In this document: one piece after another, positions 1 to 64,000 of the stretch
How positions within the stretch are numbered: the stretch's first letter is position 1
Layout of the letters: the number at the start of each line of letters is the position of its first letter
Assembly (NCBI GenBank): GCA_005843825.1
Contig: SZXX01000043.1
Location: 1 to 64,000 of the forward strand
Source: Chlorobium sp.
GTDB lineage: Bacteria; Bacteroidota; Chlorobiia; Chlorobiales; Chlorobiaceae
Direction: 5' to 3'
Length of the DNA stretch: 64,000 nt
Translations under genes and position numbers: made by a program
The notes under the pieces: generated by a model
What the model saw: only the letters and a program-made list of their open reading frames with translations
Databases searched by the model: none
What the model was told of the DNA's origin: nothing

Positions 1-158
1 AACTTTCCTGCAAGTTCTTCTTGCGTCAACCCTGCACGCTCTCTTGCGTAGCGGAGAAATTCACCGATCTTGAATTGTTCATAGCCTTCGTCAAAGGTCT
101 TGGCAAATTCAAGATCAAGGTCTTTTCGTTGCTCGATATATCGTTGCAGATCATCCAT
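1..158 (-). CDS. XRE-family helix-turn-helix antitoxin-like protein (partial, C-terminus off the left edge)
   Basis: The frame starts at an ATG (156-158) and runs leftward off the window, giving 52 residues. It begins [12 protein letters not shown] and continues through [13 protein letters not shown] to the start of an HTH ([14 protein letters not shown]). An acidic N-terminal stretch followed by Cro/C1-type HTH is the usual layout of HigA-type antitoxins. A purine-rich AAAGGTG lies about 10 nt upstream of the start. It sits 16 nt downstream of another antidote-like reading frame on the same strand. The cognate toxin is not visible; it may be off the edge or lost. The family call is fairly safe, the antitoxin role is inferred. 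Confidence 0.6.
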
Positions 159-174
159 TAGATTATACACCTTT

Positions 175-315
175 TTAAGACGGGCGAGCATTCACAACCG
201 TAAATTTAACGCCAAGGGCATGAAGGACTGCATTGATCGTTTGAAAGCGTGGGTGAGCGCCAGCGCTTAACGCCTTGTAGAGACTTTCTCTGCCAAGCCC
301 TGCATCTTTGGCAAT
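175..315 (-). pseudogene. C-terminal fragment of a COG3636-type addiction-module antidote
   Basis: The minus-strand frame ending at a TAA (175-177) encodes IAKDAGLGRESLYKALSAGA followed by HPRFQTINAVLHALGVKFTV. This matches the conserved C-terminal HTH half of the putative addiction-module antidote family (about 95-100 residues when complete). Upstream the frame stays open, but no ATG is present and the usual N-terminal half cannot be recognised in any of the three frames. I read it as a truncated or decayed antidote whose N-terminal part was replaced, although an unusual start codon cannot be excluded. The partner RelE/HigB-like toxin is absent. Confidence 0.5.
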
Positions 316-425
316 TTGCGTCTGTATCGAATCGGATACTTTTTCCTTTTTCCAAAACCTGCTCTCGAATAATAGGAATCTCTCTTTATGTAATGCGTGC
401 GTTGTCCCTGTCGTCCCAAAAATAA

Positions 426-464
426 TTGCATTCCGCCCTTTATTGCGCTACATTGTAGCTACAA
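426..464 (+). promoter_or_regulatory. Predicted promoter and overlapping operator of the relB/yafQ-type operon
   Basis: TTGCAT (426-431) and TACATT (449-454) are separated by 17 bp and look like a sigma-70 -35/-10 pair. Two overlapping palindromes cover the -10: GCTACATTGTAGC (447-459) and TTGTAGCTACAA (453-464). Together they give three alternating TGTAG half-sites. A strong Shine-Dalgarno AGGAGG (466-471) follows, 8 nt before the ATG at 480. Autorepression by antitoxin or toxin-antitoxin complex binding such palindromes is the rule for RelB/DinJ-type operons; it is inferred here. Confidence 0.6.
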
Positions 465-479
465 AAGGAGGATATTGAT

Positions 480-743
480 ATGATAGAAAATACAGTTGTC
501 AGAGCAAGGATTGATGCCGCAACAAAAGCCGAGGCTTCCGCTGTACTGGCGTCCATAGGGCTTTCCCTGTCCGATGCCGTAAGGCTTATGTTGAAACGGG
601 TTGCTGCTGAAAAAGCATTGCCTTTTGAGCCGCTCATTCCCAATGCAGAAACGATTGAGGCCATTAAAGCCGCACGCCGAGGAGAACTCAGTACAGCCTC
701 TTCTTTGGATGAGTTGTTTCAGGATTTAAATGCGGACGATTAA
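480..743 (+). CDS. RelB/DinJ-family antitoxin
   Basis: This 87-residue protein should neutralise the toxin encoded directly downstream and repress their shared promoter. The N-terminal half has the ribbon-helix-helix signature of RelB/DinJ proteins (VVRARIDAATKAEA, then LASIGLSLSDAVRLMLKRVA). The C-terminal tail (LPFEPLIPNAETIEAI and RRGEL) is the toxin-wrapping part typical of DinJ. The start is fixed by AGGAGG 8 nt upstream of ATG 480. The stop overlaps the toxin start by 14 nt, indicating translational coupling. Length is normal for the family. Confidence 0.9.
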   Translation: MIENTVVRARIDAATKAEASAVLASIGLSLSDAVRLMLKRVAAEKALPFEPLIPNAETIEAIKAARRGELSTASSLDELFQDLNADD

Positions 744-1011
744 GTACACCAGCCGATTCAAGCGTGACTATCGCCGCGAGAAATCAGGGATACACAGCAA
801 GAAACTTGATGCACTCTTGACAGCGATCCTCAGTCTTCTGATAGAGGACAAGCCTTTGCCCGCTAATGCCGTCGACCATGCGTTGATTGGGATGTTAAAT
901 GATTGCCGCGATTGCCACATCAAGCCTGATCTTATTTTGATCTACCGCAAAACCGACGACGCCAGTCTGGAACTGGTGCGCCTCGGTTCGCATAGCGAGT
1001 TGGGGTTATAA
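730..1011 (+). CDS. YafQ-family mRNA interferase toxin
   Basis: This 93-residue RelE-superfamily toxin is expected to cleave mRNA on the ribosome. Residues equivalent to the catalytic set of E. coli YafQ can be seen: His50 (VDHAL), His63 and Asp67 (CHIKPDL) and a C-terminal His88 (LGSHSELG). The aromatic residues Trp68 and Phe91 of E. coli YafQ are replaced by leucine. The start ATG lies inside the antitoxin gene (14-nt overlap), the classic antitoxin-first operon order. The gene looks complete, so activity is plausible. Identification relies on motif layout and the neighbour. Confidence 0.88.
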   Translation: MRTIKYTSRFKRDYRREKSGIHSKKLDALLTAILSLLIEDKPLPANAVDHALIGMLNDCRDCHIKPDLILIYRKTDDASLELVRLGSHSELGL

Positions 1012-1038
1012 CGTTACATTCTCAAAAGCCGCGCCTGC

Positions 1039-1527
1039 TCAGAGAAGCCCCCCATTAAGCTGCCAGATCGTAAAGTTGAGAAAAGACGCAAAGCTTACCC
1101 ACAAGATGTAGGGTATCAGCAGATAGGCCGCAGTCGGGGAAACCGCTTTGAACTTCACGATTGTCAGAACAATCGCCAGCCAGAGCATAACAATCACTGC
1201 AAGAGCCTTCGATGGAGAATGAAGTCCGAAAAATGCGGCTGACCAGCTGAGATTCAAGAGAAGCTGCACCCCGAATACTGTGAGAGCTCCCTTTACATTT
1301 GCTTTTGTAGACCACTCCTCTACCACAAGGTAGAGAGCAGTGCCCATAAGCAGGAACAAAAGAGTCCATGCAGGGGGAAAAAGCCAGTCAGGCGGGTTCC
1401 ATGAAGGCTTTTTGAGTATCGAATAGTACCACTCCGAACCGGGCACAGGCGTAAATGTGCTGCCTGCAAAGGCAAACACAAAACACAGACCGATACAGAG
1501 TGCCAGTTTTGTAATATTGAGTTTCAT
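1039..1527 (-). CDS. tspO: TspO/MBR-family tryptophan-rich sensory protein
   Basis: This is a 162-residue membrane protein of the TspO (translocator protein) family, which binds tetrapyrroles and lipids and affects porphyrin handling. Family signatures are present: KKPSWNPPDWLFPPAWTLLF near residue 40, LLLNLSWSAAFFGLHSPSKA in the middle, and YILWVSFASFLNFTIWQLN at the end. Five hydrophobic helices fit the normal length. It stands alone between the toxin gene (28 nt away, convergent) and the divergent inositol-monophosphatase gene. In a bacteriochlorophyll-making host a tetrapyrrole link is reasonable but not shown. Confidence 0.92.
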   Translation of the reverse strand: MKLNITKLALCIGLCFVFAFAGSTFTPVPGSEWYYSILKKPSWNPPDWLFPPAWTLLFLLMGTALYLVVEEWSTKANVKGALTVFGVQLLLNLSWSAAFFGLHSPSKALAVIVMLWLAIVLTIVKFKAVSPTAAYLLIPYILWVSFASFLNFTIWQLNGGLL

Positions 1528-1730
1528 TATGGTGTTCTTTACGTTTATAAATGGTTTAGATCATTATAAATAAGCAACAAAGAGATTGCACGTATAATTC
1601 CCTGCCCTCCTGCTTTACTGAGAAACGTTGAGGTTGCGCGCTACCAAAGAAGGCGACAAAAAAAAGAATGGGCTGAAATGTTATATTGATCGCGATTATG
1701 CAACCCATTCGTTCTGATTGACAAACACAC

Positions 1731-2543
1731 ATGGAAACACGAAGCAATGAACTGCAGACAGCCATAAAAGCTGCGCAGGCTGCAGGAGCTATCACCCTTG
1801 AAAAATTCGGTGAACTCTCTCAGAGTGACATCAAGGGAAAAGATTTTAAAGATTTTGTTACTGAGGTTGATAAAGCCTGCGAAGCGGCAATAAGCTCCAT
1901 CATCGCCGAAAGCTTCCCGGATGACAGCATGCTGTGTGAAGAAGGTACCGTCTTTAAAGGCAGTTCAGGGAGAACCTGGATTGTGGATCCCCTTGACGGC
2001 ACGCTTAACTTCATTCACTCCTTTCCTGTTTTCTCCATCAGTATTGGGTTGAAAGACAGCAACAATGAACTCTGCACAGGGGTTGTTTTTCAGCCTGTTC
2101 TTCAGGAGCTTTTTACTGCTGAACGAGGCTGCGGCGCTTACCTGAACGGCAAAAGAATCTCGGTTTCAAACCGCCTGGAAAAAGAGAGTTTTCTCATTGC
2201 AACAGGTATTCCGTTTACCGAGTACCACTATATTGATTCGTATTTCGGAGTAACGAAAGAGATTATTCACGACTGTGCTGGAATCAGGCGTGCCGGGTCT
2301 GCTGCCATTGATCTTGCTTATACCGCCTGTGGACGCTTTGACGGGTTCTGGGAATACAAGCTTCACCCTTGGGATTATTCGGCTGGCGTGCTGCTTGTCC
2401 GCGAAGCAGGAGGAACGGTTACCGACTTTACAGGAGATGAAGATGTTTTTCAAAGAAACAGCATTATTGCCGGAAACAAAATATCCCATCCGCTCCTTCT
2501 TGAAAAAGTACTGAAACACTTTTCCAGTCACACCGTGTCTTAA
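1731..2543 (+). CDS. suhB: Inositol monophosphatase family protein
   Basis: This 270-residue Mg-dependent phosphatase belongs to the FIG superfamily. Metal-binding motifs are intact: Glu70-Glu71 (CEEG), Asp86-Pro-Leu-Asp89-Gly-Thr (residues 86-91) and the C-terminal HPWDYSAG with Asp215. The likely substrate is myo-inositol 1-phosphate or a similar sugar phosphate, but members also act on PAP, fructose-1,6-bisphosphate or histidinol phosphate, so the substrate is open. It is transcribed divergently from tspO across a 203-nt gap and followed by lpxC-fabZ after 141 nt. I see no terminator between them. The symbol is a family-level assignment. Confidence 0.85.
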   Translation: METRSNELQTAIKAAQAAGAITLEKFGELSQSDIKGKDFKDFVTEVDKACEAAISSIIAESFPDDSMLCEEGTVFKGSSGRTWIVDPLDGTLNFIHSFPVFSISIGLKDSNNELCTGVVFQPVLQELFTAERGCGAYLNGKRISVSNRLEKESFLIATGIPFTEYHYIDSYFGVTKEIIHDCAGIRRAGSAAIDLAYTACGRFDGFWEYKLHPWDYSAGVLLVREAGGTVTDFTGDEDVFQRNSIIAGNKISHPLLLEKVLKHFSSHTVS

Positions 2544-2684
2544 GAAGCTGGCTCAGAAACGTCTAAAAAGCCTGATTTGAACAGGATATTGATCTTTATT
2601 ATCTTAAAAGTTTAAAGTTTTTCATCATTACAATTCAAGTTCATTTCCTGCGCGGCAACAAAAGGCAGGAGCAACGATTACACT

Positions 2685-4088
2685 ATGCTCATTCACCAGC
2701 GCACACTTCAAAAAGAAGTTTCCCTATGGGGTACAGGACTGCACACCGGCAAAGAGTGCATGATTACCTTTAAACCTGCCCCGGTCAACTACGGCTACCG
2801 TTTTGTCCGGACAGATATTGAAAACAGTCCTGAAATACCGGCCCTGATTGAGAACGTCATAGATGTCCTGAGGGGTACCACTATCGGACTCAATGATGTT
2901 AAAGTCCACACCACCGAGCATGTTCTTGGAGCTCTTTATGGCCTGCAGATCGATAACTGCCGGATTGAACTGAGCGGACCTGAACCTCCGGTTATGGATG
3001 GAAGTTCAGCCCCTTTTGCGAAGGCACTGATGGAAGCAGGATTTCAGGAACAGGATGAGCCAAAAAACTACCTGGTCATTGATGAAACCATTGAATACCA
3101 TGATGCTGAAAACGGTGTCGATATTGTAGCTCTGCCGCTGGATGATTTCAGAATGACAGTGATGGTGGACTATAAAAACCCTGCTCTTGGCTCTCAGCAC
3201 TCTGGTCTTTTTAATCTGGAAACTGAATTTGTCAAGGATTTTTCTCCGTGCAGAACATTCTGCTTTCTCAGTGAAGTGGAAGCGCTTGCTAACCAGGGAA
3301 TTATCAAAGGAGGCGATATTGATAATGCTATTGTCATTATCGACAAGACCATGGATAAGGGTGAGCTTGACTCTCTTGGAAAAAAACTTGGTATAGAGAG
3401 CGAGCATCTTGTGCTCGGTGAAAACGGCATTCTCAACAACCGTGAACTACGCTTCAAGAATGAGCCTGCCCGGCATAAACTGCTTGACCTGCTTGGTGAC
3501 ATAGCCCTCCTTGGCATGCCCGTAAGGGCACAGGTGCTTGCTGCACGACCTGGTCATGCTTCGAATGTTGAATTTGTCAAGCAGCTCAAAAAATATGCGG
3601 ATCGCAACAAACTTGCCCGGCAGTACCAGCACGATAAAAAAGCCGGCGTTATTTTTGACATCAATGCTATTCTGAACATTCTCCCGCACCGCTATCCCTT
3701 CCTTTTAATCGACAAGATTGTTGAGTTCAAGCTTGACGAAAAAATTGTATCGATTAAAAACGTTACCATGAACGAGCCTTTTTTTCAAGGTCACTTTCCG
3801 GGAAATCCCATTATGCCCGGCGTGCTGATCCTTGAAGCTATGGCTCAGACAGGCGGTATCATGATGCTGAACGGTAATGATAAAATCAAGGAGAGTGTGG
3901 TCTACTTCATGGGTATCGACAAAGCTCGCTTCCGGAAACCTGTGCTTCCCGGCGACACCCTTGTGATTGAAGCAATCATGACCAACATGCGCAGAAGCGT
4001 CTGCCAGTTTGATGCAAAAGCTTATGTACGAGGCGAACTTGTATGCGAAGCTTCCCTCATGGCTACTGTTGTGAGCAAAAACAAATAG
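2685..4088 (+). CDS. lpxC/fabZ: Bifunctional UDP-3-O-acyl-N-acetylglucosamine deacetylase / 3-hydroxyacyl-ACP dehydratase (LpxC-FabZ fusion)
   Basis: Residues 1 to about 305 are LpxC, the zinc-dependent committed step of lipid A synthesis. Zinc ligands are visible at His79 (TTEHVLGAL), His264 and Asp268 (RHKLLDLLGD), with the general acid His291 (RPGHA). Residues about 325-467 are FabZ, which dehydrates 3-hydroxyacyl-ACP; the active-site His370 (FFQGHFPGNP) and Glu384 (LILEAMAQTGG) are present. The linker is short and the gene is uninterrupted. Fused LpxC-FabZ is known from Bacteroidota and Chlorobiota and helps place the host. AGGAG lies about 13 nt upstream of the ATG. Confidence 0.96.
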   Translation: MLIHQRTLQKEVSLWGTGLHTGKECMITFKPAPVNYGYRFVRTDIENSPEIPALIENVIDVLRGTTIGLNDVKVHTTEHVLGALYGLQIDNCRIELSGPEPPVMDGSSAPFAKALMEAGFQEQDEPKNYLVIDETIEYHDAENGVDIVALPLDDFRMTVMVDYKNPALGSQHSGLFNLETEFVKDFSPCRTFCFLSEVEALANQGIIKGGDIDNAIVIIDKTMDKGELDSLGKKLGIESEHLVLGENGILNNRELRFKNEPARHKLLDLLGDIALLGMPVRAQVLAARPGHASNVEFVKQLKKYADRNKLARQYQHDKKAGVIFDINAILNILPHRYPFLLIDKIVEFKLDEKIVSIKNVTMNEPFFQGHFPGNPIMPGVLILEAMAQTGGIMMLNGNDKIKESVVYFMGIDKARFRKPVLPGDTLVIEAIMTNMRRSVCQFDAKAYVRGELVCEASLMATVVSKNK

Positions 4089-4340
4089 AAGTCCTCTTAC
4101 CAAAATAGAACGCCCTGGCCTCCAGACCTCAGAAGCAGGGCGCTTCTACACACCTGCCCACATTCTGTCAACAAGTTGTCAACATTTTTCACTCAACGGA
4201 AGTAAAGGATGTTAACGCCTGTAACCTGCTTTTTATTAGCAGGTTAGCTCAAGAGAGCGTTCGTATATATGCTTCCAGGAAAAAGTTATCAATACCCTGC
4301 ATATATATATGTTGATACCGTAAACGAGGGAGAGTAACGC
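4089..4340. other. Intergenic region with hairpins between convergent lpxC-fabZ and pgsA
   Basis: There is no gene in this 252-nt stretch. It contains a perfect 9-bp hairpin (4222-4230 with 4238-4246, 7-nt loop). Near 4111-4147 are two mutually exclusive stems: CGCCCTG with CAGGGCG, or AGAAGC with GCTTCT. None is followed by a convincing T-tract on the plus strand. They may end or protect the convergent transcripts. An alternating TA run lies near 4303-4311. Confidence 0.4.
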
Positions 4341-4895
4341 TCAGAGGCTGTAGTTGAGGCCCTTATGAATTTTATAAAACCTTACACAATAGAGCGAAAA
4401 GGAGTAGAGAAGCATAATGAAGGAGAGGTATAAAAAGAACTCCTTGACGGGATAGCGCTGAAAAACGGGATGAGGCCAAACCATGGCAATAAACATCATG
4501 GAGACAAAGCCAACAGCCCATTTTCCCGGCCAGAGAGATGTAGTAACTACTGAATGGTGGATTCTGACATATGCGGCACCTATAAAAATAATAGCATCCC
4601 TCAGGACTGCAAAAAGCACAAACCATAAAGGGAGCTGACCAACCCATAAAAAGTAAATAGCTACACTTGCAAGACAGAGTTTGTCGGCAAGTGGATCAAG
4701 AATTTTTCCCATTTCTGAAACATCATTGGTCCATCGGGCAGCCTGACCGTCAAACCAGTCGGTCAAAAGAGCCACAACCATAATAACAATGGCGGTTTTG
4801 ATATGGCCGGTATGAAAATAATAGAGAAACCAGGGTATCAGTATTATTCTCAGAAAACTAAGCGAATTCGGCAGATTAAAGATACGACCTTCCAT
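4341..4895 (-). CDS. pgsA: CDP-diacylglycerol-glycerol-3-phosphate 3-phosphatidyltransferase family protein
   Basis: This integral membrane CDP-alcohol phosphatidyltransferase probably makes phosphatidylglycerol phosphate. The diagnostic motif DxxDGxxAR-x8-GxxxDxxxD is intact (DWFDGQAARW, then MGKILDPLADKL). Several hydrophobic helices follow. I chose ATG 4895 (MEGRIFNLPNSLSF); an in-frame ATG at 4922 would add MLSFYKNLN. The codons for EGRI coincide with the attachment core of the element on its right, so everything upstream of about 4882, including the start codon and promoter, comes from the element. The 184-residue length is normal for the family. Confidence 0.88.
   Translation of the reverse strand: MEGRIFNLPNSLSFLRIILIPWFLYYFHTGHIKTAIVIMVVALLTDWFDGQAARWTNDVSEMGKILDPLADKLCLASVAIYFLWVGQLPLWFVLFAVLRDAIIFIGAAYVRIHHSVVTTSLWPGKWAVGFVSMMFIAMVWPHPVFQRYPVKEFFLYLSFIMLLYSFSLYCVRFYKIHKGLNYSL
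4882..4894 (+). repeat. Attachment core, left copy (attL)
   Basis: The 13-nt sequence atacgaccttcca is identical to 12942-12954; adding three upstream positions gives 15 of 16 matches. It lies inside pgsA and encodes GRI and part of ME on the minus strand. A tyrosine integrase gene is associated with the other end. Confidence 0.78.
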
Positions 4896-4974
4896 ATTCA
4901 AATTTTTGTAAAAACTCAGCATCTCTTTATTTTAAAACGATATACAGAGAATAAAAAGCATCATAAACAGCCAA

Positions 4975-4994
4975 AACTTTACAAGAACTTTACA
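4975..4994 (+). repeat. Paired AACTTTACA direct repeats, candidate integrase arm sites (left)
   Basis: AACTTTACA occurs at 4975-4983 and 4986-4994, an 11-bp (one helical turn) register. A third copy in reverse orientation (TGTAAAGTT) is at 5081-5089. The same pair with the same 11-bp spacing recurs near the right end. The first copy is about 80 bp inside the attachment core. This is the geometry of arm-type sites bound by the N-terminal domain of lambda-like integrases; the binding role is inferred. Confidence 0.55.
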
Positions 4995-5082
4995 AATGCT
5001 TCAATAATCCCGTTTTTTACCCGCTCTTATTTTCTTTTGGAAGATACCGAAAGAGTAAAGATAAAAAGAGAAAGCGAATCTG

Positions 5083-5142
5083 TAAAGTTGAATTATTTTA
5101 CTTTTCTGAAAGTGTACATATCATACACACCCTACACGAAAA
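5083..5142 (+). repeat. 60-nt inverted repeat, left copy, with three 9-nt iteron-like units
   Basis: The segment matches the reverse complement of 11620-11679 at about 51 of 60 positions without gaps. Its distal part is three tandem 9-nt units: TACATATCA (5115-5123), TACACACCC (5124-5132) and TACACGAAA (5133-5141). In one frame both copies would encode LNYFT followed by YISYT and YTK. The repeat adjoins the terminator of the neighbouring gene. It could be a replication origin or protein-binding site of the element; nothing in the sequence proves either. Confidence 0.6.
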
Positions 5143-5162
5143 AAGCCGGGAACTTGCCCGGC
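5139..5162 (-). terminator. Rho-independent terminator for the element's leftward genes
   Basis: Read on the minus strand: GCCGGG, a 6-nt loop CAAGTT, CCCGGC, then six T. It follows the stop of the 5217-5555 gene by 54 nt and would shield pgsA from element transcription. Confidence 0.85.
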
Positions 5163-5216
5163 CTTCGTTATCTAAACCCCGTTGATTATTAGGGCTTTGT
5201 GTTAATGTGGGAATGG

Positions 5217-5555
5217 TCAGAAATTGATCGCCATAACCTTTTGTTTCATTTGGCTGTAATCCGAAGAGTCTGAAACGCCTAAAAACTTGCGCCCATCTTT
5301 AAGGATGCAGACAAACGGAACCTCTTTATTGTTTCCGCCAAGTATCGAACCAGCCACATGACCAGCGCCGCCGAACAATGCCGCACCAATCGCACCTCCT
5401 GCAAGAGCATTATTTATACCCCCACCGGAATTTGAATCCGCCACGTCTAAACTCTGAATATCTTTTAATGGTATTTTTTCTCTAAAAAACTGCTTTTTGC
5501 TCCTCAAATAGAGTTTTCCTAAGGCAAATGTACTCCCTCTGTCTTGAAGTCCCAT
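5217..5555 (-). CDS. Unknown small protein with a glycine-rich hydrophobic segment
   Basis: I do not recognise this 112-residue product. The N-terminal part (GKLYLRSKKQFFREKIPLKD) resembles the beta-strand start of small PH-like domains. A glycine/alanine-rich stretch follows (NNALAGGAIGAALFGGAGHV), of the kind found in glycine-zipper or membrane-inserting proteins. The C-terminal part (VPFVCILKDGRKFLGVSDSS) looks like more beta-strands. It is the last gene of the element's leftward block and ends at a clear terminator. No cargo function can be assigned. Confidence 0.6.
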   Translation of the reverse strand: MGLQDRGSTFALGKLYLRSKKQFFREKIPLKDIQSLDVADSNSGGGINNALAGGAIGAALFGGAGHVAGSILGGNNKEVPFVCILKDGRKFLGVSDSSDYSQMKQKVMAINF

Positions 5556-5628
5556 GCCAGTATCTTAATAGCTCCATACATATTAGGACGCCCTGTTTAA
5601 TTTGATAAGACTTAGCTGTGCCAGAAAA

Positions 5629-6882
5629 TTATCTGGATTTATCTTTATGGTTATATGGCATTGACTTTATGAACACAAACTTGTTGTCTCTAAATTCATA
5701 AAACTCAACAGAATCCTCTCCATCGCCATCATGCGCGCCTTCAAGATTACCCGCGAAAATCATCAATCGGCTGTTTAGTTTATAAAGATGTTCTTGTCCT
5801 TCCTTACCCTCAAGTTCTGGTTTAAGAGGAAATACTGAACTCATGGCAACGGGAAACAAATAAGCCCTTCCTGTTATTGCATCAATCACCGCGCCCGTAT
5901 TGCAACCGGAAGAACCACAACCCCACTTCGTTACTATGTAATGACCTGCAAAGTCAGGTTTTCCGTTTTTAATGGCTTCACGTAATCTTGTCCTGTAACT
6001 TTTCCCGAACTCATCAAGAAATAGCGGGTGATTTGTGCCACTATAAACCGCATCTGATGGATAATCTGTAAACTGAGGGACATTATATCTTGAACCTGAA
6101 GTTTTCGAGGTTTGTTGCGGCGGTTGAGGAGGCTGGGGTTGTTGTGGCTGTTGTGGTGGTTGTGGTGTCACTTCAGGGGTCGAAAGAATTATATCTCCCG
6201 TCTCTGAATCCCAAAAAGAACCCCTGACTTTTAAGTGATAAGTTCCTTTTGCTGGTACTTCAAACACTAAGTAGCCGCTTGTTGGTATACCTGGCTGACA
6301 TTGCTTCAAAAACAATGTCTTTCCTCCCATGCCAAGTTCTAAAGCTGAAGAACCATCATGAGAGTAGTCATATTTAATTCCTTGATCATTGCATAGTGTA
6401 AAAAGTGAGCTGTCAATGACGTGAGACTCTTTGGTATTGTTGGCGATAACAATCTTTATTATTAAATAAACTCCATCTGCTGTTTTGTTAAAATATGTGC
6501 TTCCGAGAAATCTATCATACATGATATTCTCAACTTTAAAGACAAACCCTCCTACGCTAACAGCATCTCCTATTTTTGCCTGAATAGCTTTGTCCGTCTT
6601 TTTCTCTTCCTTATCCTCAATTTGATTAACAGGAACTCTACCGGTATCTGAAATCCCCGCAGGTGGTAAGGCCTCTGTATGGTGGCTTGAAGAGGGAGTG
6701 AAAAATATAAAGCATAACACCAAAAACACTAAGAACACAAATATGTAAATCCCGACGCCATTTACTTTTTTCTTTGAAGCATCGGCAATAATTTGAGGGG
6801 TAATAGGCGTGCCGCACTTTGGGCAACTTGTCGCACTATCACTAACTTTGTTTTTGCATTCAGGACAAGAAATGAGTGCCAT
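5629..6882 (-). CDS. Zinc-ribbon membrane protein with DUF4352-like domain and an unassigned C-terminal periplasmic domain
   Basis: The 417-residue protein starts with a double-CxxC zinc ribbon (CPECKNKVSDSATSCPKCG, residues 6-24). A transmembrane helix (IYIFVFLVFLVLCFIFF) follows near residues 45-62. Residues about 100-230 resemble the DUF4352/telokin-like immunoglobulin fold (IGDAVSVGGFVFKVENIMYD, then YLIIKIVIANNT). A Pro/Gln-rich linker (near 240-255) leads to a C-terminal domain with FAGHYIVTKWGCGSSGCNTG and a secretion-compatible disulfide pair. It is the largest cargo gene of the element. Start ATG 6882 has GGGGGTG just upstream. Function is unknown; a surface or periplasmic sensing or exclusion role is only a guess. 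Confidence 0.72.
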   Translation of the reverse strand: MALISCPECKNKVSDSATSCPKCGTPITPQIIADASKKKVNGVGIYIFVFLVFLVLCFIFFTPSSSHHTEALPPAGISDTGRVPVNQIEDKEEKKTDKAIQAKIGDAVSVGGFVFKVENIMYDRFLGSTYFNKTADGVYLIIKIVIANNTKESHVIDSSLFTLCNDQGIKYDYSHDGSSALELGMGGKTLFLKQCQPGIPTSGYLVFEVPAKGTYHLKVRGSFWDSETGDIILSTPEVTPQPPQQPQQPQPPQPPQQTSKTSGSRYNVPQFTDYPSDAVYSGTNHPLFLDEFGKSYRTRLREAIKNGKPDFAGHYIVTKWGCGSSGCNTGAVIDAITGRAYLFPVAMSSVFPLKPELEGKEGQEHLYKLNSRLMIFAGNLEGAHDGDGEDSVEFYEFRDNKFVFIKSMPYNHKDKSR

Positions 6883-6953
6883 ATCACCCCCGCTTTAATC
6901 TCTATTGAAGAATTTATACTGCAATATGCAGCTTTTTACTACAACTTGACCCC

Positions 6954-7232
6954 TCACGGCTCAATAAGATTACCCGTACAATCATATAAGCCGGCCTCAC
7001 TTTCTACCAATTCAAAAAACCTCGCCATAACCCTATGCTGACTCGGGTTATTTGCCTCACCTGTTAGAACTTTATCGAACCTCTTTTTTCGAAGCATCGC
7101 CGCATGTTCGTTATAAGAATTGGTAAAAATATCACCATTACCGCCCGGGAGGGTTAACAGTTCCATATATAACTGTTCATCTGTCGAGCTACTGATCTGC
7201 TCCAGTTTTTTAACTCGCTCTTTTATGCCCAT
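6954..7232 (-). CDS. Unknown 92-residue element protein
   Basis: The product begins MGIKERVKKLEQ, a short basic helix likely to form a coiled coil, and ends with MARFFELVESEAGLYDCTGN. I do not recognise a family. GAGG about 9 nt before the ATG supports the start, which lies 23 nt inside the preceding gene (7210-7437), so the two are probably translated together. Such small overlapping pairs are common in phage-derived elements. Confidence 0.6.
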   Translation of the reverse strand: MGIKERVKKLEQISSSTDEQLYMELLTLPGGNGDIFTNSYNEHAAMLRKKRFDKVLTGEANNPSQHRVMARFFELVESEAGLYDCTGNLIEP

Positions 7233-7437
7233 TGCTCGCCTCGGCTTTTAGTTGTTGTTCAAGTCTATCAATTCGCGTCTCAAGGTCTGAATCCTTGATC
7301 GTACTGGTTAGGATGTTTGAAACATACGCCGCCGCTTTCAGGTGTACTTCGTCAATCTCTTTTGCCTCGTACCTGTTCAGCAATCCGGCAAGGTATCGGC
7401 GCATATCAGAAAGCGTTCTCAGTGTTTTTCTGCTCAT
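7210..7437 (-). CDS. Small helical element protein, unknown function
   Basis: This 75-residue protein contains LSDMRRYLAGLLNRYEAKEI, then VSNILTSTIKDSDLETRIDR and a C-terminal coiled-coil-like LEQQLKAE. The layout resembles small hypothetical proteins of phage and integrative elements with a conserved R-x-Y/L-A-x-L-x-N pattern, but I cannot name a family. GAGGA lies about 10 nt upstream of the ATG. It overlaps the 6954-7232 gene by 23 nt. Confidence 0.6.
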   Translation of the reverse strand: MSRKTLRTLSDMRRYLAGLLNRYEAKEIDEVHLKAAAYVSNILTSTIKDSDLETRIDRLEQQLKAEASNGHKRAS

Positions 7438-7558
7438 GGGTGGTATATCCTCATTTTGTCAATGTTTATAATGGTTTACAGTGTTTTCACGTTATAAAAA
7501 ACGTTCATAAATGGCCCTCTAAGGCAAAGTTTTTACCTATGCCATACTTTGACACGTC

Positions 7559-7771
7559 TTAATTTCTGGCAATAACATTGTGTTGCTGAATCCCTTCAAG
7601 CATTGCAGACGCTGAACAACTTGCTCCCATCAAAAAGCTTGATACTGCAATAGCCCACTCTCTACCGTCTGGCTTTCTGCCCATTGCCTCACTCACTGCC
7701 TCGAATAATGCAACCTTGCTTTTATCAAGAACGAACTGGCCGATCTTTTCAGCCTCATCTTTATTACTCAT
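7559..7771 (-). CDS. Unknown 70-residue element protein
   Basis: The start is ATG 7771 (MSNKDEAEKIG); a GTG at 7777 would add two residues. The middle holds a short helical segment (KVALFEAVSEAMG) and a small-residue-rich stretch (AIAVSSFLMGASCSASAML). No family is recognised. It follows the primase gene after about a dozen nucleotides and looks like the last gene of the replication operon. Confidence 0.5.
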   Translation of the reverse strand: MSNKDEAEKIGQFVLDKSKVALFEAVSEAMGRKPDGREWAIAVSSFLMGASCSASAMLEGIQQHNVIARN

Positions 7772-7783
7772 AATCACAATGGT

Positions 7784-8701
7784 TTATTGTTGCTTGAATG
7801 TGAACCCTGCCTGCTTCGCCATATAGAAAAACGTACTTATTGTAACGCCTGCCGCTCTGGTCTGAAGGCATCTTGTAAACTGTCGGTCTGTTTCTGCTGG
7901 TTTGTATTTCGGGTGAAACTGGCTTAGTTCATGGAAGTATTGCCGCCCTGCTTCGCCATACCCTGAAGCAATAGCAAAGCCAACCTTCACCCAATCGGCA
8001 TGGCTGCCCGTCAGGTCATACCCGGCAGCAAGAATCTGGCTTAGAACTGCCTCAAAATACTGGCCTGAATCCTGAACGGCTGGCCGATCAACTGAACGCC
8101 GCGCCTGCTGCCGATCTCTATTGAAACGCTTCTTTCTGGTAATGAATGGGCGCGCCTCTGGGTTTCGATATAACGCCGGGTCATAGCTCACGAACCGAAG
8201 CCGGGAAACATTCTTACATGCTGGGTCTGTAATAACGCCCCAAGCCTGACGGTAGTATGCTTCAAGCTGCAAGTATGCCGCTTCATGCCGCTCAGGTTCA
8301 ATCTGAACATACAGGCATATTCCCGAACCGGAAACGGAAACATGCCCGGCAAAAGTGTACTGATCTGCATACACTCGCGCCCGTGCTGCTGGTTGTGCAA
8401 TGCCGGGGTTTTCCTTCACGTCAAGGTCAAGGCATAAAATCCCGCTGTGTTCCTTCACGTTTGCGCCGCTGTGCTTGCCTGTAAATATGCAACTTGGCGA
8501 CACTGCCGGAACTTGCTTCTTTGCCGCTTTGATCTGCTCAGGGTCGATCAATACCCGAACATCTTCAACCTGCTTTTTCCACTGCCCGCATTGAACACCC
8601 TTCAGGAATGCTTCAAGGGTTATACTTTCCGCTGGCTGCTGCTGAAACATGTTGCAACCATAAAACGAAATCAACCGGCTGCCGGGGTCAGAATGGCGCA
8701 T
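7784..8701 (-). CDS. VirE_N/BT4734-type primase-like protein with PriCT-2-like C-terminus
   Basis: The protein of about 305 residues probably primes replication of the element. The N-terminal half resembles the VirE N-terminal (BT4734) family, with the acidic motif GILCLDLDVKEN and GHVSVSGSGICLYVQIEPE typical of archaeo-eukaryotic-type primase cores. The C-terminal 90 residues (ADWVKVGFAIASGYGEAGRQ, then FHPKYKPAETDRQF) match the primase C-terminal-2 pattern. I chose ATG 8701 because AAGGGGG lies 6 nt upstream; a TTG at 8719 is possible. It overlaps the helicase stop by 14 nt. In many satellites the primase and helicase are fused; here they are two genes. Confidence 0.78.
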   Translation of the reverse strand: MRHSDPGSRLISFYGCNMFQQQPAESITLEAFLKGVQCGQWKKQVEDVRVLIDPEQIKAAKKQVPAVSPSCIFTGKHSGANVKEHSGILCLDLDVKENPGIAQPAARARVYADQYTFAGHVSVSGSGICLYVQIEPERHEAAYLQLEAYYRQAWGVITDPACKNVSRLRFVSYDPALYRNPEARPFITRKKRFNRDRQQARRSVDRPAVQDSGQYFEAVLSQILAAGYDLTGSHADWVKVGFAIASGYGEAGRQYFHELSQFHPKYKPAETDRQFTRCLQTRAAGVTISTFFYMAKQAGFTFKQQ

Positions 8702-10235
8702 CTGAACCCCCTTTTTCAACTGCTGAAAAGGTTTTGACTACGAAATAAACAAAACCTGTATTTTTCCGCTGTTTCTCGAACCCTGCCGCCTGCATCCTCT
8801 GGGCAAAGGTTTTACTGCTTACTGGTCTGAATCCTTCGTCTTTGCAGAAATCCCGGTACTCGCTGTAAAGAGTTTTGAACGGCTGCTCATGTCCATTAGT
8901 CGAACCCGTATAACTGGCATCTTCAAGCCATAAGGAAACAGAATTGCTTTCGTGCTGGTATGTTTGCAATGCCTTATCTGCCGCCCGGCTGTGGCTGAAT
9001 TGCCGCTGCTTCAATAGTCGGTCAAGCCCTTCAAGAATCCAGTTTAGAACGCCGGGAAGCTCTGTTTCTTTGATCTGGTTTGAAAGTTCTGTGTTCTGCT
9101 GTTCTGCTGGTATTGTTACATCAAAAGGAAGAATCTTGAACCTTCTAAAAAATGCCGGGCTGTGTTCAACTTCGCGGGGTAATTCGTTTGCATTACAGAA
9201 AAGCCGCGCATAGTCGCGCATGGTGTAAAGGTCTGCATATAATCTCTTGGCTGAAATCGGCTCACCTGAAGCAAGCAACTTGAAAACGTCTGAATCGGCA
9301 ATGCCGCCGATCTCTGAAGAAATGTTTAAAAGTTTATCCTGAAGCCCGGCCCGCGCGTTTTCGTTTTGTGTCAGTAACTTCAGGCTGTACCCGGAAACAT
9401 TTTCACGTCCAAGAACTGCCGTCAATACATCGGCAACAACGCTTTTACCGTTCGCGCCGGAACCAAACAGAACAGGAACCTTTTCAAGCTTCAAAACGCT
9501 GGAAGGAATGAAGGCTGTTGCCGCTGCCTCGGCCAATACTTGCCGGGCTTCCTTGTCTGGCTGAACTTCATCAAGAAACGTCTGCCATATCGGGGCCACT
9601 GCTGCGGGGTCATAACTGAAGGCAAGCTGATAAGTCAAGAAATCTTCTGCCCTGAACTCTCTCAATTGAACCCCCTCAGGGGTAATACTCAGGGTTCCAT
9701 TTGAAAGGTTGACTGTTACCCGGCTGCGGTCACGCTCTGGGGCTGGAAGGTGGGCTGTTGTATGGAACTGTTTAACCAACTCTTCACGGAACCTGAAATG
9801 TTCAGCATGAACATGCTCAACCCCCATTTTTTCAATGGCTTTGCCTAAGAAGTGCTTCAGGGCGTTTTCGTCTATCGGCTGCCAATGTTGGCCATTATAA
9901 ACATAAACCCGCCCGTGCTGGGCTGCAAGCCGCCATTGATTAGCCTTGCATAAGTTCAAAAGGTGCTGAACGCCATATACCTGGTAATGTTTCAAAGTGG
10001 GTCTGCAACTGCTGATCTGCTTCTGAATTTGCAGTGCTTCGTTTGCGGCCTTCATGCTTTCCGGGGTGTCAATGTTTGCGCTACCGTCCGGGTTTGTGCT
10101 TTTGGCTTGCGCTTCTTTCAGGTCGGCCCGAAGTCCAGTAATTTCGGGGAATGCAAGAATCTGAAAATCAACCCTGCCAACCTGCTGAAGCAACTGCCCC
10201 AAAATCGCGCCGTGCTTTGGTGCTGGTTCTGTCAT
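8688..10235 (-). CDS. Phage/plasmid D5/P4-type SF3 helicase
   Basis: The product (515 residues from ATG 10235) should be the replicative helicase of the element. A D5_N-like region precedes a superfamily 3 ATPase. The Walker A motif GSGANGKS is at about residues 258-265. NISSEIGGIADSDVFKLLAS and RLFCNANELPREVEHSPAFF correspond to the Walker B/sensor region and motif C. The start is set by AAGGGAG upstream of ATG 10235 and by the 4-nt ATGA overlap with the preceding gene; an upstream in-frame start at 10316 would add 27 poorly conserved residues. The primase lies directly downstream. Confidence 0.87.
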   Translation of the reverse strand: MTEPAPKHGAILGQLLQQVGRVDFQILAFPEITGLRADLKEAQAKSTNPDGSANIDTPESMKAANEALQIQKQISSCRPTLKHYQVYGVQHLLNLCKANQWRLAAQHGRVYVYNGQHWQPIDENALKHFLGKAIEKMGVEHVHAEHFRFREELVKQFHTTAHLPAPERDRSRVTVNLSNGTLSITPEGVQLREFRAEDFLTYQLAFSYDPAAVAPIWQTFLDEVQPDKEARQVLAEAAATAFIPSSVLKLEKVPVLFGSGANGKSVVADVLTAVLGRENVSGYSLKLLTQNENARAGLQDKLLNISSEIGGIADSDVFKLLASGEPISAKRLYADLYTMRDYARLFCNANELPREVEHSPAFFRRFKILPFDVTIPAEQQNTELSNQIKETELPGVLNWILEGLDRLLKQRQFSHSRAADKALQTYQHESNSVSLWLEDASYTGSTNGHEQPFKTLYSEYRDFCKDEGFRPVSSKTFAQRMQAAGFEKQRKNTGFVYFVVKTFSAVEKGGSDAPF

Positions 10236-10510
10236 ATTGCTCCCTTCCTTTCCGATCTGCAAAGCAACTTGCCGTCTGGCCCTACGAAATAGGAATACCT
10301 TATCTTGCTTGGCCAATCTTTAAACAGGTAATAGGCATCAACCATTGCTCGCCGGGCTGCTCTCAGGTGTGCATCAACATCAAAAGGCTTGTTATTATCG
10401 GGGCGTGTTGTATATTTGATCTGTGAACAACGCCCATTGTTCGCGCGCAACAAATGCCCGTTCTTGCCGGTAGCTTGCCCGCTACCGGCTTTTTTATTGT
10501 CTGGTCTCAT
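10232..10510 (-). CDS. Unknown 92-residue protein of the element replication operon
   Basis: It is lysine/asparagine-rich at the N-terminus and carries AHLRAARRAMVDAYYLFKDW near the middle and YSYFVGPDGKLLCRSE at the end. It overlaps both neighbours by 4 nt (ATGA), so it is tightly coupled to the HTH gene upstream and the helicase downstream. No family is recognised. A replication accessory role would fit the position. Confidence 0.6.
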   Translation of the reverse strand: MRPDNKKAGSGQATGKNGHLLRANNGRCSQIKYTTRPDNNKPFDVDAHLRAARRAMVDAYYLFKDWPSKIRYSYFVGPDGKLLCRSERKGAI

Positions 10511-10800
10511 GCTTGCCCCCCTTCAGTCTGAACTGCTGCCGCTGGTTGCCCAGCCATCATATAGCGGTCGATCTCTGCCGGGTCGAAAACAAGCTTTCCG
10601 AATGGTGAACGCTGGCCTATAAATGCCCCTTTTTCTATTGAACGCTTTTTGTATAGTGTGGCGCGTGCAACCTTAACGCCGTAAACGTCCTTGATATACT
10701 GAAGGGCCTGTTCTGTGGAAAGGAAGCGCTGCCGGGGTCGCTGAATTGCCTGTGCTGTTGGCTGGGGTGTGGTTTCAATAGTCTGCATATCGCGTAACAT
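10507..10800 (-). CDS. Helix-turn-helix protein, excisionase/AlpA-like
   Basis: This 97-residue protein has a winged-helix-like DNA-binding core: FLSTEQALQYIKDVYGVKVA, RATLYKKRSIEKGAF and KLVFDPAEIDRYM. This is the order of helix, recognition helix and wing in MerR/excisionase-type HTH_17 proteins. It is first in the helicase-primase operon, so it could act as excisionase, replication initiator or repressor. A 7-bp hairpin/operator candidate lies 14 nt upstream of its ATG. An internal ATG at 10788 is an alternative start. Confidence 0.7.
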   Translation of the reverse strand: MLRDMQTIETTPQPTAQAIQRPRQRFLSTEQALQYIKDVYGVKVARATLYKKRSIEKGAFIGQRSPFGKLVFDPAEIDRYMMAGQPAAAVQTEGGQA

Positions 10801-10813
10801 TTAGATTTGTGAT

Positions 10814-10832
10814 AAACCTTTTCTCAAGGTTT
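10814..10832. promoter_or_regulatory. Perfect inverted repeat upstream of the element replication operon
   Basis: AAACCTT (10814-10820), a 5-nt spacer and AAGGTTT (10826-10832) lie just upstream of the HTH gene. The size and position suit an operator for that protein. Confidence 0.4.
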
Positions 10833-10885
10833 CACTAAATGTCCGATATGCTTTAGCGGGGAACAATCCGGGGAACTACACGACA

Positions 10886-11578
10886 CTACATAGTTTCTCC
10901 CTGCGTATTATTGCAGGTGTCGAACTTATCCCGTATCGTTTTCTCACATACTCCGTACTGCTTGCCGACTGCATCACAATAAGCCTTTTTGCCTGCAACA
11001 TGCTTTGAATCGGGGAACCTCAGTTTCATATTAGGGAATATCTCCCGCTTGAACGTCTCCATTGGTAGTTTTTCTTTTCTGCCGGTTTTCTTTGGCTCCT
11101 GATCTTCCTTCGATGCTGGGGTCTTTGGCTGATATGTCAATGATGTTTCATACTCACTTTGCCATATTTCCGCATAAATTATATCAATAAAATTTAATGC
11201 CGCCCAAGCTGTCATCGATATTCTTAATGCCATTGAATCAGTATCACAAAATCCTGCATTAAGGTGCTCTGTAACTTCTTTTACCTTGTTATAATCCCAA
11301 CTTGAACACTCAGCAAATGTTGAATGATTGAATCCGGTTATCTCACCTTTAAGGCCATCAAGAAGATTTGGTGATTTTTTAAAAAAAGCCTTGACTTGGT
11401 CAAGTGTCCCAAGGAAAAATAAACTTGGATTAGGGGCCCATTCTGATAACTCAAATGTTGTTGATAAAGTAGCCGGGTCAGGGTCTAATGGCAATCCTTT
11501 TGCCCGCCACTCAGAACGATGAAGTGCTGAAAGAAGTTCACACTTTAAATAGAAATCCGGAACAGTAAACTCAGCCAT
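10886..11578 (-). CDS. Unknown 230-residue element protein with a basic C-terminal region
   Basis: The chosen start is ATG 11578 (MAEFTVPDFYLKCE); the frame also extends upstream to a TTG at 11674 through the 60-nt inverted repeat. The first two thirds look globular and acidic (LSTTFELSEWAPNPSLFFLG, then FCDTDSMALRISMTAWAALN). The last third is lysine-rich (PKKTGRKEKLPMETFKREIF) and ends with KQYGVCEKTIRDKF, possibly an HTH. I do not recognise a family. Its place between integrase and replication operon suggests a regulatory or DNA-binding role, without proof. Confidence 0.6.
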   Translation of the reverse strand: MAEFTVPDFYLKCELLSALHRSEWRAKGLPLDPDPATLSTTFELSEWAPNPSLFFLGTLDQVKAFFKKSPNLLDGLKGEITGFNHSTFAECSSWDYNKVKEVTEHLNAGFCDTDSMALRISMTAWAALNFIDIIYAEIWQSEYETSLTYQPKTPASKEDQEPKKTGRKEKLPMETFKREIFPNMKLRFPDSKHVAGKKAYCDAVGKQYGVCEKTIRDKFDTCNNTQGETM

Positions 11579-11619
11579 ATATCGCCATATTTTGGTTAAT
11601 CCCGCCCAATAAATTCCCG

Positions 11620-11679
11620 TTTTCGTGTATGATGTGTAGGATATGTACCCTTCTGAAAAGGTAAAATAATTCAACTTTA
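11620..11679 (-). repeat. 60-nt inverted repeat, right copy, with three 9-nt iteron-like units
   Basis: The reverse complement matches 5083-5142 at about 51 of 60 positions. The iteron units are TACATATCC, TACACATCA and TACACGAAA on the minus strand. It lies just past the integrase stop codon and upstream of the 10886-11578 gene. Confidence 0.6.
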
Positions 11680-11680
11680 T

Positions 11681-12748
11681 TCACCAACTTGGCAGTTTAT
11701 CCATTGCCGCCGTTTTCGTTTCGTCAACAACTTTGGCGTAAATCTGGGTAGCTGAAATAGTGGCATGGCCCATCAATTTACTCAGGGTGTAAAGGTCAAC
11801 GCCATTCTGAAGGCTCAACACTGCGAAAGAATGCCGCCCACAATGAAAGCCAAGATTGAACGGAATGCCTGCCGCCGCGCCCCAAGCTCGAACAACCTTC
11901 ACGCTCCAGGCTCTGCTGGGTAAAAGAAAAACCCTGCTATCTTCGGTTTCCCTGTCTTTATGTTGTTCTTTGGCTTCATCAAGATATTTCAACGCCTGCG
12001 CTCCAAGGGTCAAACGTTCCCATCTCTGGGTCTTTTGCGCCTTGAAACGAATCGTTACCCTGTCGCCGTCCTGCTGAATATCTCCATCTTTTAAGGCTTC
12101 AAGGTCTGAAACTCTCAAGCCCGAAAAACAAGAAAACAGAAAAGCCGCCTTTATTGCCGGGAGGCTGCAAGGTGTCGCCTCAAGGGTTTTGATCTGCTCA
12201 ACGGTCAAATATTTCAGGGCAACATCATTCTTGCCAAACTGTTTTATTTTCCTTGAGAAATCAGGTATAAGATTTTCCTCTGCTGCCCGCTTTAGAATGA
12301 TCTTCAAGGCAAGCAAGTAATTTTGTTTTGTTGTTTCCTTCAGACTCAAACCATCAACGTACGCCCGGAACCGCTCCGCCCATGTTTGGCAAATATTCGC
12401 CATTGGCAACGGCTTTACTCCATTGAAATCTCGAAGATGTTTCAAGGCGTTTCTATAAGAGGATTCACTTTTTTTTTCATCATTCATCACCTTCTTGAAA
12501 TACTCAAGAAAATCATTGCCGCGCCTCTCCTTGCCAAGAAAAACCGCTGCCGGGTCGATCTTCAACTGTGCTTCCAACTCTGCCGCCCGTGCTTCAGCCT
12601 GCTGTCGTGCTTTTTTGTACTCCCTGCCTTCTGATCTTTCGGCCTGAATATCTGTTTTAACCTGCTGCCGCTGGCCCTTGAAATAAATGTCAATACTGAA
12701 GGAAACGCCGCCCTCTTTCAGTGCAATTTCACGAACCGAAACACCCAT
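11681..12748 (-). CDS. int: Tyrosine-type site-specific integrase
   Basis: The 355-residue recombinase should insert and excise the element at pgsA. All catalytic residues are present: Arg212 (FSGLRVSDLEAL), Lys239, His302 and Arg305 (FHCGRHSFAV), His328 (LMGHATISA) and the nucleophile Tyr337 (TQIYAKV). Residues about 75-160 form a SAM-like core-binding domain. The N-terminal 60 residues (YFKGQRQQVKTDIQAERSEG) look like the arm-binding domain common in Bacteroidota/Chlorobiota phage-type integrases. The gene reads inward from attR, 193 nt from the core. It appears intact. Confidence 0.93.
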   Translation of the reverse strand: MGVSVREIALKEGGVSFSIDIYFKGQRQQVKTDIQAERSEGREYKKARQQAEARAAELEAQLKIDPAAVFLGKERRGNDFLEYFKKVMNDEKKSESSYRNALKHLRDFNGVKPLPMANICQTWAERFRAYVDGLSLKETTKQNYLLALKIILKRAAEENLIPDFSRKIKQFGKNDVALKYLTVEQIKTLEATPCSLPAIKAAFLFSCFSGLRVSDLEALKDGDIQQDGDRVTIRFKAQKTQRWERLTLGAQALKYLDEAKEQHKDRETEDSRVFLLPSRAWSVKVVRAWGAAAGIPFNLGFHCGRHSFAVLSLQNGVDLYTLSKLMGHATISATQIYAKVVDETKTAAMDKLPSW

Positions 12749-12770
12749 AAAACCCTCTTTATTTTTTGTA

Positions 12771-12790
12771 AACTTTACGGAAACTTTACA
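12771..12790 (+). repeat. Paired AACTTTAC[A/G] direct repeats, candidate integrase arm sites (right)
   Basis: AACTTTACG (12771-12779) and AACTTTACA (12782-12790) are 11 bp apart, the same spacing and orientation as the pair at 4975-4994. They lie about 150 bp inside attR and just upstream of the integrase gene, so integrase binding here could also autoregulate int. Confidence 0.5.
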
Positions 12791-12816
12791 AATTCAAAGG
12801 AACATTACAGAAAAAT

Positions 12817-12850
12817 GGGGAATAATCAAAAGAGAAAGGGGAACAATCAA
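12817..12850 (+). repeat. Tandem GGGGAAYAATCAA motif
   Basis: GGGGAATAATCAA (12817-12829) and GGGGAACAATCAA (12838-12850) lie 21 nt apart. A related GGGGAACAATCC is at 10858-10869, upstream of the replication operon. They may be binding sites for an element-encoded protein such as the HTH product. Confidence 0.35.
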
Positions 12851-12941
12851 GAAAGGTTTCAAGTGGTAAGATATTGTAAAATAATCACTTCAAAGGAGAT
12901 ATTGAAAAGGAGAGAAAAGAGAAGAAAAACTTATATGTAAA

Positions 12942-12954
12942 ATACGACCTTCCA
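12942..12954 (+). repeat. Attachment core, right copy (attR)
   Basis: The sequence is identical to 4882-4894. Downstream, the minus strand reads GTGGAAGGTCGTATTTT, the probable original pgsA start region left behind when the element integrated. Confidence 0.76.
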
Positions 12955-13024
12955 CAGCTTTGATTTTATTATTGAGTCATATCAACTCTTCCAACGCAGG
13001 CAATTCATGCACTCTCCAGTGAAA

Positions 13025-13588
13025 CTAACGGACAACCTTATCGGGTGATGCGGCGACAAACTGCGACCAGCTGCTGCCACCACCCCGGGCTTTTTCAACG
13101 GGAAGAAAAGCCTTCCGGCTCTCTCCTCTAAGCAAGTCGCACAGGGCTATGCCGAGTGCATCTGTAACATCATAAGGTTTAGGCGGCTCGGCTAGACCAA
13201 GCATTCTTGAGACCATAAAAGCAACCTGCTCTTTACTTGCCGACCCTCTTCCGGTTATCGCCGATTTCACTTCACGCGGAGCATACTCGTGCAACTCAAG
13301 ATGCTGATTCATGGCAAGGGCTATAACCGCACCACGAACCTGACCGAGCTTAAGAGCCGACTGCACATTTCTGCTTAAAAACGCAGTTTCCAAAGCTACA
13401 CGTTCCGGCTTAAAATCATCAATAACCGCTTCAAGCTCACGATATATTTCACCTATCCGTTCTGCATGGGTCCGACGGGGATTTAGACGGATAACACCAC
13501 AAACGAGCACGGAAAGAACTCCGGAACTCTGGCTAACCACCCCATAACCGGTATTCAGACTTCCGGGATCAACCCCGAGGACAACCAT
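13025..13588 (-). CDS. ruvC: Holliday junction endodeoxyribonuclease RuvC
   Basis: The 187-residue RuvC resolves Holliday junctions together with RuvAB. The acidic active site can be traced: Asp7 ([13 protein letters not shown]), Glu67 (VALETAFL), and Asp140 and Asp143 ([12 protein letters not shown]). The conserved [10 protein letters not shown] and RGSASKEQV stretches are present. The stop is 70 nt from the right attachment core of the element. It follows yebC after 3 nt on the same strand, a common arrangement. Confidence 0.96.
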
Positions 13589-13591
13589 CCT

Positions 13592-14344
13592 CTAGTCGTT
13601 TAAGCTGCTCATGGCACTTTCGCTGATGTCCATGTTACTGTATACCCCCTGCACATCGTCATTGCTTTCAAGCGCATCAATCAACTTGATAACTTTACGG
13701 GCATCCTCGGCTTCGAGTTCTATATAATTTTCCGGTATGAGATCAATCTTTGCATTCTCATAGCTGATTTTAGAATCGTCAAGTGCCTTTTTGACATTTT
13801 CAAGGTCCTTGATATCGGTTATAACGGTAAAATAGTTCTCATCATCACTATTGAGATCTTCAAGACCGGCATCCAGAAGTACTTCCATCAGTCGGTCCTC
13901 TCCGGCTGCCGACACGGGTACATCAAGAGTTCCCTTACGATGGAACATCCAGCCGACACTGCCGCTTTCGCCGAGTGAACCATTGTTGCGACTCATAATG
14001 TGACGAATATCAGCAACGGTACGGTTGCGGTTGTCCGTCGCCGTTTCAATAATCAAGGCTATGCCTGCAGGACCATAGCCTTCATAGGTAATCTCGTCGT
14101 AGGTAACACCCTCAAGCTCTCCTGTCCCTTTTTTGATGGCACGGGAAATATTGTCCATCGGCATGGAATTATCCCTTGCGGTATCGACAGCGAGCCTGAG
14201 ACGGGGATTACCCGTTGGATCGCCGCCGCCCATTCTTGCCGCTATTGTAATCTCTTTGACCAGTTTAGTAAACAAACTCCCTCTTTTCTGATCCGTTACC
14301 GCCTTCTTTCTTTTAATGGTCGCCCATTTGCTATGTCCTGACAT
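13592..14344 (-). CDS. yebC: YebC/TACO1-family protein
   Basis: The 250-residue protein begins [14 protein letters not shown], the family hallmark, with [12 protein letters not shown] and [14 protein letters not shown] further on. YebC proteins bind DNA or assist translation of proline-rich stretches; both roles are reported in the family. It forms an operon with ruvC (3-nt gap) and is divergent from pheA across 117 nt, which should hold both promoters. Confidence 0.94.
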
Positions 14345-14461
14345 AATAAAAAACTGCTGATTTATTATTCCCGTTGCACCACGCCTATGATAATAGATTT
14401 ATTTTCTTTAAATAAAATCAAATCCAACGGCATTCGTGCAAGTTACTAACAAGAAAAATCA

Positions 14462-15304
14462 ATGACAAACTTGATGACCGCCTATCAGGGAGAACCCGGA
14501 GCCTACAGCGAGATAGCTGCACTCAGGATCGGAGAGCCAAAACCATTTGAATCGTTTGAAGAGGTTTTTGCAGCCGTTGAAAACAATAAGGTTGCATATG
14601 CGGTCATCCCGATAGAAAATTCACTCGGGGGAAGCATCCATCAAAACTATGACCTGCTCTTGCAGCATCCCGTTACTATCGTTGCCGAGACCTTTGTCAA
14701 AGTTGAACACTGCCTTCTGGGCATCCACAATGCAACAATAGAACAAGCCCGGAAAGCGCTTTCTCATCCTCAAGCACTTGCGCAATGCCGCAATTTTTTT
14801 GCAACGCATAAGAACATTAAGCCGGAAGTCGCCTATGATACGGCCGGCAGTGCCAAAATAATCGCCGCCGAAAATGATCCGACACAACTTGCAATTGCGT
14901 CAAAAAGGGCGGGAGAGCTATACGGTCTGGAAATCATGCAGGAAAACCTTGCTGATGAAGAGTGGAACATTACCCGATTTTTCTGTATTTCACATTCAGA
15001 AGAGAGCGATCCGCTATGTTTTAAAACAAAACTGGACACCTCACAGCACAAAACGTCAATTGCGTTCACCTTACCCAATGTACAGGGTTCACTATTTAAA
15101 GCACTGGCAACATTTGCCATAAGGGATATTGATCTGTCAAAAATTGAATCAAGGCCATTCAGAAAAAAAGCGTTTGAGTATCTTTTTTATGTCGATTTCG
15201 TAGGACATCAGCATGACTCGAATATTCACAACGCACTTAACCATCTCAGGGAATTTGCAACGATGGTCAAGGTGCTTGGAAGTTACGGGGTCGTTACAGA
15301 ATGA
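14462..15304 (+). CDS. pheA: Prephenate dehydratase with ACT domain
   Basis: This 280-residue monofunctional enzyme converts prephenate to phenylpyruvate for phenylalanine synthesis. The catalytic domain has YQGEPGAYSE near the start, IPIENSLGGS and the essential Thr-Arg-Phe (NITRFFCI). Residues about 198-275 form a regulatory ACT domain (SLFKALATFAIRDIDLSKIE, then ESRPF), which should bind phenylalanine for feedback inhibition. There is no chorismate mutase domain. The stop overlaps the polA start by 4 nt (ATGA). Confidence 0.95.
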   Translation: MTNLMTAYQGEPGAYSEIAALRIGEPKPFESFEEVFAAVENNKVAYAVIPIENSLGGSIHQNYDLLLQHPVTIVAETFVKVEHCLLGIHNATIEQARKALSHPQALAQCRNFFATHKNIKPEVAYDTAGSAKIIAAENDPTQLAIASKRAGELYGLEIMQENLADEEWNITRFFCISHSEESDPLCFKTKLDTSQHKTSIAFTLPNVQGSLFKALATFAIRDIDLSKIESRPFRKKAFEYLFYVDFVGHQHDSNIHNALNHLREFATMVKVLGSYGVVTE

Positions 15305-18135
15305 GCAGTAATCAACTTGAATTCTTTCTTCCTGCCGACCCGGCACCAAAAGCAGAAAAGATCACGCCACAACACGAAAAGCCGGCCCTTTTTCTGCTCG
15401 ATGGCATGGCTATTATCTACCGCTCCTTTTTTGCCCTGCAACGGGCAGGCATGACAAGCCGGGACGGAATGCCGACAGGTGCGATTTACGGATTTGCATC
15501 AGCACTCTTCAAGATTTTTGAAACCTATAAACCACACTATCTGGCGGCTGTATTCGACAGCAAGGAAAAAACCTTTCGCCACGATATGTATCCCGCTTAT
15601 AAAGCCAATCGGCAGACTCCTCCTGAAGATCTCATCGTGCAGCTTGATGCCGTGTTTGAACTGCTTGACGCTCTTGATATACCACTTCTCAAGGCCCCCG
15701 GCTATGAGGCTGATGACTTAATAGGGACTGCTGCCCGAAAATTCGAAGATGTTTGCCAGGTTTACATTGTCACCCCGGACAAAGATCTTGCCCAGCTTGT
15801 ACACGATGGCGTAAAAATTCTCAAGCCAGGAAAAAACCAGAATGAGCTGGAGCTGTTCGGGCAAAAGGAGATAGCCGAGCAATTCGGGGTGGCGCCTGAG
15901 CTCTTTACCCAGTTCCTGACGCTGACCGGCGATACCTCTGACAATATTCCGGGAGCAAAAGGGATAGGACCTAAAACAGCTTCAAGCCTGCTGCTTACAT
16001 ACGGTTCAATCGATAATATTTATAAGCATCTGGACGATATTTCCCCGAAAAACCGCCAGAGCCTTGAAGAATTTCAGCCCCGACTTGATCTGATAACTAA
16101 GCTTGTAACTATCCGCACCGATCTGCAGGTGGACGTTACCTTGAATGAGCTTGAGTGTGGAGTTCCGGACCGGACAAAACTATTGCCTTTGCTCCAGAAG
16201 CTTGGACTCAAAACCATTATATCGAGACTCCCTGTTGCCTTCAATGAATACGAGCAGTCACCTGCTGATGAGGCTGCAATGCATGAGCACCCTGCCGATC
16301 AGCCGGACGACAAACAGCCTCTTCTTCGATCACCGCAAACCGACGCCGACTACGCTCTCGTTGATACTTCGGAAAAACTGGATGAACTGGTGCTCTCACT
16401 TCAAAACGCCAAACGGATTGCCGTTGATACGGAAACAACAAGCCTGGATACGTTTGAAGCTGAACTGGCCGGGATGTCATTTTCAATTGAACCGGGAAAA
16501 GCACGGTTTATCTCGTTTAATAACAACGCTCTTCAAAGAGAGAGCACCTTGGAAATACTAAGGCCTCTCCTTGAAAATCCATCAATACTGAAAAGCGGGC
16601 AAAACCTCAAATACGACATTCTCGTCCTGAAGAAATACGGCATAGAACTCTCGCCTGTCGGATTTGACACCATGCTTGCCAGCTATGTGCTTGACCCTGA
16701 AGAACAGCACAATCTTGATGACATGGCTGCCCGTCATCTCGGTTACAGGACAACAACCTTTGAGGAACTGGTCGGAACAGGAAAAACAAAACTGAGTATT
16801 TATGACGTTGAACCAAGGAAGCTCTCTGACTACGGCTGCCAGGATGCTGATCTGGCCCTTCAGCTTGAAGATATGTTCCGCAAAAAACTTGAGGATGAAA
16901 AAGAGCTGCTCTCGATTTGCGAAAACATAGAATTTCCTCTTGTCGAGGTCCTTGCTGCAATGGAATATGAAGGTATATGCATCGACTCCCTAAGTCTTGA
17001 AAAAGCCTCTGAAGCAGCAACAATAGAGCTGAAAAAGTTGACAGACAAGATTTATGCGGCGACAGGCTCTGAGTTCAATATTGATTCTCCCAAACAGCTG
17101 GCTCATATCCTGTTCGATGTGCTCGGTCTGCCGGCAAAAAAAACAACCAAAACCGGCTTCTCAACAAATGTGGAGGTGCTTGAGGAGCTTGCTCCGCTTC
17201 ACCCTGTTGCAAGTGACCTGCTGGAGTACAGAAGTCTCCAGAAGCTGAAAAATACCTATATAGATGCTCTGCCAAAAATTGTAAACCCTCGAACGGGGAG
17301 ACTGCACACCTCGTTTAACCAGCAAATCACTGCGACGGGCAGGCTTTCGTCTTCGAAACCGAACCTGCAGAACATTCCTATACGCACAGCACTCGGAAAA
17401 GAAATTCGCAGGGCATTCATTCCCTCATCGCCCGATAAATGGCTTCTCTCTGCGGATTACTCCCAGATCGAACTCCGCATTGCTGCTGAAATATCCGGTG
17501 ATCCTCAGCTCCTTGACGCATTCCGTAACCGTGAAGACATCCATACCGCAACAGCAAGAGTGATTTTCGGGACCACGGAAATTGACAGCGATATGCGACG
17601 CAAAGCAAAAGAGGTTAATTTCGGGGTACTTTACGGCATCATGCCTTTTGGACTTTCAAAACGGCTCAATATTACCCAGAAGGAAGCGAAAGCAATTATC
17701 GAGACATACATTTCCAAATATCCCGGACTGTTCGATGCGCTGCAGAACATTATAGAAGCCGGTAGAACAAATGGCTATGTATCAACCCTTCTTGGACGTC
17801 GCCGTTATATTGCTGATCTCAACAGCCGGAATACAAACCTGAAAAAAGCTGCGGAAAGGGCCGCCATGAATACCCCGATCCAGGGTACCGCTGCCGATAT
17901 CATTAAATGCGCCATGATCCTCTGCAGTAAGCGCATGCATGCCGAGAAACTGAAATCAACCATGCTTCTTCAGGTACATGACGAACTGCTTTTTGAAACT
18001 ACGGATGATGAAAAAGAGGCGCTTTCAGTCCTGATTGAGAAAGCAATGATTGATGCCGCAATAACTTGCGGCCTTAAAACCGTGCCGGTTGAGGTTGATA
18101 CCGGGATTGGAAAAAACTGGTTTGAAGCCCACTAA
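15301..18135 (+). CDS. polA: DNA polymerase I
   Basis: All three domains are present in the 944 residues. The N-terminal 5' nuclease covers about 28-310 (PDKDLAQLV, then LTGDTSDNIPGAKGIG). The 3'-5' exonuclease domain (about 350-530) keeps its metal ligands in DTETTSLD, GQNLKYD and YGCQDAD, so proofreading should be active, unlike in Taq-type enzymes. The polymerase has motif A (DYSQIELRIAAEISGD), motif B (KAKEVNFGVLYGI) and motif C (QVHDELLFE). It is translationally coupled to pheA, with 85 nt before the next gene. Confidence 0.97.
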   Translation: MSSNQLEFFLPADPAPKAEKITPQHEKPALFLLDGMAIIYRSFFALQRAGMTSRDGMPTGAIYGFASALFKIFETYKPHYLAAVFDSKEKTFRHDMYPAYKANRQTPPEDLIVQLDAVFELLDALDIPLLKAPGYEADDLIGTAARKFEDVCQVYIVTPDKDLAQLVHDGVKILKPGKNQNELELFGQKEIAEQFGVAPELFTQFLTLTGDTSDNIPGAKGIGPKTASSLLLTYGSIDNIYKHLDDISPKNRQSLEEFQPRLDLITKLVTIRTDLQVDVTLNELECGVPDRTKLLPLLQKLGLKTIISRLPVAFNEYEQSPADEAAMHEHPADQPDDKQPLLRSPQTDADYALVDTSEKLDELVLSLQNAKRIAVDTETTSLDTFEAELAGMSFSIEPGKARFISFNNNALQRESTLEILRPLLENPSILKSGQNLKYDILVLKKYGIELSPVGFDTMLASYVLDPEEQHNLDDMAARHLGYRTTTFEELVGTGKTKLSIYDVEPRKLSDYGCQDADLALQLEDMFRKKLEDEKELLSICENIEFPLVEVLAAMEYEGICIDSLSLEKASEAATIELKKLTDKIYAATGSEFNIDSPKQLAHILFDVLGLPAKKTTKTGFSTNVEVLEELAPLHPVASDLLEYRSLQKLKNTYIDALPKIVNPRTGRLHTSFNQQITATGRLSSSKPNLQNIPIRTALGKEIRRAFIPSSPDKWLLSADYSQIELRIAAEISGDPQLLDAFRNREDIHTATARVIFGTTEIDSDMRRKAKEVNFGVLYGIMPFGLSKRLNITQKEAKAIIETYISKYPGLFDALQNIIEAGRTNGYVSTLLGRRRYIADLNSRNTNLKKAAERAAMNTPIQGTAADIIKCAMILCSKRMHAEKLKSTMLLQVHDELLFETTDDEKEALSVLIEKAMIDAAITCGLKTVPVEVDTGIGKNWFEAH

Positions 18136-18220
18136 TCATTGAAATTATAAAAAAAAGTTTATTTATATTTGTCGATCATTCACGAACTGCCCTTTTTCAG
18201 GCACACAATCCGGATACTGC

Positions 18221-19000
18221 ATGTTTTCAACAACACCGTTTATAGCTCTCTCTGGATTCAGCAGAAAAGTGCGGACATTTCTTGAAATGCTTCTCTCTTC
18301 AAACAATTTGTTATTCTCCTTTGCTCTTTTTGCCTCTCTTCTCTTGACACCCTCCCTGATACTTGGTCAAGAAAAAAAGATTGTTGACAGCAATCAGAGT
18401 AACGCGACACCAAAAACTACCGAAGGACTCCTGGCAAGTACGGAAGAAATGATTGAGCAACTGATCCGGCAGATTGATCTCCAGAAAGAGAATACGGTTG
18501 AAAACGGTGAACTGACTGAAAACCCTAATCCCACCTCTTTTATTTCAAGCATACCCAATATCAAGCCAGTCGGAGGCTCAATTACCAGCAGTTTTGGGGT
18601 CAGGATGCACCCGATCTATCATTTGCCTCTTTTTCATGCCGGAATCGATTTCGCTGTGCCTGAAGGTACAAAGGTGCACTCTACGGGCGATGGAATAGTA
18701 GCTTTTTCAGGCTATGACAAGGGATTTGGGCAAAAAGTCACCATAAATCACGGTTACGGCTATAAAACAGTCTATGCCCACCTCTCAAAATCCCTGGTAC
18801 GCCAAGGTCAGAAAATCAGCCGTGGTGACATCATTGCGCTTTCTGGAAACACCGGGGTTTCAACCGGACCGCACGTGCATTACGAAGTGCACAAAAACAA
18901 TGTCATAGTAAATCCGACAGCTTATTTCTTTGATGGAAAACCTGACAAGCTCATCACAATCAAAAAGACTTCATCTGAAGAAGAAGGCAATAACTCTTAA
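18221..19000 (+). CDS. M23-family (LytM-type) metallopeptidase, exported
   Basis: The 259-residue protein has an N-terminal hydrophobic signal segment (about residues 29-49, LLFSFALFASLLLTPSLILG). A short helical linker precedes the M23 domain. Zinc and catalytic residues are visible: His139 and Asp143 (FHAGIDFAVPEG), His187 (YAHLS) and the HxH at 218-220 (GPHVHYEV). It probably trims peptidoglycan cross-links or, if modified, activates an amidase. The ligands are intact, so hydrolase activity is expected. It is followed 24 nt later by the DUF2795 gene. Confidence 0.92.
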   Translation: MFSTTPFIALSGFSRKVRTFLEMLLSSNNLLFSFALFASLLLTPSLILGQEKKIVDSNQSNATPKTTEGLLASTEEMIEQLIRQIDLQKENTVENGELTENPNPTSFISSIPNIKPVGGSITSSFGVRMHPIYHLPLFHAGIDFAVPEGTKVHSTGDGIVAFSGYDKGFGQKVTINHGYGYKTVYAHLSKSLVRQGQKISRGDIIALSGNTGVSTGPHVHYEVHKNNVIVNPTAYFFDGKPDKLITIKKTSSEEEGNNS

Positions 19001-19024
19001 ACTGAATAAATCAATCGACGTAGT

Positions 19025-19252
19025 ATGTATTGGAATTTAGATCTAGCCCGTTATATAGCAGACGCACCGTGGCCCGTCACAAAAGATGAACTGATTAATT
19101 ACGCAAACAGAACCGGAGCGCCGCAACAGGTTATTGAAAACCTGATTGATCTTCCGGAAAGTGATGATATGTATGAAAGTCTTGACGAAATATGGCCTGA
19201 CTATCCAACAGATGAAGACTTCGGCTACAGCGATGAAGAGCCATTAACATAG
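19025..19252 (+). CDS. DUF2795-family small protein
   Basis: The 75-residue acidic protein has the DUF2795 pattern: LARYIADAPWPVTKDELINY, then ENLIDLPESDD. The C-terminus is very acidic (EIWPDYPTDEDFGYSDEEP). DUF2795 proteins are helical and often sit near stress or photosynthesis genes, with no proven function. It lies between the M23 peptidase and the BamA-like gene on the same strand and could be co-transcribed with both. Confidence 0.8.
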   Translation: MYWNLDLARYIADAPWPVTKDELINYANRTGAPQQVIENLIDLPESDDMYESLDEIWPDYPTDEDFGYSDEEPLT

Positions 19253-19274
19253 GATAACGGAACTCAGTTACGTG

Positions 19275-19284
19275 TTTTTTTTTT
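19275..19284 (+). repeat. Run of ten T in the presumed signal-sequence region of the BamA-like gene
   Basis: The homopolymer follows GTG (19272-19274). With ten T the GTG frame ends at once in TAG; with eleven T it would join the downstream BamA-like frame and supply a hydrophobic N-terminus. Confidence 0.6.
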
Positions 19285-19336
19285 AGCAACTTCCTTCCTT
19301 TCCAGAGCAAAAGCATGGAGTCTTCCTGCTCTTCTT

Positions 19337-21505
19337 TTGCTCTGTGCCCTACCGGCATATAGCCAGTCAGTAAGTACCGGCACAGACCTATCTCCGACAG
19401 TTCCATTTGTTCGAAAAATAAGCTTCGCTGGCAACAAAGCAACCAGCAGCGAGGAGCTAAAGCAGGTTATTGCCACCTCTGAGCACTCATCCTTTTGGGG
19501 ACTCGGCCTCTTCGGCGGAGCATTTAAGCCATTCAACGCTGAGGAGTTTGAAAAAGACCTCAGTCTCATAAAAAAACTCTATACCTATAAGGGATACTTT
19601 TTTACAGACGTGAACTCCACGATTGATAAAAAAGACAACGGGAAGATGCTGGATCTGAAGATAACGATCCGTGAAAATGAACCTTCAAAAATTGATTCTC
19701 TTAAATACGAAGGGCTTGAAAAGATTTCAAGGGAACTGAAAGCTCATTATCTTGATCAAAAACGCCTTAAAGTCAATGATATTTTTTCCGTTGAACGACT
19801 GATCGATGAAAGAAACCGTACCATTGCTTTTTTCAAAGAAGAGGGGTTTACTTTTTTTCATGAGGATAGTATCCGCATCAAGGTTGATACCGTTGGAAAT
19901 CGTGCCGGGGTACTCTTCAGACTGAGTCTGCCGGAAAAGCTTACCTACGGAGCTATCCATGCAATCGTTCACAACCCCATAAGGAGCGACAAAAAACCAG
20001 CAGAAAAAGCCTTTATAAAGGACAATATCAGCGGTAAAGTTATCGGGCAACAGAAGGTATCCCCTGATCTTATTACTTCTGCCATTGAATTCCGACCAGG
20101 TATGGCTACCCGACAAAGTCTTGAACAGCGAACCCTGCAGAATTTTGGGATCACCAATATTTTTTCGTCCATCTACATCAGTCCCGACTCTGTACGTTCC
20201 GGTAAACTTTACTCCACCGTGCATCTTGAAACGGCACCAAAGCACCAGATAGAACCGAAATTACTGGTTGACAATCGTTTTGGCTCTCTCTTTTTTGCTG
20301 GTTCTCTCGCCTATGAAAACAAAAACCTCCTTGGGGGAGCTGAACAATTCCAGACCTCGACAGAATTCGGCACGCAGGTCGGCAACCGCAACAATGTGCT
20401 TCAAAACCTTGACCCATCGCAATACGCGAAGGTGATTCCCTATGAATTCAATCTGAAAAGCAGCCTCGTCATGCCGGTTCTTAAAAAGCCGGGCAACGCC
20501 TATGCTGTAACAGCAGAATACGCAAGTACCATACAGCCTGTGCTGCTTTCAACCCAGAACGGGCTGCTGCGGGGCACCTACAGCGCCAGATTGAGTCCAA
20601 AATCAAGACTGAATTTTGATTTTTTTGAAATTGAGCTGGTTAAAAGCGACTCCCTCAGAGGATTCAAACAGCTGTTCACAAAGAATCTTGCCCAGAATAT
20701 CGGCATTAACCCTGCCAACAGCGCTGCGGTCAAAGCAGGAATTGACAGCCTTCTTCAAACCCATATCGATCAAACCTTCCGGCTTCGCTACAACTTCACC
20801 AACCGCAAAAGCGCTCCAACGGCAAAAACAATCTGGAACTTCGACATTCTGCTGGAAGATTGCGGAACCATACCCTGGCTGATCGACAAATATGTCGACA
20901 CTAAAACATACAACGGGTTCACAAGCAATGACCCGCAGATATTCGGGACAACCTACGCCCAGTATATAAAAGTTGAGCCGGGACTAATCTTTATTCAAAC
21001 TCTTTCTCCACAAAGCCAATTTGCCGCAAGAGGTGATATCGGATGGATGACGCCATGGGGAAAAGCAGCAACGACCCCTCAGGAACGACGTTTTTATGCG
21101 GGTGGTGCAAACAGCATGCGGGGGTGGCTTTTCAACACCCTTGGACCCGACAACAGCGCAAGCAACGCTGCTGCGAATTTCGGCGCAGATATAAAACTTG
21201 AACTGAATCTGGAATACAGACTTAAATTTTTCAAGATCTTCCGCCAATCTTCAGGCATTACCGTATTCTCTGATATGGGCAATATATGGGACAGAACCGG
21301 ACCATATGCATTTTCTCTCGGATCAATGAAGAATAACTACGCCTGGGATGCGGGCATTGGCCTGCGACTAGGATCTCCTATCGGGCCTTTCCGCTTTGAT
21401 TTTGCATATAAACTGCGTGATCCGACTGAGAGTGATGCATGGCGAATTTCAGCATGGAAGCTCAAAGACTTTACCTTCAATTTTGGAATTGGTGAAGCAT
21501 TTTAA
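19337..21505 (+). CDS. BamA/TamA-family outer-membrane protein (POTRA plus D15 surface antigen)
   Basis: The 722-residue product is an Omp85-family barrel that inserts or assembles outer-membrane proteins. POTRA-like repeats occupy about 20-270 (VRKISFAGNKATSSEELKQV, then KGYFFTDVNSTIDKKD). The C-terminal barrel has the Omp85 sequence MRGWLFNTLGP and FSDMGNIWD, and ends with DFTFNFGIGEAF, a terminal aromatic beta-signal. The only in-frame start is TTG 19337, which leaves a truncated signal peptide (LCALPAYSQ). The frame upstream stays open to 19253 but lacks ATG/GTG. See the T10 run. A normal signal would be expected for this protein. Confidence 0.87.
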   Translation: MLCALPAYSQSVSTGTDLSPTVPFVRKISFAGNKATSSEELKQVIATSEHSSFWGLGLFGGAFKPFNAEEFEKDLSLIKKLYTYKGYFFTDVNSTIDKKDNGKMLDLKITIRENEPSKIDSLKYEGLEKISRELKAHYLDQKRLKVNDIFSVERLIDERNRTIAFFKEEGFTFFHEDSIRIKVDTVGNRAGVLFRLSLPEKLTYGAIHAIVHNPIRSDKKPAEKAFIKDNISGKVIGQQKVSPDLITSAIEFRPGMATRQSLEQRTLQNFGITNIFSSIYISPDSVRSGKLYSTVHLETAPKHQIEPKLLVDNRFGSLFFAGSLAYENKNLLGGAEQFQTSTEFGTQVGNRNNVLQNLDPSQYAKVIPYEFNLKSSLVMPVLKKPGNAYAVTAEYASTIQPVLLSTQNGLLRGTYSARLSPKSRLNFDFFEIELVKSDSLRGFKQLFTKNLAQNIGINPANSAAVKAGIDSLLQTHIDQTFRLRYNFTNRKSAPTAKTIWNFDILLEDCGTIPWLIDKYVDTKTYNGFTSNDPQIFGTTYAQYIKVEPGLIFIQTLSPQSQFAARGDIGWMTPWGKAATTPQERRFYAGGANSMRGWLFNTLGPDNSASNAAANFGADIKLELNLEYRLKFFKIFRQSSGITVFSDMGNIWDRTGPYAFSLGSMKNNYAWDAGIGLRLGSPIGPFRFDFAYKLRDPTESDAWRISAWKLKDFTFNFGIGEAF

Positions 21506-21550
21506 TTATTTGGCGGGGATAATCTTTTTCACGATTAAGGAAGTACCATC

Positions 21551-22216
21551 ATGCATGCAACATCAACGCTTCTGGCTCCATCTATTCTTTCTGCTGACTT
21601 CACCAACCTTAAGCACTCAATAGAGATAGCCGAAAAAGCCGGGGCTGACTGGATACACTGCGATGTCATGGACGGCAACTTTGTGCCCAACATCACCTTT
21701 GGCCCATTTATTGTTCAAGCTATTTCCGCATGCACTTCTCTCATTATCGACACCCATCTGATGATTGCGGCTCCAGACCGCTTCATTGAAGATTTTGTCA
21801 AAGCAGGTTCACACCAGATCACCGTACACCAGGAAGCCTGCCCGCATCTACACCGTACCATTCAGTTCATCAAAAGCCTCGGTGTAAAAGCCGGTGTTTC
21901 AATCAACCCCGGAACGCCGGTTTCAACACTCGAGTCTATTTTACCGAATCTCGATCTTGTTCTTCTGATGTCGGTTAATCCAGGCTTCGGGGGACAAAAA
22001 TTTATACCTTCATCGATTGGAAAAATCCAGCAGCTCCACGAGATGCGCTCGAGGCTGAATCCAAACCTGGTTATCGCTATTGATGGTGGTATAACGGAAG
22101 AAAATGCTCAGGCGGTTGTGTCAGCCGGCGCCGACTCTCTGATTGCCGGAACAGCATTTTTTAAATCAGCCGATCCGGTAAAAACTGCAGCGGCAATAAA
22201 GGCTATGACCAGATAA
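21551..22216 (+). CDS. rpe: Ribulose-phosphate 3-epimerase
   Basis: The 221-residue TIM-barrel enzyme interconverts ribulose 5-phosphate and xylulose 5-phosphate. Family motifs are [50 protein letters not shown] and IDGGIT. All metal and catalytic residues (His, two Asp) appear in place. The ending overlaps the convergent trpC stop by 14 nt. In an autotroph using pentose phosphates for biosynthesis it is a core gene. Confidence 0.96.
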
Positions 22217-22973
22217 CCTCACGAAGCTCAGCACTTGTATGCAGCCCTTCTCCTATCAGGCAGGCATCGAACGATGCCTGCCTGATAAGAGCAATATCAT
22301 CGGCGGTTTTCATGCCGCTTTCAGCAACAGCAACAACCTCTGAAGGAATAAACGGGCGAAGATTTATTGAGGTCTCAAGCTTGAGGGAAAAGTCTTTCAG
22401 GTCACGGTTGTTGACTCCAATCACCAATGCTCCCTTTTCAATAGCCCTGTCAAGCTCTTTGCGGTCATGCACTTCCACAAGCACATGCAGACCTATGCTC
22501 AGCGCCAACTGCAGATAATCGCTAAACTGACATGGATCAAGCGCTGCTACAATAAGCAGAATTGCATCCGCTCCAATCAGTCGGGACTCAAAAATCTGGG
22601 ATTCATCGATAATGAAATCCTTGCGAAGAACAGGCAGGGAGAATGAACGGCTGACCAGCTGAAGATAGTCGTTTGAACCCTGAAAGAAATTGCGATCGGT
22701 AAGGACAGAATAAGCGGCGGCACCAAGCTCTCCATACCGCCGGGCAATGGCAACAGGATCGAAATCGCTGACAATGAGACCACGGGAAGGAGAGGCTTTT
22801 TTGATCTCTGCAATGAGCTTCAACCCTCCATCAACACCCCTCAGCGCACCGGTAAAATCACGGGTCGCCGTAAAAAAAGCCTGCTCCGCAACGTAACGCT
22901 GTGAGGGTTTCTCTTTTTTAAGTTCCTGTATTTCCCGCTGTTTTTCCTCTAATATCCTGGTAAGATAGGTCAT
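22203..22973 (-). CDS. trpC: Indole-3-glycerol phosphate synthase
   Basis: The 256-residue TIM barrel makes indole-3-glycerol phosphate in tryptophan synthesis. It shows [13 protein letters not shown] with the catalytic lysine, [34 protein letters not shown] and VVAVAESGM. It is on its own in the Trp pathway here, 5 nt after the carB half-gene, so the two are probably co-transcribed. It overlaps rpe convergently by 14 nt. Confidence 0.95.
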
Positions 22974-22978
22974 AACAA

Positions 22979-24457
22979 TCAGTCAGCTGCAGCCAATTCC
23001 CTGAGATCATTTTCAAGCTCAACAATCTGGCAGATATTATCAAGAAACCAGGGATCAATGCCTGTAGACTTATGAACCTCTTCTATGGTTGCACCCGCCT
23101 GGAAGGCGTAACGAAGATAAAATATCCGGTCAGCTTTGGGTATCTGGATTTTTTCAAGGATATCCTCTTTTGCAAACTTCTTCTGCTGCTGAGTCATATC
23201 AAGAACATTCATGACATCCTTACCGTCTGAACCGAGTCCGGCTCGACCGATTTCAAGACCACGAAGTGATTTTTGAAGGGCTTCCCTGAAATTTCTTCCG
23301 AAAGCCATGACTTCACCAACCGACTTCATCTGCACACCGAGACGTGCATCAACATTCTTGAACTTCTCAAAATCCCAGCGAGGAATTTTAACGACGCAGT
23401 AATCAATAGCAGGTTCAAAACTTGCCGGAGTAGTTTTGGTTATATCATTGATAATCTCGTCAAGAGTGTACCCCACGGCAAGTTTCGCCGCAACTTTAGC
23501 AATCGGAAATCCGGTTGCCTTTGAAGCCAGTGCGGAACTTCTTGATACACGGGGGTTCATCTCAATAACAACGATACGACCATTCGCCGGATTAATGGCA
23601 AACTGGATATTGCTGCCTCCGGTCTCGACACCTATCTCTCTGATAATCCGAATTGAAGCATCCCTGAGCTCCTGATACTGGCGATCAGTGAGCGTCTGGG
23701 CCGGTGCAACAGTTATGCTGTCGCCGGTATGCACACCCATGGGATCAAAATTTTCAATAGAGCATACGATGATGACATTATCCGCCAGGTCACGAATAAC
23801 CTCAAGCTCATACTCCTTCCATCCAATCAGACACTCCTCAACAAGCACTTCCGAGATTGGACTTTCGGCAAGTCCCCTGCGAACGGCTTCATAATAGTCT
23901 GATTTTGTCTCTGCAAATCCACCGCCTGTACCTCCAAGGGTAAACGAAGGACGGATCACAATTGGAAGGCCGATCTCTTCAAGCGCCTCTTTGGCCTCCT
24001 TTTCGTTGCGGACAAAAAAACCTTTGGCCATTTCAAGGCCGATTTTTTTCATGGCAGTACTGAAAAACTCTCGATTTTCAGCTTTTCTGATCGCACGAAG
24101 CTTTGCTCCGATCAGTTCCACTCCGTTACGTTCAAGAATTCCGGATTCAGCAAGACTTACAGCAATATTCAGAGCTGTCTGACCACCCATTGTAGGCAGG
24201 AGAGCATCAGGTTTTTCCCGCTCTATAATTTTCTGAACATATTCCGGAGTAATCGGCTCAATATAGGTAGCATCCGCAAACTCTATATCGGTCATAATGG
24301 TCGCAGGATTGCTGTTTACCAGCACAACACGATAACCATCTTCCTTAAGGGCCCGGCACGCCTGAGTGCCGGAATAATCAAACTCACAGGCCTGTCCGAT
24401 CACAATAGGACCGGCTCCAATCACTAATATGGACTTTATATCTTCCCGCTTTGGCAC
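22979..24457 (-). CDS. carB: Carbamoyl-phosphate synthase large chain, N-terminal half only (split CarB)
   Basis: The 492 residues match the first (carboxyphosphate-forming) half of Car[21 protein letters not shown], the NPATIM loop, [10 protein letters not shown], and the ATP-grasp signature [10 protein letters not shown] with [21 protein letters not shown] full CarB has about 1,070 residues; here a stop follows a helical oligomerisation segment. Split large subunits (annotated as medium and large) are known in some lineages, so this need not be a broken gene. The partner half and CarA are not in this window. The start is GTG 24457. TrpC follows 5 nt downstream. Confidence 0.9.
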
Positions 24458-24545
24458 GTTATTTTCGGGGTTTAATACTTGGAAAGCTTAAAAAAAAGTA
24501 ATGTACAAAATAATTAAGGAGTTTGTCTCCCCTAACGGGAGCAAA

Positions 24546-24977
24546 CTACTCGACAACCCGAATCTGTTCCTGGTGAAAGCCTCCTGAATCACGCCTCAGC
24601 CACGCCGTCACCTCTTTTGGCTGCGCATTCATCAGTGATATAATCAACAGCGTATGGCCTGACCGGGCAAAATCAACATCATGAAGAGATGGAATAGCCG
24701 GTGAATTGATATGTGAATGATAGGAGCCTATAATTTCGTACCCGAGTCTTCTGGCCTCTCGCTCCACATCAAGGTACTCATTGTGGGAAATCTCAAACCC
24801 CTGCTCCTTACCATGATAAAGGCAATTCTTGCATGGAGCAACCTCATGGACTATGTTTTCAATATTTCCTCTGTGATCAATATTTCTCTTTCCGACAAGC
24901 AGCCCGCAACATTCATAGGGCAACTCCCGAAAAGCCTGTTCCTGAATAATCTCAAATTTACGCCTGAATAGTTTCAT
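24546..24977 (-). CDS. JAB/MPN (Mov34) domain metalloprotease-like protein
   Basis: The 143-residue protein has a complete JAMM motif: Glu22 (YECCGLLVG), His87 and His89 (SYHSHINSP), Ser97 and Asp100 (SLHD). These bind zinc and activate water in deubiquitinase-like and bacterial MPN peptidases. Stand-alone bacterial versions act in cysteine/thiamine sulfur-carrier processing or cleave C-terminal extensions of ThiS-like proteins. No sulfur-carrier gene lies nearby, so the substrate is unknown. It sits between carB and purD on the same strand. Confidence 0.85.
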   Translation of the reverse strand: MKLFRRKFEIIQEQAFRELPYECCGLLVGKRNIDHRGNIENIVHEVAPCKNCLYHGKEQGFEISHNEYLDVEREARRLGYEIIGSYHSHINSPAIPSLHDVDFARSGHTLLIISLMNAQPKEVTAWLRRDSGGFHQEQIRVVE

Positions 24978-24999
24978 AGAACAACCACTGACTGAAAAT

Positions 25000-26280
25000 T
25001 TAAAGTGCCTTGGCCCCTATATCTGTTCTGTAATACGCTCCGTCAAAACCTATCTTTTCCACGGCAAGATAAGCCCGATCAATGCTTTCGCGGAGAGTAT
25101 CCCCCAGAGCTGTCACTGAAAAAACCCGTCCGCCTGCTGTCGTCAGCCGGCCTCCTTCCAGGGAGGTCCCTGCATGAAACACAAGACAATCGTCCATACC
25201 GGAAACTTCATCAGCAATAGTGATGGGCTTACCTGTTTCATAATGGTCTGGATAACCGCCAGAAGCAATAACAACTGTTGATGCAGATTTGCTGTGCATT
25301 TCAAAGGGCACCTCTCCAAGCGAGCCATCAACACTTGCCTGAAGAGCTGTAATAAAATCACTCTTTAAAAGAGGAAGCACAACCTGAGTTTCAGGATCGC
25401 CCAGACGGGCATTATACTCAACGACGGAAGGCTCTCCATTGTCGATCATCAATCCGACATACAAAAAACCGGTGTACGGATAACCCTCTTCAACCATACC
25501 TTTCAGGGTGGGTTGGATAATTTGTTCCTCAACCTTCTGCAAAACTTCGGGAGTCACTAAAGGTGCCGGAGCATAGGCGCCCATACCGCCGGTATTTTTA
25601 CCGGTATCGCCATTCCCGATACGTTTATGATCCTGCGCCGACAGAAAGAGCCGGTAACGGGTTCCGTCAGTCAAGGCAAAAACACTCGCCTCCTGACCCT
25701 GCAGAAAATCTTCGATAACCACTTCATCTGCTGCGTCGCCAAAAATACGCTCTTCAAACAATTCACTGATTGCCTTTAATGCCTCCTCTCTGTCGAGAGC
25801 AATAAACACTCCTTTTCCAGCACAAAGACCACTCGCCTTGATGACCTGAGGATAGACCCTCTCCGGGAACTCGATATAGCTCCGGGCAGCATTCAGATCC
25901 CCGAAAACATGAAACCCCGCTGTAGGAATGCCTTGACGCCTCATGAACTCCTTGGAAAAAACCTTGCTCGACTCAAGCCGGGCAGCAGCCTTGGTGGGAC
26001 CAACAACCTGTTTGCCCGCACTCCGGAAAAGATCCACAATTCCCAGTTCAAGAGGATGCTCAGAACCGACAACCGTCAGATCAACATGGTTACCCCGGGC
26101 AAACTCAAGAAGCCCCTCCAGTGCGGCGGCTTTCAATGGAAGATTACTAACCTTTCCACCCATCAGGGCAGTCCCGCCATTTCCCGGTGCAACAAAAACT
26201 TTATTCACCCGTTCACTTTTTGCAACCGCCCAGGCAAGGGCATGCTCCCTCGCACCGCTTCCTATGATCAAAACATTCAT
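25000..26280 (-). CDS. purD: Phosphoribosylamine-glycine ligase
   Basis: The 426-residue ATP-grasp enzyme joins phosphoribosylamine and glycine in purine synthesis. It begins MNVLIIGSGAREHALAWA, and contains VGPTKAAARLESSKVFSKEF, the ATP-grasp loop, AQDHKRIGNGDTGKNTGGMG and EYNARLGDPETQ. Length and ends are normal. It precedes the JAMM gene by 22 nt and is divergent from the acyltransferase-lpxK pair across a 198-nt gap in which I see no further gene. Confidence 0.97.
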   Translation of the reverse strand: MNVLIIGSGAREHALAWAVAKSERVNKVFVAPGNGGTALMGGKVSNLPLKAAALEGLLEFARGNHVDLTVVGSEHPLELGIVDLFRSAGKQVVGPTKAAARLESSKVFSKEFMRRQGIPTAGFHVFGDLNAARSYIEFPERVYPQVIKASGLCAGKGVFIALDREEALKAISELFEERIFGDAADEVVIEDFLQGQEASVFALTDGTRYRLFLSAQDHKRIGNGDTGKNTGGMGAYAPAPLVTPEVLQKVEEQIIQPTLKGMVEEGYPYTGFLYVGLMIDNGEPSVVEYNARLGDPETQVVLPLLKSDFITALQASVDGSLGEVPFEMHSKSASTVVIASGGYPDHYETGKPITIADEVSGMDDCLVFHAGTSLEGGRLTTAGGRVFSVTALGDTLRESIDRAYLAVEKIGFDGAYYRTDIGAKAL

Positions 26281-26478
26281 GGCATTCTCTGTAGGGACTT
26301 ACCGTATTTTAACCTTTCAGCCCGTTTGGCCCTGTGGTTTTTCGGCATGGTTTGTTAAATTACTCCCGTCTTTGCGGCTGACAGCATGTATATAAATCAA
26401 GAGGACTAAAATAAACAATAAAAAAATTTATTCCTGTACAAGACAGGGCTCCTCTACCGGCAAATATGATTTACCTCT

Positions 26479-27096
26479 ATGGCCATCTCACCACTGATTT
26501 CCCGCCATATCCTTCCCTTTACTCTGAAGCTTCTCTATGCAAGCCTCCGGATATCAGTGACACCTCGATCATGGAACAATGATGTCGCTGGCAATGGAGC
26601 CATCTTTACCTTCTGGCATGGAAAAATGGTCACAGGATGGCTCCTTGCCAGAGCACTGTTTCCTGAAAAAAAAACAGTTGCCGTCGTAAGCCTTTCTGAA
26701 GATGGTCGTACTCTTGCTGATACTCTTGAGCAACTTGATTTTTCGCTTATCCGGGGATCGAGTTCAAAGGGAGGCGATGAGGTCAAAGATGCCATGCATG
26801 AGGCCCTCGATAGTGAAAATATTATTATTATTACACCTGACGGACCCCGGGGACCTGCCTGCCAGTTCAAATATGGAACCTTGCGCGTAGCCTCCAGTAA
26901 ACGCTGTCCACTCATTTTTGCTGAAATCCGTTACGAGAAAGCATGGCAACTTAAAAGCTGGGACAACTTTGAAATTCCAAAACCTTTCAGCAGAGTGACG
27001 GTAATTATTCATCGTATTTATCTGCCTGTATTTGAAAGTGAAGAAGAATTGCGCATCTATAGCAGAAACCTTTCAGACCGTCTCGGCCATGCTTAA
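26479..27096 (+). CDS. DUF374-family lysophospholipid acyltransferase-like protein
   Basis: The 205-residue protein belongs to the DUF374 branch of the acyltransferase superfamily. It carries FTFWHGKMVTGWLLA, DFSLIRGSSSKGG and ITPDGPRGPACQFKYG, the His/Arg-Gly-Ser-Ser and DGPRGP motifs that position the acyl acceptor. It overlaps the lpxK start by 8 nt. The coupling suggests a role in adding acyl chains to lipid A. Acyl donor and position are not shown by the sequence. Confidence 0.85.
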   Translation: MAISPLISRHILPFTLKLLYASLRISVTPRSWNNDVAGNGAIFTFWHGKMVTGWLLARALFPEKKTVAVVSLSEDGRTLADTLEQLDFSLIRGSSSKGGDEVKDAMHEALDSENIIIITPDGPRGPACQFKYGTLRVASSKRCPLIFAEIRYEKAWQLKSWDNFEIPKPFSRVTVIIHRIYLPVFESEEELRIYSRNLSDRLGHA

Positions 27097-28153
27097 CCCT
27101 TTTTCTCTCCTTCTCAGACCCTTCGCACTGATCTACCTCTCTATCGTGCAGCTTCGCAATGCACTTTTCGATCGGAAGCTGTTCAAAGCATGGAAGTCGC
27201 CCATTCCTGTTGTATCAATCGGAAACCTCTCTGCAGGCGGAACAGGAAAAACCCCTCTTGTAGACTGGGTGGTCAAATATTATCTCTCGATCGGTTGTAA
27301 ACCTGCAATCGTGTCACGGGGTTACCTGCGGGAATCAAAAGGCGTGCAGCTTGTATCTGATGGAGTAAGAATCATGCTGAGCAGCAGAGAGGCTGGCGAT
27401 GAAACCGCCATGCTCGCATGGAATAACCCGGATGCCATTGTTGTCGTCGCTGAAAAGCGAAAAGATGCTGTAACCTATATAGCCAGTCGGTTTGCCAAAA
27501 GATTGCCCGGGGTTATCATCCTCGACGATGCTTTCCAGCATCGGGCAATTGAGAGAGACCTCAACATAGCCGTCATCAATAGTGCTGAACCTTTTAGAAA
27601 AGCAAAAATGCTTCCTGAAGGACGCCTGAGGGAACCGCTGAAAAATCTTTCAAGAGCCGACCTGGTTATAGTGAACAAAATCACCGATGAAGAGCGAGCC
27701 GGAAGTATCATGAAAGAGGTGGAAAAAACAGGACGCCCGGTTGTGAAGGCTCGTGTAAAAAACGGAGAACTGATATGCTTTTCGGGCACATATGCATCTT
27801 CAGATGAAGCACCTTTACCGAAAACCCTTAGTGCACTTGCATTTGCAGGCATCGCATCTCCCGAAAACTTTTTGGATAGTCTGAAAACAGAGGGCGTAAA
27901 CGTAGCAGCATACCGTTTTTTCCGTGACCATGAGTCCCTTAGTGCAAAAAAACTGCAGGCGGTACGACGTGAAGCTGAACAAAAAGGACTCAGCTTGATT
28001 ACCACCGAAAAAGACTACTTCCGCATGCTCGGTCACCCTGAACTGATCCGCATTATTTCTTCAAGACCCTGTTACTATCTGAAAATCGAAACAGATATTT
28101 TCGAAGGTAAAGAGATACTGCACTCAATGCTGAAAGCCGTTATCGAAAAATAA
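27089..28153 (+). CDS. lpxK: Tetraacyldisaccharide 4'-kinase
   Basis: The enzyme phosphorylates the lipid A disaccharide at the 4' position. The protein has 354 residues from ATG 27089 (MLNPFSLLLRPFALIYLSIV); an upstream start at 27032 would lie deep inside the acyltransferase gene and is less likely. The N-terminal membrane-anchoring helix is followed by the P-loop GNLSAGGTGKT (residues 45-55), then SRGYLRE, DETAMLA and DDAFQHRAIERDLNI. It ends 19 nt from the convergent isochorismatase-like gene. Confidence 0.94.
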   Translation: MLNPFSLLLRPFALIYLSIVQLRNALFDRKLFKAWKSPIPVVSIGNLSAGGTGKTPLVDWVVKYYLSIGCKPAIVSRGYLRESKGVQLVSDGVRIMLSSREAGDETAMLAWNNPDAIVVVAEKRKDAVTYIASRFAKRLPGVIILDDAFQHRAIERDLNIAVINSAEPFRKAKMLPEGRLREPLKNLSRADLVIVNKITDEERAGSIMKEVEKTGRPVVKARVKNGELICFSGTYASSDEAPLPKTLSALAFAGIASPENFLDSLKTEGVNVAAYRFFRDHESLSAKKLQAVRREAEQKGLSLITTEKDYFRMLGHPELIRIISSRPCYYLKIETDIFEGKEILHSMLKAVIEK

Positions 28154-28172
28154 AAGAACCTTCGGCCGGGAG

Positions 28173-28715
28173 TTACTCTTTGATGATTTTTGAAATCGCT
28201 TTGAAACCATCACCTTCGGCCACATGCAGGATTTCAAAAACAGCCATTTCGGTACTGGTCAGAGAGGCTCCGGCTTTTTCAATACAGCGAATCCCGAGCG
28301 ACTTGTTCTCTTCAGTTCTGGACGAGACCGCATCGGTCACCAAATGGACATTATAGCCAAACTCGATCAGATCCACTGCTGTCTGGTAAACACAAACATG
28401 GGTTTCCATACCTGCAACCAGAATATCGTTTCTCTTGAATGAGCGGAGCTGCCTCATGAACTCCTCGTTGCCACAACAACTGAATGAAATTTTTTCAACA
28501 GGAACATGATCAGGCAGCAGTGCCTTAAGAGAGTCGATGGTATGCCCCAGGCCTTTCGGGTACTGCTCAGTAACCAGAATCGGGACATCAAGAACTGAGC
28601 ATGCCCTGATCAGCTTACTGATATTCTTTTCCAGAACGGCTGGCTGAAAAACACCCTGAGCTAACCTGCCCTGCACATCAATAATCAAAAGAAGCGTTCC
28701 TTTGGAGGTAATCAT
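28173..28715 (-). CDS. Isochorismatase-family hydrolase (YcaC-like)
   Basis: The 180-residue cysteine hydrolase shows LLIIDVQGRLAQGVF near the start (catalytic Asp), VPILVTEQYPKGLGHT, and NDILVAGMETHVCVYQTAVD with the nucleophilic cysteine in the THVC motif. The family includes nicotinamidases and YcaC-type hydrolases of unknown substrate; this one is YcaC-like. It is a single-gene unit between convergent lpxK and divergent ICMT-like genes. Confidence 0.86.
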   Translation of the reverse strand: MITSKGTLLLIIDVQGRLAQGVFQPAVLEKNISKLIRACSVLDVPILVTEQYPKGLGHTIDSLKALLPDHVPVEKISFSCCGNEEFMRQLRSFKRNDILVAGMETHVCVYQTAVDLIEFGYNVHLVTDAVSSRTEENKSLGIRCIEKAGASLTSTEMAVFEILHVAEGDGFKAISKIIKE

Positions 28716-28816
28716 AAAAATATCCTCAATGAAAAAATAATTAAATTGAAGCTGTAGTATAAAAAGAAGAAACCAACATTATTGTAGATTTTAAGATACG
28801 TTTTTAACCGCAATCC

Positions 28817-29323
28817 ATGAATACTCAACCCCGAGGAAAAAACAAAGTCCAATGGGGCAAAAAGGGAGAGTACCTTGTCGCTCTTCAGTTTGTGCTGCTT
28901 ATAACCTTTATTGTTCTTCCTGTTTATCCCTCAAGTTCTAGTGTCGAACTCTTCAAACTGGCAACCTTCATCAGATTTGCAGTGCTTGCCGTTTGCTGGG
29001 TAATCGCCATTCTTTTTGGAACCACCGGATTGTACAAGATCAAACACTCTTTGACCCCTCTTCCCTATCCTGTCGAACGCAATAAACTGGAAACAAAAGG
29101 CATTTTTGCCCTGGTGCGTCACCCTCTTTACAGCAGTCAACTTTTTGCCGCTTTTGGATGGACAGTTTTCCAGATGAGCGTTTCCCATTTTCTCTTAACT
29201 GCTGCAGGCTTTCTGTTTTTCAGTTACAAAGCTTCTCTTGAGGAGAGCTGGCTGACCGAACTCCATCCAGAGTATACCGACTATGCCCGTCACGTTAATA
29301 AATTCATTCCATGGGTCTACTGA
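28817..29323 (+). CDS. Isoprenylcysteine carboxyl methyltransferase-family membrane protein
   Basis: The 168-residue membrane protein has four to five hydrophobic helices. The C-terminal half shows the ICMT/PEMT pattern: KLETKGIFALVRHPLYSSQL, then KASLEESWLTELHPEYTDYA, where RHP and the E..L....Y pattern bind S-adenosylmethionine. Bacterial members methylate small lipids or isoprenoids and the substrate is unknown. The elbB frame starts at or near its end, suggesting an operon with an isoprenoid-linked gene. Confidence 0.82.
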   Translation: MNTQPRGKNKVQWGKKGEYLVALQFVLLITFIVLPVYPSSSSVELFKLATFIRFAVLAVCWVIAILFGTTGLYKIKHSLTPLPYPVERNKLETKGIFALVRHPLYSSQLFAAFGWTVFQMSVSHFLLTAAGFLFFSYKASLEESWLTELHPEYTDYARHVNKFIPWVY

Positions 29324-29331
29324 CAAAAAAT

Positions 29332-29988
29332 ATGAAAAAAATCGGTGTCCTTCTTGCCGGATGCGGCTTTCTTGACGGGTCGGAAATCCATGAAGCCGTT
29401 CTGACCCTCCTTGCACTCGACAAAGCCGGTGCGGAAGCTGTTTGTCTTGCGCCAGACATTCTGCAGCACAATGTTATCAATCATTACACCGACCAGGAAA
29501 TGACCAATGAATCACGCAATGTCCTTGTCGAATCGGCAAGAATTTCCAGGGGTTCTATCCATAATCTCAAAGAGATCAACAGCCTTATGCTCGATGCACT
29601 TATCATGCCCGGGGGATACGGTGTAGCCAAAAATCTGAGCAATTATGAGTTCAAAGCTTCCGAATGCGATGTCAATGAAGAGGTCGTGATGGCGTTGCAA
29701 TCGTTCTATCATGCCGGAAAACCACTTGGTTTTATATGCATCTCTCCCGCTATAGCTGCAAAAGTACTCGGCAATGAACATATAGAACTGACAATCGGCA
29801 ACGACTTGGAAACAGCGGCAGACATTGAAACAATGGGGGCCCGGCACATCGAAAGCCCCGTATGGAACACCGTTATCAGCAAAAAAGGTAAAATCGTCAG
29901 CACACCGGCCTATATGCTTGGACCAACAATAGGAGAAGTCGCCAAAGGCATCGAAAAGCTGGTTGCCGATATAATCGGGTTACTCTGA
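29332..29988 (+). CDS. elbB: ElbB, isoprenoid biosynthesis glyoxalase (DJ-1/PfpI superfamily)
   Basis: The 218-residue product matches E. coli ElbB closely in visible motifs: MKKIGVLLAGCGFLDGSEIH, NHYTDQEMTNESRNVLVESA, IMPGGYGVAKNLSNYEF and GFICISPAIAAKVLG. ElbB is reported to have glyoxalase activity and to affect isoprenoid yield. I start it at ATG 29332 by comparison with the E. coli N-terminus; an in-frame ATG at 29311 overlaps the previous gene. The 3' end overlaps the convergent permease gene by 9 nt. Confidence 0.92.
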   Translation: MKKIGVLLAGCGFLDGSEIHEAVLTLLALDKAGAEAVCLAPDILQHNVINHYTDQEMTNESRNVLVESARISRGSIHNLKEINSLMLDALIMPGGYGVAKNLSNYEFKASECDVNEEVVMALQSFYHAGKPLGFICISPAIAAKVLGNEHIELTIGNDLETAADIETMGARHIESPVWNTVISKKGKIVSTPAYMLGPTIGEVAKGIEKLVADIIGLL

Positions 29989-30861
29989 CTTGCGATTTTT
30001 TTCAAACGGAATACCTGCATCCCTCGGGGCGGAAGCCCTTCCGACAAAGCCCGCGAGCACAAAAAGTGTAATGATATAGGGCAATGACTGCACCAGCTGG
30101 GAAGGAATCAGTCCTGTCTGGAGCCATATTTCCAAAGACTCGGTAGCGGCAAACATGATACTCGCAAGAGCGGCTCCCGCTGGAGTCCACTTTCCTATAA
30201 TCATAGCAGCAAGTGCTATATAACCCCGACCGGCAGACATATTATCCGTAAAGGTATGCTGCTGAAAAACAAGAAAAGCTCCTGCAAGTGCGGCCAGTGC
30301 TCCCGATATCAGCACACCGGAATACCGCATTCGATCAATATTGATCCCGGCACTGTCGGCGGTTTCAGCACTTTCACCTGTTGCCCGAAGCCTCAGCCCG
30401 TAAGGCGTTTTAAATAGCAGTAACTGACCGGCAACAACTGAAATAACAGCCAGACAAAAGAAAGGATCCAGGAAAAGAAAAGGAACGTCTATCCCTGCTA
30501 TACGTTCCGAGTTCATTGAACTTCCAAACAGGAGGCTAAGACCGAAACGGGTAACTCCCATGATGAATATATTGATGGCAATTCCTGCGACAATCTGATC
30601 GGCCTTAAGGGTGACTGTAATAAAAGCAAAAATCAAGGCGACACAAAGACCACAGAGAAGAGCCAGCAAAATCCCAAGCATCGCTGATCCTGTCTGGTAC
30701 TGACCATACGCCGCACCGAAAGCGCCCATAAGAATCATACCCTCAAGGGCAAGGTTAACAACACCCCCACGTTCCGAAAAGGTTGCCCCGACGGAAGTAA
30801 GCGTATAGGGCACAGCTAGACGCACAACTTGCATAAGAATGACTGCAGGCTCAATACCCAT
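29980..30861 (-). CDS. ABC transporter permease, BmpC/nucleoside-type (BPD_transp_2)
   Basis: The 293-residue protein has about eight to nine hydrophobic segments and the family features TSVGATFSERGGVVNLALEG near the N-terminus, and RATGESAETADSAGIN in the cytoplasmic loop that contacts the ATPase. It resembles the second permease of BMP/nucleoside uptake systems (YufQ-like). The lipoprotein, ATPase and first permease are absent from the flanks; partners must be encoded elsewhere. The C-terminus (PRDAGIPFEKNRKSE) overlaps elbB. Confidence 0.86.
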   Translation of the reverse strand: MGIEPAVILMQVVRLAVPYTLTSVGATFSERGGVVNLALEGMILMGAFGAAYGQYQTGSAMLGILLALLCGLCVALIFAFITVTLKADQIVAGIAINIFIMGVTRFGLSLLFGSSMNSERIAGIDVPFLFLDPFFCLAVISVVAGQLLLFKTPYGLRLRATGESAETADSAGINIDRMRYSGVLISGALAALAGAFLVFQQHTFTDNMSAGRGYIALAAMIIGKWTPAGAALASIMFAATESLEIWLQTGLIPSQLVQSLPYIITLFVLAGFVGRASAPRDAGIPFEKNRKSE

Positions 30862-31014
30862 TATTAATCAGTATGAAATATCCTTTCAGGTAGTTTTTAC
30901 AGCCGGATTTTTTATTAAATTTCGTTTCGAATAAAAGTAGTAAACTCTACCTGTTTTTTCGCCGCCTGCTCATGTTTTTTATTTTGCAAAGTAAAATAAT
31001 TACTGCTTACCATC

Positions 31015-33765
31015 ATGTCAAAATCTGAGATTCCAAACGAAAAGGCTTCCCGCAAACAGTACATTTACAGTTTCTCAGGAGGGTCTTCTGAAGGTGATGC
31101 GTCCATGAAAAACCTTCTTGGGGGTAAAGGTGCCAACCTTGCCGAAATGGCAAACATCGGCCTGCCGGTTCCTCCAGGATTCACCATTTCAACAGAAGTA
31201 TGCACCCACTACTACGACAATCAGAAAAACTACCCCAAAAATCTTTTCGAACAGGATATCCCGAACGCACTCAGCAAAATTGAAGAGACATTAGGGAAAA
31301 AGTTTGGCGATCCCGAAAACCCTTTGCTTGTCTCAGTCCGTTCAGGGGCCAGGGCCTCAATGCCTGGCATGATGGATACTATTCTCAATCTTGGTTTGAA
31401 TGAAAAAACTGTTGCAGGCCTTGCCCGGAAATCTGGAAACCCCCGATTCGCCTGGGACTGCTACCGCCGTTTTGTGCAGATGTATGGCGATGTCGTACTT
31501 GACCTCAAACCGACCGATAAAAAACAGATTGATCCCTTCGAAAAAATACTTGAGACAAAAAAACACGAACTTGGCATAACGCTCGACACTGAATTCGAGG
31601 TTGAAGACCTCCAGGACATTGTCGCCAAATACAAAGCTGCAATTCTTGAAAAAACCGGCAGGACGTTCCCTGAAGACCCCAAAGAACAGCTCATCGGAGC
31701 AATCGGAGCCGTGTTCAACAGCTGGAATAACGAACGGGCTATCGTCTACCGCAAGCTTAATCACATTCCCGGTTACTGGGGTACCGCCTGCAACGTTCAG
31801 GCCATGGTCTTCGGTAACATGGGCCTGGATTGCGGAACCGGCGTAGCATTCACCCGAGATGCTGCAACCGGCGACAATATCTTTTATGGCGAGTTTCTTA
31901 TGAACGCCCAGGGTGAAGATGTAGTGGCCGGCACAAGAACGCCCCTTAAAATCGAACAGCTCAAAGCAGAAAACCCCGACATCTACAACCAGCTTGAAGA
32001 GATCCGTTCGATTCTCGAACACCACTACCACGACATGATGGACATCGAGTTCACCATAGAGAACAACAAGCTTTTCATGCTGCAGTGCAGGGTTGGTAAA
32101 CGAACCGGTATGGCTGCGGTAAAAATTGCCTATGACATGTATAACGAAAAGCTCATTGATGAAAAAGAAGCTCTGTTACGCATAGAACCTGAACAGCTGA
32201 ACCAGCTTCTGAGACCAATCTTTGACTTGAAGGAAAAACAGGCCGCCATTTCAGGAGGCAGACTCCTCGCAACAGGCCTTAATGCAGGCCCGGGTGCTGC
32301 AACCGGAAAAATCTATTTTAATTCCGTAGATGCGTATGAGGCCGGGAAACGCGGAGAAGCCGTCATTCTTGTCCGCATCGAAACCTCTCCCGAAGATATC
32401 AAAGGCATGGCAGCCTCCGAAGGTATACTTACCGAACGCGGGGGGATGACCTCCCATGCAGCCCTTGTGGCCCGTCAGATGGGCAAGGTCTGCGTTGTCG
32501 GATGCGGTGCGCTCAATATCGACTATCAAAAAGGAGAGATGCGGGTTCACGGCAACGACACGGTGCTTTCCGAAGGTGATTACATCTCCATCGACGGCAG
32601 CACTGGCGAAGTTATTGCCGGTAAAGTGGCTACTAAAAACTCTGAAATCATTGAAGTACTTGTTGATAAAACCCTCAAGCCGGAAGATGCGCCGACATGG
32701 CCTATCTACAAACAGCTTATGGAATGGGCCGATAAGTACCGTAAACTCAATATCCGCACTAATGCCGATCAGCCCGACCAGGCTGAAATCGCCATTACGT
32801 TTGGTGCTGAAGGCATCGGTCTCTGCCGCACTGAACACATGTTCTTCGGCGGTGAGCGTATTGACGCTATGCGTGAAATGATTTTGGCAGACGATATCGA
32901 AGGCCGCAAAAAAGCTCTTGAAAAACTTCTCCCTTATCAGCGTGAAGACTTCTACGGGCTTTTCAAAACCATGGGCTCACGGCCGGTCACCATCAGACTG
33001 CTTGATCCCCCGCTGCATGAGTTCCTGCCGCACACCGACAGTGAAATCAAAACTCTTGCGGGAAAGATGCACAGATCATTTGAAGAGGTAAAAAAACTTA
33101 TCAACGATCTGCACGAATTCAATCCCATGCTTGGTCTCCGCGGCTGTCGTCTGGGTATACTTCATCCTGAAATAACGGTGATGCAGGTAAGGGCAATCAT
33201 TGAAGCTGCCTGCAGGCTCAAGAAAGAAGGGCTTGAAGTCGTGCCTGAAATCATGGTACCACTCATCAGCACCGTCAAGGAGCTTGAAATTACCAGTGAA
33301 ATCATCCACAAAACAGCACGAAGCGTCATTGCCGAACAAGGGACCGGGGTTAAATACCTGGTAGGGACGATGATCGAGGTACCACGTGCAGCTATTACCT
33401 CTGACCAGATTGCCACCGCTGCTGACTTCTTCAGCTATGGCACCAACGATCTGACCCAGATGGCACTCGGTATGAGTCGCGACGACTCAGGCCAGTTCCT
33501 GCCAATTTACCAGCAGCAGGATATCTTTGCACGTAACCCGTTTGAATCGATCGACAAAGATGGAGTGGGACGCTTGATAAGCATTTCTGCAAAAGAGGGT
33601 CGAGGAGTGAAACCTGGACTTAAACTCGGTATCTGCGGCGAGCACGGCGGTGATCCTTCAACCGTTGAGTTCTGCCACGAGATCGGGCTTAATTATGTTT
33701 CATGCAGCCCGTTCAGAGTCCCGATCGCACGTCTTGCGGCAGCAAGAGCGGCACTGAAAGGCTGA
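31015..33765 (+). CDS. ppdK: Pyruvate, phosphate dikinase
   Basis: The 916-residue enzyme interconverts pyruvate and phosphoenolpyruvate and feeds the reductive TCA cycle and gluconeogenesis in green sulfur bacteria. The N-terminal ATP-grasp domain has [20 protein letters not shown] and [20 protein letters not shown]. The central phospho-histidine segment is [19 protein letters not shown], with the catalytic His in TSHA. The C-terminal PEP/pyruvate barrel has RTEHMF and [11 protein letters not shown]. It is monocistronic, with a terminator 26 nt downstream. Confidence 0.97.
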
Positions 33766-33790
33766 ACTGATTCCAACATTCACAGGGTAC

Positions 33791-33826
33791 AAAAGAGAAA
33801 GGCGGCTATTGCCGCCTTTCTCTTTT
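33791..33826. terminator. Bidirectional intrinsic terminator after ppdK
   Basis: A perfect 16-bp stem (AAAAGAGAAAGGCGGC and its complement) with a 4-nt loop TATT is flanked by A-rich and T-rich arms. It can end both ppdK and the small gene on the opposite strand. Confidence 0.92.
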
Positions 33827-33847
33827 GCTTTATGCTCAGGACTTTTT

Positions 33848-34006
33848 TCAAGCTTCCTTTTTCTTAAAAAACATGCAGCCACCTTCGGCAACTACATCCT
33901 TGCCAAAACAAGTTCCTGAGGCAGGATTATCAGCCTTTGGAGTAAAGCTCTGGCAATCCTGACACTGTTTACCTTTTTCGGCTTGCTTCTGGTAAATAAT
34001 TTCCAT
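33848..34006 (-). CDS. Small HiPIP-like iron-sulfur protein
   Basis: The 52-residue frame starts at ATG 34006 (MEIIYQKQAEKGKQ) and ends at TGA (33848-33850). Four cysteines follow C-x2-C-x14-C-x10-C: Cys15, Cys18, Cys33 and Cys44. The core CQDCQSFTPK and TCFGKDVVAEGGC resembles the C-terminal cluster-binding half of high-potential iron-sulfur proteins (CxxC...GC...GW/GC). There is no export signal. It lies between the ppdK terminator and uvrA on the opposite strand. No good Shine-Dalgarno is visible. A minimal Fe-S electron carrier is plausible; rubredoxin-like or zinc-binding alternatives remain. Confidence 0.65.
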   Translation of the reverse strand: MEIIYQKQAEKGKQCQDCQSFTPKADNPASGTCFGKDVVAEGGCMFFKKKEA

Positions 34007-34232
34007 ATTGAATGTTGCTTTATGTTTTACGTTATTGTTCTATCAAATCAGTATCCATCCGATTTTGACCTTCACAAGCATCGGACTGATGGACCAAATA
34101 TAAATCAGAAAGATTTTTTACAAAGTTTTTTTATAAAAAAGAAACCATAGCCTTCATCTTACTGTTGAGCTAAACAGCATCAGTAAAGAATTGCTGCCTG
34201 AGCTGCCAAAAAGAAAGAGAGAAAAAAAACAA

Positions 34233-37072
<2,840 letters not shown>

Positions 37073-37073
<1 letters not shown>

Positions 37074-37093
37074 GGGCGCGTGCCCAGCGCCCT
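37073..37093. terminator. Hairpin between convergent uvrA and MFS genes
   Basis: AGGGCGC (37073-37079) pairs with GCGCCCT (37087-37093) across a 7-nt loop, immediately after the uvrA stop. It lacks a strong T-tract, so termination is probable but not certain. Confidence 0.55.
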
Positions 37094-37094
37094 A

Positions 37095-38336
37095 TCAGAT
37101 AAATTCTTCGTAATAATCAAGGTCTTTGTGAAAGGTCTCTTCAAGGGCTCCAAGCGAAAAGAACGCAGCTATACTGCAGATTGCTCCGACCAGCAATGCA
37201 CCTGATTCGAGCCCCAGAAAGCTCCGGCATAACTGAAAAAGCATAGTAATCGGCACCACCATTCCACGAACTATATTTGGCACCGTTGTGGCAACGGTTG
37301 CACGCAGATTGGTTCCAAACTGCTCGGCCGCGACAGTCACAAAAATAGCCCAGTAACCACCGGCAAAACCAAGGGCGGCACAGATCAGGTAAAAGAATTG
37401 CGGGCTGCTCTGCCCCTGCAGAAAATAGAGCGCAACTGCTCCGACCGAAAGCAGCATGAACAAAAGAATGACCTTTTTTCTGCTCTGCAGCAGCTGGCTC
37501 AGCAGTCCACTTGAAAGATCACCAAACACAAGCCCTAGATAACAATACATAACCGAGTTTCCCGCTGTAACAGGTCCGGTAATATGAAGTTCCGTAGCAA
37601 ATTCAGGTGAAAAGGTAATCAGGACCCCAACCACGAACCAGATCGGTACCCCGATCATAATTGAGTTTATGTAACGGAAAAACCTGTTGCGATCAGTGAA
37701 CAAGGCCAGCATATTCCCCCGACTGACTCCTGTTTTTTCCTCCATCGCCTTAAACATCCCCGATTCGGCAACCTTCACCCGTGCGGCAAGAAGGAGGAAT
37801 CCAAGACCGCCTCCGATAAAAAACGCACTATGCCACTCATAAGCATTAGCCACAACGTTAGCCAGAATAGCCCCTGAAACCCCGATCGAGGCAACCAGCA
37901 TTGTACCGTATCCTCTTATCCTTGTGTGCAGCACCTCCGACACAAGGGTAATACCCGCCCCGAGTTCCCCGGCAAGACCAACCCCGGCAATAAACCGCAA
38001 AACGGCATAAGCAGGAAGTGATGAGACAAAACCATTGGCAATATTGGCAAGGGAATAGAGAAGAATCGAGGCAAACATAATTTTCAGACGACCTTTTTTA
38101 TCGCCAAGCCATCCCCAGAGGACTCCCCCGACCAGCATGCCGATCATCTGCATATTGAGCAGGAAAACCCCGTAATCGATCAGCTCCTTCCCTGAAAGCC
38201 CGAAGGATTTCAGACTCGGCACCCTGACGATACTGAAGAGCACCAGGTCATAAATATCGACAAAGTAACCCAGAGCTGCCACAATCACCGGCAGACTGAA
38301 AATATCGCGAATCGATGAATGCTCCTTTTGCTGCAA
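37095..38336 (-). CDS. Major facilitator superfamily transporter
   Basis: The 413-residue protein has about twelve hydrophobic helices. MFS loops are seen as WGWLGDKKGRLKIMFASILL (motif A) and RFIAGVGLAGELGAGITLVS. It resembles the sugar/metabolite:proton (MHS) branch, but the substrate cannot be told from sequence. The start is TTG 38336, supported by AAAGGAG about 7 nt upstream. It lies 49 nt downstream of the NusG-like gene and may be co-transcribed with it. Confidence 0.85.
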   Translation of the reverse strand: MQQKEHSSIRDIFSLPVIVAALGYFVDIYDLVLFSIVRVPSLKSFGLSGKELIDYGVFLLNMQMIGMLVGGVLWGWLGDKKGRLKIMFASILLYSLANIANGFVSSLPAYAVLRFIAGVGLAGELGAGITLVSEVLHTRIRGYGTMLVASIGVSGAILANVVANAYEWHSAFFIGGGLGFLLLAARVKVAESGMFKAMEEKTGVSRGNMLALFTDRNRFFRYINSIMIGVPIWFVVGVLITFSPEFATELHITGPVTAGNSVMYCYLGLVFGDLSSGLLSQLLQSRKKVILLFMLLSVGAVALYFLQGQSSPQFFYLICAALGFAGGYWAIFVTVAAEQFGTNLRATVATTVPNIVRGMVVPITMLFQLCRSFLGLESGALLVGAICSIAAFFSLGALEETFHKDLDYYEEFI

Positions 38337-38385
38337 AAAAATCTCCTTTGAGGTTTTATATCACTTCACTCCCTTTCCAAGGATA

Positions 38386-38976
38386 CTACAGTCGAAGAAA
38401 ATGCTTTTCGACTGTTTCAATAGTGCCGTGCTCTGATGAATTGCCTAAACCAGACTTTGCCACACTGGAAATCGGCATAAGCAAATCAGGATAAATACTG
38501 ATCTCCACACCCTGCATAATACTATCGAAATAAACCACCATTCTTGTCTCTCTGCCCTGTCTTACAACGATACCTTCCATATCCTTAAACGGCCCGGCAA
38601 GCACCCTGACCCTCTGCCCGGCAGGAAGAGAGACGACAACGCCATTTATCGCATCAGGTTCCCTGACCAGCTTTCTCAGCCACTCAATGTCTTTTTCAGC
38701 AATAACAGAAGGATGTTTCCCAATCCCGATAAACTTCACCACCCCTTCAGTATCAAGGACTTTAATATTATCCTGGCGAAGGTCAATATTGACAAACACA
38801 TATCCCCTGAACAACGGATCGCTCACCTTCTTTTTTCTATCGCTCCACTGCTTCCATGTTTCAAGCAAGGGAAGAAAACTTGAAAGATCGCGTTCAAGCA
38901 ACATCTGATGCACTTTTTTTTCATGACGCGACCTTACATAGACAGCATACCACTGCAAATTCTGAACATCAATCAT
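38386..38976 (-). CDS. NusG-family transcription antiterminator (RfaH/UpxY-like)
   Basis: The 196-residue paralogue of NusG has the NGN domain (LQWYAVYVRSRHEKKVHQML, then DPLFRGYVFVNIDL) and a C-terminal KOW domain (RVLAGPFKDMEGIVVRQGRE). Operon-specific NusG paralogues such as RfaH and UpxY let RNA polymerase read through long polysaccharide clusters, and this gene borders such a cluster. ATG 38976 is preferred over an in-frame TTG at 38991. Unlike most such regulators it lies at the downstream (3') edge of the locus. The housekeeping nusG is not here. Confidence 0.85.
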   Translation of the reverse strand: MIDVQNLQWYAVYVRSRHEKKVHQMLLERDLSSFLPLLETWKQWSDRKKKVSDPLFRGYVFVNIDLRQDNIKVLDTEGVVKFIGIGKHPSVIAEKDIEWLRKLVREPDAINGVVVSLPAGQRVRVLAGPFKDMEGIVVRQGRETRMVVYFDSIMQGVEISIYPDLLMPISSVAKSGLGNSSEHGTIETVEKHFLRL

Positions 38977-39202
38977 GTTATTAATAGCCAATAATTACTT
39001 TTTATACCCCCAAAATCCTACGATAGCAAAGGTAACAACTACGCATTATACTAGCAAAAAAAGATACAGGCTGACTAGGGGAAAGAAGGAGTAGAGCGAA
39101 GGTATGAAGTGCAGTGGTCGAAGAGGGTTGCAATGCTTAGAAATATTGATTATGGCTAGGAATGGTCGGGAAAACTCTGCGTTATGAATACCGTCACAAT
39201 GA

Positions 39203-39250
39203 AAAAGGCTGGTTGTGAAGTAACTAAAGTTACTTCACAACCAGCCTTTT
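39203..39250. terminator. Very long bidirectional terminator hairpin
   Basis: A perfect 22-bp stem (39203-39224 with 39229-39250) and 4-nt loop TAAA, A-run on one side and T-run on the other. It lies 20 nt downstream of the UDP-sugar dehydrogenase stop and separates the polysaccharide locus from the NusG-like gene, which must have its own promoter. Confidence 0.92.
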
Positions 39251-39269
39251 CCTGCCATAATACAACTTC

Positions 39270-40556
39270 TTATAAGCGACCGGCAACCTGATCTGGCGGC
39301 AGGATCCCTTTGACATCGTAGATTACAGAATGGTCATTTGAAACCAAGTCTTGAAGATTCAATTCTTTGAATTGATTATGGGCGACGGCAAGTATTATAG
39401 CCTCGTAATGATTACCGTTTAGCTCGGAAAGACTCTCTAACCCATATTCATGCGTTACTTCATGAGGATTTGCCCAAGGGTCATAGATGTCAACCTCAAC
39501 ACCGTACTGCCTGAGCTCATGGACAATATCAACCACCTTGGTGTTGCGGATATCAGGGCAGTTCTCTTTAAATGTGATACCGAGCACCAACACTTTTGCC
39601 CCCTTAACCTTAAGGTCCCGCGCTATCATGAGCTTCACCACCTGGGATGCTACATAACGCCCCATATTATCATTCAACCGTCGACCGGCCAGAATGATTT
39701 CAGGATGGTAGCCGTACTCCTGTGCTTTCTGGGCGAGGTAATAAGGGTCAACACCAATGCAATGCCCGCCGACAAGACCCGGCTTGAAAGGCAGAAAATT
39801 CCACTTGGTACCTGCCGCCTCAAGAACCTCACGGGTATCAATCCCCATGCGGTTGAATATCATTGCCAGTTCATTGACAAACGCAATATTGATATCCCGC
39901 TGGGAGTTTTCAATCACCTTCGCGGCTTCGGCAACTTTGATGGATGAGGCAAGGTGCGTTCCGGCAGTTATGATGGAGCGGTAAAGATCATCAACCTTTC
40001 TGGCAGCTTCAGGTGTTGATCCGGAGGTAATCTTTTTGATTCTGGTAACAGTATGCTCCTTGTCGCCAGGATTAATGCGCTCGGGAGAGTACCCGGCAAA
40101 AAAGTCACGGTTAAAGGTTAGGCCTGAGACGCGTTCGAGAACAGGCACACAATCCTCTTCGGTGGCTCCAGGGTAGACTGTGGATTCATAGATAACGATA
40201 TCACCCTTCTTGAGCACTCTGCCGATAGTCTCGCTGGCTTTAACAAGCGGAGTCAGAACCGGACGATTATTTTTATCCGTTGGAGTCGGAACAGTAACAA
40301 TGTAGATGTTCGCCGCTGCAAGATCATTCGGGTTTGAAGTAATCGTAAGTCCAAAACCAGCACTATTGTCTTCGCAAAGGACACTCTTGAGGTGATCGCT
40401 CGTAATTTCGAGCGTTGCATCATTGCCTGAAAGCAGTTCATCAACCCGATCCTGTTTGATGTCAAATCCGATAACAGGGTACTTTTTCGAAAATTCAACA
40501 GCGAGAGGCAGGCCTACGTAACCGAGACCGATAACAGCAATTTTGACAGGTATCAT
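39270..40556 (-). CDS. tviB: Nucleotide-sugar dehydrogenase, TviB/WbpA type
   Basis: The 428-residue enzyme oxidises UDP-N-acetylhexosamine (or UDP-glucose) to the uronic acid using NAD. It begins [20 protein letters not shown] (Rossmann GxGxxG). The catalytic cysteine region is [38 protein letters not shown], with [11 protein letters not shown], is typical of the TviB/WbpA/WecC branch rather than UDP-glucose dehydrogenase. It is the last gene of the leftward locus before the 22-bp terminator. Confidence 0.9.
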
Positions 40557-40725
40557 TAATTAATGGGGGAAATGATTTTATTTCAAAAATTAACACACAA
40601 CAATTCAGTCAGGTCGTGTCTATACACCTATAATAAAAAAGAATCAGAATATCTGTTCCTGTTCTTGAAACAATACCGCAATACCGACTGACAGTGCAAC
40701 CGCAAAAAAATATTTCTTATGAAAA

Positions 40726-41706
40726 TCATCCGAGTTTGGCAGCACGGGCATAATGGCCTCCTGAACCGGTCACAACCTTTATTTCCGTAAAACCTGCATC
40801 CCTGAATAACTGCAAAAATTTCTTATATGAATACCGATGGTTAACGGGTGCAAGCAAACGGTCTTCAAGATCTCCATAAATTGAATGCGGTGATGTCCCC
40901 CAATGCAAAGGCATAGCATTTCCAAGCTTTGAAAGGCGGGGAATGCGCTTCATAATCCATGCAGGCCAGGAAAAAAACAGAAGGCAGGGCCAGGCGAGAA
41001 GATGACAAAAGAACTGCGCCATCCTGTGGGGCATATATCTGATGAGTTGCATCAACAAGGTTTCCGCAATAATGCCTGACCGTTTGAAAAGGTCATCCTC
41101 ATGGTTCTTGTAGAGATAAACAAATGCCGTCCCGCCCGTTTTAAGCACCCGGAAAACCTCTTTGACGCACTTTTCAGGATCATCCGTATGGTGAAATACT
41201 CCAAAAGAAACCACATAATCAAAAAGTGCGGCCTTTAGTGGAAGTAACCGGGCATCACCCCGGATAAAATGCAGATTGACGACCGCCCTGAACCTTTCTG
41301 CCAGCGTCCTGACATTTTCACCTATATCCATCGCCAGAATTTCAAGGTCACTCCTTGATTTTGCGAGCTTAACTGCATCTTCACCGGCACCGCAACCAAT
41401 CTCAAGTACCCTTGAACCTTCAGCAAAGAAAAAACCGGAACCAAATGCATCTTCAAACTGCGAAAAATGTCCGGAATGCACCGCTTCGTCAGATGATACA
41501 TGATGAAGGTTCTCTCCCCAGGTAACCAATGCCTTTTTTGCTATCTCATCTCTCTGCTGCAACTCAACAAAATCCGCAATAACAACAGTGAGCGGATATC
41601 TTTTCTGACACCCCGAACAGAGAAACTCTCCGTCCTTTTCCTGCAACGCGCAGGCACAAAACGGACACTGCACCACAGCATTGATACTATCTCTATAATC
41701 CTGCAT
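40726..41706 (-). CDS. Class I methyltransferase with Trm112-like zinc ribbon
   Basis: The 326-residue protein starts with a CxxC zinc ribbon (CPFCACALQEKDGEFLCSGC, residues about 15-34). The methyltransferase core has RVLEIGCGAGEDAVKLAKSR (motif I) and VSFGVFHHTDDPEKCVKEVF. The C-terminus has a hydrophobic helix region (LLAWPCLLFFSWPAWI). It likely methylates a nucleotide sugar, glycan or lipid-linked intermediate. It is separated from tviB by 169 nt with no gene in between. Confidence 0.82.
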   Translation of the reverse strand: MQDYRDSINAVVQCPFCACALQEKDGEFLCSGCQKRYPLTVVIADFVELQQRDEIAKKALVTWGENLHHVSSDEAVHSGHFSQFEDAFGSGFFFAEGSRVLEIGCGAGEDAVKLAKSRSDLEILAMDIGENVRTLAERFRAVVNLHFIRGDARLLPLKAALFDYVVSFGVFHHTDDPEKCVKEVFRVLKTGGTAFVYLYKNHEDDLFKRSGIIAETLLMQLIRYMPHRMAQFFCHLLAWPCLLFFSWPAWIMKRIPRLSKLGNAMPLHWGTSPHSIYGDLEDRLLAPVNHRYSYKKFLQLFRDAGFTEIKVVTGSGGHYARAAKLG

Positions 41707-41766
41707 TAAACAACACTATTTTTCAAATGATACACCACCAGATATAACGGGAGTACCGGCTACCAA

Positions 41767-42966
41767 TCATCTCCTGTTACCACATTTACTCCCGGTAACA
41801 TCATCGACAACTTGTAAATATTTCCGTGTCACAATCTGCTCGTCAAAGCGTGTTTCAGCAATATTGCGCGACTGACAACCCATCTGCAACCGCAAATCCA
41901 AAGGCAATGCAGTCAGCTTCATCATTTTATCCGCTAAGTCATTACTATTGCGCACTTCACACAAATAACCGTTAACCCCGTCCTGAACCACCTCACGACA
42001 ACCGGGAACATCCGTTGCTATCAATGGCTTTGCCATCGCAGCAGCCTCAAGCAGAGAGCGGGGTGTACCTTCCCGATATGATGGCAGAACAATACAGTCC
42101 GCTGCAGCAAGAAAAGGTCTGACATCATCCGACGTACCGAGATACTCAATGATGCCCTCTTGCACCCAAGCCTCTACATCTTCACGGGGAACCGCTGTCT
42201 GATTCTGCACATCAAGAAATCCGAGCAACTGGAACCGGGTTTCAGGATAGTGCTTTTTGACAATTCTGGCCGCCTCTACATATTCTCGAACACCTTTATC
42301 CCAAAGAAGCCGGGCAACCATAAGAAACAGGAGATCACTACTGCTTCTGCCGGCAGGAGCATACTTCATCGAATCAAAATGGGCCAGATCAATTCCCGAT
42401 CCAGGCAGAAGGTCTGTCTGTGCTTTTTTTACAAGCCCTTTTTCAAGAAAAAGAGTGCGGTCATCATCATTCTGAAAAAACACACGCTTTGAGCGGCTCA
42501 ATCCAACACGATAGAGCAAACTAACCAAAGCCGCCATCCAGCTACCCCGGATAAAGGCCGTGCCCAAGCCGGAAATGTTGTTGATAACCGGTACTCCAGC
42601 AATTTGCGCAGCAAGCGAAGCATAGACATTTGGCTTGACCGTGTAGGCGAGAATGGCATCGGGCCTTTCACGAAGAAAAACCTTCAGAAAACCGAGCATG
42701 AGTTGAAAATCGCGAACCGGATGTGTCCCCTTATTATCCATGGCAAGAGGAACATAACGGCAGCCGAGACGCTCAAGGCGTTCACGATACCCATCCTCCG
42801 GGGCGACGGCTATAACGTCAAAACCACTTTCAATAAGCTTCGAAATCAACCCACTGCGAAAATTCACCAGGTTCCATGTGGTGTTGGCTGTGATGAGAAT
42901 TTTCGATTTTATCACGTTATTATCAAATAAAGAACCCCGCCGCAAGCATCGGGGAATATGACCCAT
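41767..42966 (-). CDS. Glycosyltransferase family 4
   Basis: The 399-residue GT-B enzyme adds a sugar to the growing glycan. The C-terminal domain has ADCIVLPSYREGTPRSLLEA and PLIATDVPGCREVVQDGVNG, the retaining EX7E region. The N-terminal half (ILITANTTWNLVNFRSGLIS, then NNISGLGTAF) is like galactosyl/N-acetylgalactosaminyl transferases such as PglA/WbpT-type. The first 17 residues (MGHIPRCLRRGSLFDNN) look non-homologous; a GTG start at 42915 is a good alternative. Confidence 0.86.
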   Translation of the reverse strand: MGHIPRCLRRGSLFDNNVIKSKILITANTTWNLVNFRSGLISKLIESGFDVIAVAPEDGYRERLERLGCRYVPLAMDNKGTHPVRDFQLMLGFLKVFLRERPDAILAYTVKPNVYASLAAQIAGVPVINNISGLGTAFIRGSWMAALVSLLYRVGLSRSKRVFFQNDDDRTLFLEKGLVKKAQTDLLPGSGIDLAHFDSMKYAPAGRSSSDLLFLMVARLLWDKGVREYVEAARIVKKHYPETRFQLLGFLDVQNQTAVPREDVEAWVQEGIIEYLGTSDDVRPFLAAADCIVLPSYREGTPRSLLEAAAMAKPLIATDVPGCREVVQDGVNGYLCEVRNSNDLADKMMKLTALPLDLRLQMGCQSRNIAETRFDEQIVTRKYLQVVDDVTGSKCGNRR

Positions 42967-43022
42967 AGAGATTTAAACCGGCCGTATTGAGAATAAAAAA
43001 GTAGCTCAAACTAATTTAATAA

Positions 43023-44084
43023 TTATACACCTTGAATGATGGGTACAGTTGCCTTGAAGGAGGCTCGAAATCTTTCGATTGGTTTGATAAGGGACATCAA
43101 ACAGAAATATGCCAGAAAAGTTGATAAACCTATATTGAGAAACAAAGTAATTCCATAAGCAGCGATAGGAGATTTTCGTGAAATATAATCAGATATCCCT
43201 GTGTTAAAAAGGGTACTGTTAATTTTTCCCAAAGCAAAGCTATGTAGTATATAGGTAGGATAGGAAAGATCACCAATAAATTTATCATATCCTGAAAACT
43301 TGTATTCTTTCTGTTTAACAAGCAAGTACGCTGAAAAAGAAATGAATGAAAGAATAAAAAGAAATGACACAATTTTCTCATTATCAAGCACAAAGGCGGC
43401 AAGAAGAATAATTGCAGAAACAGTAACTGAAACCCGTTTTGTTTTAAACAATAATTGCATTTTTTCTAACCTATGAAATGCATATCCTAATATGAAACAA
43501 AATGACCAAGACAAAAAAGACCTGTCTATATCAACCAAACCTGCAGGAAAAAAGAATAAATAAATACTGACAAATAAAGCAACAATCAAAAAAGTACTCA
43601 CCACCACCCGAAAGCGAGCTGATAATAATATAATCACCGGTACCAATAAATAGTACTGGAGCTCCACATCCAGCGTCCATGCAGGGTTGTTAATTCTATA
43701 ATATGCCCCCCACATCTGAGATTGGTTCAACCCCAGTAGTATAATATTCTGAAGCCAGATGACAGGATTTAATAACTCAACCGTCAAGGGGTGGCCTGAG
43801 AAAACACTATTCTCACCAATAAAGAAAGTAGGCGTCATAAGAAGACATGAAACCCAATAAAGAGGAAATATACGCAAAAACCTGTTTATATAAAATCTTC
43901 TAATTCCGTTAATAAACCCATATGACTCATAATGCTCAGTATATGCGAGGGGCATTAAAAACCCGGAAATAAAAAAAAAGGTTGCTACTGCAATAGTCCC
44001 GATTTCCACAACAAAAAGTTTCTCATAACCTTGGGTATGAACTGCGATAACCAACCAAGCAAGTATTAATCTCCAGAGACCCAT
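43023..44084 (-). CDS. Acyltransferase family 3 (O-antigen/exopolysaccharide acetylase)
   Basis: The 353-residue membrane protein has about ten hydrophobic helices and the family's early His (IAVHTQGYE near residue 16) and an Arg/Asn-rich loop (GIRRFYINRFLRIFPLYWVS). It transfers acetyl or another acyl group to sugars at the cytoplasmic membrane. The conserved start is complete but short. It is codon-biased toward AT compared with flanking housekeeping genes. Confidence 0.84.
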   Translation of the reverse strand: MGLWRLILAWLVIAVHTQGYEKLFVVEIGTIAVATFFFISGFLMPLAYTEHYESYGFINGIRRFYINRFLRIFPLYWVSCLLMTPTFFIGENSVFSGHPLTVELLNPVIWLQNIILLGLNQSQMWGAYYRINNPAWTLDVELQYYLLVPVIILLSARFRVVVSTFLIVALFVSIYLFFFPAGLVDIDRSFLSWSFCFILGYAFHRLEKMQLLFKTKRVSVTVSAIILLAAFVLDNEKIVSFLFILSFISFSAYLLVKQKEYKFSGYDKFIGDLSYPTYILHSFALGKINSTLFNTGISDYISRKSPIAAYGITLFLNIGLSTFLAYFCLMSLIKPIERFRASFKATVPIIQGV

Positions 44085-44321
44085 AATTCACATTTTATTA
44101 GTATTGATCAGTTATCTCTATTTACCTGTATAACCCGTTGCTATTTCATCAATTTATCGTGTCATCGAAAATTCACATAAAATATTACACTAAATCATTG
44201 AGATTATAACAAAAGTCTCAGAATGACTTCGCGTTTACAGCATCACTTCTATCCCACAAACAATAAACAAGTTCTGAAATTGAAATATTACCATTTTTGG
44301 TAAAAAATAATGAAGAAATTA

Positions 44322-45308
44322 TTAACGCTTTAAAATAGTCTTTAGAATTTCAAATAAGTGTAGTTTTTTTAACATAAGCTTTATATATGTAATTACTTTC
44401 ATCTGTTTTATCACTCTATACATATTTTTTTTAGATAAAGAAAGTAGATTAATGTCAGGCGCAATGTCTCCTCTTTTAAATAGCCCATACATATGTATAT
44501 TTTGGGATTTCCCATAATCAATAATTTTGAAACCCGCGCTTTGCACATAATACTGAAGATTATCAGGACAAAAATAATATGTATGCGCTGATTGAATTTG
44601 AGCCAAGCTCAAATTTGTTATATTAGGAACTGAAATATACAATAATCCATTTTCACACAAATGCGACTTTATTTCTTTTAAATCAGAAATCGGGTCTAGG
44701 AAATGTTCTAATACGTGAGATAATATAATTATATCATACTTCCCTTTAACAGATTCCAAACTTCCTTGCAAAATATTTAATCCATACTCTCGTCCAAGTT
44801 GGGTATATTCTTTACCATAATCTATACCTATACAATTTGCCCCCCTTCTAACAAAAGGAATTAAATTCCATCCTCCCCCGCATCCAAACTCAAGAATATT
44901 TACAGAGTTATCTATCTGTTTAAATTTACTTATTATTTGAATAATATTTTGACCATCCTTAAGATTTTCTGCTGCATCAAAATTCACCATAGCACATTCT
45001 TTTATGCTATTAGATTCATATAGCAGTCTATACTCATCAGTTTCATAAAAAAGCTTATACTCCTCTTGAATATATCTTGGATTTGATCTAATTAATCCAC
45101 AATCTTTACAAATAACTGTTTGCTGTTCCAATCCATACCTATCTATTGAACTAATTACATCGTATTCATTACTCCCACATAAACACGATACATCTTCAAA
45201 TATGATTTTTTTGTTTTGTATTCTTTCATTTAATTTATTACGCGCATTTAGTTGGACTTGATTTAAATCAAGAATACCCTGATAATCTAATGTTTGCAAC
45301 TTATTCAT
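44322..45308 (-). CDS. Class I methyltransferase with N-terminal zinc-binding domain (Methyltransf_13-like)
   Basis: The 328-residue protein starts at ATG 45308 (MNKLQTLDYQG); a TTG at 45335 would add nine residues. Cysteines in DVSCLCGSNEYDVI and CKDCGLI form a zinc-binding region. Motif I is NILEFGCGGGWNLIPFVRRG, followed by IILSHVLEHFLDPISDLKEI. The C-terminus is lysine/leucine-rich. The gene is strikingly AT-rich. Sugar C-methylation or carboxyl methylation would be a reasonable role. Confidence 0.8.
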   Translation of the reverse strand: MNKLQTLDYQGILDLNQVQLNARNKLNERIQNKKIIFEDVSCLCGSNEYDVISSIDRYGLEQQTVICKDCGLIRSNPRYIQEEYKLFYETDEYRLLYESNSIKECAMVNFDAAENLKDGQNIIQIISKFKQIDNSVNILEFGCGGGWNLIPFVRRGANCIGIDYGKEYTQLGREYGLNILQGSLESVKGKYDIIILSHVLEHFLDPISDLKEIKSHLCENGLLYISVPNITNLSLAQIQSAHTYYFCPDNLQYYVQSAGFKIIDYGKSQNIHMYGLFKRGDIAPDINLLSLSKKNMYRVIKQMKVITYIKLMLKKLHLFEILKTILKR

Positions 45309-45369
45309 ATTCGTAAATAGTAAAAGTGAATGCAACTACTATGAATATATCTTTTCGAGTTATTAACAT

Positions 45370-46923
45370 TTATAAAAAGAGATAAGTAAGTCTTGGACTC
45401 AATGCAACAATACCCGATTCGATCCAGGTACCTTTTGTCAATTGCACCCAGTGGCGAATCTCACGCGGTCGAGAAGCAAGCAACTGGGGGACTGCTGCCA
45501 ATGCTATCGGCGACACTGTATTTGCCTCACTGTTGTAAACATAGATCTTGCTCCCTAACGGGTATCTGCCGCCAAATTTAGGATCCACCAAAGAGTTGTT
45601 ATCAAGCTCAATGTAGGGGGCTAAAGCAACAATACTCTTGTTTTTTACCCAATCATGAAAAATAGAATTGACCACCCATGGCATACTGAAAAACTCAATA
45701 TGCGAAAACGGGCCCAGCCTGCTGTAAATATTACCAGTGACAAGAAGTGTGCTTTCAGGCTCCAATGCCTTGAGTGATGCATTGGTATGGATATTCTCAA
45801 TGATCTGTTTTTGATGAACATTCCATGACTTCCAATGATCAGAAAGACCAAACAGGGGAATAATGAAAATCAATGCCAATACAACTACTGTTTTCCTGTT
45901 GAATGGAAGTATTGCAATTATAAGAGCGATAAGCAGCGAGCCGTATACTGTAGTTCTATTGCCCAAATTGAAAGCTGAATGGTGATATAGTCCTGTAAGG
46001 GCAAACATTGCAAATGAAAAAACAAGTGTAATAAAAAGGCCGATAAAGAGGGATTTAGGTACATCCGGTTGTTTAGAAAACAAAGGGACCCTGATCAGTA
46101 GAAAAACAACAATAACCAGGACGATCAAACCTGATAAAAGGGTAATCGATCCAATTGAATAATAAACTTTTAACCAATAAGAAGGTCCGAAAGCGGCATC
46201 AATAAAACTGAGGGGCTGTAAGAGAAGCTGTCTGATATAATCAGCTATCGTCAAACTCGAATTGATACGCTTCTCTATACCTGAAAAAGCATACTTTATA
46301 AAGAAATAATAGACAATATAAATTATGCCAGGAAAAGCAAAAAGCACTGCCTCCCGGAATTTTCGCTCATAAATGAAAATAGCTGTCAGTCCGAACACAT
46401 AAGGTGGCGAGAAATAGCCGCCAAAAGCACCGAAAAAGGCAAGTATAAACCCCGGAAATAGATGATTATGCCTGAACAATGAATGAGCGTACATCATAAC
46501 CGCAGGAAAGAACACATACGGAACCGTCATATACCAGTACATGGTCGTATCATGAAGAGGATACAGAACAAATAATGAAGACATCATTATAGCCCTGTCG
46601 CGGGGAAGGTAATCAATGGCAAACCTATAGACACATAGTAAACTGAGAATATGTGCCACCACCTTTACCAAGTCATATACCCATTGATGATCATAACCAA
46701 GAAAAGGATATGCCCACCAAAAACAATAATGTGAGCCTAAAATAGTTAATGCCACTCCTCCCGGCATTAAAAATGATGGCAGTCCATGAAATCTCCACCC
46801 GGCTATTTCACTGTAGTCATCGCCATGCAAGCCTGTATTAAATAAGAGGTAATACAGAATAAATATAAAACAACACAGAACAATATTACTTTTAAAAGTC
46901 CATTTAAAACGAACGTAATCCAT
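45370..46923 (-). CDS. Polytopic membrane protein, GT-C-like glycosyltransferase candidate
   Basis: The 517-residue protein has about ten to eleven transmembrane segments and a large C-terminal soluble domain (about residues 385-510, SKIYVYNSEAN, LASRPREIRHWVQL). The first periplasmic loop holds the GDD motif (TGLHGDDYSEIAGWRFHGLP), a frequent catalytic acidic motif of GT-C enzymes. The GtrB-like gene at 49572-50546 supports an O-antigen glucosylation-type role. ATG 46923 is preferred over a TTG at 46941. The family is not certain. Confidence 0.65.
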   Translation of the reverse strand: MDYVRFKWTFKSNIVLCCFIFILYYLLFNTGLHGDDYSEIAGWRFHGLPSFLMPGGVALTILGSHYCFWWAYPFLGYDHQWVYDLVKVVAHILSLLCVYRFAIDYLPRDRAIMMSSLFVLYPLHDTTMYWYMTVPYVFFPAVMMYAHSLFRHNHLFPGFILAFFGAFGGYFSPPYVFGLTAIFIYERKFREAVLFAFPGIIYIVYYFFIKYAFSGIEKRINSSLTIADYIRQLLLQPLSFIDAAFGPSYWLKVYYSIGSITLLSGLIVLVIVVFLLIRVPLFSKQPDVPKSLFIGLFITLVFSFAMFALTGLYHHSAFNLGNRTTVYGSLLIALIIAILPFNRKTVVVLALIFIIPLFGLSDHWKSWNVHQKQIIENIHTNASLKALEPESTLLVTGNIYSRLGPFSHIEFFSMPWVVNSIFHDWVKNKSIVALAPYIELDNNSLVDPKFGGRYPLGSKIYVYNSEANTVSPIALAAVPQLLASRPREIRHWVQLTKGTWIESGIVALSPRLTYLFL

Positions 46924-46997
46924 ATCAATCTCAAGAAACAATTATTATTTATTAATATAGGGTCATATCAGCAACCACATCAATAAATCGTAAAAAT

Positions 46998-47846
46998 TCA
47001 ACTAACTCTTGAAACAACGAATGTCTGGAGGTATGTTTTCCTGGTTATTTTTCCCATAAAAAATACAGCACCAACACCAAGCCTCATCACCAATCTAATT
47101 AAACTATTTTTTGCAGGAATATCTATGGCTGCCAAAGGCGCATTATGATTGATAATATTTTCAACTCGAAACAAGCCATCTTTTGTTAACAACCTGTAAA
47201 GACTTTTTTGACTGAAGTGGTTCAGGTGATGAGGATCATATAATCGATTAAAAGCAGAATGAAACCCTAACAATCTTAGTATAGATGCCAGTTTATACAG
47301 CATTCCACTGCTGTTTACTGTCATCAAACAAGCAAAACCATTGCTGTTTAACAATTTATGTATTCTATGCACATAGGCGTTCACGTCACTTATATGTTCA
47401 ATAACAGCCAGAGAAATAACAACGTCAAAATTTTTCTTGAAGTCATAAGCAAGGAAATCACCTTGCCAAAAAGTAAAACCCGCATCATGAACAAATGTAG
47501 GAGAAAGATCGATTCCATGTAATTCCGCTTCATCTAATACTCCCTTAAAATACGTCAACAATGCGCCGTCGCCGCATCCTACATCCAAAATTGATTTAGC
47601 TTTTTTCTGCTTTATCAATCCACCTAACAGTGAAAACAATTTGTAGTTAGGATTATTAAACCAGTTTCTATGTGTATTCAGATAATAGTCACTGTTATAA
47701 GTCTCTTTCTTTGAAACAGAAGTAATATCAGTAAAATAATGACAACATTTATCACATTTATTTAACGCGGCATTACTCATCCTAACCCATGGATGAGATT
47801 GAGATTGACATATTGGACATATTGAGTAAGCCTCTGGGATTTTCAT
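46998..47846 (-). CDS. Class I methyltransferase with N-terminal zinc ribbon
   Basis: The 282-residue protein has a four-cysteine ribbon (SICPICQSQS, then CDKCCHYF), a Rossmann methyltransferase fold (ILDVGCGDGALLTYFKGVLD) and VISLAVIEHISDVNAYVHRI. It resembles the enzyme at 44322-45308 in layout, suggesting related roles in modifying adjacent sugars. A C-terminal hydrophobic helix (LVMRLGVGAVFFMG) may link it to the membrane. The gene is AT-rich. Confidence 0.8.
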   Translation of the reverse strand: MKIPEAYSICPICQSQSHPWVRMSNAALNKCDKCCHYFTDITSVSKKETYNSDYYLNTHRNWFNNPNYKLFSLLGGLIKQKKAKSILDVGCGDGALLTYFKGVLDEAELHGIDLSPTFVHDAGFTFWQGDFLAYDFKKNFDVVISLAVIEHISDVNAYVHRIHKLLNSNGFACLMTVNSSGMLYKLASILRLLGFHSAFNRLYDPHHLNHFSQKSLYRLLTKDGLFRVENIINHNAPLAAIDIPAKNSLIRLVMRLGVGAVFFMGKITRKTYLQTFVVSRVS

Positions 47847-47894
47847 GTATTATGCTAGTTTTTTAAACAGCTTTGCTGCATTACAGAAATATCA

Positions 47895-48578
47895 TCATTT
47901 TAAGGATGCCACAACACAGTATTGAGCTCCAAGCGGCAACCAGCTCAAAAAAGCCTCAATTTTTGAAAGTTTTCTAAACATATATGGAAAGAAAAGAAAA
48001 TATACTGTTCTTTCAACTTGAAAACCTGAATATTCCAACAGCATTCGTGAATCCCGAGAAAAGAGAAGAATTGCATCCTGATCAAATTCACAACGAGATA
48101 CAACCAAATTTGTTAACGGATTATATGGATTGTGTTCAAAAACACATATCTGCCCACTAACAGACATCAATTTATTTAACAGACCCGTAATGGTTTGTCG
48201 TTCATGACAGGGAATATGATGGAAAACATTAGCAACGTAAATCAAATCAAAATAACCTGCATACGAAGCAATAAATTTCTGATCAGCCAAGCAATAAAAA
48301 TCAATATCCTTATTGTTTGTACGGGCATGTTCAATAGATATTTCGGAAATATCAACACCAACAATCCTGGCATGAGGAAATGAATCCCTAAGCATTAATG
48401 AAGTATCACCGAGACCACAGCCAAAATCCAATATTGATTTGATCTTTTTCGACCCAATAACATTTCTTACGATATCGACTTTTCTATGCAGATAGTATTC
48501 ATCAAAACCGCCAACCAGGGACAATGAATTATCAAGTAATGTTTTATAGTCATCAGCATAGTGATCAAACTGAACCAT
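47895..48578 (-). CDS. Class I SAM-dependent methyltransferase
   Basis: The 227-residue enzyme shows motif I SILDFGCGLGDTSLMLRD, ARIVGVDISEISIEHART and VANVFHHIPCHERQTI. There is no zinc ribbon. It lies between another methyltransferase and the SDR gene and is on the same strand. The substrate is probably a polysaccharide precursor and cannot be narrowed further. Confidence 0.8.
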   Translation of the reverse strand: MVQFDHYADDYKTLLDNSLSLVGGFDEYYLHRKVDIVRNVIGSKKIKSILDFGCGLGDTSLMLRDSFPHARIVGVDISEISIEHARTNNKDIDFYCLADQKFIASYAGYFDLIYVANVFHHIPCHERQTITGLLNKLMSVSGQICVFEHNPYNPLTNLVVSRCEFDQDAILLFSRDSRMLLEYSGFQVERTVYFLFFPYMFRKLSKIEAFLSWLPLGAQYCVVASLK

Positions 48579-48630
48579 ATCGCAACATTTTATCTATTAT
48601 AATTGCTATTTGATGCAAAACACATCCAAC

Positions 48631-49575
48631 TCAACTTTTACAGTTTTTAACAGCAACCATCTCAGAAGTCAATATTTGTGAAATACCAACGAAAAGATTT
48701 GTTGTGATGAATCGATTAAACTCAGGAAATACTATCGATCTAAAACACATGCGTCGAGGATAAAAATTGCTTAATCTTGATGACATGTTAATAATTTGGG
48801 GTGAACGCCGAGTAATACTCTTGAAATAAGAAATAATATTTGCAACCGTTGTCGGATGTTCGGAAGCGATGATTTTAACACAAGGCTCCGGGGTTTTTAT
48901 TGCTCTCAACGCATGGATCATTATCTTCGCGGCATCATCAACCGCTATATAGTCCCGAATAGTATCTAACGGCACATAAATCTGAATGGGCTGCTTTTTA
49001 AGGATACACCTCGCCATATGCGTTAAAAGACCCTGACGCTTGTTAACTGACTGATTAGTCCCATAAAGTGTTGAAATACGAGCCAATAATGAGGTAACGT
49101 TCTGATTTCTATAGGTGAATTCGGTAATTATCTGCTCCTGAATAATCTTGACTTTTGCATAGTCTGTCGTAAAAGCAACATCACTCTTCTCAGTGATAAT
49201 AAAATCATTAGATGCTGAGTATATCGAACCGGCAGAGCTGGTAAAAGCAATAGCACCTTTTTTTTGACTCAAATGTTCATCTGATTCGATCTGATGAAGT
49301 AACAGCTCAAGCGCTTGAGTTTCCGTATCGAGTTCAGACGCTGAGCTGTTCATAGATCCTATTCCGGCAGCCCAATAAATTTCCCATCTGTCTGAATCAG
49401 CAACAAAGGAAGAAAATGCTTTAACTGAAGAAACAATTTGATATGAAAGGATATGCTCATCACACCAGCTAAATCGCTCAACCGGATCAAATAATTCGTT
49501 GCCATAACTAAAAAGAATCCTAAACAATGCCTGACCTAAAAGACCATGACTTCCTACAACCCACACTCGGCTCAT
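48631..49575 (-). CDS. NAD-dependent epimerase/dehydratase family protein
   Basis: The 314-residue SDR has VWVVGSHGLLGQALF as the Rossmann GxxGxxG, FTSSAGSIYS as the catalytic Ser/Tyr-lead segment and DYAKVKIIQE as the Tyr-x3-Lys pair. Sugar-nucleotide reductases and epimerases share this layout. It overlaps the glycosyltransferase gene at 49572 by 4 nt. The reaction is not predictable from sequence alone. Confidence 0.78.
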   Translation of the reverse strand: MSRVWVVGSHGLLGQALFRILFSYGNELFDPVERFSWCDEHILSYQIVSSVKAFSSFVADSDRWEIYWAAGIGSMNSSASELDTETQALELLLHQIESDEHLSQKKGAIAFTSSAGSIYSASNDFIITEKSDVAFTTDYAKVKIIQEQIITEFTYRNQNVTSLLARISTLYGTNQSVNKRQGLLTHMARCILKKQPIQIYVPLDTIRDYIAVDDAAKIMIHALRAIKTPEPCVKIIASEHPTTVANIISYFKSITRRSPQIINMSSRLSNFYPRRMCFRSIVFPEFNRFITTNLFVGISQILTSEMVAVKNCKS

Positions 49576-50546
49576 ATGACAGTTCCGGAACGAGTTGGTT
49601 TAGTACTTACCATATATAACGGCTTCCCCATCGCAATGGTCAGGTTCAAGGCAAGGTACTCGGCTATTACCCCGAGTGCAGTCAGGATGCAACCGGAAAA
49701 AAATGCTATTGTAATAATGAGTGAGGTCCAGCCTTGAATAGATATATCACCAAACATTTTCAAAAATATCACATATCCGGCAAGAGATGCAGCAATAGCG
49801 ACTGAAAACAAACCCATGATCGTAACAAATCTTAATGGGCGAGTCCCTAAAGCAATGATCATGTGCCAAAAATGAGCAAGTAGTTTCATATAGGAATATC
49901 CGGACGGTCGATCCATCTCATTTCGCAACACAACAGGACAATACCCGATGCGTCCGGCTATCCATGAAAGCGCCACATCCAGATAAATCCCACTGCCACA
50001 GTAAGCCGCTAAAATTCTTCCTACCTCCCCGTCAATTAAACGGAAACTGTTGAATTGAACTGCATTTGAGCTATCAAGTAGCTTTAGAGCTATCCCTTTG
50101 GCGGTTCTGCTGAGTATGTTACGAAGCCAACCATGAGGCGGGGGGGTTATCGATTTTGCATATACCACCTGAAGTGAAGCATCCACTGCCTTGTCAAGCA
50201 TGTGACAAATATCTGCCGGTGATTGCTGTCCATCTTCATCCATTGTAACTATCCAGTCACCTGATGCACTTGCCATTCCTGCCAAAGTGGCGGCATGCTG
50301 GCCAAAGTTCCGAGACAGCCAGACAGGACGGATAAATTTGTATTCGTCACGAAGATGTTCAATGATTTTATCAGATGAATCCGGACCGCAATCATGAACA
50401 AGCAACACCTCACAAACGATAAACTGATTACCGTTTGGTGTTGTCTGTTCATAAGTCAGCGGCAAAATTTCCTTCAAAAGCTTTGGAAGCGTTTTTTGTC
50501 CTGAATAAACAGGAATCACCAGAGAAACGAGATGCTTAATCTTCAT
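49572..50546 (-). CDS. Glycosyltransferase family 2, DPM/GtrB-ArnC type
   Basis: The 324-residue protein joins a GT-A catalytic domain (SLVIPVYSGQKTLP, VLLVHDCGPDSSD and WIVTMDEDGQQSP with the DxD-like acidic motif) to two C-terminal transmembrane helices (FVTIMGLFSVAIAASLAGYV, then IITIAFFSGCILTALGVIAE). This is the architecture of polyprenyl-phosphate glycosyltransferases such as GtrB and ArnC. It would charge undecaprenyl phosphate with a sugar at the inner membrane. No GtrA-like flippase is visible nearby. Confidence 0.88.
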   Translation of the reverse strand: MKIKHLVSLVIPVYSGQKTLPKLLKEILPLTYEQTTPNGNQFIVCEVLLVHDCGPDSSDKIIEHLRDEYKFIRPVWLSRNFGQHAATLAGMASASGDWIVTMDEDGQQSPADICHMLDKAVDASLQVVYAKSITPPPHGWLRNILSRTAKGIALKLLDSSNAVQFNSFRLIDGEVGRILAAYCGSGIYLDVALSWIAGRIGYCPVVLRNEMDRPSGYSYMKLLAHFWHMIIALGTRPLRFVTIMGLFSVAIAASLAGYVIFLKMFGDISIQGWTSLIITIAFFSGCILTALGVIAEYLALNLTIAMGKPLYMVSTKPTRSGTVI

Positions 50547-50563
50547 AACTTCAAATAGTTATT

Positions 50564-52408
50564 TCACAATCGACCCTGCATCCAATTGTATGCAATCGCT
50601 GCATATTCATAGGTAATAATACGAATCTGATCAACACTGGCGGTCCACTTTGGATCGACTGATGGAGTATCCACAACCGCAGGAGTGAGCACAACAATAT
50701 CAGGAGCTTGTTTTCTCCATGTCCAGAGCGCACGGCGACCGTGGTATGGGGAGGTCAAAAAGAGGATAGAGTGGTCACCCTCATGCCTTAACTGCTGAGT
50801 TACCATCTGCACATTCTCGCTGGTACTGCTTGGGAATTTATAAAGAATATGAATGGCTGATGTTGCAACACCTTTGTCTTCTAAATATAGTTTGATAACC
50901 TCAACTTCTGAAATGTTCTGATTTCGGCCTGATGAGAGAAAAATAGAGGGGGCATAACCTTGTTTGTAGAATCGAACCGCGTCAAGTGCCCTGCGCTGAT
51001 AACTGTCATTTCGGTATGTGGTTTCGCCATTACCGCTGAAAACAACAATGGCATCAACCTTTCGAGGGAGATGACGAACTACCAACTGATCTCCGATAAA
51101 CCAGAATAACGGGGTATTGAAAACGAGCAAATAAAATGCACAAATAATCGCGATTGTTCTGACCATGCGGATAAAAGAGCGTCTGTAGTATTTGGTCAGA
51201 CTCTCTTTCCATGAAACCTCGTTCTGTGACTTGAGATAAAGATGCCGGTCTATAACCTCAACAATTCCCTCAAATCGCTTTTCCCAAGTATTTTCCTTTG
51301 CCACCCCAATACGTCTTTCAGTGAGACTTTGTGACCGGATAGACGGATCATCAAGTGCCTGTTTGACTTTAACGATAAAATCGGATGTGTCCTGCCCTAT
51401 GGCAACCGTATCGGGATATCTGGCACTGAAGGCTCGCACTTCACGCAAGTTTGTTGAAACAACCGGCACGCCGATTGCGAGATACTCATTCAATTTGCAT
51501 GAGTAGACACTGTCAGTGAAAGGTGTCTTGAGATATGGAATGAGTGCGACATCAAAACCCTTCAGATAGGCAGGAATCTCGTTATGGTCTCTTGCGCCAA
51601 GTAATTTAATATTAGGAGCCGATTTAAGCGCGCGCATATCGGCAAACGAAGGGCCCACCAGTGCTAATGTTGCATTAGGAATCTTTGATGCCATTTCAAG
51701 CAGCAGATTCTGATCAAGAACTCCGCTCAAGGCTCCAACATAGCCAATAATCGGCCTCGGAAGCTCGGCAAGATCATCCGGAATGAATGCGTGCTCCAAA
51801 GCTGCAGCAAACTTTGAAAAATCGACCCCGCTTGGAAATGAATAGACATGCTCAGCATGCTTCTCTGCTCTCTCGCGAATAGCTTCAGATGTAACAAAAA
51901 CCAGATCAGCCTCTCGAAAAAGAATATTCTCCCAAGGTACCAATTGCTGCACATCAGGTGAAGAGCCCGACATATTATCCACACAGTAATACACAACCAA
52001 TGCAGAGTCAACATCTTTAATCAGAGCCTGTGCAAGCGGAGTTGGCAAAAAAGTAAAGATAACCGGATTGTGAAAATGCGCTGACCGAATCCACTGCTTG
52101 ACCGATCTGGAGAGGATAAATCTATTGATGGCACCCGCAACGCGAGAGTATGGAAAAGGCAGAAACAAAGGAGAGAATACCGTCAAACCGGGCTGCACCT
52201 CCCGAAATCCACGAACACTTTTTACCCAGTTGACTATTCTCTCACGCATCCTGCCAATATCAGCAAGCCTTGGAGCACGTGCACCGGTATTTTCAACAAA
52301 AAGCACCCGGTTGCCAGTATCAACTATCGAAGTCGCCAACTGATGATGCATCTGCCAGTGCGTCGACCAATCTATGGACGAGATAATGACAACATTCTTG
52401 TTTTTCAT
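50564..52408 (-). CDS. Fusion of a GT4-type glycosyltransferase with a membrane-anchored YdcF/DUF218 domain
   Basis: The 614-residue protein starts at ATG 52408 (MKNKNVVIISS). Residues about 1-395 form a GT-B glycosyltransferase, with PRPIIGYVGALSGV, DVALIPYLKTPFTDSVYS and KLNEYLAIGVPVVSTNLREV. A transmembrane helix near 420-440 (IAIICAFYLLVFNTPLFWF) follows. The rest is a DUF218 domain (VDAIVVFSGNGETTYRND, then FLTSPYHGRRALW), a fold found in YdcF and the exported SanA/ElyC envelope proteins. The two halves are normally separate genes. A link between cytoplasmic transfer and periplasmic envelope function is inferred. Confidence 0.8.
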   Translation of the reverse strand: MKNKNVVIISSIDWSTHWQMHHQLATSIVDTGNRVLFVENTGARAPRLADIGRMRERIVNWVKSVRGFREVQPGLTVFSPLFLPFPYSRVAGAINRFILSRSVKQWIRSAHFHNPVIFTFLPTPLAQALIKDVDSALVVYYCVDNMSGSSPDVQQLVPWENILFREADLVFVTSEAIRERAEKHAEHVYSFPSGVDFSKFAAALEHAFIPDDLAELPRPIIGYVGALSGVLDQNLLLEMASKIPNATLALVGPSFADMRALKSAPNIKLLGARDHNEIPAYLKGFDVALIPYLKTPFTDSVYSCKLNEYLAIGVPVVSTNLREVRAFSARYPDTVAIGQDTSDFIVKVKQALDDPSIRSQSLTERRIGVAKENTWEKRFEGIVEVIDRHLYLKSQNEVSWKESLTKYYRRSFIRMVRTIAIICAFYLLVFNTPLFWFIGDQLVVRHLPRKVDAIVVFSGNGETTYRNDSYQRRALDAVRFYKQGYAPSIFLSSGRNQNISEVEVIKLYLEDKGVATSAIHILYKFPSSTSENVQMVTQQLRHEGDHSILFLTSPYHGRRALWTWRKQAPDIVVLTPAVVDTPSVDPKWTASVDQIRIITYEYAAIAYNWMQGRL

Positions 52409-52468
52409 GGAGAATGGTTTATTCGGCGGCGTCAAAAACAACAACCATTATATTATTTTAAAGAAAAA

Positions 52469-53254
52469 TCATACCGCAGAAAATGCTACAGAGAGCGGAT
52501 CTACACTCCGCCATCGATACCAATCCCAAGCACCCGATAGCTTTTGCCGCAAAATGTCAGGTGTATCATCACACACAATTACACAGCGGTTCAACATCAA
52601 CGGATCACGTGAACGCTGGTTGATATCAAAACGGCTACAGACACCGAGCTGATAGCCTGCAGACAAGGCCGCATCCCTGACTCTTCTGTCCGAAAAACCG
52701 TGTGGATAGGCCAAAGTTGTAACTGATCGACCAATCAGATCCTCCAGATAGTGCCTGCTGTCACGCAACTCTGCACGCAGTTGACTATCGGAGCACCTTG
52801 TCAGGTGACAGTGAGAACATCCATGAGCTCCAATGCTAGCACCTGGTTGCTGCGCTAATTGTTTCAACTCATCAGATGATAAAAAACCACGCTCATGACG
52901 ACGGATAAAATCACTTGTAACAAAAACGGTAAAAGGAATGCCTCTCTCGGCAAGTCGAGGAGCGGCTATATGCAGATTATCGGCATATCCATCGTCAAAC
53001 GTGATGGCAACGCTTAATTCAACCTCCGGAACCAGTAATGGCAGTAGCGGAACTGTCCGCATGCGGGAAAGCACATCCAGATGCTGGCGAAAAAGCTTTT
53101 CAGATATAGTATGAAGCCCAAGCTTATCTCCGTACACAAAAGAGCCAACCGAATGGTACATCAGGATTCGTAATCCGCATCGGGGTGAAAACGGCTTGCG
53201 AGCCAAGGCTGTGCCTTGTGCCAAAGCATGCAAGGCTAAAGTTTGCCACCTCAT
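52469..53254 (-). CDS. Polysaccharide deacetylase (NodB/CE4-like)
   Basis: The 261-residue protein shows the NodB homology core: VAITFDDGYADNL (catalytic Asp-Asp), GAHGCSHCHLTRCS and LAYPHGFSDRRVR. It would remove N-acetyl groups from the exported glycan. An N-terminal hydrophobic export signal is not clear. It overlaps the FemAB-like gene by 4 nt. Such deacetylases occur together with FemAB-like proteins in PEP-CTERM/exosortase-type exopolysaccharide loci. Confidence 0.87.
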   Translation of the reverse strand: MRWQTLALHALAQGTALARKPFSPRCGLRILMYHSVGSFVYGDKLGLHTISEKLFRQHLDVLSRMRTVPLLPLLVPEVELSVAITFDDGYADNLHIAAPRLAERGIPFTVFVTSDFIRRHERGFLSSDELKQLAQQPGASIGAHGCSHCHLTRCSDSQLRAELRDSRHYLEDLIGRSVTTLAYPHGFSDRRVRDAALSAGYQLGVCSRFDINQRSRDPLMLNRCVIVCDDTPDILRQKLSGAWDWYRWRSVDPLSVAFSAV

Positions 53255-54270
53255 AGATGGGACCCTCGAAAGCCGATAGCCAGATTAACCGCTACTCTGA
53301 ACCATTCAGAGGGAGCCGATTCCCACTCACCCAGTTGCTCTACAATTTGACCGCCAAATCCACACTTATAGTGATTGACCCCTGCTGCCTCTCGACGAAC
53401 AGGATCAATACCGCCAAAATCAAAATTAGTAATACCACGTTCTATCAATTCCTGCATAAGGCGCTCAAACATCGCATAAGCCGCACTCACTTCACGCCCC
53501 TGAGTGCCAGTTGATGCCACCATATAAAATGCAGTACTGCCAAAAAGAAGTACCAGACAACCGGTAACAGGCTTATTATCCATATACCCCACAAGAATCA
53601 AAACCTTACTGCCGAGAGCATCACGCATGCATTGCAGCTCTTCAAAGGCTGTTGTGATTGACGGAAGCTGTTTGTTTAAAACCATCTCTTGATGAAGAGC
53701 ATAAAGCTCCCTCAAAAGCTGATCGCTGCTTCCCAATTTCCAGCTTATGGCTGCTCCTACAGCTTTTTTGGTATAGTAACGATGCTTTGCAGTCATCTTC
53801 TCCCTCAGCATGGCCATGGAGTTGTCAAGCTTGATTCGAACGGTATAACCGCTGTTTATTTTACAGTACGGACGCAGACAAACCCGGTTAACCCCGAACG
53901 AAAGAAGAGAATGATTGGGCGTTTGGCTGTTAAAGCGAATAAGAGAAACCGGATAATTTGCGCGAACAGCAGCAATGAGATTTTGAACCAGCTCAGTAAT
54001 ATCAGACTCCCTGCTATCGGGAAAACGAAATACCAGTCCACCGGGCACCCAGATAAAAAAAGTTCTGAATGACATAGACTTTACTAACATCTGTGCCATA
54101 CCCACAGGATTTCCCATCTTGTCCAGACAGCAATAACGCAACGGAATCCAATTTGAGCGAGATTTATACTCACCCCACCCGTAGGACTGAAACACTGAAC
54201 TGTCGTCGGCAAAAGATAGTGATTGATCCCAGGACTCTGCTGTCCCAGTCCATGACTGCCACATCAACAT
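53251..54270 (-). CDS. GNAT/FemAB-like acyltransferase
   Basis: The 339-residue protein has two GNAT-like halves. It shows VFQSYGWGEYKSRSNWIPLR near the start, then FIWVPGGLVFRFP and LYALHQEMVLNKQ, and the C-terminal GITNFDFGGIDPVRREAAGV typical of FemAB-related proteins in exopolysaccharide loci. FemAB-like enzymes transfer amino acids or acyl groups from tRNA or other donors to amino sugars. It overlaps the DegT-like gene by 7 nt, and the deacetylase gene follows. Confidence 0.82.
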   Translation of the reverse strand: MLMWQSWTGTAESWDQSLSFADDSSVFQSYGWGEYKSRSNWIPLRYCCLDKMGNPVGMAQMLVKSMSFRTFFIWVPGGLVFRFPDSRESDITELVQNLIAAVRANYPVSLIRFNSQTPNHSLLSFGVNRVCLRPYCKINSGYTVRIKLDNSMAMLREKMTAKHRYYTKKAVGAAISWKLGSSDQLLRELYALHQEMVLNKQLPSITTAFEELQCMRDALGSKVLILVGYMDNKPVTGCLVLLFGSTAFYMVASTGTQGREVSAAYAMFERLMQELIERGITNFDFGGIDPVRREAAGVNHYKCGFGGQIVEQLGEWESAPSEWFRVAVNLAIGFRGSHL

Positions 54271-55292
54271 AGAAAATTAACCAGCCATAAGGTTCTGTAA
54301 TGCAGAGGAGCTTCAGACTCAACTGCCGCAGGAAGAGCAGGCCAGTGAATACAATCAAAACCTCGTGAACGGGCAACTCTTGTTACCTGCTGTGCAGCCC
54401 TCTCCTCTGCATAAAATGGATAACAGTAAGGCACCGTACCTTCAGGCAACTCATTAAACAGCGGTTTAATATGCATCGATGAAAACAATTTATGAAACTC
54501 TCCATAGAGCCTGCGGCGCCGCCCAATCTCTCCGGCAAAATCCTGTTTTGCAAACATTGACATAGAAACATGATGCGGAGCAGGCAACAACGGCAGCTCA
54601 AATTCATCTGCGCTTTGAGATGTTGCTATGGGATAGCCTGTCCTCAAGTACCGGAATTTACGTATCAGCTCCTGACCGAGAGCATGGAAAGCTATCCCTG
54701 TGTTCCGCTCTATCCTTGAGAGGCCGTAGTTAAGCCAAAATGACAGAGGTAAAGATTCCCGAGAAAAAGGCAACTGTTCACTCAAGCAGGACTGCCACTC
54801 CTGAGTGTTGGCCATAAGCATGGCACCATCAGGCAATAGAAATGTTTTACGAATTGAAAAGATGCCGAAATCCCCTCTTTCCCCCAAAAGTCGCCCTGCG
54901 GCATCGCAACTTAATAAACCGTGTGCATTGTCTTCAATTAGAACAGCACCATACTTGGCACAGTAGCGGCGAAACACAAGAAGATCCTGTGGAAATCCGA
55001 AATAATTAACCGCCAGAACTGCCCTTACACGACCAGAAACAGGCAGCTCTAAAGGCCTCAAATCCCTGTCAACTTCATAAAAAACCGGAACTGCGCCTGC
55101 CGCATGTATCGGAGCAAGCAAATCTCTGCATATAAATGCCGGCAGCAGCACACGATCACCCGGCAGTATCTGCATGCAGGTAAAAACCTCATGAAGTGCA
55201 TGACGCGCAAGACGGTAATAGCGCACTTTTAAAGCATATCTGTGAAGATCAAACGGAAAAACAGATGCTGTATCAAGATTTAATGGCGCCAT
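54264..55292 (-). CDS. DegT/DnrJ/EryC1/StrS-like aminotransferase
   Basis: The 342-residue PLP-dependent protein has VLLPAFICRDLLAPIHAAGA, VLIEDNAHGLL with the pyridine-nitrogen-binding Asp, and FGIFSIRKTFLLPDGAMLMA with the probable Schiff-base lysine. It is shorter and more divergent than a canonical sugar aminotransferase, so activity on a nucleotide keto-sugar is likely but not certain. It leads the group DegT-like, FemAB-like, deacetylase, which are joined by short overlaps. Confidence 0.8.
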   Translation of the reverse strand: MAPLNLDTASVFPFDLHRYALKVRYYRLARHALHEVFTCMQILPGDRVLLPAFICRDLLAPIHAAGAVPVFYEVDRDLRPLELPVSGRVRAVLAVNYFGFPQDLLVFRRYCAKYGAVLIEDNAHGLLSCDAAGRLLGERGDFGIFSIRKTFLLPDGAMLMANTQEWQSCLSEQLPFSRESLPLSFWLNYGLSRIERNTGIAFHALGQELIRKFRYLRTGYPIATSQSADEFELPLLPAPHHVSMSMFAKQDFAGEIGRRRRLYGEFHKLFSSMHIKPLFNELPEGTVPYCYPFYAEERAAQQVTRVARSRGFDCIHWPALPAAVESEAPLHYRTLWLVNFLC

Positions 55293-55405
55293 TTCAACTG
55301 TTATGCTCTAAAGTGGAATGCGCACCTTCACGGCAAAGCACTGAAAAATTCTTCCCCCAGTAACGTATCAGGACAAATTGCCATAGGCTTGGATCATGAA
55401 AATAA

Positions 55406-56269
55406 TCACTGTTTTCTGCAATGAAATGAGTGCTGACGGGCTAAACACCTTAAAAATCCGAAATTATTTGACAAAAGGGAGTCGAGTTGACCAAGCCTGC
55501 TTCCTGCTCGGCCGGGAAACAGAAAGTGCAGTTCAGGAGTGAAAAGTATTTCGCTCCATCGTTCAGAAACCTTACTGCCAAAAACCTCTTCAATGAACAT
55601 TTTCTGTTCCTCCGATGCTCTTGCCAGCCAAAAAGCCCCCGGCACATCTCCTTTCGTAATGTAATTTCTCCCGAACAAACGATAGAGCCAGCGAACAGGT
55701 GGCTGAACATTCAGTGAATAGTTGGCAAACAAACCGGAATGCGGTTTAAGAACCCGGTACGCCTCCCGCAGCGCTTTGTTATAATCAGGAATATGCTGAA
55801 ATGTCTGAACAGTCCATATTCCGTCAAAACCGGAAAATCCATCATCAATCACAAATGGTAATGCAGTCGCATCTGCATGAATCAATACCACTTGACGCCC
55901 TACAAGATCACCCAAAACGTTTTTGGCATGGATTAAATTTGAACGCACGAAGTCCATAATCACAACACCAACATCAGGACGTTTCCTGGCAAGATGGCGC
56001 CAATGCCAACCCCAGCAACCGCCAATATCCAAAATCAGCGCACCATGAGGCATGTTCAGAAGAAACCGATCAACCTCACAATCCATAACCGGTATCGAAT
56101 GGCTGTTACTGATTACCTGCAGATAATTGTCATAACTATCGGCTGCTATACGTTCACGGAGTGATTTTTCGACAGATTGGGATGAAGAGATATCCGATAA
56201 CACCTGACAATATATTCCATCACTGTCAACTGTAAATTTATTTATAAGTGCAGGTAATTGCGAATGCAT
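55406..56269 (-). CDS. Class I SAM-dependent methyltransferase
   Basis: The 287-residue protein has LILDIGGCWGWHWRHLARKR as motif I, VVIMDFVRSNLIHAKNV and GIWTVQTFQHIPDYNKALRE. A C-terminal segment near residue 250 looks separate from the methyltransferase fold. It stands between intergenic gaps of 113 nt and 197 nt. The substrate is unknown. Confidence 0.8.
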   Translation of the reverse strand: MHSQLPALINKFTVDSDGIYCQVLSDISSSQSVEKSLRERIAADSYDNYLQVISNSHSIPVMDCEVDRFLLNMPHGALILDIGGCWGWHWRHLARKRPDVGVVIMDFVRSNLIHAKNVLGDLVGRQVVLIHADATALPFVIDDGFSGFDGIWTVQTFQHIPDYNKALREAYRVLKPHSGLFANYSLNVQPPVRWLYRLFGRNYITKGDVPGAFWLARASEEQKMFIEEVFGSKVSERWSEILFTPELHFLFPGRAGSRLGQLDSLLSNNFGFLRCLARQHSFHCRKQ

Positions 56270-56466
56270 GAAAAAAATGTAAGTAATAAGGCAAATTGGA
56301 GAATTTTGAAACCCAACTTAACTGGCAGGAAATCTTTACTCTTTGCAGGTAAAGTTAACAGGATTGACGCAGCAAAAGGATTTTTTCCATAACCTGGTGG
56401 CTTTTTAGACGGAGGCACGTCCATATGGGATTACCCCGGAATATTCAGTACTGGCATTTATTCCTC

Positions 56467-57375
56467 TCAGGCGTTAATCAGCCACTGACTAAAACGAACA
56501 ATATTTTTCGGATCCCATGGATAGGTCTGGATCATTTTCAAAGCTGCAGCATGTCGCTCATCAGGCAACTCATTCTTGTGTATGAGCTGTGTCAAGGCTG
56601 ATCGATAAATACTTGCGAGCCGTTTGTTTGCCATCCTTTTACCCATGAATCCATGAGCACCACTCAGATGCTCTGCAAGATGACAGGTCAACATGATCTC
56701 CAGGTTTTTGTGATGATATACAATATTGCGCGAAGCTGCGGTTTCCACGAGAACGTATTCACCGAGAACTTTATCAAAGAAGTGGAATTTCGCTATGCGA
56801 CTTGCCCTCATCCAGAAGTCATAATCCTCAACTGTATTATAATCCAGGTTTTCGCTAAAACCTCCACAATTCAAGGCTACTTCTTTTTTGAAAATTGTGG
56901 CAGAAGGGGAAAGACAATTCCCACGAAAAAGAAGGCTTTCATACATATTTTCTGAGCTTGGTCCATTTTTTGACGTTCGCTGAATTTTCCCGTCTTGAGT
57001 AACGATTTCATTATGACATATAAGATCGACATCGGGGCGCAAATAAAGTTCTTTAATGACTTCATCCAGTTTTTGCGGGAACCAGAGATCATCGTGATCA
57101 AGCAGGGCAATCCAGGATCCTGATGCGGCCCGGATGCCTGTATTTCTTGCCGCTGCAATCTTCTTGTTTTGCTGGCGAATACACTGACCACGCAAATCAT
57201 GCTTTTCAAGATATTCCGTGACAACTTCCGCAGTTTTATCGTTTGATCCATCATCCACCACGATAAGCTCATAGTTCCGATAGGTCTGAGCCAAAACCGT
57301 GTCCAAAGTTTTCACAATAAACTTTTCGGCATTGAAAGCCGGGATGACAACTGATATCAATGGCTCTTGAATCAT
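56467..57375 (-). CDS. Glycosyltransferase family 2
   Basis: The 302-residue GT-A enzyme has ISVVIPAFNAEKFIVKTLDT, VVDDGSNDKT and GSWIALLDHDDLWFPQKLDE, with the DHDD motif binding metal. There are no transmembrane helices, unlike the GtrB-like gene. It overlaps the SDR gene at 57372 by 4 nt (ATGA), so they are coupled. It probably adds a sugar in O-antigen assembly. Confidence 0.88.
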   Translation of the reverse strand: MIQEPLISVVIPAFNAEKFIVKTLDTVLAQTYRNYELIVVDDGSNDKTAEVVTEYLEKHDLRGQCIRQQNKKIAAARNTGIRAASGSWIALLDHDDLWFPQKLDEVIKELYLRPDVDLICHNEIVTQDGKIQRTSKNGPSSENMYESLLFRGNCLSPSATIFKKEVALNCGGFSENLDYNTVEDYDFWMRASRIAKFHFFDKVLGEYVLVETAASRNIVYHHKNLEIMLTCHLAEHLSGAHGFMGKRMANKRLASIYRSALTQLIHKNELPDERHAAALKMIQTYPWDPKNIVRFSQWLINA

Positions 57376-58277
57376 ACTATCACCTCACGCATGTGCATAT
57401 CCTCAAGACCGGCTCGAACACTTACTGGTTTGACTCCCAACAGCTCTTGCATTTTATGCGTAGAGAAGGAGGTATTTGGTGGACGTGGTGCCAAATCAGG
57501 AAAACAAGTGCTCTTTACCGCGGTAATAAGTCCTCTGTCCAGCCCAAACACTTCCGCCGTAAGAAGTGCCAACTGAAATCGATTCAAAACGTCCGCACCT
57601 GCCAAATGGACTTTACCGCCGGGCCTCATTTCAATCGCCTTCCAAATAGCTTCTCCACACTGCTGATTGTAGAGTGGATTTTCCCAAACATCATCTACCA
57701 CATTGACCTTCTGACCTGTTTTCAGTTTTTCAATCAACCAGGTAACCGGGTTGGTTCGACAGGCAAGATGGTTCCAGCCATACATAAGGATAGGTCGGAT
57801 AATACATGCATCTGGAATCGTTTTTTCAATAAGGCGCTCACACTCCAGCTTGATTTCCCCATATTCATTGACGGGATTAGGTTTGCTGGTTTCATCATAC
57901 GGAGCTGAAAGTCCGTCGAAAACGGCATTGGAAGAGATATAAATCAAGTAGGCTCCGCCTTTCCGACACATAGACGAAATGTTCAGAGTACCAACAATAT
58001 TCGATTCAAGGGATTCTGCATAGTTATTTTTTACATAATCAACGCTGGCGATACCGGCGGCATGGATGACCGCATCGAATCGATATTTTATGAATAGTTG
58101 TTCTACTGCACTTTTGTCCCTGATATCCAAAACCAGATGTTTGACGTTGGAGTCATTCATTTTACAGGGATGCAGATGGATGCTGATAATATCGCAATTC
58201 TCAGGCATAGTTTCTTCCATACCCTTACCCAACAGACCCGTACCTCCGGTTATAAGAATAACTTTTTTTGAGCTCAT
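57372..58277 (-). CDS. RmlD-like NAD(P)-dependent sugar reductase/epimerase (SDR)
   Basis: The 301-residue protein starts VILITGGTGLLGKGMEETMP (GxxGxxG), has IYISSNAVFDGLSAPYDETS and VNEYGEIKLECERLIEKTIP with the Tyr-x3-Lys pair. The pattern FDGxxxPYDE is characteristic of RmlD-type dTDP-4-dehydrorhamnose reductases. RmlABC genes are not visible in the window, so the real substrate may differ. It is coupled to the downstream glycosyltransferase. Confidence 0.84.
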   Translation of the reverse strand: MSSKKVILITGGTGLLGKGMEETMPENCDIISIHLHPCKMNDSNVKHLVLDIRDKSAVEQLFIKYRFDAVIHAAGIASVDYVKNNYAESLESNIVGTLNISSMCRKGGAYLIYISSNAVFDGLSAPYDETSKPNPVNEYGEIKLECERLIEKTIPDACIIRPILMYGWNHLACRTNPVTWLIEKLKTGQKVNVVDDVWENPLYNQQCGEAIWKAIEMRPGGKVHLAGADVLNRFQLALLTAEVFGLDRGLITAVKSTCFPDLAPRPPNTSFSTHKMQELLGVKPVSVRAGLEDMHMREVIV

Positions 58278-58401
58278 AGCACTTGTGTCGGGTTGTTGAA
58301 AATATTAACAATACTCAGCTCATAATAAGACAATAAGTTACGAGACATTTGTATTTATAATCGATTGCCATCTTTTCGCAGCATTCAATTATGATGACGT
58401 G

Positions 58402-60312
58402 TCAGCATAAAGTGGGGGAATTCAGCAGCAATGTTCGCCATCGAGGCAACCCTGGATCAAGCGTAAAGAATAGACTCTTACCATCATTGGAAATTGAAGA
58501 GGAAGAAGCCGAAATCAACACATCAGCCAGCTCTTTTGGAGATCCGGCAAAAAAAACGCCTTTTCGCCCGCGCAGAGGATTTTGATTGAGGTCATCAGAG
58601 TCAAGAACGGAAACAACCGGCACCGACATACAATAGGCATCTACTGCGGCTGAAGTCGCATTACTGGTATAGGCAACGTCACAAGCTGCAACAAGTGTCC
58701 ATATTGGAGCCATTGTCACATTCATCCTCAGATGCGGATAATCTTCCGGCACTATCGGACAATTAGGATGGGGTTTGACCGTAATAGTCAATTCTACATG
58801 CATTAAAGGTACTGCCTGCTCAAGCAGACGCATTTGCTTCCGGGTATTGCTCTGCAAATAATCTCCAAGCACAAGAACATGCAAAACAACTTTCGATGGC
58901 GTCATCACCCGTTCACTCTTCGGTGTAAAGTCCGATAAATAAATATAGCGAAGGGCTTCAACTTCAACACAATCTGCTTCAGGATACCCTCCCTTCAGGT
59001 ATTCATCCAGCGCGGCGACCCCATTGAGTGCGACCTTATCCGGAAGGGGCAAATTATTCATACCTGTTCTCCTGTAACTTCGGGAATCAAAGAAATAACG
59101 AAGATCCCAATAACGAACCGTAGAGTGCGGAGTACCTATCAAAAGGCCATGATCAGCATGTTTCCATGCATGAACACATGCAAACTCCCATGCCTGATTC
59201 TCCTGCAGATAAACACCGGCTCGTTGTTTTGGCAATTCATTAATCGCAGATTCGAATAAATGAAAAAACAGGAGGTTCATCAAGGCTGCTGAACCTTTTA
59301 ATGCATTCAGCCATTCTTCATCGAATAATGGCCAGAGATTCACGGAAGAAACTCTTGAACAAGCAAGCGTTTTTCGTAAACCTCTGCTAACCACGGACAG
59401 TCTGAAAGCATCGAACAAAACCCTCAAAACAATTCTGGGACTCAAAAAAGAATCAAGAGTAACATGTGTCTGACTTCCTTTGCCTGTTATGTTGAATTGC
59501 TTCAGGGCAATAGCCGCTTTTTTTGCTGACGGATGCAATCCATCCTTTACATATAAATGAAGCCAATTGGTGTGAACACCTTCCTGCTGCAGATTATCCG
59601 GCAGATGCGCCCAGTAACGGCTCTTGAAACAGCCCTCTTTAGCCGCGTCAGTATCCAGATTAAAAAAATATGAGATGAACGTTAGCTGACCGGTTGTTTC
59701 TCTCCAGGCCTTACGCCCTGAATCCCTTAAAGGCCAACGATGAAAAAGATAATATCCCAATGAGAAAAGCGCCTGAAAGGAATAAGGAAAGCGATGATAG
59801 CAGCGTTTTAAAAAAGTTTTCGGCTTTGCCCGGCTCACTTTCAGACGCTGCCATTCAAACTTCAATCCTGAGTCAGAGCACCATAACCGAATGCATTTTG
59901 CCAGTCGGGCGTCATCGCTGGCAAGTATCACTCTATCAAAGGTCCGGCCAGTTGCCCAAAGCGCAAAGGCTAATAGTCTGAAAGCAACTGTAATCTGTGG
60001 AGATTTGCTGTAGTTGCATTTCTCCACCAAATGTGTCATCCACCAATAACTGAACCCGGATCGTATTTCCAATCGGTCAACAACACGCTGACCATTGATA
60101 CGCAACTCTCCAAGATTATAAATCCACGACAGATAGCTTGCTTTCAAAGCAGCTGCATTCTCTTCAATCAGCTTCGGAATTGAAACTTCTCTGGGCGAAA
60201 CACCATCTCCAAATCTGCGCCAGAGCATCGAAGTCCAATCGGCCATAACCGGCGGAATCTGCTCTGAATCCCAGATAAATAGTTGTTCACCGGTAGCATC
60301 ACTGTTCTTCAA
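58402..60312 (-). CDS. Large surface-carbohydrate protein, GT-B-like transferase candidate (TIGR04326-like)
   Basis: The 636-residue protein resembles the TIGR04326 surface-carbohydrate family by its N-terminus (LFIWDSEQIPP, MLWRRFGDG). The C-terminal third has VKPHPNCPIVPEDYPHLRMN and CDVAYTSNATSAAVDAYCMS, an HP motif and a Ser/Thr motif as in CMP-sugar transferases and KpsS/polysialyltransferase-type GT-B enzymes. The start is TTG 60312, six nucleotides after the kdsB-like stop; no ATG precedes residue 23. The neighbouring CMP-sugar gene supports a CMP-donor role, which remains inference. Confidence 0.7.
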   Translation of the reverse strand: MKNSDATGEQLFIWDSEQIPPVMADWTSMLWRRFGDGVSPREVSIPKLIEENAAALKASYLSWIYNLGELRINGQRVVDRLEIRSGFSYWWMTHLVEKCNYSKSPQITVAFRLLAFALWATGRTFDRVILASDDARLAKCIRLWCSDSGLKFEWQRLKVSRAKPKTFLKRCYHRFPYSFQALFSLGYYLFHRWPLRDSGRKAWRETTGQLTFISYFFNLDTDAAKEGCFKSRYWAHLPDNLQQEGVHTNWLHLYVKDGLHPSAKKAAIALKQFNITGKGSQTHVTLDSFLSPRIVLRVLFDAFRLSVVSRGLRKTLACSRVSSVNLWPLFDEEWLNALKGSAALMNLLFFHLFESAINELPKQRAGVYLQENQAWEFACVHAWKHADHGLLIGTPHSTVRYWDLRYFFDSRSYRRTGMNNLPLPDKVALNGVAALDEYLKGGYPEADCVEVEALRYIYLSDFTPKSERVMTPSKVVLHVLVLGDYLQSNTRKQMRLLEQAVPLMHVELTITVKPHPNCPIVPEDYPHLRMNVTMAPIWTLVAACDVAYTSNATSAAVDAYCMSVPVVSVLDSDDLNQNPLRGRKGVFFAGSPKELADVLISASSSSISNDGKSLFFTLDPGLPRWRTLLLNSPTLC

Positions 60313-60318
60313 ACGAAC

Positions 60319-61068
60319 TCAAATATTTAATTTTGCCATCAACTCTTCCACTTTTTTAAGATCGTCCGGAGTATCAACAGCCTGTGTATTGTGAATGGTT
60401 CTGGCCATACGCACTTTCAGGCCATGCTCAAGAATTCGCATCATATCAACTGACTCTGCAACTTCAAGAGGTGTTGGCGCCAATTCAGTATATTCAATTA
60501 AAAAGTCACGCCGGAAAGGAATAATACATACCTGTTTACCCATGGGGACAACAGCAGCCTTGCTCCGCGTAGGAATAGGCTCCCTTGAAAAATAGAGCGC
60601 ATTCATCTTCAGATCACATACAACCTTGATACAATTCCGATCCTCAAATTCAGCTGTGTCCTTAATTTGACCCAACAGATTAGTGACCTGAATATCTGAA
60701 TCATCCAGCATCGGCTGCACGGCTTCAGCAATCATGTCGGGATGGGTCATCGGCTCATCACCCTGAACCATCACTACTATATCATACCTTGTCTTATGAG
60801 CTTTCTCCAAAGCGAGTAAAGCTTCAGCACAACGGTCTGACGCACGCTCATGCTTATCTCCAGTCATAACAGCAATACCGCCTATAGATTCTATATAGTC
60901 ATAGATTACTTTATCGCATGTCGCTACTGCCACCAGATCTAACAGGGAAGAACGAAGAACACGATCATACACATGGCCAATCATCGGCTTTCCGAGAATG
61001 GGAGCCATAGGTTTACCTGGAAAACGTCCACTACCCATGCGAGCAGGTATAAGTGCAAGAATTTTCAT
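60319..61068 (-). CDS. KdsB-like 3-deoxy-ulosonate cytidylyltransferase
   Basis: The 249-residue enzyme should couple CMP to a 3-deoxy-2-keto sugar acid. It has LALIPARMGSGRFPGKPMAP, VVMVQGDEPMTHPDMIAEAV and YFSREPIPTRS, close to KdsB. It sits next to an aldolase and a HAD phosphatase rather than the usual kdsA/kdsC genes. This suggests a specialised paralogue for a surface sugar and not core Kdo. ATG 61068 is preferred over a TTG at 61080. Confidence 0.85.
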   Translation of the reverse strand: MKILALIPARMGSGRFPGKPMAPILGKPMIGHVYDRVLRSSLLDLVAVATCDKVIYDYIESIGGIAVMTGDKHERASDRCAEALLALEKAHKTRYDIVVMVQGDEPMTHPDMIAEAVQPMLDDSDIQVTNLLGQIKDTAEFEDRNCIKVVCDLKMNALYFSREPIPTRSKAAVVPMGKQVCIIPFRRDFLIEYTELAPTPLEVAESVDMMRILEHGLKVRMARTIHNTQAVDTPDDLKKVEELMAKLNI

Positions 61069-61131
61069 AGAACTTTTCAAATCATTTTTGCTTGAACGTC
61101 CCTATCTCTTTCCGTGTTAGCAAATACTTTC

Positions 61132-61902
61132 TCAAGAAAGGGGGCATTGTGGTTTTGCAACACTTTGATGCAGAAAAACCGAGTCTATGGAATAGGCAAT
61201 AAACAGATAACCCTCTTTTATCCGTTGCTGAAGTATAGCTACATCCGGCATGACTACATGTAAGCCGCAGGAAATGCGGTGCTTACTGCACAGTTTAAGG
61301 ATATGATCCATTGCTGAAATAAACTCACTCGATTCAAACTTTGCAGTCTGCCCCATGGAGGCGGACAGATCATACGGCCCAATCATAATCGCATCCAATC
61401 CATCGACACACAATATTTCATCAAGGTTTTCAACCGCACAAATATGCTCAATCATAGCAACCAATAGCGGAGCCTGAGCCTCTATACAATAAGCGTCAAA
61501 ATGCTTGCCGAAAAGATTCGCCCGAGAAAAACCGACACCGCGCTTGCCGGCTGGCGGCCAGCGGCATGCATCACGAACCTGGATCAACTGGGATGCACTT
61601 TCAATCATGGGAACAATCACACCACCGGCACCGGCATCAAGCGCCTGCTTGCAATCCTTAAAACCCCCTCCTGCCAGACGCGCAAGAGATAACGTACCAC
61701 CCAACTCCAGAGCACGAAACAGATCGGGTAACTGATTCACAGCAACTGCACCATGTTCCATATCTACTGCCACCCAGTCGTAACCAGCCTGCCCCATTAT
61801 TTCTGCAATAGAAGCATGAGGAATCTGCATCCAACTACCTATAGATGGTTGTTTTGCGGCAAGAGATCTTCGTATTTCAAGGATTTTTTCAGGGCGGTTC
61901 AT
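61132..61902 (-). CDS. HpcH/HpaI-family class II aldolase
   Basis: The 256-residue TIM-barrel protein has IGSWMQIPHASIAEIMGQAG, YDWVAVDMEHGAV, GAGGVIVPMIESA and GLDAIMIGPYDLSASMG, with the metal-binding Glu and Asp. Family members join pyruvate to an aldehyde, giving 4-hydroxy-2-keto acids. Between a CMP-transferase and a HAD phosphatase, it could form a 3-deoxy-2-ulosonic acid. Substrate and direction are not established. It overlaps the HAD gene by 4 nt. Confidence 0.86.
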   Translation of the reverse strand: MNRPEKILEIRRSLAAKQPSIGSWMQIPHASIAEIMGQAGYDWVAVDMEHGAVAVNQLPDLFRALELGGTLSLARLAGGGFKDCKQALDAGAGGVIVPMIESASQLIQVRDACRWPPAGKRGVGFSRANLFGKHFDAYCIEAQAPLLVAMIEHICAVENLDEILCVDGLDAIMIGPYDLSASMGQTAKFESSEFISAMDHILKLCSKHRISCGLHVVMPDVAILQQRIKEGYLFIAYSIDSVFLHQSVAKPQCPLS

Positions 61903-62534
61903 ATAACAGTAAAATCTTTTAAAGAAGTACCGGTATAATCAGTAAAAAGCAAAGCGTTTGATGCATGCCTACGCAACAAAAATGATACGCCATTGGCATG
62001 TGCTGCTTGTTGATCTTCTCGAGCGTCACCGATCATAAGACAATCCGTCGGCTCAAAGGCTGCAACATTCAGAAAATGATTGATGGCATCTTTCTTGTTA
62101 ACAGGGGCACCAAATACGCCAACAAAACACGCTTTTAAATTCAGAACTGTCAAAATCTGATCAAGTTCCTGTTGGGGAGTAGCTGAAACCAGCACAAACA
62201 CCTGTTGATGAATATTTCCTCGAATATACTCCTCCACTCCTGACACCCATGGGGAATTGATCACCTTATCGACAACCAACCGAGCAAACTGATCACAATA
62301 CTGTTGAACCAGCAATGGGCTTGATACTTCCCCGGCCCATTGTAAATAAAGGGGCAGCTTTTCGAATCGGGAAAGTCCCCCTTGGCTTTCATGATGCTCT
62401 CGAACCCGTTCAGCAAGCTCTACACCGAAATGCTCAAACAATGTAATATATGCCTGAGTCTTGACATCTACAGACTCCTTGATGACTCCGTCAAAATCCC
62501 AGAAAATTACCGGGTACCTTTCAATTATTGACAT
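61899..62534 (-). CDS. HAD-superfamily hydrolase
   Basis: The 211-residue protein has the HAD motifs: VIFWDFDGVIKES (nucleophile Asp and second Asp), VLVSATPQQELDQ, and DCLMIGDAREDQQAAHANGV. The size and cap resemble beta-phosphoglucomutase-like and phosphoglycolate phosphatase-like enzymes. The gene overlaps the aldolase gene by 4 nt. It could dephosphorylate the aldolase substrate or product before CMP activation. Confidence 0.85.
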   Translation of the reverse strand: MSIIERYPVIFWDFDGVIKESVDVKTQAYITLFEHFGVELAERVREHHESQGGLSRFEKLPLYLQWAGEVSSPLLVQQYCDQFARLVVDKVINSPWVSGVEEYIRGNIHQQVFVLVSATPQQELDQILTVLNLKACFVGVFGAPVNKKDAINHFLNVAAFEPTDCLMIGDAREDQQAAHANGVSFLLRRHASNALLFTDYTGTSLKDFTVI

Positions 62535-62537
62535 TGT

Positions 62538-63386
62538 TCAATCAGGTCGATACCATATCTGGTTATAACTGTGTCCAAACCTCTCTGAACCTTCAAACAT
62601 TTCAGCATGCCGTTTTTCTTTAAGCTCCATCCCGGAAGCCTTCAGATAATGAGCAACATCATCCGCCTGTTTGTTAAAGTCTTCATTAACCTCAACCAGC
62701 ATTCCTTTGACCTTACTGAGAACGCCCATCCCCCCCTTGACTATCAAGTGCTCAATCCCATCCACATCCATTTTTATGTAGTCAGGTTGCGGAATAAGGA
62801 GCCGGTGAATGGCATCTTCCATGGTAAGCCCGATTGTTCTGAATTCAAAAACCTTCTGCATAGGAAGACCATTATCGCCAAAAACCTCGCCAAAGGATGA
62901 AAGCGCACCACCCCATTCAGTCGATGTCATATTAAGTGTACTCGTTTGCAAAAAATCACTTAACGGCAAAGGAACAACCGTTACGCTATCAACAAGGTGA
63001 TTGGCAAATATATTTCGAGCAAGAAGTTCAAGATTGAAAACCGAAGGTTCAAAAGCAAAAACCCTGCAATTTCTTGCTTTTGCAGCATAACAGCTATACA
63101 GTCCGATGTTTGCACCGATATCCCATAAAACAGAACCTTCAGGAATACGATCGATCCACTCTAAAGTTTCAGGTTCCTTGCTCGTAAATGTTTTTATCCT
63201 GAAGTCACATATTTGATTCGGTATGCCAAATTGTAATTTCAGATTGTGATAAGAGACCTCGGCCAATGTCTCCATCGAGGCATGAAGTATCTGACTCAGG
63301 AGATACTGTCCAATCCTGTTTCGGCTACACGTGTTAACCAGTAAACGAACTATAGTGTTTAATATTCGCTTAGCCTGCGCATTCAT
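62538..63386 (-). CDS. FkbM-family methyltransferase
   Basis: The 282-residue protein has GSVLWDIGANIGLYSCYAAK (motif I), RVFAFEPSVFNLELLARNIF, and PDYIKMDVDGIEHLIVKGGM, the FkbM sequence hallmarks. FkbM enzymes O-methylate sugars or polyketides. It overlaps the epimerase gene by 4 nt and precedes the HAD gene by 3 nt, so it belongs to the CMP-sugar module. The methyl group position is unknown. Confidence 0.86.
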   Translation of the reverse strand: MNAQAKRILNTIVRLLVNTCSRNRIGQYLLSQILHASMETLAEVSYHNLKLQFGIPNQICDFRIKTFTSKEPETLEWIDRIPEGSVLWDIGANIGLYSCYAAKARNCRVFAFEPSVFNLELLARNIFANHLVDSVTVVPLPLSDFLQTSTLNMTSTEWGGALSSFGEVFGDNGLPMQKVFEFRTIGLTMEDAIHRLLIPQPDYIKMDVDGIEHLIVKGGMGVLSKVKGMLVEVNEDFNKQADDVAHYLKASGMELKEKRHAEMFEGSERFGHSYNQIWYRPD

Positions 63387-64000
63387 TCAGCTCTTCCTTT
63401 CGAGGAATATTGTTCCTTCTGAATGATACCAATCAACTCCAGCAACCCCTGTCCTAAATCGACATGTAAAGGCGGAGTGTATTTTCTTCCTAAACGAGTT
63501 TGATAGGCATAGGGAGTACGAATGTAATGGCCTGCGTGTTCCGATTCAACAAAATCAACATCTTGGGAGAGTCCAAGTATTTCAGCAAGCATTTTCATTA
63601 AATCGATCACACGCATCGGATTCTGCCCTGTCAATACTACATGCTGATTTAGAAACTCATCTCCGAGAGCCGCCACACTTGCGCGGGCTGCATCTTCAAC
63701 ATGGATGTATTCACGCATAGCCTCCGGACTACCCTCATAGAGAACACGCCCGGTTTCAACTGCTTTATTAACAATGCGCCACAAACCATTATGATGGTCG
63801 GATCGCGGACCGTAGAGGGAGCCATAACGAAGCACGGTGAAGTCCAGCCCATAGCGATGCTGATACTCTTCAACAAACTGTTCCGCAGCATGCTTGCTGC
63901 ACCGGTAGAAACCCCCTTCTCGACTGTGCACATAAACCGTACTTGCATATACAAAGCGCTTCACACCATGCCGGCGGCAGGCCTCAAGCAGCATCGTATT
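63383..64000 (-). CDS. NAD-dependent epimerase/dehydratase (partial, N-terminus off the right edge)
   Basis: About 205 residues of an SDR are visible. FVYASTVYVHSREGGFYRCS has the catalytic Tyr-x3-Lys region (FYRCSKHAAEQF), and RYGSLYGPRSDHHNGLWRIV and YIHVEDAARASVAA are typical of UDP-glucose 4-epimerase-like enzymes. The Rossmann start lies beyond position 64000. Its sugar is unknown; it may supply the precursor for the aldolase-CMP-transferase module. Confidence 0.82.
   Translation of the reverse strand, partial: NTMLLEACRRHGVKRFVYASTVYVHSREGGFYRCSKHAAEQFVEEYQHRYGLDFTVLRYGSLYGPRSDHHNGLWRIVNKAVETGRVLYEGSPEAMREYIHVEDAARASVAALGDEFLNQHVVLTGQNPMRVIDLMKMLAEILGLSQDVDFVESEHAGHYIRTPYAYQTRLGRKYTPPLHVDLGQGLLELIGIIQKEQYSSKGRAE

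Follow-up and report, generated by a model that had tools for sequence, protein, structure and literature searches.

The window analysed in this work is a 64-kb stretch of Chlorobium DNA (64,000 nucleotides), and the gene of interest occupies positions 4341..4895 on its minus strand, encoding a 184-residue CDP-alcohol phosphatidyltransferase (Pfam PF01066, 125 bits; pgsA-like below) whose likely start codon, assigned by comparing the starts in 62 genomes, is the ATG at 4895-4893. It adjoins a 467-aa ORF (2685-4088) whose sequence, read by eye, resembles an LpxC-FabZ fusion. At the pgsA-like start codon sits an element of ~8.06 kb that encodes a tyrosine integrase and two primase-type proteins among other products. 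Every element gene with a Pfam match lies on the minus strand, in common with ruvC and the pgsA-like gene. Reading away from the pgsA-like gene, the element includes a 112-aa ORF of no assigned function (5217..5555 (-); weak PHROG matches of unknown function), a 417-aa protein with a zinc ribbon and DUF4352 (5629..6882 (-); Pfam), a primase-type protein with a BT4734-like N domain and PriCT_2 (7784..8719 (-)), a D5-like primase/helicase with D5_N and DUF5906 (8688..10316 (-); both found by Pfam/PHROG family search), a 97-aa small protein (10507..10800 (-)) and the 355-aa integrase (11681..12748 (-)), which scored 65.4 bits against PF00589 (curated cut-off 27.1 bits) and shares 97% identity with a relative occupying this site in genome G088. 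The gene beyond, ruvC (13025..13588 (-)), is the upstream neighbour of the pgsA-like gene in empty sites, as judged by position in native genomes.

P4/PICI-like satellites combine an integrase, an AlpA-type regulator and a primase. The element has the integrase and a D5-type primase; its candidate regulator is the 97-aa protein, which had no Pfam or PHROG family match and was guessed to be an HTH or excisionase protein, relatives of it being located beside related integrases. No conjugation gene was recognised in the 8-kb element, and a scan of viral contigs for relatives of the element returned six pattern stretches and no relative. A 24-bp repeat near the left end (4974..4997) matches a partner near the right end (12770..12793) at 88% and is a possible integrase arm site. 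By eye, a copy of ~60 bp was also seen in inverted orientation at 5083-5150 and 11590-11674 (AATTATTTTAC..TCTGAA..GTACATATC.TACACA.C.TACACGAAAA), one near the left end and one before a 262-aa element gene; it could be an origin or a regulatory repeat.

The two ends of the element carry ATGGAAGGTCGTATCTT (4895-4879 (-)) and GTGGAAGGTCGTATTTT (12955-12939 (-)), which are the sole matches at three or fewer mismatches in the whole 64-kb window. A chance repeat was ruled out as the origin of this pair, since 0.23 matches were expected and two or more were obtained in 1 of 100 shuffles; a tRNA gene as target was likewise ruled out, as no tRNA was found within the window. End-to-end comparison reduced the block common to both ends to 13 identical bp, TGGAAGGTCGTAT, present as attL at 4882..4894 (-) and as attR, inside GTGGAAGGTCGTATTTT, at 12942..12954 (-). 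An earlier note on this DNA had described the attachment core as covering the MEGRI codons; codons 1-5 do lie within the 13-bp block, with the exception of the first base of the start codon, which falls outside it and is A at 4895 and G at 12955.

The bases flanking the block identify what each side contributed. The left copy is preceded by A and followed by C, the right copy is preceded by G and followed by T, and the four closest empty relatives (G033, G005, G016 and G104) have G before the block and C after it; among the 51 native sequences the base after the block is C in 33, T in 12 and A in 6. Because both copies share TGGAAGGTCGTAT, the crossover is placed within it, and comparison with the empty relatives assigns the base before the block to the element and the base after it to the host, so that GTG became ATG on integration. 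Of the 70 nt preceding the GTG at the right end, 58-61 are identical in comparisons with three native relatives, by which GTGGAAGGTCGTATTTT is recognised as the displaced native start, as the earlier note had surmised; the native 5' region of the pgsA-like gene is thus stranded at 12955..13024 (-), with its GTG at 12955-12953. Element DNA comprises all that precedes the gene together with the A of its ATG, and the native GTG sits 8 kb away beside ruvC. The claim that the element supplies the start codon can therefore be retained for the first base of the ATG and all upstream DNA, the remaining coding sequence being native. Insertion upstream of a still-intact native promoter was ruled out, given that the gene's original 5' DNA now lies at the opposite end of the element.

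The pgsA-like gene is retained across the genus (64 of 65 Chlorobium genomes), and its start was readable in 62; G103 and G094 (5' end absent) and G109 (no match at the cut-off) were left out of the count, and G088 was counted once. Alignment of the 5' ends, which the earlier note had proposed as a check, separated 11 genomes with an element-type left end, all starting with ATG, from 51 with a native start, comprising 50 GTG and 1 TTG. Within a second genus of the family (G068 and G078 giving no match at the cut-off), GTG was found in 19 of 19 readable starts. In the native genomes with ruvC on the stretch (49 of 51), ruvC is upstream and its end is separated from the gene by 20-117 bp. A direct-repeat core at both ends of the element is accompanied by empty sites in relatives (native start in 51 of 62 Chlorobium genomes). 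The 70 nt of the window's left end before the ATG were no more similar than shuffled sequence to native upstream regions (z -1.2 to 1.3; 8 of 51 native genomes compared), so that element-free relatives do not share the sequence upstream of 4895 in this set, and were far more similar than shuffled sequence to those of other element-type genomes (z 7.9 to 9.7; 5 of 10 compared). The ORF as listed (4341-4922) opens at an in-frame ATG within element DNA, giving an extension of the gene at 4896..4922 (-). Among the 11 element-type genomes an ATG is kept at the 4922 place in 4 and at the 4895 place in all 11, which makes 4895 the likelier start; 4922 was rejected as a conserved start.

The relatives G033, G005, G016 and G104 (protein identity 95-98%) have empty sites, so the insertion in the window looks recent. 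G088 carries the same insertion, and its integrase is 97% identical to that of the window, compared with 94% for the pgsA-like protein, 92% for YebC and 87% for RuvC, a difference that points to horizontal spread. Two further genomes have lost most of the element and kept its left end: in G012 the gap between ruvC and the gene is 358 bp, the right end has decayed and the interior is nearly gone, and in G089 the gap is 672 bp and the left end alone is recognised. The replaced 5' region can thus outlive the element.

The conserved left end of the element (4896..4992 (-)), delimited by alignment with other left ends and unlike the native upstream sequence, is the 5' region of the gene and presumably comprises its promoter and leader. 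The pgsA-like gene is separated from the nearest element gene by a terminator-like hairpin followed by six T (5139..5162 (-)); the fold of 5136-5172 (-) has a free energy of -16.4 kcal/mol (z -3.3), and the terminator scanner reported this hairpin on the plus strand only, the six T being read on the gene's strand. An element transcript should end at the hairpin, which leads us to expect a transcription start site within the remaining ~240 bp before the ATG. On account of the hairpin and of the left ends kept in relics, the element's left end probably contains a promoter that drives the pgsA-like gene. A scan for consensus promoters over the 500 bp from 4800 to 5300 gave 4 sites against 1.9 +/- 1.5 in shuffles, close to chance, with none of the 4 on the gene's strand within the 100 bp preceding the ATG, and reading of the left end by eye for promoter or IHF-type motifs gave no firm result. 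That no promoter stands out in the scan would suit an element that gives the gene a start codon and no promoter, with transcription running on into the gene from the element's own genes or the yebC-ruvC operon, which share its strand; the family-matched element genes, ruvC and the pgsA-like gene are indeed co-oriented, and in the relics ruvC is just 358 bp (G012) and 672 bp (G089) away. Against such read-through, the hairpin and six T separate the last element gene from the pgsA-like gene, and in G088 the longest ORF beside the gene, of 244 aa (stretch L035, 17481-18215), is encoded by the other strand. We consider read-through as the source of expression unlikely and favour a promoter within the left end.

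The identity of the target gene was examined by family search. The window protein scored 82.1 against NCBIfam pgsA (TIGR00560; cut-off 109.1) and 88.2 against ClsA (cut-off 240), below the cut-off in both cases, and its sole relative of solved structure found by sequence is a PgsA (7drj, E 4e-11). A second gene of the genome from which the window comes, on contig C47 of G000 (stretch L307, 641-1261), passes the pgsA cut-off with a score of 119 and adjoins a pgpA-like ORF, itself at 71 bits under its own cut-off of 226. By these scores the G000 gene is a better PgsA candidate than the window gene, and the description of the latter in the earlier note as an essential gene is not borne out.

Thirteen integrases in 12 other Chlorobium genomes were 66-97% identical to that of the window. 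Twelve pairs of attachment sites were assembled, the window's included; both ends were on a single contig in five of these (the window, G088, G021, G012 and G023) and were paired by sequence from different contigs in the other seven, while G086 and G103 could not be paired (in G103 the right end of the element was found and the left end was not). In 11 of the 12 pairs a block of 11-22 bp is shared, starting no more than 3 nt upstream or 6 nt downstream of where a start codon begins, and the genes so targeted are pgsA-like (three), rfbD (three), gcvPB (two), bshA, panD and probably metH, a name that rests on 25 residues. The exception, in G023, is a 9-bp block located off any start codon, ~60 nt before an ORF. 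By eye the target cores resemble ATGAAA...TTNTT. In G101 and G089, rfbD has ATA or ATC as its native first codon, and its frame is opened by an ATG that lies 6 nt further upstream, within the left end. In every one of the 12 pairs the integrase ATG is 189-202 bp away from the right block (196 bp in G108).

An integrase tree was built from 13 of the 14 clade members, two of them partial (G086, with its integrase cut by the contig end, was omitted), and grouped them by target: rfbD (support 100/100), gcvPB (97/99) and pgsA (80/89). Integrase subclades follow targets, with the pgsA group not strongly supported. Taken with the junctions, this looks like repeated use of start codons as a habit of the clade and not of the pgsA case alone.

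To census left ends across the 65 Chlorobium genomes, a profile (R1) was built from 15 of the 18 left ends at hand, omitting those at rfbD of G099 (deletion), pgsA of G107 (near-duplicate of G088) and gcvPB of G012. It gave 47 matches in 30 genomes, 41 of them directly before the first codon of a host gene: rfbD (14, including the ATA/ATC cases of G101 and G089), pgsA-like (11), flavodoxin-like (5), rfbA (4), queC (2), glycosyltransferase-like (2), metH, bshA and gcvPB. Of the rest, one precedes a radical-SAM gene in G087 (TIGR03916; ATG 6 nt inside the left end), one precedes a NamZ gene in G082 (ATG 13 nt further on) and four are away from any recognised gene start. Genes were named by family search of one member per group and by the same N-terminus for the rest. 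As R1 includes the ATG, the census was repeated with a second profile (R2) made from 10 of the 11 pgsA left ends (G107 omitted) and ending 30 nt before the ATG. R2 gave 41 matches in 27 genomes, namely the 11 pgsA-like genes and 30 others, and 27 of these 30 directly precede a first codon (rfbD 13, rfbA 4, queC 4, flavodoxin-like 2, and one each at gcvPB, metH, bshA and a glycosyltransferase-like gene); the other three are the NamZ case and two matches away from a recognised start (G101 contig C57 and G023 contig C8). Matches under ~30 bits may include false ones, most of the genomes are drafts, and the queC matches of G033 and G106, identical in the printed stretch, may not be independent. 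In G104 the order is rfbC, a 22-residue integrase fragment and, after 1.9 kb, the left end with rfbD. The stretches read around most of the other left-end matches, often short ones, yielded no element gene.

These matches could also represent a promoter type common in Chlorobium and unrelated to element ends, and those below ~30 bits (flavodoxin-like, some rfbA, glycosyltransferase-like) are indeed AT-rich and weak. We regard this as very unlikely to account for the matches at other genes: R2 had 41 matches in Chlorobium and 0 in 21 genomes from a different genus of the family, native rfbD and gcvPB 5' regions differ, and a right end with a matching core is present at metH, bshA, panD, rfbD and gcvPB. 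Somewhat more probable, though still doubtful, is that the left end is DNA for binding integrase and excisionase only, that start-codon sites are what survived because the gene was spared there, and that a weak promoter arising by chance takes over. The repeat TTTGTAAAG..TAAAGTTT at both ends agrees with this, as does an AT-rich block 20-50 nt before the ATG that is common to elements at different genes, as a recombination site would be. Recombination alone would probably not, however, keep left ends at genes without an element gene on the stretch read, or in the putative relic of G012.

Altogether, it is very probable that an 8.06-kb element has integrated at the pgsA-like start codon, replacing the gene's 5' region, that this is a habit of the integrase clade, and that the replaced region outlives the element. 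Both junctions and the empty sites show that entry was by integrase-type recombination of the element's core with the first codons of the gene; with the crossover in TGGAAGGTCGTAT, the coding sequence has stayed native while the upstream DNA and the initial base of the start codon (turning GTG into ATG) were swapped for the left end, and the native 5' region has ended up at the other end of the element, facing the integrase. The gene would then most likely be expressed from a promoter in the ~240 bp between hairpin and ATG. The geometry further suggests a switch, in which the native 5' region faces the integrase gene in the integrated state and the left end would do so in the excised circle. 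On a broader reading, for which we see the case as evenly poised, this is a dedicated start-codon strategy: the left end would be a portable module of promoter, leader and start codon that becomes permanent after decay, some ten metabolic genes would have been re-wired across Chlorobium, and a single promoter would alternate between host gene and integrase.

Many integrases target tRNA genes or the 3' ends of genes, where copied sequence repairs the target. A clade that targets start codons must bring working upstream DNA, and every insertion thereby doubles as a replacement of a 5' region.

The closest precedents are elements at the 5' ends of host genes. Integrative elements specific for dusA, IMEVchUSA3 among them, insert at the 5' end of their host gene, and their promoter has been shown experimentally (PMC8409611). 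The likeness to the Chlorobium element is one of insertion position, and they differ in having one target gene and a proven promoter, whereas the Chlorobium clade uses the start codon itself at several targets with a promoter that is predicted. SXT/R391 ICEs insert at the 5' end of prfC and supply a promoter and N-terminus (as cited in PMC8409611); they are conjugative and ~100 kb in size (PMC2654960), in contrast to the 8-kb Chlorobium element with no recognised conjugation gene. Traits of the SXT and dusA type found here are insertion at the 5' end, a reading frame kept open, and supply of the start codon and N-terminal sequence, as the first base of the ATG at pgsA and as an ATG two codons upstream at rfbD (G101 and G089). 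SpyCI at mutL occupies the 5' end of an operon gene, and a decayed island expresses mutL from a promoter in the int pseudogene (PMC3430984); intact SpyCI blocks mutL (PMC3430984), whereas intact Chlorobium elements leave an open frame behind a conserved left end. Helper-embedded PICIs, in which one integrase clade occupies 14 prophage late-gene sites with subclades following sites (PMC10111431), resemble the Chlorobium clade in repeatedly taking new sites of one kind and in carrying int and a primase, and differ in interrupting prophage late genes until excision (PMC10111431), where the Chlorobium elements sit at chromosomal start codons with the frame open. With some archaeal elements, expression of the tRNA gene is left to the promoter of the integrase (PMC8371274).

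The pgsA case alone thus has precedents in SXT at prfC and the dusA islands, and what looks new is the clade-wide use of start codons together with relic 5' ends. Among the titles and abstract openings listed in a literature search, none dealt with start-codon-targeting elements in green sulfur bacteria, which does not prove absence. The natural series of empty, occupied and relic sites allows the rewiring of metabolic gene expression by mobile DNA to be studied, and the clade shows a site-specific recombinase changing targets while keeping to one kind of site.

Several minor observations were made on the loci surveyed. Upstream of rfbD, stretches L294 (G003, where rfbC is ~11 kb from rfbD), L291 and L293 contain long insertions with varied, partly degraded ORFs, in which no integrase of the clade was found; islands or the remains of elements are possible origins. 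One glycosyltransferase-like gene likewise has a long insertion upstream. The queC 5' regions of L287 (G033 contig C65) and L288 (G106 contig C23), from different bins, are identical over 150 bases, possibly reflecting a shared contig, bin contamination or recent transfer. Among the gcvPB loci L150-L179 (30 Chlorobium genomes, read by eye), several upstream regions are unlike the common one and have no related integrase nearby; some of them carry TAAAGTTT-like repeats, and they are possibly older relics.
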